Positions 1-43,672 of a stretch of DNA of 43,672 nt are shown piece after piece; the first letter of the stretch is position 1, and the number at the start of each line of letters is the position of its first letter. The position numbers and the translations under genes were made by a program. The notes beneath the pieces were generated by a model that was not told where the DNA came from, searched no databases, and saw nothing but the letters and a program-made list of their open reading frames with translations. The DNA lies in assembly GCA_012517875.1 (NCBI GenBank), contig JAAYUB010000145.1:1-43672 (forward strand). Reading direction: 5' to 3'. The stretch is from Acidobacteriota bacterium. GTDB taxonomy: Bacteria; Acidobacteriota; JAAYUB01.

Positions 1-1971
1 ATCAGCGACAAGCACCGCCTCACGGCTCGCTTCAACTGGGTGGATGCGGCGAGCGACATTCTCTCCCGCGCCGGCAACTCGTTCACCTTCGGCAACGGCG
101 GCTACACCATGGAGAACGACACCTACTCCACCGTCGGCCAGCTCGACAGCGTCATCGGCGACAACATGGCCAACGAGTTCCGGGTCAACTACACCATCAT
201 CCGCGACGCACGCGCCACCCCGGGCGAGCGTTTCCCCAATATCACCGTGGGCGTGAACGGCTACAATTTCGTGGCCGGCACCGAGCGCTACTCCACCGCC
301 AACTCCCTGGACCAGGATGTCCTCGAGATCACCGACAACCTGTCGTTCTTCCTGGGCAAGCACACCCTGGTGATCGGCACGCACAACGAGATCTTCGACT
401 TCTCCAACGTGTTCATCCGCGACAATTTCGGCACCTACCGCTTCTCCAACCTCGACAAGTTCGCGACCGGCACCGCCAACCGGTACGAGTTGAGCTTCTC
501 CAACATCGCCAACGAACCGCGGTGGGCTGCTGAATTCGGCGTCGCCCAGCTCGGTTTCTACATCGGCGACACCTACCAAATGAAGCCCAACTTCAACCTC
601 ACCTTTGGTCTGCGCATGGATATACCCATCATCGGCGATGAGCCCAGCTACAACCAGCTGGTGGAGGATGTGTTCGGCATCGACACCCGCGACATGGCCT
701 CCGGCAACATCCTGTGGTCGCCCCGCCTGGGCTTCAACTGGGATATGGCCGGCGACGGCAGATCGCTGCTCCGCGGCGGCGTGGGCGTGTTCTCGGGCCG
801 GACACCGTACGTGTGGATCTCGAACCAGTTCGGCAACACCGGCATCGAGTTCACGCGCTATTATGTCACCAGCAACGTGCCTGCCTTCGTCCCCGATCCC
901 GACAACCAGCCCAAGGGTTTCGCCGTGCAGACGAGCGAAATCAACGTCATGGACAAGAACTTCCTTTTCCCGCAGGTGGCGCGCATTGACCTGGCTTACG
1001 ACCGGGAACTGCCGTGGGGCCTGAAGGGAACGATTGAAGGCATCTTCACTCACAACCTCTCCGACGTGCTCACCCAGAACATCAACCTGGTCCAGACCGC
1101 CAACGACGCCTGGGACCGCCGGGCCTACTACGGCGCCCGCCGATCCAGCTCGTTCAGCGACGTGATCTACCTGAAGAACACCAGCGAGGGTTATCAGTAC
1201 AGCCTGAGCTTCTCGCTGCAGCGGCGCCTGCCCAACAACGGCTTCATCCAGGGCGCCTATACCTACGGCGGCGCCCAGGATGTGAACAGCGGCTCCAGTT
1301 CCCAGGCGCGCTCCAACTTCCAGTACAACCACATCGGCATCGACGCCAACCGGCCGTCGCTCACCGCGTCGAACCAGGATATCCGCCACCGCATCGGCAT
1401 CGGCGTATCCTACGTGCTGGACCTGCTCAAAAAGCACCCCACCACCCTGACCTTCTTCTACAACGGCCGCTCCGGTCGTCCGTACTCCAGCCGTTACTAC
1501 AACGACGAGAACAATGACGGCAGCGTGTACAATGACCTGATCTACGTCCCGCGGTCCGAAGACGAGATCATTCTGACCGGCGGCACCTGGGCCGACCTGA
1601 ACGCCTACATCGAGGGCGATGAGGGCCTGTCCAAGTACCGCGGCCAGATCGTCCCCCGCAACTCCAGCTACGAACCGTGGTATCACCGGGCCGACTTCCG
1701 GCTGCTCCAGGACTTCTCCATCCCCGGCCTCGAAGGCCACAAACTGCAGTTCTCCTGGGACATCCAGAACTTCCTGAATCTGCTCAACAGCAGCTGGGGC
1801 AAGTACCAGTACGTGTACTACCGCGGCGACGTTCCCCTTGACTATGTGGGCGTCGATTCCGCCACCGGCAAGCCGAAGTACGCCTTCCTCAAGACTGGCA
1901 CCAACCGGTACGACATGGACCGGCTGCTGTCCCGGTGGCAGATGCAGTTTGGCGTTCGGTACATCTTCTAG
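1..1971 (+). CDS. TonB-dependent outer-membrane receptor, Oar-like (5' end outside window)
   Basis: This is the C-terminal 656 residues of an outer-membrane beta-barrel receptor. The reading frame is already open at base 1, so the plug domain and any N-terminal carboxypeptidase-like domain lie upstream. The visible part is an alternation of short aromatic/polar strands with long Asp/Asn/Gly-rich loops, and the protein ends in the aromatic residue Phe (VRYIF), the usual C-terminal signature for barrel insertion. Phrases such as SPRLGFNWD and the late block where YNGRSGRPY is followed by Asn/Asp-rich sequence are typical of the Oar-like TonB-dependent receptors that are expanded in Acidobacteriota. 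The ligand cannot be told from sequence; such receptors import large or scarce substrates (siderophores, glycans, peptides) using TonB-ExbBD energy. A strong terminator follows at 2022-2050, so it ends its transcription unit. Confidence 0.88.
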   Translation: MSDKHRLTARFNWVDAASDILSRAGNSFTFGNGGYTMENDTYSTVGQLDSVIGDNMANEFRVNYTIIRDARATPGERFPNITVGVNGYNFVAGTERYSTANSLDQDVLEITDNLSFFLGKHTLVIGTHNEIFDFSNVFIRDNFGTYRFSNLDKFATGTANRYELSFSNIANEPRWAAEFGVAQLGFYIGDTYQMKPNFNLTFGLRMDIPIIGDEPSYNQLVEDVFGIDTRDMASGNILWSPRLGFNWDMAGDGRSLLRGGVGVFSGRTPYVWISNQFGNTGIEFTRYYVTSNVPAFVPDPDNQPKGFAVQTSEINVMDKNFLFPQVARIDLAYDRELPWGLKGTIEGIFTHNLSDVLTQNINLVQTANDAWDRRAYYGARRSSSFSDVIYLKNTSEGYQYSLSFSLQRRLPNNGFIQGAYTYGGAQDVNSGSSSQARSNFQYNHIGIDANRPSLTASNQDIRHRIGIGVSYVLDLLKKHPTTLTFFYNGRSGRPYSSRYYNDENNDGSVYNDLIYVPRSEDEIILTGGTWADLNAYIEGDEGLSKYRGQIVPRNSSYEPWYHRADFRLLQDFSIPGLEGHKLQFSWDIQNFLNLLNSSWGKYQYVYYRGDVPLDYVGVDSATGKPKYAFLKTGTNRYDMDRLLSRWQMQFGVRYIF

Positions 1972-1985
1972 CGTGTTCCAACTAC

Positions 1986-2007
1986 CGGCCGGCGTTACCG
2001 CCGGCCG
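1986..2007 (+). other. GC-rich hairpin after the receptor gene
   Basis: A perfect 9-bp inverted repeat (1986-1994 with 1999-2007, 4-base loop) lies 15 bases after the receptor stop codon. It has no T-run of its own but precedes a canonical terminator by 15 bases. It may protect the mRNA 3' end or be a tandem termination signal. Confidence 0.5.
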
Positions 2008-2021
2008 ATTGATCCACCCCT

Positions 2022-2050
2022 GGGAAAGCCGAAAGGCTTTCCCTTTTTTT
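2022..2050 (+). terminator. Rho-independent terminator of the TonB receptor gene
   Basis: A perfect 9-bp stem (2022-2030 with 2035-2043) closed by a GAAA tetraloop is followed directly by seven T residues (2044-2050). This is a textbook intrinsic terminator, 50 bases after the stop codon. Confidence 0.95.
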
Positions 2051-2059
2051 ATATTTACA

Positions 2060-2178
2060 AGTGAAAAGTTAGGAGCGAACAGCGAGCGGTAAATAGTGAG
2101 TGGGGGGAGTCGTGCTCGAAATTCGTGATCGTGATCGTGCTCGAGCTCGCTGCCAGCGGTCAACGATCAACCATCACC
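2060..2178. repeat. Degenerate heptamer/hexamer short-period repeat block
   Basis: Six consecutive heptamers resembling AGTGAAA/AGCGAAC run from 2060 to 2101. They are followed by seven hexamers of the type ATCGTG/CTCGAG (2110-2151), then three heptamers GGTCAAC, GATCAAC, CATCACC (2158-2178). The phase is kept while the bases drift. The last unit overlaps the stop codon of the minus-strand gene ending at 2174. A related block lies at 13894-14147. Confidence 0.7.
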
Positions 2179-4507
2179 CGCGCCGCCGGACGAGCAGGCC
2201 CCATGCCGGCAGCAGCAGCAACATGAGCGCGAAAAAGACGGGCGTCTGCAGATCGCCCAGCGCCGGAAGGAGCAGCAGTCCCGTCAAGCCGGCGCCGGCC
2301 AGCGCCCCCAGATGATCGCAGGCGTTGACGCGGCCGGCAATTGCAGCCGGCGTGCCGGGGCCCTCCATCTGCATGCAGACGGACAGAGGAAAGTAAAGAC
2401 CGGTCAAAACTCCGGCTGCGAGCATCATCACGAAAAACCACGGCAGGATCACGGCGGACCGGCCGGTGGAGGTGGACGCCACGGTCACGCAGAGCGCGAT
2501 GCCCGCGCCGGGCAGCGTCAGGAAGGCCCATCGCGCCATGCGGGCGGCCGGCCAATCCACCCGGCGGTCCATCCACCAGGCACCGCCGGCCAAGCCCAGC
2601 ATGAACACGCCAACAAGCGCTCCCATCATGGAGTAGACGAAGCCGAACAGGTTCTGGACGCGGTACAGCAACAAGAGTTCCAGCCCCATGCCCGTGAAGC
2701 CGAGCAGGAACACGCCGGCCGCCGCGCCCGCTGCCGCCGGCCAGCCGGCGGTGCGGCGCGCCGCCAAAAACAGGTGAATCGCCAGCATCACGAGCAGAAC
2801 CGCCAGGACGATCCCTCCCAACCGGATGATGTCCAGCGCCGCCACGGCGTCGAGCCAGCCGCGCAGTCGCCCGCCAGTGGCCAGATCCCACACCCGCAGG
2901 TTCAGCAGGTAGCTCACGGGCCGCCGCTCGGTGTTCTCCCACGACGTCTCGGACCGGGCCAGCACGCCGCGCAGCCAGACGACGCGTTCCTCAGGCAGGA
3001 GCACCCGAAAATGGCGCGGCGTGAACCAATCGCTCCGGGCCAACCGGCGCCCCTCGAAGCGCCGGGACAGTTCGGCGGGATCCACGCTGGGCGCACCGTG
3101 CGCGTCCGAGGCCAGGAAGGTCATCCGGGCTCCGGGCGCGGCCAGCACCACCGGAAACTCCCGCCGCAGCGTCCGGTACACGGTGCCGACCGCGCGCTCC
3201 AGGTCACCCGCGATCACGTTCTCGCCGCTGTCCAGGCCCACGGCCAGCACGCCGCCGGCGGCCAGACAGGAACGACAGCGGGCGAAAAATTCCCGGGTGT
3301 ACCAGCGGTTGTTCGCCGCCGTGGCAGGAGGCGGCGTGAGCAGGACGATGAGATCGAACCGCTCCGGCGTGCCGGCGAAATATTCAACCGCGTCCGCCGA
3401 GACCCGGGCCAGGCGGGGGTCCGCCAGCGCGTGCCGCTCCGTCAGCGGCAGCCGGGGCTCCACCAGTTCGGCATACGCCGGATCCAGGCTGACCTGCGTC
3501 ACGCGACGGACCGGGTAGTCCAGCATCCGCTGGACCATTCCCTCCAGTCCGCGGCCCACCACCAGGACCCGCTCCGGCCGCCGGTGCTGGTTCATCAGGA
3601 AATGCGCCCGCATGTTGACTTCGAACGGCTCGGGAAATGAGACCGCCTGCATGCCATTGAGGTAGAGAGTGAACTGCCCCTCACGCTCACCCAGGGCAAG
3701 CAGCTGATAGCGGGACTCCCGCAGCTCAACGAGACGGACGCCCGGCGCCAACGTCCGCCAGTAGGCCCCGTCCAGCCGGACTTGCAGCCGGTCGGCCGCG
3801 CCGAAAGCCAGCGCCGCCGCCGCGACTGCGGCCACCCCCCACAGCACCGGCGTCACCCATGCCGAACGCGATTGATCGTTGCAGGATGCGGATTCAGGGA
3901 TCCGCGTTCTCCGTCGTTCGAGCGTCCACCCGGCGGCCAGGACCACCAGGGCGATCACTTCAACCAGGCCGAGCACGCGGACCGGCGGCCAACGACCGGC
4001 CCACCAGAAGGTGTATGCCAGCCCGCCGGCCAGGCTGCCGACTCCTTCCAGCCAGTACACCCGGCCGGCGGCGCTCAGCGACCGGCCGGCCTCTCCGGTC
4101 CCCGGCGCCCGTTCCGCCGCCATGGGAAAGGCCAGGCCCACCAGCAGCGCGATGGGCAGGACGCCCAGCACGCAGGCCGGCACGGCGTGCCGGACGTCCA
4201 GAAACAGCCCGGGCGGCACGCCGAGCCACGCACGCACCGTGTATAGGAGCGCCAGCTGGACGGCCCCCGCGACGGGCAAAACCGCAAGCACCACGGGCCA
4301 GGCGCGCGAGGCCCCGGCCGCTCGGCCGTGCCGCCGCCCCCACGCCATCGAACCCAGCGCGATGCCGGCGAACCAGCTGACGAACATCAACGCGATCATC
4401 AGCTCGTTGCCGTGGAACACGGCCAGCCCGCCACGCAGAACGACCAACTGGCCCACCATGGCCAGAAAACCCAACAGGAATGCCATCGGGAAAAACATCG
4501 CGGTCAT
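2174..4507 (-). CDS. Membrane-embedded spermidine-synthase-like protein (fused transporter/methyltransferase fold)
   Basis: A 777-residue protein with about six N-terminal membrane segments, a soluble Rossmann domain in the middle third, and further membrane segments at the C-terminus. The soluble part carries a nucleotide-binding loop (RVLVVGRGLEGMV, near residue 310) and the family pattern NRWYTREFF followed by GGVLAVGL, as in spermidine-synthase-like proteins. The aspartate that serves as catalytic base in true spermidine synthases appears replaced (FDLIVLLTPPP), so polyamine synthesis is doubtful and the substrate is unknown. The open frame extends to a TTG at 4552. I prefer ATG 4507 because it gives a clean N-terminal membrane helix, has a GGAAAG ribosome site six bases upstream, and leaves a possible -10 (TACAAT) in front. 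It is divergent from the enzyme gene at 4573. Confidence 0.8.
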   Translation of the reverse strand: MTAMFFPMAFLLGFLAMVGQLVVLRGGLAVFHGNELMIALMFVSWFAGIALGSMAWGRRHGRAAGASRAWPVVLAVLPVAGAVQLALLYTVRAWLGVPPGLFLDVRHAVPACVLGVLPIALLVGLAFPMAAERAPGTGEAGRSLSAAGRVYWLEGVGSLAGGLAYTFWWAGRWPPVRVLGLVEVIALVVLAAGWTLERRRTRIPESASCNDQSRSAWVTPVLWGVAAVAAAALAFGAADRLQVRLDGAYWRTLAPGVRLVELRESRYQLLALGEREGQFTLYLNGMQAVSFPEPFEVNMRAHFLMNQHRRPERVLVVGRGLEGMVQRMLDYPVRRVTQVSLDPAYAELVEPRLPLTERHALADPRLARVSADAVEYFAGTPERFDLIVLLTPPPATAANNRWYTREFFARCRSCLAAGGVLAVGLDSGENVIAGDLERAVGTVYRTLRREFPVVLAAPGARMTFLASDAHGAPSVDPAELSRRFEGRRLARSDWFTPRHFRVLLPEERVVWLRGVLARSETSWENTERRPVSYLLNLRVWDLATGGRLRGWLDAVAALDIIRLGGIVLAVLLVMLAIHLFLAARRTAGWPAAAGAAAGVFLLGFTGMGLELLLLYRVQNLFGFVYSMMGALVGVFMLGLAGGAWWMDRRVDWPAARMARWAFLTLPGAGIALCVTVASTSTGRSAVILPWFFVMMLAAGVLTGLYFPLSVCMQMEGPGTPAAIAGRVNACDHLGALAGAGLTGLLLLPALGDLQTPVFFALMLLLLPAWGLLVRRRG

Positions 4508-4572
4508 CGGGATCTTTCCATTTGATGGGAGGTATTGTAACATAGCCTTCAATTCTGTCTGGCCGAGGCGGC

Positions 4573-5559
4573 ATGTTCAGCAACGACCGATTTCCGCTGA
4601 TTCCGGGACCCACGCCGCTCGCCGAGGCATCGCATCTGCGCCGGATTCTCGGCGGCCCCCGGATTCTGATCAAACGAGATGATCTCACCGGGCGCATCGT
4701 GGGCGGTAACAAGATCCGCAAGCTGGAGTATCTGCTGGCCGACGCGCGCCGCGCCGGCGCCACCCACGTCGTCACCGGCGGCGGCGCCCAATCCAACCAC
4801 GCGGCTCAGACCGCCGTCTGCGCCCGGATGGCCGGGCTGGAAGCGGTCCTGGTGCTGTCGCGTCCGACGCCGGGCCGCCCCTGCGGCAATCTCCTGGTCC
4901 ACCGGCTGCTGGGCATCACGCCGGAGTACGTGGACCGCTACGAACCGGACGATCTGGAACAGGCCATGCGGCAATGCTGCGAACGACTGACCCGTGAGGG
5001 CTTCCGGCCATACCACATCCCGCTGGGAGGCAGCACCCCCATCGGCATCCGCGGCTACGTGGACTGCTGGCATGAAATCGCCAATCAATGCCGGACGCTG
5101 GGAGTGTCGCCGGCCGCCATCTATTCCGCCACCGGCACCGGCGGGACTCTGGCCGGGCTGCTGCTCGGCCACCTCGAAGCGCCCGCCTCCTGCCGGCTGG
5201 TCGGCGTGGATGTGGGCGCTATCCCCGGCGAGGGCCCGCTGCCGCGCGCGGTGGCCCTGGTGGCCGACGCCCGCGGCGGCCCCTGCCCCACCCTGCCCGT
5301 GGAGCTTAACCGCCACCAGATCGGACCGGGCTACGCCCGCCCCGGCCCGGATTGCCTGACGGCCATGCGGCTCTTTCTGCAGACCGAAGGCCTGCTGCTG
5401 GATCCGGCTTACACCGGCAAGGCGGCCGCCGCGCTCGTCGCCGACATCGGGGCCGGCCGCTGGCGGCGGGATGAAACCGTCGTCTTCATCCACACCGGCG
5501 GTGCGGCCGGCTTCTTCACCGAAGGCATGGCGGCACATCTGGATAATTCCCCCGCGTGA
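4573..5559 (+). CDS. D-cysteine desulfhydrase / ACC deaminase family PLP enzyme
   Basis: A 328-residue fold-type II PLP enzyme. The Schiff-base lysine is K47 in GGNKIRKLE, the substrate/carboxylate loop is GGGAQSNHAAQ (S74, N75, H76), and TGTGGTLAG further on binds the cofactor phosphate. This arrangement (Lys about 27 residues before Ser-Asn-His) is that of D-cysteine desulfhydrase and 1-aminocyclopropane-1-carboxylate deaminase. D-cysteine desulfhydrase converts D-cysteine to pyruvate, sulfide and ammonia; ACC deaminase opens the cyclopropane ring to 2-oxobutyrate and ammonia. The two activities cannot be separated here by eye. D-cysteine desulfhydrase is more widespread and is the better first guess. 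The next gene starts 7 bases after its stop codon. Confidence 0.85.
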   Translation: MFSNDRFPLIPGPTPLAEASHLRRILGGPRILIKRDDLTGRIVGGNKIRKLEYLLADARRAGATHVVTGGGAQSNHAAQTAVCARMAGLEAVLVLSRPTPGRPCGNLLVHRLLGITPEYVDRYEPDDLEQAMRQCCERLTREGFRPYHIPLGGSTPIGIRGYVDCWHEIANQCRTLGVSPAAIYSATGTGGTLAGLLLGHLEAPASCRLVGVDVGAIPGEGPLPRAVALVADARGGPCPTLPVELNRHQIGPGYARPGPDCLTAMRLFLQTEGLLLDPAYTGKAAAALVADIGAGRWRRDETVVFIHTGGAAGFFTEGMAAHLDNSPA

Positions 5560-5566
5560 GGTCCCC

Positions 5567-6091
5567 ATGCGTCCACGATCCGTGTCCGGTTCGCGCACCC
5601 GCCTGAGCTGCGGAACCCTGCTCGGCTACGCCGCGGTCATCGTGCTCCTCGCCGCAGTCGCGATCCTGGCGCTCATGCCCCATTTTTTCCGACGCTTCGA
5701 TTGGAACCGGTTTTTGAAGTCGCCGTGGGAGGAGATCCAGCGCGCCGCCGACAAGGCCGAAATCCCCCTCGAGCCGGAGGCGCCCCCGGGTGTGCGCACC
5801 CTGCGCCAGGGCCGCCTGGTCATCCAGTACGAACCGGCTTCGCCGGCCGCCGGCGCCGCGCCGTTCGTCCAGGGCCAGGTCGAGAACACGGGCACCACGG
5901 CTGTCCGCAAGCTGGTTCTTGAGATGCGGATCGCCCCGGCGCCCAACCGGGTGCACACCGAGTCGTTCGAGATCCTCCGCAACGACCCGCTCCTCCCCGG
6001 GCAGCGGCGCCGGTTCATCGTCCACCCGAGCGACGCCCCGTCCGGTTGGACACCGGGCCGCGTGAGTCTCCGGATCGCGTCGTTTGAATAG
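5567..6091 (+). CDS. Small membrane-anchored protein of unknown function
   Basis: A 174-residue protein with a basic N-terminus, one hydrophobic segment at about residues 18-38 and a soluble remainder that is presumably periplasmic. The soluble part (about 75-174) reads like a beta-sandwich that tracks a protein-modification or ligand domain: VQGQVENTGTTAVRKLVLE, then LLPGQRRRFIVHP. This resembles FxLYD/DUF2393-type extracellular beta domains, but I do not recognise a specific family. It starts 7 bases after the PLP enzyme and is probably cotranscribed. The open frame extends upstream to 5471, but that part overlaps the previous gene and ATG 5567 places the membrane anchor at the N-terminus. 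Confidence 0.7.
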   Translation: MRPRSVSGSRTRLSCGTLLGYAAVIVLLAAVAILALMPHFFRRFDWNRFLKSPWEEIQRAADKAEIPLEPEAPPGVRTLRQGRLVIQYEPASPAAGAAPFVQGQVENTGTTAVRKLVLEMRIAPAPNRVHTESFEILRNDPLLPGQRRRFIVHPSDAPSGWTPGRVSLRIASFE

Positions 6092-6118
6092 GCCGGCTGC
6101 CGCCCCGCCGTACTCAGC

Positions 6119-7255
6119 CTAGAGGCGGAACCGGGTGAATGCGCCGATCTGTCCGCTGTTCTCCAAGCCCACGCCCTCGTAGACCTGCAGCACCCCACAG
6201 TTGTGTTCCAGCGACCGATCGATGGCCGCGGTCACGACATCGGTGATTTCCACCATGCTCACGTTGCACAGCGGACACACGCGGTCCAGGATCCCCAGAT
6301 AACCGCAGTGGCTGCACACCGAACCGGCCGCCTGGAAATCACGGGAGACCACCAGGGTCTCCAGCCCCTGGGCGTTGAGGTAACGAAGGGTCTCCTCGAG
6401 CCCGCTCACCGCCAGACCGCCCGAGGCGACGGTGTGGTGCAGGCGCTCCACCTGGCGGCAGTGGTCCTTGTAGACCAGCCCCTTCTCCACCCGCGCCGAA
6501 CGCTCCAGCACCTCGTGTTCAGGCGTGTCCACCGGCAGATCGAGCTCGGCCACCAGGCGCTCTTTCAGGTAGGAGTGGAGCCACTCCTGAAATTCCGCCT
6601 CGTACTCGTTTTTGCACCCCAGAATCAGCCATTCGAACTGGTCGCGCTTGTAGAGCTGGAACAGGGTGTCGGCGACATGGTGGAAATGCTCGCTGATCTT
6701 GTGATCGCGCTTGCGGGCGGTCCGCTTCTCGTCGTAACCGGACCAGCCGCCGCGGCGCACGTGGGCCGGCACCTCGTCGGCGATCCGTTTGTACTCCAGG
6801 ATGGTTCCCTTGTGGATGATGTAGATGCGGGCGTCCGACTTGTCCACCAGTGCGGTGCAGAAGCGGTGGTACTCGATTTCCTGGAAGTGGAGCGGCCGCA
6901 CGTGGGGCGCCTCGCCCACGAGGAATCGGTTGCGGGGCGGCCGCGGCAGCTCCACCTCGTGCCAGAATCCGGCGGCCGAGCAGCTGAACAGGGCCAGGCC
7001 GCGGACGTTGAACTCCTTGTAATTTTTGATGATGTGATTTTCGACGCGCTGGATCTCGGCGAGGGCCTCGCGGCGGTAGTCCCGCCGCAGGTCCGATTCG
7101 ATCTGGACGCGGGCCAGTCGGGTCATTTCCTTGAGCCGGGTCTCAACCTCCTTTTTGGACCCGCTCTTCCCGTCAGTGTTCAGATAGACGGAGACCACCG
7201 GATGATCCGGCGAGCGAAAGCCGCGGATCTGCTCGATGTCTCGCTTGCTGAGCAT
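6119..7255 (-). CDS. Bacterial archaeo-eukaryotic release factor (eRF1/Vms1-like) protein
   Basis: A 378-residue protein with the three-part layout of archaeal/eukaryotic class 1 release factor eRF1: an N-terminal domain (about 1-130), a middle RNase-H-like domain (about 132-280) and a C-terminal domain carrying a zinc ribbon (C314, C317, C327, C330; CxxC-x9-CxxC). It ends SGQIGAFTRFRL, close to the eRF1 ending GGIGAILRY. Where eRF1 and Vms1 have the catalytic GGQ, this protein has GGWSGYDEKR at 169-178, so the hydrolytic glutamine is replaced. Bacterial members of this superfamily (baeRF) are known from comparative genomics, and eukaryotic Vms1/ANKZF1 cleaves peptidyl-tRNA on stalled ribosomes. 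A ribosome-rescue or peptidyl-tRNA role is inferred. A good AGGAGG ribosome site lies just before ATG 7255, and a minus-strand promoter at 7429-7457 implies a leader of about 165 bases. Confidence 0.82.
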   Translation of the reverse strand: MLSKRDIEQIRGFRSPDHPVVSVYLNTDGKSGSKKEVETRLKEMTRLARVQIESDLRRDYRREALAEIQRVENHIIKNYKEFNVRGLALFSCSAAGFWHEVELPRPPRNRFLVGEAPHVRPLHFQEIEYHRFCTALVDKSDARIYIIHKGTILEYKRIADEVPAHVRRGGWSGYDEKRTARKRDHKISEHFHHVADTLFQLYKRDQFEWLILGCKNEYEAEFQEWLHSYLKERLVAELDLPVDTPEHEVLERSARVEKGLVYKDHCRQVERLHHTVASGGLAVSGLEETLRYLNAQGLETLVVSRDFQAAGSVCSHCGYLGILDRVCPLCNVSMVEITDVVTAAIDRSLEHNCGVLQVYEGVGLENSGQIGAFTRFRL

Positions 7256-7428
7256 AGCCGCCTCCTGTTGGGATCGGGTGGCCGGCGCACCGGACCGGGG
7301 CCTGGGTCGGCGCCCCGGCGGCGCATGGCCGAGGACGGGAACAAAGCTGGAAACGCGTGGCTCATGAGCGCGACGCTGTCATACGCGGGTTGTTAGAGAA
7401 ACCGGTAACGCCTGATCATTTTGATTTA

Positions 7429-7457
7429 ATTATAGTCCCCAAATCGGCTCCCGCCAA
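7429..7457 (-). promoter_or_regulatory. Sigma-70 type promoter for the eRF1-like gene
   Basis: On the minus strand the -35 TTGGCG (7457-7452) and the perfect -10 TATAAT (7434-7429) are separated by exactly 17 bases. The expected start near 7422 leaves a leader of about 165 bases. The DUF374 gene at 43 kb has the same -35 hexamer and spacing. Confidence 0.75.
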
Positions 7458-7529
7458 GACGAAAAAATTTGCAAGCCGCGCCGCCGCCCTGCGTCTTACC
7501 GGTGAACACTTGAACGGGAGGTTCGGATC

Positions 7530-8321
7530 ATGAAACAGAATGTGATCATCTGCCTGATGTTGGGACTGCTGGGGGGCATGGCGCTGGCGGTGCGCGCCGA
7601 CGGTCCGCTGGACTTGACCGTGGTGGCGGACGGCCGCCCGCTCACCCTGCACCGCTACCAGGGCACCTGTTACATCGAGGCGCTCCCGGGGCGTGAGTAC
7701 AGCATCCGGCTGACCAACCGCTCCGGTGACCGGCTGGCAGTGGCGCTGGCCGTTGACGGCCTCAACTCCATCGACGCCCGCCACACCAGCCCGCGCCAGG
7801 CCATGAAATGGGTGATCGATCCGTGGCAGACCGTCGTGATCTCCGGTTGGCAGGTCAGCACGGATCGCGCACGCCGGTTCTATTTCACCACCGAGGACCG
7901 TTCCTACGCCGCCACACTGGGCGACACGCGCAACCTCGGGCTAATCTCGGCCGCCGTGTTCCGGGAGAAAGCCCGCCCGGTTGAAAATGAGATCCTGGGC
8001 GGCATGCCGGCTCCCGGAGCCGCCGGCTCGGCCAAACGGATGGATCGGGCGGAAAGCTCGGCCCCGTGCCCGCCCAAAACGGAGGCTGGATTGTCCGAGG
8101 AATCGGCCGCCACGGGCATGGGCCGCGCCACCGACCACCGCGTGACCCGGATCCAGATGGAGCTGGAGCCCAATCCTTGCCAGCAGATCAACATCCGGTA
8201 CGAATACCGCGACGTGCTGGTCCGCCTGGGCGTCCTGCCCCGGCCCCACGATCCCCTGCAGCGCCGGGAGCAGGCCCGCGGGTTTGAATCCGACGTCTTC
8301 TGCCCCGAACGTCCCCGCTGA
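7530..8321 (+). CDS. Secreted protein of unknown function
   Basis: A 263-residue protein with a clear signal peptide (basic start, hydrophobic core about 5-21, likely cleavage after VRA at 23). The first half of the mature protein is well structured and looks conserved: [52 protein letters not shown]. This reads as a beta-sandwich. The second half (about 155-263) is rich in Pro, Ala and Glu and ends in a block containing two Cys (NPCQQ and VFCPE), probably a tail of low complexity. I do not recognise the family. It is a single-gene unit: ribosome site GGGAGG at 7515-7520, and an intrinsic terminator shortly after the stop. No convincing promoter hexamers were seen immediately upstream. Confidence 0.75.
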
Positions 8322-8349
8322 TCCGCCTGCCACCACCCCTCCACCCCAC

Positions 8350-8379
8350 CGGCCGGGCGCACCGCCCGGCCGCCTTTTT
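8350..8379 (+). terminator. Rho-independent terminator of the secreted-protein gene
   Basis: A perfect inverted repeat (8350-8359 with 8363-8372, 3-base loop), almost entirely G and C, is followed by CC and five T residues. It lies about 30 bases after the stop codon at 8321. Confidence 0.85.
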
Positions 8380-8687
8380 CACATCCAGCGGGATGATACC
8401 ACCCAACCGACACACCGGTCGAGCGGCGACTTCCGAAACATTCCCGCCTCTGCTGTCATCCTTTGACACCCAATCATCAATCGGAACAGACGAGGACGGC
8501 CTGAGCGATTCAGGGGGGTTCCGGTCCCGCCCGATCATGCGGCTCAAGGCCAAATGCTACGTCTATGATCACCGCCACGAGAAACGCCTGAGCATCGACA
8601 TCACCGTCCGGGCCAAAGCCGTGTTCCGGGAACGGGGAATGCTGCGCGGCTGACCCTGGCTTCACGCTCGCCCGCCCGAGAAAAGTC
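8380..8687. other. Intergenic stretch with no convincing gene
   Basis: About 300 bases between a terminator and the tRNA promoter. An open frame on the plus strand (8393-8653, 86 codons) has no ribosome site and no recognisable domain. Its last 38 codons, from ATG 8537, have a more protein-like composition and could be the relic of a lost gene. I see no RNA gene or repeat here. Confidence 0.4.
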
Positions 8688-8716
8688 TTGACCCGGTATC
8701 CCACATCCGATACAAT
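8688..8716 (+). promoter_or_regulatory. Sigma-70 promoter of the initiator tRNA
   Basis: The -35 TTGACC (8688-8693) and -10 TACAAT (8711-8716) are separated by 17 bases. Transcription would start around 8723-8725, only a few bases before the mature tRNA 5' end at 8728, typical of a monocistronic tRNA gene. Confidence 0.85.
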
Positions 8717-8727
8717 GATTTTCTCAT

Positions 8728-8805
<78 letters not shown>

Positions 8806-8811
8806 GATTGC

Positions 8812-8840
8812 AAACGGCCGTTTCCCGGCCGTTTTTTCTT
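8812..8840 (+). terminator. Rho-independent terminator of tRNA-fMet
   Basis: A perfect 9-bp stem (8812-8820 with 8826-8834, 5-base loop) whose 3' arm ends in Ts and continues as TTT-C-TT. It starts eight bases after the tRNA CCA end. Confidence 0.92.
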
Positions 8841-8933
8841 TGGCGCGGCGGCAGGAGGCGCATGCCCGGCATTTCCCGCTATCCCGCAACCCACACGGTT
8901 CCCGGCAGCACGCAGGCGACCCCACTCTCTCCC

Positions 8934-8962
8934 TTAACAAGCGGGCCGACTTTGACTATAAT
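8934..8962 (+). promoter_or_regulatory. Sigma-70 promoter of the pyrG-kds operon
   Basis: The -35 TTAACA (8934-8939) and perfect -10 TATAAT (8957-8962) are separated by 17 bases. The predicted start near 8969-8970 gives pyrG a leader of about 78 bases that contains an inverted repeat at 8979-8997. Confidence 0.8.
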
Positions 8963-8978
8963 GGCGTGTACCCCGTCG

Positions 8979-9002
8979 CCGGCCGAACCCCGGCCGGTTT
9001 GT
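8979..9002 (+). promoter_or_regulatory. Hairpin in the pyrG leader, possible attenuator
   Basis: A perfect 7-bp GC stem (8979-8985 with 8991-8997, 5-base loop) is followed by TTTGTT. It lies between the predicted transcription start and the pyrG ribosome site, where an attenuator would sit. The T-run is short, so termination would be partial at best. No antiterminator partner was identified. Confidence 0.4.
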
Positions 9003-9029
9003 TCCACCTCGGACCCAGCGGCTGATTGA

Positions 9030-11481
<2,452 letters not shown>

Positions 11482-11485
<4 letters not shown>

Positions 11486-12441
11486 GCCTGGATGTCGCCC
11501 GAAAAGTCCTCCGCATCGAAGCCGAGGCCATCCTCGCCCTGCTCGACAAGCTGGACCAGCGGTTCGAACAGGCGCTCGACGTACTGGAGGCGTGCCGCGG
11601 TCGCATCGTCACCACCGGCATGGGCAAGTCCGGCATCATCGCTCACAAGCTGGCCGCGACGTTCGCCAGCACCGGCTCACCGTCGCTGTTCCTGCACCCG
11701 GCCGAGGCGATCCACGGCGATCTGGGCATGCTGGCGCGCGGCGACGTGGTGGTCGCCCTGTCCAACAGCGGCGAGACGTCGGAGCTCGTCCGGCTCCTGG
11801 AGTTCATCCAGCGTCTGCAGATCCCGCTCATTGTCCTGACCGGCAATCCCGACTCCACTCTCGGCCGCAGCACGCCCTGCTGCCTGGACATCGGGCTGCA
11901 CCAGGAAGCGTGCCACCTGGGTCTGGCGCCCACGGCCAGCACCTCCGCTTCGCTGGCTCTCGGCGATGCCCTGGCCGTGGCGCTGAGCATCCGCAAAGGA
12001 TTCCGGATGGAGGATTTCGCCCTCCTGCATCCGGGCGGCAAGATCGGCAAGCGGCTGCGCTGCATCCGCGACCTGATGCGCACCGGCGACGCCGTGCCGC
12101 AGGTCGAAGCCGGCGTGAGCATGAAGGACGTCGTGTACATCATGTCGGCCGGCCGGATGGGCATCACGGCGGTGGTTGATACCGGGCGCCGCCTCATCGG
12201 CGCCATCTCCGACGGTGACCTGCGCCGGCTGCTCGAGCGGCACGGACCGGCCCTGCTCGGATTGACCGCCGGCGAGTGCATGAGCCGAGCGCCCAAAACC
12301 ATCGACGCCGACGCGCTGGCCACCCGCGCCCTGGCGGTGATGGAGGAGAACAAAATCACCAGCCTGTTCATCACGGACATCCACGGCGTGCTGGCCGGCG
12401 CCATTCACCTGCACGACCTGTGGGAGACCGAACTCTTCTGA
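11482..12441 (+). CDS. kdsD: D-arabinose-5-phosphate isomerase (KpsF/GutQ family)
   Basis: A 319-residue protein with an N-terminal SIS sugar-isomerase domain (about 30-185) and two C-terminal CBS domains (about 205-319). The SIS motifs TGMGKSG (45-51) and SNSGETSE (94-101) are intact. It interconverts ribulose-5-phosphate and arabinose-5-phosphate, the substrate of the preceding kdsA product. The C-terminal CBS pair is the normal architecture of this family and may sense a nucleotide ligand. ATG 11482 overlaps the kdsA stop codon by 4 bases (ATGA), and kdsC starts 15 bases after its own stop. Confidence 0.95.
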
Positions 12442-12456
12442 CACCGGAGGCCCGCT

Positions 12457-13002
12457 GTGCACCGCGTTTCCCAAAAGCCCTGTGACCTGTCCCGAATCCG
12501 CCTCGTGGTGACGGACATGGACGGCGTCTGGACCGACGGCAGCATCTACCTGGACGACCGGGGCATCGAGTGCAAGCGGTTCTCCGCGTACGACGGTCTG
12601 GGTGTCCGGCTGGCGACCGAGGCCGGCTTGCGGATCGCCATTCTGTCGGGGCGGGCCAGCGCGGTGGTGGCCCTGCGGGCGGCCGCCCTCGGTGTCGAGC
12701 GGATCGTCCAGAACAGCTCGGACAAAGGGCCCGACTTCCTGAAGCTGTGCCAGGAAATGGGCATACCACCCGGCCAAACCGTCTACGCCGGCGACGACCT
12801 GCCCGATTTGGCGCCCATGGCCCTGGCGGGCGCCGCCGTCGCGGTGCCCAACGCCCCCGCGGACGTCTGTCGTGCCGCCGACTGGCTCACCGATTCGCCC
12901 GGCGGCACCGGTGCGATCCGCGAGATCGTGGAGTGGCTGCTCCGGGAAGCCGGCCGCTGGGAGGAGACCCTGGCGCGCTTCGGCACCGGCGCCCGGCCAT
13001 GA
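12457..13002 (+). CDS. kdsC: KDO-8-phosphate phosphatase
   Basis: A 181-residue HAD-superfamily (subclass C0) phosphatase that removes the phosphate from KDO-8-P to free KDO for activation by CMP-KDO synthetase. The HAD motif I is DMDGVWTDG with catalytic aspartates D20 and D22; motif II is the SG in ILSGRAS; motif III/IV are the Lys of NSSDKGPDF and GDDLPDLAPM. Length is normal for KdsC. The start is GTG 12457, chosen because GGAGG (12446-12450) precedes it at proper distance and residues before LSRIRLVVTD are few, as in relatives. Confidence 0.93.
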   Translation: MHRVSQKPCDLSRIRLVVTDMDGVWTDGSIYLDDRGIECKRFSAYDGLGVRLATEAGLRIAILSGRASAVVALRAAALGVERIVQNSSDKGPDFLKLCQEMGIPPGQTVYAGDDLPDLAPMALAGAAVAVPNAPADVCRAADWLTDSPGGTGAIREIVEWLLREAGRWEETLARFGTGARP

Positions 13003-13054
13003 CCGGAGACGGCGCACGGCCACCGCGGCCCGCAAGGAACTGGAGGCACGAGCC

Positions 13055-13867
13055 ATGACCCAGCGCCCCACGATGATCCAGCGCATCCGCTACTACTACA
13101 ACCAGCGGGACCTGCTGCTGAGCTACGTCCGCAAGGATCTCAAGGAGCGTTACGTCGGCTCCGTCATCGGCTTCTACTGGTCGGTGCTCAATCCGCTCAT
13201 CCTGCTCGGCATCTACACCTTCGTCTTCTCGGTCATCTTCCGGGTCCGCTTCGGCGAGGGCGAGGGCCTGGTGAACGCGGCGCTGTACATCTTCTGCGGC
13301 ATGGTGCCGTGGATGGCGTTCAGCGAGGCGGTGGGCCGCTCCACCGGCGTGCTCATCGACAACGCTAACCTGATCAAGAAGGTGATGTTTCCGTCCAAGA
13401 TCCTGCCGATGTATCTGGTCTTCTCCCACGCGGTCAACCTGCTCATCGGCTTCGGCATCCTGCTGGGCGCCGCGATGATGGCCGGCATGCCCCCGACCCC
13501 ATACCTGGCCATCCTCCCCCTGTATGTGGGCGCGCAGTTGCTCCTCACCCTGGGGTGCTGCTGGTGGAGCGCCGCCGTCAACGTCTTCGTGCGCGACATG
13601 GCCCAGGTGATCGGCCAGTTCATGATCGTGTGGATGTACCTGTCGCCCATCTTCTACTCGGTGGACTTCATTCCCGTGGAGTACCGTCAGTACGCCTACA
13701 TCAATCCCATGACACACCTGATTGAAGGGTACCGGGACATGTTCCTCAACGGCTGCATGCCGGACCTGGCGGGACTCGGCATCTTCACGCTGTTCGCGCT
13801 CGTGGTGTGCGTCACCGGCTACCTGTTCTTCACGCGGAACCAGCACAGTTTCGCCGATATCCTGTAG
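13055..13867 (+). CDS. ABC-2 type polysaccharide/LPS export permease (Wzm-like)
   Basis: A 270-residue membrane protein of the ABC-2 family with six hydrophobic segments. The amphipathic N-terminus (LLLSYVRKDLKERYVGSVIG) followed by FYWSVLNPL, and the late MYLSPIFYSVDFIP then YINPMTHLIEGYRDM, are characteristic of permeases that export O-antigen, teichoic acid or capsule (Wzm/TagG/KpsM type). The partner ATPase (Wzt) is not next to it and not in the window. ATG 13055 is chosen for the TGGAGG ribosome site at 13041-13046; the longer open frame overlaps kdsC. It is the last gene of the pyrG-kds run and is followed by a repeat block. In many diderms lptC/lptA follow kdsC, and here they do not. 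Confidence 0.88.
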   Translation: MTQRPTMIQRIRYYYNQRDLLLSYVRKDLKERYVGSVIGFYWSVLNPLILLGIYTFVFSVIFRVRFGEGEGLVNAALYIFCGMVPWMAFSEAVGRSTGVLIDNANLIKKVMFPSKILPMYLVFSHAVNLLIGFGILLGAAMMAGMPPTPYLAILPLYVGAQLLLTLGCCWWSAAVNVFVRDMAQVIGQFMIVWMYLSPIFYSVDFIPVEYRQYAYINPMTHLIEGYRDMFLNGCMPDLAGLGIFTLFALVVCVTGYLFFTRNQHSFADIL

Positions 13868-13893
13868 TCGAAAGGCATGAACTCCTGTTTGCC

Positions 13894-13957
13894 GGTTCAC
13901 AGGTTCACAGGTTCACAGGTTCACAGGTTCACAGGTTCGCAGGTTCGCAGGTTGAAA
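13894..13957. repeat. Tandem 8-bp repeat, GGTTCACA type
   Basis: Five perfect copies of GGTTCACA (13894-13933) are followed by two GGTTCGCA (13934-13949) and a diverging GGTTGAAA (13950-13957). The gradient from perfect to degenerate copies suggests recent slippage at the 5' side. There are no spacers, so this is not a CRISPR array. Confidence 0.95.
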
Positions 13958-14147
13958 GGTTTATGGTTTGAAAGTACGAAGGTTCTAGAAAGATGTTCGG
14001 TTGAGTTGAGGGTTGGGACAAACTGCGAAACCCTAAACCCGCAACTCAAGCCCTGTGCCCCGAGCCCTGAGCCCCGATGTACGAGGATCTAGGACCCAAG
14101 ACCCAGGTCCCAGATCCGAATGCCGATGTCCGAAGTCCGATCCCCGA
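13958..14147. repeat. Long run of degenerate 7-bp tandem repeats
   Basis: Directly after the octamers the sequence keeps a 7-base phase. From 14043 to 14147 fifteen successive heptamers can be read, such as GCCCTGT, GCCCCGA, GCCCTGA, GCCCCGA, then GATCCGA, ATGCCGA, TGTCCGA, AGTCCGA and TCCCCGA. The last four positions (CCGA or CCCA) are conserved and the first three drift. Upstream (14001-14042) the same phase appears with units such as TTGAGGG. The block ends eleven bases before the chosen pgi start and supplies in-frame ATG codons at 14120, 14126 and 14147. Confidence 0.85.
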
Positions 14148-14158
14148 TGGAGGCCCCC

Positions 14159-15538
14159 ATGGAGCACCGCCTTGAACTCCCGGACGGTTTCTGCCTGAAC
14201 TACACCAACGTGACCCGTGACAAAATCGGCCCGCTCGGCCTGGCGGTGAACGAGCTGGCCGGCCGGCCCGAAATCGGCGCCGCCATGGACGCGCTCGCCG
14301 TCATGCGTCGCAGCGGCGACGTCCGCGGGCACAACGAGAAAGTGTACTTCACCCACCTGGCATACCAGGAGGGGAACGCCCCGGACCGCCTCCGGGCCAT
14401 CGCCGAGTGGGGCGCCGACGTCCGGTCCCGGTGTCGGGCGGTGGTGTCGCTGGGCATCGGCGGCTCGTACCTGGGCAACCAGGTACTGGCTGACGCCCTG
14501 TTGTCGCCGCTCTGGAACTCCCTGGCGGGACCGGAAACCGCACCGCAGCTTTTCTTCTCCGGCAACAACGTGGACCCCCAGTCCATCCGCGACCTGGACA
14601 AGATTCTGGACCTGGAGCGGACCATGTTCGTCGTGATCTCCAAGTCCGGCACCACCACCGAGACCATGGCCGCGTTCCTCCATTTCTACAATCGCTGCCG
14701 CGCCGCCGGCCTTGATCCCAGCCGGCATTTCACCGCGGTGACCGACCCGGAGCGCGGCATCCTGCTGCAGATCGCCCGGCAGGAGCGACTGCCCTTATTC
14801 CAGGTGCCGCCCGGTGTGGGCGGACGCTTCTCGGTGCTCGCCGACGTGGGCCTGCTCGTCGCCGCCGCCGCCGGGATCGCCATTCCCGAGCTGCTGGGGG
14901 GCGCCCGCGCCATGGTGGAAGCGGCCGACAGCCGCGACCTGCTCCAGAACCCGCCCTGCCTCTACGCGGCCATCTGCCACGAACTGTACCGGCGTGCCGG
15001 CATCCACGAGGCGGTGCTCATGCCGTACAGCGACCGGCTCCGGTCATTCGCCCTGTGGTACGTCCAGCTCCTGGCCGAGAGCCTCGGCAAGGAGAAAAAC
15101 CGGCGGGGCGAGACGGTTTACGAGGGGCGCACGCCCATCGCGGCGGTGGGGACGTCCGATATGCACGCCCAGACGCAGCAGCACCAGGGCGGCAAGAAGA
15201 ACAAGCTGGTCACCACCATCGCCGTCGCGGACTTCGGCGCTGATGAGATCACCCTGCCCAGCGAGGGCCCGTGGACGCGGGAACTGGCGTTCGTCGCCGG
15301 CCGGAGCTTCGGCCGGCTGCTGCGGGCGGCGCGGGTGGCCAACGAGGAGGCGCTGGCCGCCGACGGCCGGCCGAGCCTCTCCATCACCATCCCGCAGCTG
15401 TCGCCGTACACGCTGGGCCAGCTGTTCCTGTTCTTCGAGCTGGCCACCGCGTTCGAAGGCGAGCTGCTCGACGTGAACGCCTTCGACCAGCCGGGCGTCG
15501 AGAACTACAAGAAGCTGATGAAGGAGCTGCTGCGCTGA
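14159..15538 (+). CDS. pgi: Glucose-6-phosphate isomerase
   Basis: A 459-residue phosphoglucose isomerase, which interconverts glucose-6-phosphate and fructose-6-phosphate. Signature stretches are SLGIGGSYLGNQ, SKSGTTTETM (sugar-phosphate loop), GVGGRFSVLADVGLL, and MPYSDRLRSFALWYVQLLAESLGKEKN with the usual catalytic residues. The length matches the short bacterial form (about 450 residues; the E. coli form is about 550). The open frame reaches back to ATG 14120, but those codons lie within the heptamer repeat. ATG 14159 has GGAGG at 14149-14153 with good spacing, and its protein begins where the family does. The endonuclease V gene begins two bases after its stop. Confidence 0.95.
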   Translation: MEHRLELPDGFCLNYTNVTRDKIGPLGLAVNELAGRPEIGAAMDALAVMRRSGDVRGHNEKVYFTHLAYQEGNAPDRLRAIAEWGADVRSRCRAVVSLGIGGSYLGNQVLADALLSPLWNSLAGPETAPQLFFSGNNVDPQSIRDLDKILDLERTMFVVISKSGTTTETMAAFLHFYNRCRAAGLDPSRHFTAVTDPERGILLQIARQERLPLFQVPPGVGGRFSVLADVGLLVAAAAGIAIPELLGGARAMVEAADSRDLLQNPPCLYAAICHELYRRAGIHEAVLMPYSDRLRSFALWYVQLLAESLGKEKNRRGETVYEGRTPIAAVGTSDMHAQTQQHQGGKKNKLVTTIAVADFGADEITLPSEGPWTRELAFVAGRSFGRLLRAARVANEEALAADGRPSLSITIPQLSPYTLGQLFLFFELATAFEGELLDVNAFDQPGVENYKKLMKELLR

Positions 15539-15539
15539 G

Positions 15540-16238
15540 ATGCCCCGCCTCGCCCTGCCCCACTTTCCGGCGGTCGCCGACGCGCGCGCGGCCGCTGCCC
15601 TCCAACGGGAGCTGGCCGGCCGGGTGCGGCTGGAGCCCCTGGCGGCGCCGCCGCGGACCATCGCCGGAACCGACCTCGCCTTCGACCCGCGGGCGGGCCT
15701 GGCGCACGCCGCCGTCGTCATCGTGGACGCCGCGACGCTGGCGCCCGTGGCCGCCGCCGCGGTGACCCGGCCCGTGGATTTCCCCTACGTGCCCGGCCTG
15801 CTCTCCTTCCGCGAGATCCCCGCGCTGCTTGACTGCCTGGAGCACCTGGGAGAACTGCCGGACCTGTTTCTCTGCGACGGCCAGGGCATCGCCCACCCGC
15901 GCGGCTTCGGTCTGGCCGCCCACCTGGGCGTGCTGCTGGACCGCCCGGCAATCGGCTGCGCCAAGAGCCGGCTGGTGGGCGAGCACGCCGAACCGACGGC
16001 CGAGCGCGGCAGCCGGGCGGAGCTGCTGTACGCCGGTCGGGTCGTGGGCACCGTGCTCAGGACCCGCCACGATGTCCGACCGCTTTACGTCTCGCCCGGC
16101 CATCGGGTCACCGTCGCCGACGCGGCGGCGCTCGTGCTGGCCACCGCGACCCGCTTCCGGGTGCCGGAACCCATCCGTCTGGCGCACCGCCTGGCGGCCG
16201 AGGAAAAACGAAACCATCTCCGACGGAGTGCCCTATGA
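15540..16238 (+). CDS. nfi: Endonuclease V
   Basis: A 232-residue DNA-repair nuclease that nicks near deaminated bases, chiefly deoxyinosine. The active-site aspartate lies in IAGTDLAF (D45), the wedge motif is FPYVPGLLSFRE, and the second metal-ligand region is CDGQGIAHPRGFGLA; together these define the family. Length is as usual. ATG 15540 follows the pgi stop by one base, and the gene overlaps the AlaX gene by 4 bases (ATGA). This implies a pgi-nfi-alaX unit. Confidence 0.93.
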   Translation: MPRLALPHFPAVADARAAAALQRELAGRVRLEPLAAPPRTIAGTDLAFDPRAGLAHAAVVIVDAATLAPVAAAAVTRPVDFPYVPGLLSFREIPALLDCLEHLGELPDLFLCDGQGIAHPRGFGLAAHLGVLLDRPAIGCAKSRLVGEHAEPTAERGSRAELLYAGRVVGTVLRTRHDVRPLYVSPGHRVTVADAAALVLATATRFRVPEPIRLAHRLAAEEKRNHLRRSAL

Positions 16239-17431
16239 CCGAACGACTGTACTACCAGGACGCCACCCGCTGCGAATTCGAAGCCGACGTGCTCCGGTGC
16301 GAGCCGGCGGCGGGCGGCGTCCGCGTCTACCTCGACCAGACGGCGTTCTACCCGGGGACGGGCGGCCAGACGGCCGACACCGGCACCCTGGCCGGGCAGC
16401 CGGTGATCGAGGTGGGCGAAGACGACGCCGGCGACATCTACCACCTGCTGGCGCACCCTCCGGCCGCGACGCGGGTGCGGGGCCTGGTGGACGCGGACCG
16501 CCGCTTCGACCACATGCAGCAGCACACCGGCCAGCACATCCTGTCGGAGGCGTTCGTACGGCTTTACCAACTGGGCACGGTGGGCTTCCACATGAGCCAG
16601 GACGTCAGCACCATCGACCTGGCCACCGATCGGCTCGACGACCGCCAGGTGGCCGAGGCCCTCCGCCTGGCCAACGCCGTCGTCTGGGAAGACCGGCCAG
16701 TGGACATTTCCTACCACGACGCCGCCGAGACCGGCGCCCTGGGCCTGCGCAAGCCCACGCGCCGCGAGGGGGAGGTCCGGGTGATCGGCGTGGCCGACTT
16801 CGACCGCTCCGCCTGCGGCGGCACCCACGTGGCCCGCACCGGCCAGGTGGGCGTCATCACCGTCGTCCGCACCGAGCGGTTCGGCGACAAGACCCGGGTC
16901 TATTTTCTGTGCGGCGGCCGGGCGCTCCGGGCCTTCCAGGACAACCAGGCGATCCTCAGCGCCCTGTCCGCCATGGCGACCACCGGCATCCCCGAGCTGC
17001 CGGCCAAGCTGGACAAACTGCTCCAAACCGTCAAGGCGGTCGAACGGGAAAACGGCAAGCTCAGGGCCGAGCTGCAGGCCGAGCGCGCCCCGGCGCTCCG
17101 CGAGCAGCATCGGGGCGCCGACGGCATCAGCCGCGTGATCCTCACCCTCGACGAACCGGCCGACATCGCCCGGTCGCTCTGCCAGAAGCTCATCGCCGGC
17201 GACCACCGCACCCTGGCGGCTGTGCTGTCGGCGCCGTCCGGAACCGTGTTCGTCGGGCGCACCTCCGACCTGACCGCCGACATGCAGGCGCTGGTGACCG
17301 AGCTGCGCGCGGCGTTCGGCGCCAAGGGAGGCGGGCGCCCGGACTTCGCCCAGCTGGGCGGCCTGTCCAGGGAGACGGCCGCGGCGTTGCTGGACCAGAT
17401 CGGGAGCCGCTACCGGTCCTGCTCCGGCTGA
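16235..17431 (+). CDS. Alanyl-tRNA editing protein (AlaX-L, AlaRS-type with DHHA1)
   Basis: A 398-residue stand-alone editing protein that hydrolyses mischarged Ser-tRNA(Ala) (or Gly-tRNA). It contains the AlaRS second additional domain with zinc ligands H97 and H101 (HTGQHILSE) and C194/H198 (CGGTH). A short coiled linker (about 252-275) is followed by a DHHA1 domain ending in GGGRPDFAQLGG. There is no aminoacylation domain. This architecture is that of AlaX-L. The editing role is known for the family; the amino acid removed is inferred. It overlaps nfi by 4 bases. Confidence 0.92.
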   Translation: MTERLYYQDATRCEFEADVLRCEPAAGGVRVYLDQTAFYPGTGGQTADTGTLAGQPVIEVGEDDAGDIYHLLAHPPAATRVRGLVDADRRFDHMQQHTGQHILSEAFVRLYQLGTVGFHMSQDVSTIDLATDRLDDRQVAEALRLANAVVWEDRPVDISYHDAAETGALGLRKPTRREGEVRVIGVADFDRSACGGTHVARTGQVGVITVVRTERFGDKTRVYFLCGGRALRAFQDNQAILSALSAMATTGIPELPAKLDKLLQTVKAVERENGKLRAELQAERAPALREQHRGADGISRVILTLDEPADIARSLCQKLIAGDHRTLAAVLSAPSGTVFVGRTSDLTADMQALVTELRAAFGAKGGGRPDFAQLGGLSRETAAALLDQIGSRYRSCSG

Positions 17432-17520
17432 GATCGTCCCATCCGTCACATTTGCTGATATCGCGGAACATTTTCGCCAAACAACTCGTAAAGCATACGA
17501 ACGCTGATGACGAGGTTTCC

Positions 17521-18825
17521 ATGTCCGCGATCGCCGAAGTGCCCGTTCTGACCAATCAAGCGAACGTCAAACCCAACCACACCCTCAGCGGCTGGCCGGT
17601 TCTGCTCGAAGCGCTGCGCATGGCCATCGAATCGGTGATGGCGCACAAGCTGCGCTCGCTGCTCACCCTGCTCGGGGTCATCATCGGGGTCGCCTCGGTC
17701 ATGATCGTCGGCGCCTTCATCAGCGGACTGGAAACATACGTGACCGACAGCGTCACCAGCATGATGGGCAGCAACACGTTCATCGTCGCCCGCATCGCCG
17801 CGGTGAACATGAACCGTGAGGAGTTCGAGAAACGCCTCCGCACCCACCGCGACCTGCGCTGGGACGATTACGAGTACATCCGCAGCCGTTCGAAATTCGC
17901 CCAAGAAGTGTCCATCGAGCGCTCCACCCGTCAAGACGTCCATTACAAGAACCTGGAGGTGCTGGACACCACCATCAGCGGCGCCAGCGCCAACGTGCCC
18001 CGCATCTCCAATATCAACATCCACAGCGGCCGCTTCTTCCAGGAGTTCGAATTCGCCCGCTCCCTGCCCGTCTGCGTCATCGGCTGGGGCATCAAGACGG
18101 AATTGTTCCCCTCCGAGGATCCCATCGGCCACGACGTGAAGATCGCCGGGCAAAAGTATCGCGTGGTCGGGCTGTTGGCCCGGCGGGGCTCGTTTCTGGG
18201 CCAGAACCTCGACAATGAGATTTTCATCCCCACGACCGCCTACGCCAAATTGTTCGGCGTCCGCCGCGGCTGGGAGCTCCGGATCAAAACCGCACCCGGT
18301 CCCGAGTTCGAAGCCGCTCAGGACGAAGTCCGCACGCTCCTGCGCGGCAAGCACCACCTGCAGCCGTCCCAACCCGACGATTTCGACATCCTCAGCGCCG
18401 ACGACATCAACCAGTCGGTGGGCGAGTTCACCGGCGCCATCGCCACGGTGGTCACGCCCATCACCAGCATCGCGCTCCTGGTGGGTGGCATCGTGATCAT
18501 GAACATCATGCTCATGTCGGTGACCGAGCGGACCCGCGAGATCGGCATCCGCAAGGCGATCGGCGCCCGGCGACGCGACCTATTGCTGCAGTTCCTGCTG
18601 GAGTCGGCCATCCTGGGCATCATCGGCGGCCTGCTGGGCATCACGCTGTCTTACACCGCGTGCTACGTCATCGAGGCCCTATCGGACTTCACCCTGACCA
18701 TCACCGTCGGCTACATCATCCTCGCCCTGGCCGTCTCGGGCGGGGTGGGCATCCTGGCCGGGATGTACCCGGCGTTCAAAGCCGCCCGGCTGGATCCGAT
18801 CCAGGCGCTGTCCTTCGAGACCTAA
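17521..18825 (+). CDS. MacB/FtsX-type ABC transporter permease
   Basis: A 434-residue permease with one N-terminal membrane helix (about 46-68, LRSLLTLLGVIIGVASVMIV), a large periplasmic MacB_PCD domain (about 70-300), and three C-terminal helices with the FtsX signature MNIMLMSVTERTREIGIRKAIGARRRDLLLQFL, here cited by its parts. The C-terminus (AARLDPIQALSFET) is typical. Such proteins do not pump across the bilayer; they use mechanotransmission to drive periplasmic work such as peptide, lipoprotein or antibiotic export. The ATPase and membrane-fusion partner are not adjacent. ATG 17521 is chosen over the long upstream open frame, which overlaps alaX and is a shadow. The second permease starts after 14 bases. 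Confidence 0.9.
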   Translation: MSAIAEVPVLTNQANVKPNHTLSGWPVLLEALRMAIESVMAHKLRSLLTLLGVIIGVASVMIVGAFISGLETYVTDSVTSMMGSNTFIVARIAAVNMNREEFEKRLRTHRDLRWDDYEYIRSRSKFAQEVSIERSTRQDVHYKNLEVLDTTISGASANVPRISNINIHSGRFFQEFEFARSLPVCVIGWGIKTELFPSEDPIGHDVKIAGQKYRVVGLLARRGSFLGQNLDNEIFIPTTAYAKLFGVRRGWELRIKTAPGPEFEAAQDEVRTLLRGKHHLQPSQPDDFDILSADDINQSVGEFTGAIATVVTPITSIALLVGGIVIMNIMLMSVTERTREIGIRKAIGARRRDLLLQFLLESAILGIIGGLLGITLSYTACYVIEALSDFTLTITVGYIILALAVSGGVGILAGMYPAFKAARLDPIQALSFET

Positions 18826-18839
18826 AGGAGCCGATCACC

Positions 18840-20099
18840 GTGACCGCCGCCGAAAAACGCCGTATCTGGTTTGAAAACTTCCTCCAGGCGTTCGACACCA
18901 TCCTGTCGCACAAATTCCGCTCATTCCTCACGGTGCTGGGCGTGCTCATCGGCGTCATCACGGTGATCCTGGTGGCCTCGATCCTGACCGGCTTGCGCGG
19001 CCGGATCGTGAGCATGATCGAGGAATTCGGCACCACCAACATTTACGCCTTCCACCTGAACACGGGCGTCCAGATCGGCCGCCGCCCGCGCAAGGAGATG
19101 GAACGCAAGCCGCTGTCCATGGAGCATGTCCGGGCGATCAAGACCCGCTGCGACGCGGTGCAGGATGTGGGCTGCCAACTCTTCCCGGTCCGGCTCACCG
19201 ATCGGAGCATCAAGTACCAGGGCGAGTCTTTCTACGAGGGCGGCATCGAGGGCATCACGCCCAACAACCACGAGATCGCCCATCACGAGCTGGCCATGGG
19301 ACGGTTCCTGAACGACAGCGATAACATGCACCGGCAGTACAACTGCGTGATCGGCTACGCCGTTTACGAGGCGCTGTTCCCCAACATCCAGCCCATCGGC
19401 AAGCACATCCTGATCGCGGGGAAGCGGTTCCAGGTGGTGGGCGTGCTGCAGAAGCGCAAGTCCACGTTCCTGGGCGAAAACCAGGAAGACAAGACGGTGA
19501 GCATCCCCCTGCTCACCTTCCGGAAGCTGTCGCCGCAGGACGACTGGCTGTTCCTTATCATCCAGGCGCGTTCCGGCCAATTGGTCCAGGCCATGGACCA
19601 AGTGGAGCAGGTGCTGCGGGCGGAGCGGCGGCTCAAGGCCAATGATGACAATGATTTTTCGCTGTCCACGGCCGACTCGATCATCCAGCAATTCGACCAG
19701 GTGGTGGCCGGGATCGGCATCATCACCATCGCCATCTCCGGTGTGGGACTCCTGGTGGGCGGCATCGGCGTCATGAACATCATGCTCGTGTCGGTGCGGG
19801 AGCGCACCCGCGAGATCGGCGTCCGCAAGGCGCTCGGCGCGCGCAATCTCGACATCACCGTGCAGTTCCTAATCGAAGCCATGACGCTCACCGGCATCGG
19901 CGGCGTCATCGGCATCGTGTTCGCCGCCGCCATCGGGCTGCTGATTTCGATGCTGGTGCCCGACCTGCCCACCAGCATTCCCTTCTGGGCGGTGAGCGCG
20001 GCGTTCACCCTGTCGGTGCTCATCGGCCTGGTGTTCGGCGTTTGGCCCGCCACCCGCGCGGCCCGGCTTGACCCAATTGAGGCTCTCCGGTACGAATAG
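18840..20099 (+). CDS. MacB/FtsX-type ABC transporter permease, second copy
   Basis: A 419-residue paralogue of the preceding permease: N-terminal helix (about 29-50), periplasmic domain, and three C-terminal helices with MNIMLVSVRERTREIG and the ending ARLDPIEALRYE. The two differ throughout the periplasmic domain, so they are not a recent duplication and probably form a heterodimer. The start is GTG 18840, supported by AAAGGAG at 18824-18830; the upstream open part overlaps the previous gene. As with its partner, no ATPase gene is beside it. Confidence 0.9.
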   Translation: MTAAEKRRIWFENFLQAFDTILSHKFRSFLTVLGVLIGVITVILVASILTGLRGRIVSMIEEFGTTNIYAFHLNTGVQIGRRPRKEMERKPLSMEHVRAIKTRCDAVQDVGCQLFPVRLTDRSIKYQGESFYEGGIEGITPNNHEIAHHELAMGRFLNDSDNMHRQYNCVIGYAVYEALFPNIQPIGKHILIAGKRFQVVGVLQKRKSTFLGENQEDKTVSIPLLTFRKLSPQDDWLFLIIQARSGQLVQAMDQVEQVLRAERRLKANDDNDFSLSTADSIIQQFDQVVAGIGIITIAISGVGLLVGGIGVMNIMLVSVRERTREIGVRKALGARNLDITVQFLIEAMTLTGIGGVIGIVFAAAIGLLISMLVPDLPTSIPFWAVSAAFTLSVLIGLVFGVWPATRAARLDPIEALRYE

Positions 20100-20172
20100 C
20101 CGACCCTTTGCCTGTGGCGGCTCCCCCCCTTTTGTGATAGATTATGGCCAACTCTGTCGAGAGGGGATCGCC

Positions 20173-22002
20173 ATGACCCAGTGTCCCTCCTGTAAGGCCG
20201 AACTCACAGCCGGCACGCGCTTTTGCACATCGTGCGGCCAGCCGGTGCCTCCAGCCGGTCCCGCCGCGTCTCCGGACGCGAAAACCGTCATGGCCGCCGC
20301 GGCCACCCGGACCGCGTCGCCCGGAGACGGCGAAAAGACCGAGATGGTGATCCCGGAAGGGGTCAAGGCCGCGCCGGATCAGGCCACCGAGATGATGACC
20401 CGCGCCACCCCTGCTCCATCCGCCACCCCGGCCCCGACGGCCGCCGGCGGCGCCAAGGATGACATCTCCAAGATTTTCGAGACATCGGGTGTCTGCCCCA
20501 ATTGTTACGCCACGTTGAAGAAGGGCGCCAGCCAGTGTGCCGAATGCGGCTACCGTCTCACCGGCACGTTCTGCCCGCGGTGCAACGCCCAGTTGCCGGA
20601 CGACGCCAAGTCATGCCCCGCGTGCAAGTGGTCGGAAACTTCTCCCGGCACCTGGGTGCCGGGTGTCGCGGCGGTACCCGTCTCGGCCGGCACCATCCCG
20701 CCGGGTACCGTGCCGCCGGGGCCGGCAATGGGCCAAACCGTGATGACGCCGCCCCCCGCCGCGCCCGCCCTCGGCCAGACGGTGGCGGCAGGGACCGCCT
20801 ACGCGCCGCCCCCCGCGGCAGCGCCCCTGGCACAGACAACGTATGCCGCCCCGCCGGCGGCGCCGTCGCCGGTTCCCGCCGCCAAGAAGGGGTTTCCCGT
20901 CGTGCTGGTGCTGGTCATCGGGCTGTTCTTGCTTGGTATCCTGGCCGTCGGCGGCTGGTTCGGCTGGCGCTACTGGCAGCAGCGTCAGGCTGCAACGACG
21001 ACCGGCACGGCAGGGTCCGGCAGCACGGCAGGCGGCACCCAGTCCACCGGTGGATCGCAGACCGGCGGCACGGGCACCACGATGCAGGGATTCGGCAGCG
21101 AGGCCGGCGCGGGCGAGAACCTGCTGCAGCAGGCCCGGACCTACATGGACAGCGGCGATTACACCCGCGCGCTGGCCAAGGTTCAGCAGCACCTGCAGGA
21201 CAATCCCGGCGACGCCGACGCGCACACGCTGGCCGGCCAGGCCTGCCGCGCACTGGGTCAGGCCGATGAGGCGATCCGCCACTTCCAGACGGCGCTCAGC
21301 ATCCAGCCCGACAACGGCGCGCTTCGCCTGGAGCTGGGCAAGCTGTACACCGCCGGCGGTTTTTCCGACAAGGCCATTGAAAATTACCGCGAGGCGGTCC
21401 GCCTGCTGCCCGACAATCCGGAACCGCAGTGGTGCCTGGTGCAGGAGCTGCAGAAATCCGGCGACGCCGACAGCGCCCGCCGGGAAGCCGAGCAATATGT
21501 CAGCCGCTACCCGGCCGGGCCCAACCGGAGTGACGCCGACGCCCTCCTGACTCAGGGCCAGCGGACGCGCGGCGGCCGGACCAGCGCCGGCTCCACCACG
21601 GGCGGCACGACGGCCGGCGGCGCCACCTACACCGGCCGCACGACTGACGCCTCCCGTGACCAGTCCGGCGGCTCCGGCGGCTCCGGCGGCTTCGTGCAAC
21701 CGCCGCCGCCGTCGCCGTACGTCACCGTCATTCTCGACGGCTCCGCGCTGAACCTGCCGGGCAAGGTGGCCGAGGTCACCGTCAGCTTCGCCGGCATCCA
21801 GCAGCGGTTCACCAGCAGCGCCACCGCCCGGCTGGACAACGTGGAGAAAGGCAGCCACGCCTACAACGTGGTGGTGACCTATGTCCTTTCCTCAACCGGC
21901 GAGAAGGAGTTTACGTACAGCGGCAGCGGTACTCTGTTGATCCGCTATCAGGACCAGAAGATCCGGGTCCGCCGGATCGGCGAGCGCATCTTGATGGATT
22001 GA
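20173..22002 (+). CDS. Zinc-ribbon, single-pass membrane, TPR protein
   Basis: A 609-residue protein with three zinc ribbons in the cytoplasmic N-terminal part (CPSC...CTSC 4-21, CPNC...CAEC 108-125, CPRC...CPAC 134-151), long Pro/Ala linkers, one membrane helix (about 241-264), a Gly/Thr-rich linker, three TPR units (about 317-440) and a C-terminal beta-rich domain (about 515-609). Paired double-cysteine ribbons at the start, as in zinc-ribbon anchors of many Acidobacteriota proteins, probably mediate protein contacts. The function is unknown; the layout suggests an envelope scaffold exposing the TPR outside the cytoplasm. ATG 20173 is preceded by GAGGGG. It may be cotranscribed with the GAF protein that starts 9 bases after it. 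Confidence 0.75.
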   Translation: MTQCPSCKAELTAGTRFCTSCGQPVPPAGPAASPDAKTVMAAAATRTASPGDGEKTEMVIPEGVKAAPDQATEMMTRATPAPSATPAPTAAGGAKDDISKIFETSGVCPNCYATLKKGASQCAECGYRLTGTFCPRCNAQLPDDAKSCPACKWSETSPGTWVPGVAAVPVSAGTIPPGTVPPGPAMGQTVMTPPPAAPALGQTVAAGTAYAPPPAAAPLAQTTYAAPPAAPSPVPAAKKGFPVVLVLVIGLFLLGILAVGGWFGWRYWQQRQAATTTGTAGSGSTAGGTQSTGGSQTGGTGTTMQGFGSEAGAGENLLQQARTYMDSGDYTRALAKVQQHLQDNPGDADAHTLAGQACRALGQADEAIRHFQTALSIQPDNGALRLELGKLYTAGGFSDKAIENYREAVRLLPDNPEPQWCLVQELQKSGDADSARREAEQYVSRYPAGPNRSDADALLTQGQRTRGGRTSAGSTTGGTTAGGATYTGRTTDASRDQSGGSGGSGGFVQPPPPSPYVTVILDGSALNLPGKVAEVTVSFAGIQQRFTSSATARLDNVEKGSHAYNVVVTYVLSSTGEKEFTYSGSGTLLIRYQDQKIRVRRIGERILMD

Positions 22003-22011
22003 GAGGCGGCC

Positions 22012-22563
22012 ATGGAACAACTGAAGCGCATCCTGGACACCGTCACCCAGCAACCCAAAGAGGACGTCCGGTACGCCGACGTCCTGCGTGAGGTGATCGC
22101 CATCCTCCACGCCAACCTGATGGCCCTGCACGGCGTCAAGGAAGACGAGGTGGCCATCTTGCTCATCGACAAACGGCAGCATCTCAAGTTCTATCGGCCC
22201 AGCTACCTGGAGAAGACCGGCTCCATCCCGATGGCTTACACCCGCTCGTTCGTGACCAAGGCGCTGCAGACGGGCAAGGCCATGCTGGACAACCGGTTTT
22301 CCTCAACCCCGCACCTGGGCGTCTTCGAGGAAATCAAGCGAAACAACCCGAACTTCCTGCCCATCCAGAAAATCATGTGCGTGCCGCTGGTGACCTCGGA
22401 CCGGAAGGTGTTCGGCGCCGTGGAGGTCAGCCGAAAGGGCGAGCGGCTGGAATCCGCCGGCCCCGACTGGACCGCCGACGAGATGGACACCATCGTGCGG
22501 CAGCTGGCCTCGATCGCCGACCAGTTCTACCGGGTGTACAAGCTGGCCGACACGGCCGAGTGA
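22012..22563 (+). CDS. GAF-domain protein
   Basis: A 183-residue protein made almost entirely of one GAF domain (about 20-175). Typical features are the helix-strand start EVIAILHANLMALHGV, the strand LLIDKRQHLKFY, and the late MCVPLVTSDRKVFGAVEVSRKG. There is no output domain, so it is either a ligand-binding subunit acting on a partner or a small-molecule sensor. The ligand is unknown. It follows the zinc-ribbon/TPR gene by 9 bases. Confidence 0.75.
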   Translation: MEQLKRILDTVTQQPKEDVRYADVLREVIAILHANLMALHGVKEDEVAILLIDKRQHLKFYRPSYLEKTGSIPMAYTRSFVTKALQTGKAMLDNRFSSTPHLGVFEEIKRNNPNFLPIQKIMCVPLVTSDRKVFGAVEVSRKGERLESAGPDWTADEMDTIVRQLASIADQFYRVYKLADTAE

Positions 22564-22617
22564 CCCCATGATCGGGCGGACGCCCACCCCACCCCGCTCG
22601 ATCGGCTGGCGGACCGC

Positions 22618-23175
22618 ATGAACCGCGTCCGAGACGACCACTCGGCCTCCCACTCCGGTGGCACCGCGCGCTTCACGCCCGACCAACGCGCCATGGTCTA
22701 TGACTGCCTGGCGGTCGCCGAGCGCTGCCTCGAGGAGTTTTACCGGTTCTCACCCCGCGAGTGGTTCCACTACAGCTACACGCTCATGACCGCCGGCGAC
22801 CTCCCCGACGGATTCCCGCCGCGGCCGGCCAACGTGTTCGGCGAAATCCAGAAGCACTCCGAGCGACCGCCGGCCGGCGGTGGTGCCGCGCCCGATGCCG
22901 GCTACACCATCGTGCTCTTCGACGGCAACATCCTCCTTCACCTGAGCGGGCATCCGGAGGTCTCCTTCCGGCACCTGCTGCTCTACATCCTCGCCCATGA
23001 GCTGGTGCACATCGCGCGGTTCCACCACGCCCGGCCCTTCGACACGCCCGAGATCGAAAAGGAAGACGAGGAGCGGACCGTCCATGCGATCACCGGCCGG
23101 GTGCTGGCCCGGCTGGGCGACGACCAGCTCGTGCGGCTGGCCGACAACTATTTGTCGGAGGAATATTCCCTGTAA
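22618..23175 (+). CDS. HExxH-containing protein, possible zinc metalloprotease
   Basis: A 185-residue protein with the zinc-metalloprotease motif HELVH (127-131) in a hydrophobic helix (LLLYILAHELVHIARFHHA), followed by an acidic segment where EDEERTVHAI could supply the third ligand. No signal peptide is seen. The rest is not recognised, and proteolysis is inferred from the motif alone. The reading frame has no strong ribosome site before ATG 22618, so the start is less sure; it lies 54 bases after the GAF gene. Its 3' end overlaps the convergent heptosyltransferase gene by 28 bases. Confidence 0.65.
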   Translation: MNRVRDDHSASHSGGTARFTPDQRAMVYDCLAVAERCLEEFYRFSPREWFHYSYTLMTAGDLPDGFPPRPANVFGEIQKHSERPPAGGGAAPDAGYTIVLFDGNILLHLSGHPEVSFRHLLLYILAHELVHIARFHHARPFDTPEIEKEDEERTVHAITGRVLARLGDDQLVRLADNYLSEEYSL

Positions 23176-24221
23176 ATGAGTTCGCGGCCGCGCCGGACCA
23201 CCTCCTCCACGGTGATCGCCTTGAAGCAGCGCAGGTCCAGCGGGCATTCCCGGAGAAAGCAGGGGCTGCATTCCACCGGTTTCTTTACCACCACCGCCCG
23301 CGGGGAAAACGGTCCGGTGGCCACTGGGTCGGTGGACCCGAACAGCGCCAGCTGCGGGATCTGGAATGCCGCGGCCACGTGCATCGGCCCCGAGTCGTTG
23401 GACACAAACAGATGGCAACTGCCGATCAGCGGGACCAGTTCGTCCAGGGTGGTCCGGCCGCACAGGTTGTGGAGGCGGTCGCCGCCGACGGCCGCGGCGA
23501 TCGCGTCCGCGAGTGGCTGCTCCGCGGGTGATCCGAACAACACGACGGTCAGCGGCAGGTCGGATCGCAGCTCCCGGATGAGCGCGGCGAAGCGTTCGGG
23601 AAACCACCGCTTGGCCGAACCGTAAAAGGCGCCCGCGTGCACGCCCATCACGGGCCCGTCGGCACCGATACCCTCCGCCTCGAAGAAGCGCCGGCTGACG
23701 GCCTCCATCGCCGGCGTCCGTCGCAACCGCAGGTCGGGCTTGAACTCCGGATCGCGGAGATAATCAACGGGCGACAGGCCGACGGCATGCAACAGGTGGA
23801 GATAGTAATATACCTGGTGCCGCCGGTGCAGCTCGGTGGGAACCGCGGCACCGTGCGTCAGGAGGAAACCCCGCCCCTCGGTGCGGTACCCCGCCCGTTC
23901 CGGCACCCCGGCGATCCGCCCCATCAGGGCGGATTCGAACGAATTGGGCAGGCAGACGTACAGCGACGGACGCCGGCGGCGGATCTCGCGACACCCGCCC
24001 AGGAAAGCCCGCCGCCGGGTCCGGCCGGCTTCGGAAGGCAGGGTGATGACCTCGTCCACCTCGGGCGCCCAGCGGTAGAAACCGGCCACCCCCGCCCGTG
24101 CCGCCACCACCAGCCGGGCGGCCGGCCGGAGCCGGCGCAACTCGCGCAGCGCCGGCAGGGCCATCACCGTGTCTCCCAGCCAGTTGGTAGTCCGTACAAT
24201 CAGGGTTTCCGTCGCCGTCAT
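23148..24221 (-). CDS. waaF: LPS heptosyltransferase II (GT9 family)
   Basis: A 357-residue GT-B glycosyltransferase of the GT9 family, which adds ADP-L-glycero-D-manno-heptose to the LPS inner core. The N-terminal TNWLGDTVMALPALRELR and the glycine/Ser-rich SNDSGPMHVAAA near the sugar-nucleotide site, plus GSTDPVATGPF, are diagnostic. The C-terminal Cys pattern CSPCFLRECPLDLRCF is characteristic of heptosyltransferase II. Assignment to WaaF rather than WaaC is based on this pattern. The start ATG 24221 places the family N-terminus correctly. The 3' end overlaps the convergent HExxH gene. Confidence 0.88.
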   Translation of the reverse strand: MTATETLIVRTTNWLGDTVMALPALRELRRLRPAARLVVAARAGVAGFYRWAPEVDEVITLPSEAGRTRRRAFLGGCREIRRRRPSLYVCLPNSFESALMGRIAGVPERAGYRTEGRGFLLTHGAAVPTELHRRHQVYYYLHLLHAVGLSPVDYLRDPEFKPDLRLRRTPAMEAVSRRFFEAEGIGADGPVMGVHAGAFYGSAKRWFPERFAALIRELRSDLPLTVVLFGSPAEQPLADAIAAAVGGDRLHNLCGRTTLDELVPLIGSCHLFVSNDSGPMHVAAAFQIPQLALFGSTDPVATGPFSPRAVVVKKPVECSPCFLRECPLDLRCFKAITVEEVVRRGRELIYREYSSDK

Positions 24222-24334
24222 GGCCCACAGCCCCCTTCGATCGGGTCCGACCGAACCGTGCCGTCGCGAGTCGGACGGGCGCCGCGCTGCCGCATCATAG
24301 CACTAAAATGAAACATTTTCACAGCGATCGCGTA

Positions 24335-24340
24335 TATAAT
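24335..24340 (+). promoter_or_regulatory. Probable -10 element for the M16 peptidase operon
   Basis: A perfect TATAAT sits 62 bases before ATG 24402. No good -35 is found at 16-18 bases; TTTTCA (24316-24321) is too close (13 bases). It may need an activator. Confidence 0.4.
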
Positions 24341-24401
24341 GCGTTGTCATTCAAGGCGACCGCAAACAATACCCCAACAATATCCCAGCAAGGAGAATGC
24401 A

Positions 24402-25907
24402 ATGAGGTTCCGAAACAGCGCACTCGGCCTGGCCCTGATCCTGGTGCTGCTCGCCGGGGCTGCACCGGCGACCGTGCAACAGGACATGGCGCGCAAGGTC
24501 ACCGAATTCCGTCTGCCCAACGGCATCCAATTCCTCATCGTGGAACGTCACGAAGCACCGGTGGCGTCCTTTGTCACCTACGTGGATGTGGGCGCTTCCA
24601 ACGAAAATGTCGGCGCCACCGGTTTGGCGCATTTCTTCGAGCACCTCGCCTTCAAGGGCACACCGGAGATCGGCACGACGAACTACGCCGAGGAGAAGAA
24701 AGTGCTGGACGAGATGGAGACGGTCTTCCGCCAGATCCTGGCCGAGAAACGGAAAGTGACCGGCCCCGACGCCCAGCGGCTGGAACAGTTGAACGCCCGG
24801 ATGGACGTCCTGCAGAAGCAAGCCGACCAGTACGTCGTGAACAACGAGTTCGTCACCATCCTCGAGAAGAACGGCGGCGTCAACACCAACGCCGGAACGG
24901 GCATGGACGCCACCATGTACTTCATCAACCTGCCGTCGAACAAGGTGGAATTATGGGCCTGGCTGGAATCCGAGCGCCTGCTCCGCCCCGTCCCGCGCGA
25001 GTTTTACAAGGAAAAACTGGTCATCATGGAGGAGCGCCGGCAACGCACCGAGAGCAACCCCATCGGGCGGCTCATCGAGGAGATCCAGACCACGGCCTTC
25101 AAGGCCCACCCGTACAAGGAACCCACCGTGGGGCACATGTCGGACCTTGCCGCCGCCAGCGCCACCGAAGCCATGGCGTTCCACAAGCAATATTACGTGG
25201 GCCGGAACATCACCGTCGCGGTGGTGGGCGACGTCTACCCCACCGAGATCAAGGCGCTGGCCGAAAAGTACTTCAGCCCCATCCCGGAAGGCGAAATGAG
25301 CGGCCGGGCGGTCACCGAGGAACCGAAACAGATGGCCGAGAAGCGGATCTCCATGCAGGATCCGTCTCAGCCGGTCGTGGTGCTGTGCTACCACAAGCCC
25401 GACATCCGGCACCCCGATTCGGCGGTCTACGACGCCATCCAGGACATCCTGGCCGGTGGCAACTCCTCGCGCCTGCACAAGAAGATGGTCAAGGAGGAGA
25501 AGTCCGCCCTCTTCGTCGGCGCGTTCCCGGGTTTCCCGGGCACCAAGTATCCCAACCTGTTCCTCTTCTTCGGCATTCCCAACCAGAATCACACCAACGA
25601 GGAGATGGAGAAGGGCATCATCGCCGAGCTGGAGCGGATCAAGAACGAGCCGGTGTCGGCGGAAGAACTCGCTGCCGTCCAGACCAAGGCGACAGTCAAC
25701 CTCTACCGGCAGCTCATGTCGAACGGCGGAGTGGCGCTCCAGTTGGCCTACTATCAGGTCATGACCGGCGACTGGCGCAACCTGTTCACCGCCATCGACA
25801 AGATCCAGAAAGTCACCCCGGCCGACATCCAGCGGGTCGCCCAGGAGTGCTTCGTGACCAGCAACCTGACGGTGGGCACCATCGTCCACGCCCAGGCGCA
25901 GAATTGA
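24402..25907 (+). CDS. M16 family zinc peptidase (active subunit)
   Basis: A 501-residue insulinase/pitrilysin-family peptidase with a signal peptide (about 1-22). The inverted zinc motif is HFFEH at 77-81 (H77, E80, H81), and E189 in WLESER is the probable third ligand. A helical insert lies between them (about 100-148). The C-terminal half carries the second M16 repeat (ending with TVGTIVHAQAQN). Together with the next gene it matches the bacterial arrangement of one catalytic and one non-catalytic subunit forming a heterodimer. Export to the periplasm is indicated. ATG 24402 has AGGAG at 24390-24395. Substrate unknown. Confidence 0.9.
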   Translation: MRFRNSALGLALILVLLAGAAPATVQQDMARKVTEFRLPNGIQFLIVERHEAPVASFVTYVDVGASNENVGATGLAHFFEHLAFKGTPEIGTTNYAEEKKVLDEMETVFRQILAEKRKVTGPDAQRLEQLNARMDVLQKQADQYVVNNEFVTILEKNGGVNTNAGTGMDATMYFINLPSNKVELWAWLESERLLRPVPREFYKEKLVIMEERRQRTESNPIGRLIEEIQTTAFKAHPYKEPTVGHMSDLAAASATEAMAFHKQYYVGRNITVAVVGDVYPTEIKALAEKYFSPIPEGEMSGRAVTEEPKQMAEKRISMQDPSQPVVVLCYHKPDIRHPDSAVYDAIQDILAGGNSSRLHKKMVKEEKSALFVGAFPGFPGTKYPNLFLFFGIPNQNHTNEEMEKGIIAELERIKNEPVSAEELAAVQTKATVNLYRQLMSNGGVALQLAYYQVMTGDWRNLFTAIDKIQKVTPADIQRVAQECFVTSNLTVGTIVHAQAQN

Positions 25908-25935
25908 GCGGCTCAAGACACAGATGGAGAGAAAC

Positions 25936-28074
25936 ATGAACAAGAACACCCAATGGATCGTGCTGATACTCGTTTTGGTCCTCGGTTTGTCCGCCGGTGT
26001 CGCGGCCAAGGAACGCAAGTTCCAGTATCCGTCGCTGCGGGAGATCAAAGCGCCACCCGTCACCACGGGGGCCCTCCCGTCGGGTCTCAAGCTCTACATG
26101 ATGGAAGACCACGGTCTGCCCATGGTCCAGTTCCAGGTGCTCATCCGGACCGGGTCGGCCTTCGATCCCCGGAACATGGCCGGCTTGTGCGGTGCGACGA
26201 TGGAACTCATTCGCACCGGCGGCATCCCCGGCAAGACCGGTGACGAGCTCGACCAGATGCTCAACGACATGGGCGCCGTCATCCGCGCGGGCGCCGACGC
26301 CGATTCGGCCTCCATCTCCGGTTCCTGCTTGGCCAAGGACGCCGAGACTGTGCTCGGAGTTGTGGACGACATGCTGCGCCGGCCTGCGCTGGCACAGGAC
26401 AAGCTGGACCTGATCAAGGTGCAGATGCGCAGCGCCATTTCCCGCCGCAACGACGATCCGAGTCAGATCGCCTCGCGCGAGTTTACCCGCCTGGTCTACG
26501 GCGCCGACAGCCCGTACGCGCGGCAGACCGAATACGCCGACGTGGACGCCATGACCCGCGACGCTGTGGTCAGCTTCCACCGGCAGTTCGTGCAACCCGG
26601 CGGCGTCGCCATCGGCGTCTGGGGCGACTTTCAGACAGAGACGATGAAGGCGTGGCTCAGCGAGCGCTTCGGCACCTGGTCGAACGCCGGCCCGGTCGTG
26701 GGTGTCTTCCCGGAAGTGCGCGTCACGCCGGCCCCGTCGGTTCGGCTGGTGGTCAAGAAGGATGTCAACCAGTCCAACATCCGCCTGGGGCATATCGGCC
26801 TCCGCATGGACAATCCCGACTACTTCGCCGTCGAGATGATGAACAGCATCTTCGGCACCAGCGGCTTCCTCTCCCGGCTCATGCAGATCGCCCGGACAGA
26901 GCACGGACTGACCTACGGCATCCAGGGCGGGATCGCCTTCGAGCGCGGCTACCTGGGACAGTTCGTGGTGGGCACCTCAACCAAATCCGAATCGACGGTC
27001 GACATGATCAACATCATCATCGGCGAGATCAACCGGATCCGCAACACCCCGGTCTCCGACGCCGAGCTCACCCTCGCCCGTGAAGCGTTCCTCAATAGTT
27101 ACGTATTCAAATATGAATCCACGTTCGACGTCCTCACCCGGATGATGTCGCTGGACTACTTCGGCTTCCCGCCCGATTTCATGCAGACGTTCCAGAAGCG
27201 CATTGCCGGGGTGACCGCCGCCGATGTGCGCCGCGTGGCCAACGCCTATCTGCACCCGGACAAGCTGACCATCCTGGTGGTGGGCAATCCCGACCAGTTC
27301 GTCAAGCCGCTGTCCGCGTTCGGTGAGGTGCAGGAGTTGGATATCGCCATCCCGGCGCCGGCCGCCGCGGCGGACGCGGCCCCCGCCGCCACCCCCGCTT
27401 CCCTGGCCAGGGGCCAGGTGCTGCTGAGCCGGATGATCGACGCCATGAAGGCCACCGACAAGCTGGACACGCTCGCGGGCATGCACCTGCAGCAGCAGTC
27501 CACGCTCCAGCTGGCACCCCAGATGAGTTTCACCTTCGACGTCGACAGCTACACCTTCCTTCCCGATCAACTCTACGTGAAGATGGCCAGCCCCATCGCC
27601 ACGATCGTTCGCGCGTTCGACGGCAAAGCCGGCTGGATGCAGATGCCCCAGGGAATCAAGGACCTGTCGGCTGCCGAGATCGAGGAGGTCATGGAATCCA
27701 TCGCGCACTCGCCGCTGGTATTCCTGAAGCACTCACGAGTGGAGGGTGCTCAGGCTGTCTACGCCGGTCGCGCCGATGTGATGGGCCGGAGCTACGAGTC
27801 GATCTACATCCCCCTCGGTGAGGGGAAGGGCTTCCGCGTGTATGCCGATCCGGACACGGGCATGCTCGCCGGGCTGGCCTACGCCGGCAACTACAACAAC
27901 GAACCCGGACAATTCATCCAGCTCTTCAGCAACCCCGTCGAGTTGGCCGGCCTGACCCTCCCCCGGGACAGCGAGACATATTTCAACGGCAAGAAAGTCG
28001 CCAGCGGCGCCATCCAGGCGCTGGAACTGAATCCGACCCCGAATCCTGCGTTGTTCCAAAAACCCGCCAATTGA
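25936..28074 (+). CDS. M16 family peptidase-like protein (inactive subunit) with C-terminal extension
   Basis: A 712-residue partner of the previous gene. After a signal peptide (about 1-24), residues about 35-470 form the two M16 repeats, but the zinc motif is lost: where the active subunit has HFFEH this protein has GATME (in AGLCGATMEL). The second half keeps the substrate-channel features (LTYGIQGGIAF). Residues about 485-712 form an extra beta-rich domain after a Pro/Ala linker. It resembles LolA/LolB/RseB-like folds, which bind lipids or lipoproteins, judged by the pattern of strands (FDVDSYTFLPDQLYVKM, then WMQMPQG, GRSYESIYIPL). ATG 25936 has GGAG at 25926-25929; a second ATG at 25924 is possible. 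A GC-rich hairpin follows at 28084. Confidence 0.85.
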   Translation: MNKNTQWIVLILVLVLGLSAGVAAKERKFQYPSLREIKAPPVTTGALPSGLKLYMMEDHGLPMVQFQVLIRTGSAFDPRNMAGLCGATMELIRTGGIPGKTGDELDQMLNDMGAVIRAGADADSASISGSCLAKDAETVLGVVDDMLRRPALAQDKLDLIKVQMRSAISRRNDDPSQIASREFTRLVYGADSPYARQTEYADVDAMTRDAVVSFHRQFVQPGGVAIGVWGDFQTETMKAWLSERFGTWSNAGPVVGVFPEVRVTPAPSVRLVVKKDVNQSNIRLGHIGLRMDNPDYFAVEMMNSIFGTSGFLSRLMQIARTEHGLTYGIQGGIAFERGYLGQFVVGTSTKSESTVDMINIIIGEINRIRNTPVSDAELTLAREAFLNSYVFKYESTFDVLTRMMSLDYFGFPPDFMQTFQKRIAGVTAADVRRVANAYLHPDKLTILVVGNPDQFVKPLSAFGEVQELDIAIPAPAAAADAAPAATPASLARGQVLLSRMIDAMKATDKLDTLAGMHLQQQSTLQLAPQMSFTFDVDSYTFLPDQLYVKMASPIATIVRAFDGKAGWMQMPQGIKDLSAAEIEEVMESIAHSPLVFLKHSRVEGAQAVYAGRADVMGRSYESIYIPLGEGKGFRVYADPDTGMLAGLAYAGNYNNEPGQFIQLFSNPVELAGLTLPRDSETYFNGKKVASGAIQALELNPTPNPALFQKPAN

Positions 28075-28083
28075 TCGTTCACC

Positions 28084-28112
28084 GGGGGGCGGCGCCCGAA
28101 CGGGCCGCCCCC
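28084..28112. terminator. GC-rich hairpin between convergent genes, possible bidirectional terminator
   Basis: A 9-bp GC stem (28085-28093 with 28104-28112) with an inner stem lies between the M16 gene and uvrB stop codons, overlapping the latter. There is no T-run, so termination efficiency is uncertain; on both strands it would act as a barrier. Confidence 0.45.
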
Positions 28113-30172
28113 TATTCCTCCTCGCCCAGCATCGCCAGCAGCAGCTCCTGCAGCTCCCGCATCCGGTCGCGCAACGCCGCCGCCCGTTCGAATTCCTGCG
28201 CGCCGGCGGCTTCGATCATCCGCTGGCGGGTGGCGGCGATGTCCCGCTCGAGGTCAGCGGTCGTCCGGTAGGTCTTCGTCGCGGGCAGCTCCCGGGTGAG
28301 ATCCACGTAGTCGGCCTCGCACACCCGCACGAGTTCCTCGTCCAGCGGCTTGACGATGCTCTGGGGGGTGATGCCGTGGGCGCGGTTGAATGCCTCCTGG
28401 ATCTCGCGGCGGCGCTGGGTTTCCCGCATCGCCGTGGCCATGGAGTCGGTGACGGCGTCCGCGTACAGGATGACCGTGCCGCTGAGGTGGCGCGCCGCCC
28501 GGCCCATGGTCTGGATCAGCGCGGTGGCGGACCGGAGGAAGCCCTCCTGGTCGGCGTCCAGCACCGCCACCAGCGATACCTCGGGCAGGTCCAGCCCCTC
28601 CCGCAGCAGGTTGATGCCCACCAGCACGTCGTGCACCCCGAGGCGCAGGTCCCGCAGGATTTTCATCCGGTCCAGCGTCTCGATCTCCGAGTGGAGGTAG
28701 GCCACCCGGACACCCAGCTCGCGGAGGTAGTCGGTGAGATCCTCGGCCATCTTCTTCGTCAGCGTGGTCACAAGGGTCCGCTCGCCCGCCTCGGCCCGGC
28801 GGCGGACCTCGGCATACAGGTCGTCGATCTGCCCCTTCACCGGCCGGACGTGAATGACCGGATCGAGCAGGCCGGTGGGCCGCACGATCTGCTCCACCAC
28901 CCGCCCGGCGGCCTGCTGGAGCTCATAGGGCCCCGGCGTGGCCGACACGTACACCACCTGGTGGACGCGGTTCTCGAATTCCTCGAAGTTGAGCGGGCGG
29001 TTGTCCAGCGCCGACGGCAGGCGGAACCCGTGCTCCACCAGGGTGAGCTTGCGGGTCCGGTCCCCGTGGTACATGCCCCGCACCTGGGGAATGGTCACGT
29101 GCGACTCGTCCACGAAGATGAGGTGGTCGGACGGCAGGTAGTCCAGCAGGGTCGGCGGCGGTTCGCCGGGCTGGCGTGCGGTGAGGTGGCGCGAGAAGTT
29201 CTCGATGCCCCGGCAGTATCCCAGTTCCTTGATCATCTCCAGGTCATACATGGTGCGCTCGTGCAGGCGCTGGTGCTCCAGCAGCTTTCCCTCGCCGAGC
29301 AGGCGCGATTCGCAGCCCTGCAGCTCGCTCTTGATGCTGGCCACGGCCCGGTCCCACTGGGCACGGGGGATGACGTAATGGCTTTTGGGATAGACCGGCA
29401 GGCGCTCGTGCTGCGACAGCGTCCGGCCGGTCAGCGGATCCACCATCGCCAGCGCTTCGATCTCGTCGCCGAACAGCTCCACCCGGATCAGGCCCTCGCC
29501 GTAGGGTGGATGGATGTCGATCACATCGCCCCGCACCCGGAAATTGCCTGCCTCCGGCGCCACGTCGTTGCGGGTATACTGAAGTTCCACCAGCTTGAGC
29601 AGGAGCTCGCGGCGGTGGATGGTTTTCCCCTTCTCCAGGAACAGGACCATGCCGTAGTAGGCCTCGGGTGAGCCGAGGCCGTAAATGCAGCTCACGCTCG
29701 CCACGATGATGCAGTCGCGGCGCTCGAACAGGCTGCGCGTGGCCGAGTGGCGCAGCCGGTCGATCTCCTCGTTGATCTGGACCTCTTTCTCGATGTAGGT
29801 GTCGGTGGCCGGGATGTAGGCTTCCGGCTGGTAGTAGTCGTAGTAGCTGACGAAATACTCCACCGCGTTGTCGGGGAAGAAACGCCGGAACTCCTGGTAG
29901 AGCTGGGCGGCCAGCGTCTTGTTGTGGGCCAGCACCAGCGCCGGCCGCCCCATGGCCTCGATCACCCGGGCCATGGAGTACGTCTTGCCGCTGCCGGTGA
30001 CCCCCAGCAGCACCTGGTGCCGGGCGCCCGCCCGCAGGCCGGCCGTCAGCTTCTGGAACGCCTGCTCCTGGTCGCCCTGCGGCTGGAAGCGCGCCTCCAG
30101 CCGGAACGGCCGCTCCCGTCCCACCTGCCGGGAATAGGCGATGCCGCGATCATTCAATCCGTCGTCCGCCAC
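28112..30172 (-). CDS. uvrB: Excinuclease ABC subunit B
   Basis: A 686-residue UvrB, the DNA-damage verification helicase of nucleotide excision repair that hands damaged DNA from UvrA to UvrC. The Walker A motif is GVTGSGKT (57-64), the beta-hairpin region is the run around [16 protein letters not shown], and helicase motifs include VDESH (Walker B) and [13 protein letters not shown]. The C-terminal UVR motif (about 645-680) binds UvrC. The open frame continues far upstream into the next gene; I choose GTG 30172 because GGGAGG precedes it with six-base spacing and residues before [13 protein letters not shown] are as few as in relatives. Length fits (E. coli 673). Confidence 0.95.
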
Positions 30173-30224
30173 TCGCCCCTCCCGCCGTTCCGTCGACGGA
30201 GCGGCGACGGCACATTCTAACACA

Positions 30225-30253
30225 TTGCAAACGCTTGATTCTTGTGATATATC
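30225..30253 (+). promoter_or_regulatory. Possible promoter of the BY-kinase gene
   Basis: TTGCAA (30225-30230) and TATATC (30248-30253) are separated by 17 bases. The -10 fits only moderately, and the predicted start would leave a leader of about 12 bases, placing the ribosome site very near the 5' end. Confidence 0.4.
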
Positions 30254-30271
30254 AAAGCTCCGGGAGCCGTG

Positions 30272-32953
30272 ATGGACGAACTGAAAACCGAATCCTTCGA
30301 CATTCAGGAATACCTGACCCTCATCAAGAAAAACCGCCTGCTGATCCTGGCCTGCGTCCTGGCCGGGGCGTTCCTGGCTCTCATCTTCAACGAATCGCGG
30401 ACACCCATCTACAGCGCCACCGTCCGGATCGAGGTCCGCTCGGTGCCCCAGGTGCTGCTTACCCAGTACGCCTACGTTTCCGACTGGTGGACAAAGGAAC
30501 GTGACCTGAACACCCAGTTCGAAATCCTGCGCAGCCCCGCCATCCTCGAGCGGGTGGTGCGCAAAGCCCGGATCATGGAGCAAGCTGAACCGCCGGGCGA
30601 ACGCTCTTCCGGCACCGCCCGTTTCTTCTCCGGGCTCACCCATTTCTTCGGCCTGTCACAGCCCGAGGCTGCGGCGCCCACCGGCTCGCACAGCCAGCAG
30701 GAGTTCGATGCCATGGTGGCCTCCCTGTGCGCGGGTGTCACCATCGAGCCGGTCAAGGACACCAACCTGGCTGACATCACCATCAAGCATTCGAACCCGT
30801 CGGTCGCCTTCATGGCCACGGACACTATCGCCAAGGCGTATGAGGATTTCATCCTCGAGACCCGCTTCGACGAAATCCGCCGGATGATGAACATCTACAC
30901 CGACCAGCTGGTCACGCTGAAGAAAACGCTGCGCGAATCGGAAGAGGACTACCTGGCCTTCATCCAGCGCACCGGCATCTCCTCCCTCCAGGAGAAGAAG
31001 GAGATCACTCTAGAGGGGCTGTCCGACCTCAAACTCAATTACACCGACACGAAGATCCGTCGGGCCGAGGTGGAGGCGGACCTGGAAACCCTGCAGGGCG
31101 TCTCCCAGGAGAGCGATCTCGCCCGCCTGCTGCAAGCGCCTCTGCTGGACAAGAACGCCGCCCTGAACCAACTCAAGCTGGAGATTCTGAACGTCCAGTT
31201 CCAGCTGCAGGACCTGCAGAAACGCTATCGGCCTCAGCACCCGGAGGTGACGAAGAAGGAGAGCATGCTGCAGTCGCTGGTGACCAAGTTCCGCGGCGAG
31301 CTCGACACCCATCTCCGCAGCAAGCGCGCCGAGCGCGACGCCCTGATCGCCAAGGAAAACGAGCTGGCCCGGGCCATCCGTGAAAACGAGTCCATCGCCA
31401 TCAAGGATTCCTCGGTGGCGCTGCAGTACAAAAAGTTCAAGGACGAGCTCGATTCGAACAAGACGCTCTATGAGACGCTGCTGAACAAAATCAAGGAGCT
31501 GGACATCACCAAGTCGTCCCGCGAGAGCTCGATCCAGGTCGTCGAACAACCCGTCCGGCCGGTGGATCCGATCTCCCCCCGCAAGGGCGTCAACCTGCTG
31601 CTGGGCTTGCTGCTGGGCCTGCTGACCGGCGTCGGTCTGGCGTTCGGCCTGGAATACCTGGACCAGACGCTGCGGAATACCGACCAGATCAAGCACCTGC
31701 TCAAGCTGCCCACCATCGCCATGATCGGCCAGCTCAACGACAAGGAGCTGGCGGGCGCCACTGTCCCGCTGGTCACCGAGCCGTCGATTCCCGGCACGTT
31801 CCAGGAAGCATTCCGGTTCCTCAAGACCAACCTGACCATCGCCACGCTGAACCGAAGGCACACGCTGATGATGATCACCAGCACCGGTTCCGGCGAGGGG
31901 AAAACCACCGTTGCCGTCAATCTGGCGCTTTCCTTCGCCCGTGAAGGCAAGGACGTGCTCCTCGTGGATTTGGACCTGCGCCGGCCCAAGGTGCACGCGG
32001 CCCTCGGGATCGACAACCGCCAAGGGTTCACCGACCTGATGGTGGATCCGTTCACCTGCATCCCACTCAGCGGCTCACTCGACAGCATCCCGCTGAGCGA
32101 TCTGATCTACCTGCTGATCCATCTCGGCCACAGCGGCTGCCTCACCATCGAGACACCCGACAGCCATTACGAGATCGTCCTGGTCAAGGGGCGGATCGCC
32201 CTGGTGAGCTCCTCGCAGCGCGAGGAGCACGACCGCCTCGGCCGCCTGCTGGTGAACAAATTCGGCTTCCCCGAGGCGCGGCTGGCCGACGCCCTCCAGG
32301 AGGCGGCGCGGCGCCGCCAGCGGTTGGGCGAGTATCTGTACGACATCGGCGCCGTGGAACTGGAACCGGTGATCGAAGCGCTCCGGCACCAGTTCACCGC
32401 CACCTTCCACCGCCTGCTCCCCGCCACCGCCGGCACGTACCGCTTCGAGGAACGGGAGGACCTCTTCTTCCATCCCGAGATCCTCCAGCGGCTGGAGGCG
32501 GAAAAATCGCTGGCGGACGACCTGGCGGTGCCCATCGGCAGCGTGGCGAAATTCCACGATCGCTACGGCATCGTGAAAGGCCCCGCCGACGGGCTATACG
32601 TGTTGACCGCCGGTTCCCGCTCCCCCGAACCCGACGAGATCCTCGCTTCGGAGCGACTCTTCAGCATGCTGGACATGCTGCGCAAGCATTTCCACACCGT
32701 CGTCATCGACTCGCCGCCGTCGGCCATGGTCAGCGACTCGAACACCCTGTCGCCCCACGTGGACGGGATCGTGTACGTCGTCCGCTACGGCAAGCTGCCC
32801 CGCAAGCTGATCCAGAGCACGGTGGAACGCCTCCGCGCCAACAGCGGCAAGATTTTCGGCGTGGTGCTCAACGGGGTCAACATCCGGCGGGAATCGTACG
32901 TGGACGAATACTACTACTACAGCGACTACTACCGCCGGACCGACGAAAGCTGA
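30272..32953 (+). CDS. Wzz/BY-kinase polysaccharide chain-length and tyrosine autokinase with inserted PATAN domain
   Basis: An 893-residue protein combining a Wzz-type chain-length domain and a bacterial tyrosine kinase. The first membrane helix is near residues 22-40, a long coiled-coil periplasmic segment fills about 190-415, and the second helix (about 441-461) follows the Pro-rich [13 protein letters not shown]. The kinase has Walker A GSGEGKTT (539-546), Walker A' [11 protein letters not shown] (562-572), and Walker B VVIDSPP (810-816); the tail has tyrosines Y880-Y883 and Y886-Y887 for autophosphorylation. Between A' and B, residues about 600-760 are not kinase: the insert starts [15 protein letters not shown], runs through SGCLTIETP and [12 protein letters not shown], and matches the PATAN (DUF4388) domain. 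The kinase resumes near Y765. It exports and regulates polysaccharide with the convergent Wza/ligase operon. Confidence 0.88.
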
Positions 32954-32977
32954 GCCGCCGCCCCCTCCGCGCGCGGC

Positions 32978-35758
32978 CTATCGTAACGCATCCAGCTCCC
33001 GCCGCGCCGCTTCGTTGCCCGGTTCCGCCGCCAGCAATGCCGTGTAGCACTGCCGAGCCCTGTCCCGGTCGCCGGCCAACAGATAACTGCGGCAGATCCT
33101 GAGCTGAAGCGCCCGGTCGGACGGCCGGAGGCCGGCCAGTCGCTGGTACACGCCCGCAGCCAGCGCGAACCGGCCCTTATGTTCGTAAAGGAGGGCCAGG
33201 TATTCAAGCAGCGCGGTGTTGTCGGGAAACTGCCGCACCGCCATCTCCAGCTCGGGCACCGCCTGCTCCACGAGGTCCTGCGCCACGAGCACCCGGCCCA
33301 GTTCCAGGTACAGGTTCGGCTCTTCCGGCCGGAGCCGGATCACCCGGCGCAGAGTCTCCTCGGCCCGGACGCGGTCGCCGCTGCGGGTGTACAACCGATA
33401 GAGTCGGTTCAGCGCGTCGACATCGTCCGGGAACCGGCCCCGGTACGATTCCAGCGCCTGAATGGCGCCGGTGACATCGCCGCGTGCCTCCGCGGCCTGC
33501 GCGGAGAGCAGCGCCACGCGGGGATACGCGCCGGATCGGCCGGTTAGGGCGGCCAGAAACCGTTCCCGGGCACCCACCCGTTCCGGCCGATCGAAAAATT
33601 CGTAAGCCTGGTTGGCGGCGCCCGCCGACCACGCCTGTGCATCGCCGTACGCCAGCCAGAGCGCCACCGCCTCGGCGTCGCGATTCTGCCCGATGGCCAA
33701 GCCGGCCGCCAGAGCAGTCCGGCGCGGATCGTCGGACGGGCCGCGCCCTTCCAGCATGTTAAGGTGGCCGGCGGCCTCGTCCGGCCGTCCCGCGTCGAGC
33801 GCCCAGAGCCCCAGGGTCAGGTGAATCCCGGTGGGATCCGGCGCCCACTGCAGGGCGGACCGCAAGCCGCGCCGGGCCAGTTCCCGAAAGGCCGCCTCAC
33901 CGAAGAACGGCTGGAGCGGCTGGTGGTAACCGAGATCCGGCAGGAGGGCCACGGCGCGCTCCATGTGCCGTTCGGCCGCAGCCCGATCGCCGCGGCGCAG
34001 GAAGTGGATCGCGGCGATGTCGTGGAAATACGGATTGTTCGGATCCAGCTCCAGGGCCCGCCAGTAGTAGCGCCACGGATCGAGGTCGCCGCCGCGGCGC
34101 GGATCCCGTTGCCGCTCCATGGCCGCCAGGCGGTTCAGCACCGGCGCCATCTCGGCGCCGCCGAGCGGCGCGCGGTGCAGTGCGGCCGCGGCCTCCGCCA
34201 GCATCCCGGCCCGGAGCCAGGCGCGGCCGTCGAGCGGAAACGCGCGGAGGGCGTCCAGGTAGCCCTGCCACGCCGGCTCGAAGGCGCGGCTGCGGTTCAG
34301 CCCGAACCGCGCCCGTAGCGCCCAGCGCTCGCCCCATTCGAAATGTGCCTCGGCGTTGTCAGGATCCACGCGCCGCGCGACGGCAAGCGCCTCCACCGAC
34401 GGCGTCTCCCGCTCCAGCACGGCCAGCAGGCGGCTCTCCTCCAACTTCAGATTGGCCAGTCCGAGCCATGCGGCCGCAGGCACGAGGAGCAGGGCCGGCG
34501 CGAAGCAAACCGCAGGCAGCCGGACCGTCTCGCCCGACCGGTTCGCCACGGCGGCGCCCAGCAATGCCGCCAGCGTATAGGCGCAAGCCAGGATGTGCAT
34601 GTGAAAATCGAATGACACCTCGACGAGGACGGCCACGAGCGCCCCCTGGGTGGCTAGAAACAGGCTCTGCTTCATCGGCCGGCGGGCCGTGCGCATGCCG
34701 GACAGCAGGAGTCCGGCCAGCACGGCAACAAGGCCGACGACCGCCGCGGCGCCCACCAACCCGGCTTCAGCCAGCACCTGCAGATAGTCGCTGTGTGCAA
34801 ACCAAGCCTGGCTGTTGGCTCCCGGTGCGCGATACAGGGGAAACATCCAACCGAAAGTGCCCGGACCGCAGCCCAAAACGGGGTGAGCCAGGAACATGGC
34901 CAGCGCCGACCGCCAGATCGCCACACGACCGCCGATGCTGACCAGCTGGGCTTCGGTGGACGACTGGCCCAGCCGCCAATCCAGCGGCTCCAGGCCCAGC
35001 TGAATCAGCACGCCGCCGATGATCACAAAGAGTAGTACACCGAGCCGGAATACCCGGCCGCGGTGGGACTGCAGGTCCAACTGCAGCAATCCCATTACCC
35101 CCACCGAGGCGAGCAGCCCCAGCCAGGCGCCGCGTGACAGAGAGAAGGCCACGCCCGCCGCGATCAGGCAGTTGGCCACTGCCAGCACGATCTTCCCGGA
35201 CAGCGACCGGGCGCGCAAATACAGGATCAGTCCGAACGGGAAGAGCAGCGTCAGGTAGCCGGCGAAATGGTTGCGGTTAATGAAGGTGCCGTGCGCCCCC
35301 CCCCGATCGAGCCCGACCGCCACGCCCCACACCTGGTGCACGTCGAGGAGCCAGTTCAGCAGACCCCACAGGGCGATGGCGGCCGCCAGCGCTACCAGCC
35401 CGACAGCCAGCCGACGCCACTGCCGCAGGTCGTTGAACAGGGCCGCGCTCAGGAAGAAGACCAGTCCCAGGCCCGACCAGTACAGAAAGCTCTCCAGCGA
35501 CATCCGCCGGTACTCGCTGAACAGGCCGGCGGCCGCGAGCGCCCCGACGGTCAGGCAGACCGCCAGTGCCAGGCGCCGCGGGCAAGCCACTTCCACCGCC
35601 CGTCCGAAAGGCGCGAACGCCAGGGCGGCAGCCGCCGCCAGCAGGCCCGTCGCCAGCAGGGTGTAACCCGGGGTCACGCCGCCGAAGTACAGCGGCGCCG
35701 TCAGCAGAATGACCAGCGCGGTTCCCCGTGCCGCGGTGGAGCGCCAGTGCCGTTTCAT
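32978..35758 (-). CDS. O-antigen ligase/polymerase-like membrane protein fused to TPR
   Basis: A 926-residue protein with about eleven membrane segments in residues 1-430, then a TPR-rich soluble part to the end. The membrane part is of the Wzy_C/WaaL type: a periplasmic loop motif GTFINRNHFAGYL near residue 155, SRGAWLGLL, and the loop GCGPGTFGWMFPLYR then HSDYLQVLAEAGLVGA. These enzymes link lipid-carried polysaccharide repeats to lipid A or polymerise them. The C-terminal third has regular TPR repeats (for example LYLELGRVLVAQDLVEQAV). The fusion is unusual in length. It is the last gene of the minus-strand exopolysaccharide operon, 12 bases after the Wza gene, and ends 24 bases from the convergent BY-kinase. 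Confidence 0.87.
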   Translation of the reverse strand: MKRHWRSTAARGTALVILLTAPLYFGGVTPGYTLLATGLLAAAAALAFAPFGRAVEVACPRRLALAVCLTVGALAAAGLFSEYRRMSLESFLYWSGLGLVFFLSAALFNDLRQWRRLAVGLVALAAAIALWGLLNWLLDVHQVWGVAVGLDRGGAHGTFINRNHFAGYLTLLFPFGLILYLRARSLSGKIVLAVANCLIAAGVAFSLSRGAWLGLLASVGVMGLLQLDLQSHRGRVFRLGVLLFVIIGGVLIQLGLEPLDWRLGQSSTEAQLVSIGGRVAIWRSALAMFLAHPVLGCGPGTFGWMFPLYRAPGANSQAWFAHSDYLQVLAEAGLVGAAAVVGLVAVLAGLLLSGMRTARRPMKQSLFLATQGALVAVLVEVSFDFHMHILACAYTLAALLGAAVANRSGETVRLPAVCFAPALLLVPAAAWLGLANLKLEESRLLAVLERETPSVEALAVARRVDPDNAEAHFEWGERWALRARFGLNRSRAFEPAWQGYLDALRAFPLDGRAWLRAGMLAEAAAALHRAPLGGAEMAPVLNRLAAMERQRDPRRGGDLDPWRYYWRALELDPNNPYFHDIAAIHFLRRGDRAAAERHMERAVALLPDLGYHQPLQPFFGEAAFRELARRGLRSALQWAPDPTGIHLTLGLWALDAGRPDEAAGHLNMLEGRGPSDDPRRTALAAGLAIGQNRDAEAVALWLAYGDAQAWSAGAANQAYEFFDRPERVGARERFLAALTGRSGAYPRVALLSAQAAEARGDVTGAIQALESYRGRFPDDVDALNRLYRLYTRSGDRVRAEETLRRVIRLRPEEPNLYLELGRVLVAQDLVEQAVPELEMAVRQFPDNTALLEYLALLYEHKGRFALAAGVYQRLAGLRPSDRALQLRICRSYLLAGDRDRARQCYTALLAAEPGNEAARRELDALR

Positions 35759-35770
35759 GCCGCGATCCGC

Positions 35771-36646
35771 TTAGAACCAGCTTTCCGGGACAATGACCTT
35801 GTCCCCCGGGACCAGGGGGACATCATGGATTTCGCCTTTCTTGATTTTCTTGATGTTGATCTTGAGCCGAGTGACTGTCTCGCCGTCCAATCGGATCACC
35901 TCGGCGCGGTTCTCCGCCGCGAAGGGCAGGAAGCCGCCGGCCATCAGGCACAACTCGTACACGGTCATGCCCGGCCGGAAGTCGTAGGCCCCCGGTGATT
36001 TCACCTTCCCCTCGATGTAGACCTGGTAGGACTGCGTGTCGGATTTGCGGGACGGCACATTGATGATGTCATCGGGCAGGATGGGCAGGGCGTCCGGATC
36101 CTGCCGGCCGCTGAGCACGTCCTGGAGACTGATCGTGTACTTCGTGCGCCCTTCCCCGCCAGCCGGCTGCTCGGCGGCCCGCCGGAACAGGATGGCGTCC
36201 GACGCGGCGTTTTCGGTCATCCCGCCGACAAGCGACAGGATCTCCAAGATGTTGGTCGCATCCTGCCGGAGGAAGTATTCGCCGGGCTTGCGCACCTCGC
36301 CCAGCACCAGGATCTTTTTACTCTTGTACTCCTGAATGTCGACCTTGACGGTGGGATTCAGCAGGTAGTCCCGCTCGAGCACCGCCCGGAGCTTGTCCCG
36401 GGCCTCGGTGAGAGTCAGCCCCCCCACTTCGATCTCGCCGGCCAGCTTGAGGGTGACCGTGCCGCGCGGGCTGACAGGAAACACCCCGGTCAGATCGGCT
36501 TCACCCACGACCTCAATTTTCAGCACGTCGCCGATACCGAGATGATACGTTTCAGCAGCACTCGCCCACGCCGCCGCGACGATCCACGCCAGCGCGCATC
36601 CGGCGGCCGTGACGACTCCATACAATCGTGGAAATGATGTCACCAT
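35771..36646 (-). CDS. Wza-like polysaccharide export protein (SLBB)
   Basis: A 291-residue exported protein with a signal peptide (about 1-31, likely cut after ASA), a polysaccharide-export (PES) domain (about 33-110; HLGIGDVLKIEVVGE, then LLNPTVKVDIQEYKSK) and two SLBB domains. The first is at about 112-165 (ILVLGEVRKPGEYFL then LSLVGGMTENA) and the second at about 205-260 (VYIEGKVKSPGAYDF then CLMAGGFLPFA). This is the order of Wza, the outer-membrane polysaccharide channel, but a lipobox Cys is not convincing and there is no long C-terminal helix, so it may be a periplasmic partner for a separate barrel. The beta-barrel gene upstream (36713-37909) may supply the pore. It belongs to the same operon. 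Confidence 0.88.
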   Translation of the reverse strand: MVTSFPRLYGVVTAAGCALAWIVAAAWASAAETYHLGIGDVLKIEVVGEADLTGVFPVSPRGTVTLKLAGEIEVGGLTLTEARDKLRAVLERDYLLNPTVKVDIQEYKSKKILVLGEVRKPGEYFLRQDATNILEILSLVGGMTENAASDAILFRRAAEQPAGGEGRTKYTISLQDVLSGRQDPDALPILPDDIINVPSRKSDTQSYQVYIEGKVKSPGAYDFRPGMTVYELCLMAGGFLPFAAENRAEVIRLDGETVTRLKINIKKIKKGEIHDVPLVPGDKVIVPESWF

Positions 36647-36712
36647 ACATCCGCCACTGGGGACATCGGGCGCAGCGGCACCCGGCGAGCTCCCGGACCG
36701 TCCTCCCGGTGT

Positions 36713-37909
36713 CTAGAAAATCGTGTACCGGACGCCCACCGAGAACACGTTCATGCCGAACTCGTAATCGGCGTTGCTGGAGTTGCGGTTCATGAACCGG
36801 TAGTGGGATTCGATGAACCAGCGGTCCTGCATCTGGCGGGCATAGCCGACGCCGATGAACTGGTAGTCGTCCTCGCGGTTGTCGGCCAGGTCGTCAGCGG
36901 ACAGGACCTCAAAATCGTTCCAGCGCAGGCCGAACTCCAGGAACAGGTTGTCCCGAGCGGTCATCAGCCAGTTGCCCCGGCCCTGCAGATAGTAATCCGT
37001 ATAGAAATCCGCGCTGTAGTTGGGCGCCTGGCTGCGCTCCCGGCCCACGGTCACGTTCAGGCCGGATCGCTCGCGCTGCATCTGGACGCCGAAGTTGTAG
37101 TACAGGTTGGTGCCGCTGCTCCAGGTGCCGCCATCGACGTCGCGATCCTGGGCGCCGATTTCGCCATTCAGGCTCCAGGCGTCGGAAAACTGCCGTTCGA
37201 TGACGCCGCCGAAGGTGTTGTCGGTGTAATCCATGTAATCCGCGTCGGGGAAGTTGCGGTCATAGTACCGGTAGATGAAACCGGCCTTGGTGCGGGTGTT
37301 GAAGTGGTAGTACAACCCCGCATTGAACTGGTGTCCCCGGGAGTTGATGAAATCGTGATCGGCGCTGTCATCGTCACGGTAGTAATCGATGATGGTATTG
37401 CCGTAGCCCACGGAGAGTTCCACGTGATCGGTGGTCTTGAAGATCACGTCCGCCAGCAGGTTGTTCTGGATGAACCGGCCATACACCATCTCGTCGACGA
37501 GACGGAAATCGGGGCGGTTCGTGTTGTCCAGATTGTCCCGCAGGCGGAACAGCACGTGGTCGCTGAGCCGGTAGCCGAAGTTGAACTTGAGATAGTTGTT
37601 GTAGATATCGGAGCTGTCCAGTTCCTGGCCGGGAATTTCGGACTCGGTGTCCAGGTAGAGGTCGCCCTGGCCGCGGTAGCCGATGTTGAAGAACGACCGG
37701 GCCCCCTCCTTGCTCCACTCCAGTTCCGGCGCGATGGTGAACACCCACGTGCTGACCTCGGTACCGTCCGGGCTGTAGTACACGTTGTCGTCGTACTGGG
37801 GCATCACCGCCACGCTCAGCTTGAAGCCCTTGGCGGGTGTCGCGGCGGTAACCACGCCTGCCAGCATCAGTGCCAAGCCCATGATCAGTCCGATGAATAT
37901 CCGTCTCAC
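36713..37909 (-). CDS. Outer-membrane beta-barrel protein of the exopolysaccharide locus
   Basis: A 398-residue protein with a signal peptide (about 1-22; RRIFIGLIMGLALMLAGVV) and a barrel made of alternating aromatic strands and polar turns, ending VGVRYTIF with the final Phe. It resembles the putative beta-barrel porin 2 (BBP2) proteins that accompany exopolysaccharide export genes. Asp/Tyr-rich turns (for example YDDNVYYSPDG) are common. The start is GTG 37909, with ACGGAGG ahead at good spacing; the longer open frame has no ribosome site. A role as the outer pore is inferred from location next to the Wza-like gene. Confidence 0.8.
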   Translation of the reverse strand: MRRIFIGLIMGLALMLAGVVTAATPAKGFKLSVAVMPQYDDNVYYSPDGTEVSTWVFTIAPELEWSKEGARSFFNIGYRGQGDLYLDTESEIPGQELDSSDIYNNYLKFNFGYRLSDHVLFRLRDNLDNTNRPDFRLVDEMVYGRFIQNNLLADVIFKTTDHVELSVGYGNTIIDYYRDDDSADHDFINSRGHQFNAGLYYHFNTRTKAGFIYRYYDRNFPDADYMDYTDNTFGGVIERQFSDAWSLNGEIGAQDRDVDGGTWSSGTNLYYNFGVQMQRERSGLNVTVGRERSQAPNYSADFYTDYYLQGRGNWLMTARDNLFLEFGLRWNDFEVLSADDLADNREDDYQFIGVGYARQMQDRWFIESHYRFMNRNSSNADYEFGMNVFSVGVRYTIF

Positions 37910-37954
37910 GCGCGCAACCTCCGTGTGATCGACTCTGTCGGTTCCCAAACCGAC

Positions 37955-38530
37955 TCACTTTTTCCGGGAAGGATAAACGGGGCTGGCGGTCTCTTCGGTG
38001 ACATTCTTCAGCCGGTAATTGCCGAAGGGGTCCGTCAGCAGGTCGTTCGGCTGGGTGCCCATGGGCTTGCCCGCGGCGTAGGCGGCCACCGCGGCGGTGA
38101 ACGCGGGCAACTGCATCAACCGGAGCACGTCGTTGGCCGGCAGGCACTCTCCGGGCTCGCCGGCGGTCATCAGGCCCGCCTCGGCCAGGAGACGGATCTT
38201 GTCCTCGCACGTGACGGCCGTGAAGTTGTACTGCCGCCGCACCAGCTCGAAGGTCACCTCCGCCAGCAGGCAACGAGTGACGCACTGGGAGCAATCGGCG
38301 CGGGTGAAAGCCTCAAGGCCGTGGGCGACCAGAACGCTCCGCCTCACCTGGCAGGCTTCGGCGGCGCCCAGGTCCTTGTAAGTGGGGGGAAGCCGGCTCT
38401 CCAGCCCCAGTGCGGGGACCAGCAGCTCGGTGTACCGGCCGACAGTCATGGAATCGCCCGGGCTGTCAGCGGCCCACGCGGCCCCAGTTGCCACCAACAA
38501 GATACACACAGCCAGCGTTTTGATCTTCAT
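37955..38530 (-). CDS. Small secreted cysteine-containing protein, first gene of the EPS operon
   Basis: A 191-residue protein with a signal peptide (about 1-20, ending AAWA). The mature part is about half helical and has six Cys: one in EACQVR, three in DCSQCVTRC, one in VTCED and one in GECLP, so disulfides or a metal/haem site are possible (no CxxCH, so not a c-type cytochrome). I do not recognise the family. It starts the minus-strand operon with the barrel, Wza and ligase genes, and a perfect inverted repeat lies just upstream at 38558-38577. Confidence 0.65.
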   Translation of the reverse strand: MKIKTLAVCILLVATGAAWAADSPGDSMTVGRYTELLVPALGLESRLPPTYKDLGAAEACQVRRSVLVAHGLEAFTRADCSQCVTRCLLAEVTFELVRRQYNFTAVTCEDKIRLLAEAGLMTAGEPGECLPANDVLRLMQLPAFTAAVAAYAAGKPMGTQPNDLLTDPFGNYRLKNVTEETASPVYPSRKK

Positions 38531-38557
38531 GCGTGCACACCCTCAGTCAGAATACAC

Positions 38558-38577
38558 GACACACAATAAAGTGTGTC
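38558..38577. promoter_or_regulatory. Inverted repeat upstream of the EPS operon, candidate operator
   Basis: GACACAC (38558-38564) and GTGTGTC (38571-38577) form a perfect 7-bp inverted repeat with a 6-base A/T-rich centre, 27 bases before the ATG on the minus strand. The same half site GACACAC overlaps the -35 of the divergent aspartate-aminotransferase promoter. No regulator can be named. Confidence 0.45.
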
Positions 38578-38648
38578 AGATTAAATCTAACAGATTCTTA
38601 GGTATACCTGCAAGAAAAATATGGGAATCAAGATGGTGCTTTTCCAAT

Positions 38649-38661
38649 ATTGTTAAACAAT
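38649..38661. promoter_or_regulatory. Palindrome upstream of the aminotransferase promoter
   Basis: ATTGTT and AACAAT are separated by one A, a perfect 13-base palindrome lying 15 bases upstream of the -35. Its place fits a binding site of a dimeric regulator; which one is unknown. Confidence 0.3.
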
Positions 38662-38675
38662 TGCCCATTGTGCGG

Positions 38676-38703
38676 TTGACACACCCTTCGGGCGGGGTAT
38701 AAC
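38676..38703 (+). promoter_or_regulatory. Sigma-70 promoter of the aminotransferase-pckA operon
   Basis: A perfect -35 TTGACA (38676-38681) and -10 TATAAC (38698-38703) are separated by 16 bases. The predicted start near 38710 gives a leader of about 80 bases. Confidence 0.82.
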
Positions 38704-38791
38704 ATGAAAGACTCTTTCCCCATCATGGCGGGCCGGATCGGCTGATTCCAACCGACCGGTTCCGCGGCAGTTCGAGGAGGACCTGTCGATC

Positions 38792-40009
38792 ATGAGCATC
38801 AGTCAATTGGCCCGTTCCATCGCCGAGTCGCCGACCCTGAAACTGAACCAGGCCGCCCGGGTACTCCAAGCGAAGGGGGAACCGGTGATCCATCTCGGCG
38901 CCGGTGAGCCAAAAAGCAAGGTGCCCGTCGAGGCCATCCGCGCGTCTGTCGCCCAGCTCAACACCGGTGAAGTGCGGTACACGCCCACCAGCGGGATTCC
39001 GGAGCTCAAGCGGGCGATCATCGGTTACACCGAACAGCATTACAGCCGGACCGTCGCGCCCGAGAACGTCATCGTATCCGGCGGCGCTAAGCAGTCGCTC
39101 TCCGTGCTGCTGTTCACCCTGCTCAACCCGCAGGACGAGGTGATCATCCTGGCACCCTACTGGGTCAGCTATCCGGACATGGTCAAGATGGTGTACGGCG
39201 TCCCCGTGATCGTCAAGCCGGAAGACGGCGGCTTCGAGCCCCGCTTCGACGAGATCACCCGCGCGGTGACGGCCTACACGAAAGCCATCATCATCAACAG
39301 CCCCAACAACCCTTCCGGCGCCGTCTACTCCGAGGAGTTGATCGCCCAGATCGTCCAGTTCTGCGAGAAAAAGAACATCTACGTCATCATGGACGACATC
39401 TACCATCAGCTGGTGTTCGACAGGAAGCGGGCCGCCAACGCCTACCAGTGGGCCAAGGAGGACTTGGAAAGCTCCAAAGTCATCGTGATCAACGGCGTCT
39501 CGAAGCTGTACGCCATGACCGGCTTCCGCATCGGCTGGACCATCGCGCCACGCGCGATCGTCTCGGTGATGATCAACGTGCAGGGACAGACCACGTCGTG
39601 CCCCGCTACCATCTCCCAGCACGCCTCCGTGGGCGCCCTGACCGGTTCCCAGAGTTGCGTTGAAAGCCTCCGCTTGACGCTCCAGAACAACCGTGACGTG
39701 ATGGCCAGGGAGTTCGACGCGTTCGACGGCGTCCGCCTGATCAAGCCCGAAGGAACGTTCTACTGCCTGCCCGATTTTTCCGCCTTCAACCGCAACTCGG
39801 TGGAGTTGTCCAGTTTCCTGCTGGAGAAGGTCCTGGTCGTGACCGTGCCCGGGCGCGAGTTCGGCATGGAGGGCCACCTTCGCCTGAGCTACTGCGGCTC
39901 CGTCAAGGACGTCACCGAAGGCGTCGAACGGATCAAATGGGCTCTGGATCCCAACGCGCCGAGCGAGCTGTATATCGGTGACCGAAAAATCGTCAAAGAC
40001 TGGTCATGA
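38792..40009 (+). CDS. Aspartate/aromatic aminotransferase (class I PLP)
   Basis: A 405-residue fold-type I aminotransferase. The PLP lysine is K238 in NGVSKLYAMTGFRIGW, preceded by the pattern SPNNPSGAVY and DDIYHQLVFD, and followed by an Arg in the C-terminal strand (HLRLSYCGS) that binds the substrate carboxylate. This is the layout of aspartate aminotransferase, which exchanges aspartate and 2-oxoglutarate for oxaloacetate and glutamate. The adjacent pckA makes an oxaloacetate-linked role plausible. ATG 38792 has GAGGAGG at 38774-38780, somewhat far. The stop overlaps pckA by 4 bases (ATGA). Confidence 0.9.
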   Translation: MSISQLARSIAESPTLKLNQAARVLQAKGEPVIHLGAGEPKSKVPVEAIRASVAQLNTGEVRYTPTSGIPELKRAIIGYTEQHYSRTVAPENVIVSGGAKQSLSVLLFTLLNPQDEVIILAPYWVSYPDMVKMVYGVPVIVKPEDGGFEPRFDEITRAVTAYTKAIIINSPNNPSGAVYSEELIAQIVQFCEKKNIYVIMDDIYHQLVFDRKRAANAYQWAKEDLESSKVIVINGVSKLYAMTGFRIGWTIAPRAIVSVMINVQGQTTSCPATISQHASVGALTGSQSCVESLRLTLQNNRDVMAREFDAFDGVRLIKPEGTFYCLPDFSAFNRNSVELSSFLLEKVLVVTVPGREFGMEGHLRLSYCGSVKDVTEGVERIKWALDPNAPSELYIGDRKIVKDWS

Positions 40010-41643
40010 AGCACTTCCTTGAGATCAAAACGCCGGCGCAGAGCGTTGCCCAGGAGCGGGCCAGCTCCTTCACTCTGAAGCACCAGGGGTTCCCCAAGCT
40101 CAACCGGGTCTACTGGAATCTGCCGGTCCCGGCGCTGTGCGAAGAGATCGTGTTCCGCGGCGAAGGACGGCTGGCCGCCGACGGGCCTGTCCTGGTGGAC
40201 ACCGGCCGGCACACGGACCAGTCGCCCAACGACGCGTTCATCACCCGCGAAGCGTCCACCGAAGAGCACGTTGGCTGGGGCCAGCACAACCGGCCGTTCA
40301 GCCCGGCGAAATTCAGCGGTCTCCTGAACCGGCTTCACGCCTACCTGATGGACCGGGACGTGTTCGTCCAGGACGTCTATGCGGGCGCTGATCCCGGTCG
40401 CCGCCTGGCTGTCCGCGTGATCACCGAGCTGGCCTGGCACAGCCTGTTCGCCCGTCACCTGTTCCGCCCCGCCGATACGCTCGACGCGCAGCGAGACTTT
40501 GCACCCGACTTCACCGTCCTGTGCATCCCCTCGTTCCAGGGTTCGCCGGAGATCGACGGTGCCGCGTCGCAGACCTTCGTCGCCCTGAGCCTCGGCCAGA
40601 GGCTGGCCCTCATCGGCAACACGGCCTATGCCGGCGAGATCAAACGGGCGGTCATCACTTACCTGAACTACACGCTGCCCCTGGACGGCGTCCTGACCCT
40701 GAACTGCGCGGCCAACGTCGGCCCCGAAGGGGATCCGGCGCTGCTCTTCGGCCTGCCGGGCACCGGCAAGACCACGCTGGCCGCCGACCCGCGCCGCCGC
40801 CTGCTCGGCGACGACGCGCACGGCTGGAGCGACGAGGGGATCTTCAACCTGGAGAACGGCTGCTATGCCCGGGTGGCCGCTCTCACCGCGGCCGACGCGC
40901 CGCAGCTCCACCCCGCCACCCGCCGGTTCGGCAGCATCCTGGAGAATGTCGCATACGATCCGCTGAGCCGGATTCCCGACCTCAGCGACGTGTCCCGCAC
41001 CGACAACGCGCGCTGCGCCTGCCCTCTGGCGTTCGTCGACCAGGCAGTGGCCGAGCCGCCGGCCGGCCACCCCCGGCACGTCGTGATGCTCATCGGCGAC
41101 GCCTCGGGCGTCATGCCGCCCATCGCCCGGCTCACCCCCGAGCAGGCGGTCTACCAGTTCATCTCCGGGTATTCGGCCCGAATCAACACCCCCAAGTCCG
41201 GCAAAGGCGCGGAGCCGGAAGTCGTCTTCAGCCCCTGCTTCGGCGCCCCGTCCATGGTTCTGCCGCCCGGCGTCTACGCCGACCTGCTGCTGCGCAAGAT
41301 CACCCGCCACGGCATCAACTGCTGGCTGCTGAACACCGGCTGGGTGGGCCGGTTCGGCTCGGGCAAGCGCATCGGTCTCCACCACTCCCGCGCCCTGCTG
41401 CAAGCGGCCCTCGACGGCGCGCTCGACAAGGTCAAGTATTGCAAGGATTCCGTGTTCGGATTCTCCGTCCCCATCGCCTGCCCCAACGTGCCCGAGGATC
41501 TGTTGCACCCCGAGCGCGCCTGGCGCAGCAAGGATGCGTACGCGAAGTGCTGCCGCGCCTTGGCCTTCCGGTTCGCGGAGAATTTCAAGAAATACAAGGC
41601 CCGGTGCCCCGCCGGCGTGGCCAAGGCCGGCCCGAAGCATTGA
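40006..41643 (+). CDS. pckA: Phosphoenolpyruvate carboxykinase (ATP)
   Basis: A 545-residue ATP-dependent PEP carboxykinase, which converts oxaloacetate and ATP to PEP, CO2 and ADP at the start of gluconeogenesis. The kinase loop is GLPGTGKTTLAADPRRRLLGDDAHGW, cited here by its parts GLPGTGKTT (P-loop) and LLGDDAHGW (metal/Walker B). The motif HTDQSPNDAFI near the start and NCWLLNTGWVGRFGSG later are also typical. It overlaps the aminotransferase gene by 4 bases, linking aspartate-derived oxaloacetate to PEP. Length is normal. Confidence 0.95.
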   Translation: MKHFLEIKTPAQSVAQERASSFTLKHQGFPKLNRVYWNLPVPALCEEIVFRGEGRLAADGPVLVDTGRHTDQSPNDAFITREASTEEHVGWGQHNRPFSPAKFSGLLNRLHAYLMDRDVFVQDVYAGADPGRRLAVRVITELAWHSLFARHLFRPADTLDAQRDFAPDFTVLCIPSFQGSPEIDGAASQTFVALSLGQRLALIGNTAYAGEIKRAVITYLNYTLPLDGVLTLNCAANVGPEGDPALLFGLPGTGKTTLAADPRRRLLGDDAHGWSDEGIFNLENGCYARVAALTAADAPQLHPATRRFGSILENVAYDPLSRIPDLSDVSRTDNARCACPLAFVDQAVAEPPAGHPRHVVMLIGDASGVMPPIARLTPEQAVYQFISGYSARINTPKSGKGAEPEVVFSPCFGAPSMVLPPGVYADLLLRKITRHGINCWLLNTGWVGRFGSGKRIGLHHSRALLQAALDGALDKVKYCKDSVFGFSVPIACPNVPEDLLHPERAWRSKDAYAKCCRALAFRFAENFKKYKARCPAGVAKAGPKH

Positions 41644-41717
41644 ACCGTCTCCCCGTGAACTCCGTCGCCCTGCCGGCTGTCCCACAGCCCGACGCCGCCG
41701 ACCGTGAGCCGTTCGAT

Positions 41718-42321
41718 CCCGTCAGGAGGCCGGGCACCCGGCGGGCGATGGCCAGCGAACACGTCAGGCCGGGGGAGTCGATCCCGAGAAGATGGATACA
41801 ATCGCCGTGCCGCGGGTCGCGCCGGATGATGAAATCCCGTTCGACCGGCAGGCGGACCATGATCCCGGTGAAATCCATTTCAAGGTCTTCCAACCGGAGG
41901 ATCGGGACATAACGTCCGGCCTGTTCCAGAAAGTGCCCGGTCGGCCGCCGATTCTTCTCATCATCCTCAGGACCGGCGGCCGGACCGAATTTCGGGCCGA
42001 CGGTGACCGTGTCGCCCACCGCTACGCGGCCGTCACGATCCAGCCCGAACGGGGGCGTCAGGTGAATGCCCGCCATGCTGAGGCGCTCGTCGCCCAGGCG
42101 CAGGAGCTGGGAAACCGGATCGACGTCCAGCCCGTTGAGCCAGAGTCGGTGCGGCGGCAACAATTGAATCTGTAGTATTCCCCTCTCAGCGGCACCGACC
42201 GGAAGCCACAATCAGGATTGACCGTCCGGACGATGGCGTGGGTGTACAATTCCGTCGCGTTGACCACGACCGCGGCGGCCGGACCTCCGCGCGCCGGCCC
42301 CGATGGCCTCCATGATGCCAC
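41718..42321 (-). pseudogene. Remnant of an FAD-dependent oxidoreductase (L-2-hydroxyglutarate oxidase-like)
   Basis: On the minus strand two out-of-frame pieces line up with the C-terminal half of LhgO-type (DAO family) oxidoreductases. The first (from about 42321) has VVVNATELYTHAIVRTVNP and then VPLRGEYYRF. The second (about 42160-41720) has AGIHLTPP, DGRVAVGDTVTVGPKF, RLEDLEMDFTGIMVRLP and ends GIDSPGLTCSLAIARRV. A frameshift lies between them around 42160-42200. The N-terminal FAD-binding half (Rossmann GxGxxG) is missing, and the reading frame runs on past the expected end without a stop into the pckA 3' end. It is therefore decayed. The adjacent intact gene on the same strand starts right behind its truncated 5' end. 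Confidence 0.75.
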
Positions 42322-42330
42322 GCTCCCGCT

Positions 42331-43065
42331 TCAGCTTGCGCGGTCGTGCCTTGGTCCGCCGGCCGGTTCCGCCGGCTCCAGGTGTGCTGTCATCAGCGCC
42401 AGGTTGGCCGTGTCATCCTCCCCCCAGTCGCGCGTGTCCAGGAGCGCCGCCCGGACAATGAACCGGCTGAACGGCCATGGCAGGCGGGTCCGATCCCACG
42501 AGTTGAAGGTTATCCGCGGCCGCGGGTCGAACCCCAGCACGACCACCATTGCCCTGGCGCGCCGCGCCAGCAGGGCCGCACCCGGCTTCCCCACGCGGCG
42601 GGGTCCCCGGGGCCCATCCAGGGCCAGCGCAGCGCAGTGGGGGTGCGGATCGGACGGTATGGCCAGCCAGTGCTTCAACTCAACGAGCCCGCCCACCGCC
42701 CCGCGGCTGGACGACCCCCGGACCGCCACCAGTCCCAGGCGCTCCATCACCCGGGTCAGCATCTCGCCGTCGCGGGAGCGGCTGATCATGACGGCCACGC
42801 GGCCCTTCGGCCCGCGCCGCAGGTTGACGATCTCGACATTGAACAAATCCTCGTGCCAGAACGCGAACACGATGGGCCGTCCGGACGCCTTGGCCGCATC
42901 AAACTGATCCAGCCCCTCGATCCGCAGCCGCTGGGTGGCCGCCAGCGCCCGGATATAACCGGCGATGAGCGGCGCGCCCACACGCCGGAACAGCCGGTCG
43001 CCCAGCGTCTCGGTCCGACGAGTTTCCGGCGGCGGAGCGTCCGGTCGCGGCCGGCCGGTGGTCAT
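42331..43065 (-). CDS. DUF374 lysophospholipid acyltransferase-like protein
   Basis: A 244-residue protein of the DUF374 family, related to lysophospholipid and LPS acyltransferases. The family pattern is seen in order: FAFWHEDLF (residues about 68-76), VAVMISRSRDGEML, GLVAVRGSSSRGAVGGL, LALDGPRGPRR, and SWDRTRLPWPFSRF. It probably transfers an acyl chain at the inner membrane; the KDO genes in the window suggest a lipid A link, but the substrate is unknown. ATG 43065 follows a promoter on the minus strand (43107-43135), which gives a leader of about 35 bases. Confidence 0.85.
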   Translation of the reverse strand: MTTGRPRPDAPPPETRRTETLGDRLFRRVGAPLIAGYIRALAATQRLRIEGLDQFDAAKASGRPIVFAFWHEDLFNVEIVNLRRGPKGRVAVMISRSRDGEMLTRVMERLGLVAVRGSSSRGAVGGLVELKHWLAIPSDPHPHCAALALDGPRGPRRVGKPGAALLARRARAMVVVLGFDPRPRITFNSWDRTRLPWPFSRFIVRAALLDTRDWGEDDTANLALMTAHLEPAEPAGGPRHDRAS

Positions 43066-43106
43066 GCCGCTGGATCCTGATTCGGCGGAGTACGCACCAT
43101 GGCCGA

Positions 43107-43135
43107 ATTATACGGGATGCGCCGGATGACGCCAA
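43107..43135 (-). promoter_or_regulatory. Sigma-70 promoter of the DUF374 gene
   Basis: On the minus strand a -35 TTGGCG (43135-43130) and a perfect -10 TATAAT (43112-43107) are separated by 17 bases, identical in arrangement to the promoter at 7429-7457. Confidence 0.7.
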
Positions 43136-43158
43136 GGGTTTCCCGTAGCGGGAGGGTC

Positions 43159-43187
43159 TTGATCCCCGGAGCCGGGCCGTCTACAAT
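43159..43187 (+). promoter_or_regulatory. Sigma-70 promoter of the EI24/CysZ-like gene
   Basis: A -35 TTGATC (43159-43164) and -10 TACAAT (43182-43187) are separated by 17 bases. The start near 43194 gives a short leader before ATG 43210. This and the minus-strand promoter are divergent and 23 bases apart. Confidence 0.72.
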
Positions 43188-43209
43188 CGACCGGGAAACA
43201 GCCGTGACT

Positions 43210-43672
43210 ATGCACGCACCAACTCACGCTCCAGCCCCCGTACCGGTTCCGCGTCCGGAATCCACCGATCCGCTGGACCGCGGGGCGCTGCGCCGCTTCC
43301 TGTACGGCTTCGGGGCGCCGTGGCGCGGCCTGCGCCTCCTGTTCACCCATCCCCGGCTGTTGCTGCAGATCGTCGTCCCGGCAGCCATCAACATGGTTCT
43401 GGTCCTGCTCGTGGTGGCAGCGGCGCTGATCTGGTCCCCGGAACTGATGGGGATATTCTGGGAACGGCCGGTGGGGGTCGGTTTTGGCGACATGCTCCTC
43501 ACCGGCATGTGGCTGGCCGGCGTGGCGTTCGTCGCCCTGTTCCTGATCGCGCTGGGCGTCATCTGCATCTACGGCGTGGCGGGACTCGTGCTGACCCCGT
43601 TCCTGGATTACCTGTCGGAGCGGGTGGAAGAGCTGGATCTCGGACCGCGCCCCGAGGGGTTCGCCTGGCCGG
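43210..43672 (+). CDS. EI24/CysZ-like membrane protein (3' end outside window)
   Basis: The first 154 residues of a membrane protein. After a Pro-rich start (about 1-25) comes FLYGFGAPWRGLRLLFTHP, the usual N-terminal pattern of EI24-domain proteins, then hydrophobic segments at about 55-75 and 95-118, and GLVLTPFLDYLSERVEE. EI24/CysZ proteins include sulfate permeases, but many bacterial members have other or unknown roles. ATG 43210 is chosen; an in-frame GTG at 43204 is also possible. The gene is cut by the window end. Confidence 0.75.
   Translation, partial: MHAPTHAPAPVPVPRPESTDPLDRGALRRFLYGFGAPWRGLRLLFTHPRLLLQIVVPAAINMVLVLLVVAAALIWSPELMGIFWERPVGVGFGDMLLTGMWLAGVAFVALFLIALGVICIYGVAGLVLTPFLDYLSERVEELDLGPRPEGFAWP

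Follow-up and report, generated by a model that had tools for sequence, protein, structure and literature searches.

We describe a polysaccharide tyrosine kinase from an Acidobacteriota bacterium that carries a PATAN (DUF4388) domain within its own catalytic fold. The gene occupies positions 30272-32953 on the forward strand of the 43,672-nucleotide stretch of DNA that we analyzed, hereafter the window, and its open reading frame encodes a PCP-2a/BY-kinase of 893 amino acids plus a stop codon. Profile matches and alignments identify the extra segment of this protein as a true DUF4388/PATAN domain lying within the P-loop kinase, between Walker A' and Walker B, and they identify the helical half of the domain as a homolog of the c-di-GMP receptor fold MshEN_N. 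The architecture is a new one assembled from known parts. A first-pass annotation, made from the sequence alone, had proposed the insertion and was unaware of any description of it, and our literature search likewise turned up no published description of a PATAN domain in a BY-kinase.

The product is predicted to be an inner-membrane polysaccharide co-polymerase and tyrosine autokinase of the Wzc type, belonging to an EPS export locus. Like the Wzc/PCP-2a BY-kinases E. coli Wzc, VpsO and BceF, which also belong to EPS or capsule settings, it combines Wzz, GNVR and kinase domains in that order in one chain. The Wzz domain (residues 8-98; 30293-30565; PF02706, E=3.3e-11) and the GNVR domain, which adjoins the second transmembrane stretch (residues 391-458; 31442-31645; PF13807, E=6.7e-12), are N-terminal to the kinase, where CbiA and AAA_31 P-loop matches start at residue 534. 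The catalytic motifs had been described as intact in the first pass, together with a Tyr-rich tail, and we find the same: Walker A (GSGEGKTT, residues 539-546; 31886-31909), Walker A' (residues 563-572; 31958-31987) and Walker B (TVVIDSPP, residues 809-816; 32696-32719) are all present, and the protein ends in a Tyr-rich tail (residues 876-893; 32897-32950), with all of these features on the forward strand. Among NCBIfam models, the kinase matches EpsF with E=4e-30, under the curated cut-off, and EpsG (TIGR03029) with E=5.7e-22, its 78 bits against a cut-off of 313.8 bits placing it outside the EpsG family. On the opposite strand, the UvrB reading frame as listed (28112-30643) overlaps the start of the kinase gene; this frame begins upstream of its likely true start, and its conserved part starts near residue 160-190.

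The distance between two of its motifs sets this protein apart from ordinary Wzc/PCP-2a kinases. Walker A' and Walker B are 247 residues apart in the window kinase and 246 in an ortholog from another genome (G005), whereas ordinary kinases have about 80 residues in this interval: the source genome's other BY-kinase, an ordinary one (G000:C18, L070), has 80, and a kinase from Neomarinimicrobiota (L041) has 81. These figures bear out the earlier observation that the motifs, then put at about 240 residues apart, are far closer in ordinary BY-kinases. An alignment with E. coli Wzc covers query residues 243-593 (Wzc up to 589) and picks up again at 778-887 (from Wzc 607), and thus query residues 594-777 (184 amino acids) stand for 17 residues of Wzc. 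From the alignments, we place the inserted segment at about residues 594-773 (32051-32590, forward strand), in place of the 14-17-residue loop of ordinary BY-kinases; the first estimate of about 600-760 was right as to position and is corrected here as to its bounds. The insertion site is probably a surface loop after the helix that comes behind Walker A'. As predicted in the first pass, PF14332 (DUF4388) matches within the insert, at residues 600-733 (32069-32470, forward strand; E=3.9e-14), with 53-59 bits against a gathering cut-off of 25. A six-frame search of the genome recovers the domain at the kinase insert with 56 bits, along with six further DUF4388 places elsewhere. A PATAN domain is described as a beta-alpha-beta core with an alpha-helical insertion; the secondary structure predicted for the insert runs E-H-E-E-E and then continues in helices, in AlphaFold2 models whose mean pLDDT is below 40, too low to place the domain (39.4 for the insert alone, from 1 sequence, and 37.4 for residues 490-893, from a 4-row alignment).

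The helical second half had been read as just another part of the PATAN domain, a description that is incomplete. Residues 655-707 (32234-32392, forward strand) form an MshEN_N-like module of 53 residues that matches NF053729, a model of the MshE-related c-di-GMP motif, over 53 of 53 positions (E=5.2e-6 with the full protein, 3e-7 with the insert alone). The published MshEN motif consists of two units of 24 residues with a spacer of 5 (PMC5013675), and the insert shares this arrangement with the MshEN receptors MshE, PilB/PilF and NfrB, its two motifs starting 29 residues apart. Motif I (32234-32305) retains 7 of the 11 consensus positions and fails at positions 10, 11 and 24, so that the contact residues RLG, G10, L17, L21 and Q24 are not complete in both motifs; motif II (32321-32392) retains 8 of 11 and passes the relaxed published motif. 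Across the three kinase-borne copies, the counts are 7, 4 and 4 for motif I and 8, 9 and 9 for motif II. In motif I, these lineages replace Gln24 with A, S and S and the Gly at position 10 with F, L and A, while the hydrophobic contact positions 2, 17 and 21 remain hydrophobic; motif II is intact in all three, Gln included. The window module scores 26-30 bits with NF053729, and all three copies stay below the curated cut-off of 38 bits. Unlike the known MshEN receptors, then, the window module has a motif I without Gln24 and Gly10, is housed inside a PATAN domain and scores under the curated cut-off. Since motif I is without its Gln, c-di-GMP binding by the kinase is doubtful.

The same relationship extends to PATAN domains outside kinases. 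In an alignment of 18 PATAN domains (A2; 15 stand-alone domains from Acidobacteriota and the 3 kinase-borne copies), NF053729 matches all 18, at best with 2e-18, and two stand-alone domains scanned singly rise above its cut-off, with 55-58 bits. Compared with structures, the alignment profile matches PilF (6f8l, E=1e-22), MshE (5htl, E=5e-12) and also PilB, over the same columns. Most stand-alone PATANs retain 8-10 of the 11 positions in motif I, and both glutamines are present in 13 of 15. The alpha-helical insertion of the stand-alone proteins L013, L015, L018, L058 and others in this alignment is homologous to MshEN_N. A search of openly accessible papers turned up none that identifies the helical part of PATAN as an MshEN module. 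PATAN/DUF4388 domains form a large family that in cyanobacteria is tied to motility and heterocyst patterning. The inserted domain resembles other PATAN/DUF4388 proteins (PatA, PixE, PixG and the stand-alone proteins of Acidobacteriota) in its PF14332 match and its predicted helical insertion, but known PATANs either stand alone or are joined to REC domains, and we found none described inside a kinase fold.

As judged from its orthologs, this architecture has been passed down in two or more families within a single order. The gene recurs with 97% identity in an independent MAG (USMO_maxbin.051, genome G001, locus L038). Genomes G004 and G005, both from a different family of the order (f2), share the architecture and its insertion site, at 33-36% identity over the fused region. 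The reading frame is open and GC3 is 0.84-0.91 throughout. Nothing supports an assembly chimera or frameshift artefact, to which we give practically no credence: a chimera at 32.07 or 32.56 kb, the failure foreseen in the first pass, is excluded by the recurrence of the fusion in the independent MAG and in the distant orthologs. In a further genome (G002), kinase residues 1-512 and 824-893 are found on two contig ends, with 513-823 falling in the gap between them, which is a gap rather than a chimera; we accordingly rejected the idea that this genome is without the kinase gene. A genome of the same family as the source (G003) has an ordinary BY-kinase only. In an even sample of 396 genomes from the phylum, at least four contain a complete end-to-end match to the fused profile (the source genome, the independent MAG, G004 and G005), all from one order, and the complete architecture is absent from the others, in a scan that scored at most six candidates per genome and may therefore miss a few. 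The answer to the earlier question of a lineage-wide architecture is thus negative for Acidobacteriota. Outside the phylum, distribution was judged from plasmids and a low-sensitivity scan of genome contigs; none of the plasmid records spans as much as 80% of the fused region, and scans of viral contigs yielded no relatives that would deepen the alignment. In a tree of PATAN domains the three kinase-borne copies group together with a support of 0.98, a pattern that fits insertion on one occasion in the order's ancestry. The insert is under purifying selection, with a dN/dS of 0.07 between the source genome and the independent MAG and zero amino-acid changes in residues 655-707. In the orthologs of the second family (L043, 8896-11595, reverse strand; L044, 7412-10018, forward strand), Walker A' has its first Asp replaced by Asn (LLINLDLRRP); their kinase activity may accordingly be weak, lost or changed, and the module may play a different part in them.

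The neighborhood of the kinase is one of polysaccharide export. Convergent with it is the gene of a 926-residue Wzy_C O-antigen ligase/polymerase that carries TPRs in the same chain (32978-35758, reverse strand), followed by an outer-membrane polysaccharide export (OPX) protein with Poly_export and two SLBB domains, EpsE/EpsY-like (35771-36643, reverse strand), and by an EpsL-like outer-membrane beta-barrel (36713-37948, reverse strand; TIGR03014, E=3.6e-8, below cut-off). The OPX protein terminates directly behind its SLBB part and is thus without a C-terminal membrane helix. This short protein is encoded beside the barrel, and the pair is a plausible candidate for a composite OPX/beta-barrel translocon in Acidobacteriota, of the kind described elsewhere (PMC9601211). 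Elsewhere in the source genome, the ordinary second BY-kinase, without the insert (3947-6133 of its contig), has its own SLBB export gene directly upstream, and the genome therefore has two EPS systems. The source genome also encodes two low-mass tyrosine phosphatases and 12 GGDEF proteins, and GGDEF enzymes are present in every genome compared.

The closest precedent for the pairing of domains comes from the EpsG family. Positions 3-60 of the EpsG model match PATAN helical modules and positions 80-164 match the window kinase, meaning that a family already exists under a name of its own in which the BY-kinase is preceded by an MshEN_N-like part; the match at positions 3-60 suggests a c-di-GMP link in the EpsG family too. 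Both proteins combine an MshEN_N-like segment with a BY-kinase and have EpsE- and EpsL-like genes nearby. The arrangement differs, in that EpsG has the segment ahead of its kinase and leaves the Wzz part to a second protein, EpsF, whereas the window kinase has its MshEN_N-like module internally, nested in a PATAN domain within the kinase fold, and its own Wzz part in the chain.

We suggest that the insert is a cytoplasmic signal-input module that modulates the cycling of the kinase and its octamer and thereby makes polymer length or export respond to a signal in the cell, a reading that we favor with modest confidence. It extends the first-pass proposal that a signaling partner could gate kinase activity or oligomer assembly and so connect chain length with a sensory input. 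In Wzc, unphosphorylated octamers form, tails are phosphorylated in the active site of a neighbor, and phosphorylation takes the ring apart; the tail-binding pocket comprises A534-P536, P645-L647, E675 and S679 (PMC8285477, PMC11986026), and the insertion site (Wzc about 589-607) falls outside it. By the same scheme, the kinase core of the window protein would still build a ring, each Tyr-rich tail receiving its phosphate from the neighboring protomer, and phosphorylation would drive disassembly of the octamer. The PATAN beta-sheet and the nested four-helix MshEN_N unit would form an input domain on every ring protomer, to be occupied by a partner, which could be another protein or else c-di-GMP bound at the half-conserved site. 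Occupancy could shift the orientation or packing of neighboring kinase domains and with it the rate of the assembly and phosphorylation cycle, and the altered rate would tie polymer length or export to the signal. The input function, the octamer geometry, the direction of the effect and the ligand are predictions of this model. It builds on the identity of the PATAN domain, its insertion site with kinase sequence continuing on both sides, the intact catalytic motifs, and the inheritance, conservation and purifying selection of the insert. The MshE motif match, the EpsG precedent, the EPS neighbors, the GGDEF enzymes and phosphatases, and the published Wzc cycle add to it. The model is weakened by the Walker A' Asn of the second family and by the lack of a recognizable dedicated partner gene beside the kinase.

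Because the helical half matches an MshE-type c-di-GMP motif, the leading candidate for the signal changes. NfrB-type glycosyltransferases and MshE/PilF ATPases are under c-di-GMP control, and the module might likewise be a direct receptor, with the nested MshEN_N binding c-di-GMP and gating the kinase. The exact 24+5+24 geometry and the NF053729 match speak for such a receptor, as do the preservation of motif II and of the hydrophobic positions of motif I, the GGDEF enzymes in every genome, and NfrB-family models that also match the module. We nonetheless consider direct binding unlikely: the losses in motif I recur in all kinase-borne copies, motif I fails the relaxed motif that Wang et al. 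published (PMC5013675), all three copies score below the curated cut-off, and c-di-GMP is not bound by T. thermophilus GSPII-A, one of whose motifs is degenerate (PMC11731258). We hold as tentatively the broader proposal that c-di-GMP or a close dinucleotide gates the autokinase from within the P-loop fold via the nested MshEN_N and that the PATAN helical insertion is an unrecognized c-di-GMP receptor in many stand-alone DUF4388 proteins.

The domain could instead serve for docking or localization, binding another protein to site the EPS machine or couple it to pili while leaving catalysis unaffected. PATAN-REC proteins bind PilB1 in Synechocystis, and PixE and other PATAN proteins interact with this pilus motor (PMC7690835, PMC9090330); the persistence of the LG..L positions and the beta part beside a half-decayed c-di-GMP site is in keeping with such a role. 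A terminus would be a simpler place for a docking domain, however, the position inside the P-loop fold suggests coupling, and we found no pilus genes among the annotated window proteins; we judge this role to be quite unlikely. That the insert is a tolerated passenger, acquired once in a permissive surface loop and then retained through descent without a regulatory role, seems very improbable. The replaced loop is outside the known catalytic and tail-binding elements and the insertion is confined to one order, but its retention in two families at about 33% identity under strong purifying selection argues against a passenger, as does the nature of PATAN and MshEN_N as signaling modules.

To our knowledge, the signals that set the activity of Wzc-type tyrosine autokinases are largely unknown; because this kinase has an input domain of its own, related to c-di-GMP receptors, the question of the signal becomes directly testable on one purified protein. 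If gating by c-di-GMP were true, this protein by itself would connect a second messenger with the chain length of a polysaccharide. Beyond this kinase, the identification of the PATAN helical insertion as an MshEN_N unit, with both glutamines in most of the stand-alone members tested, raises the testable hypothesis that domains throughout the family are c-di-GMP receptors.
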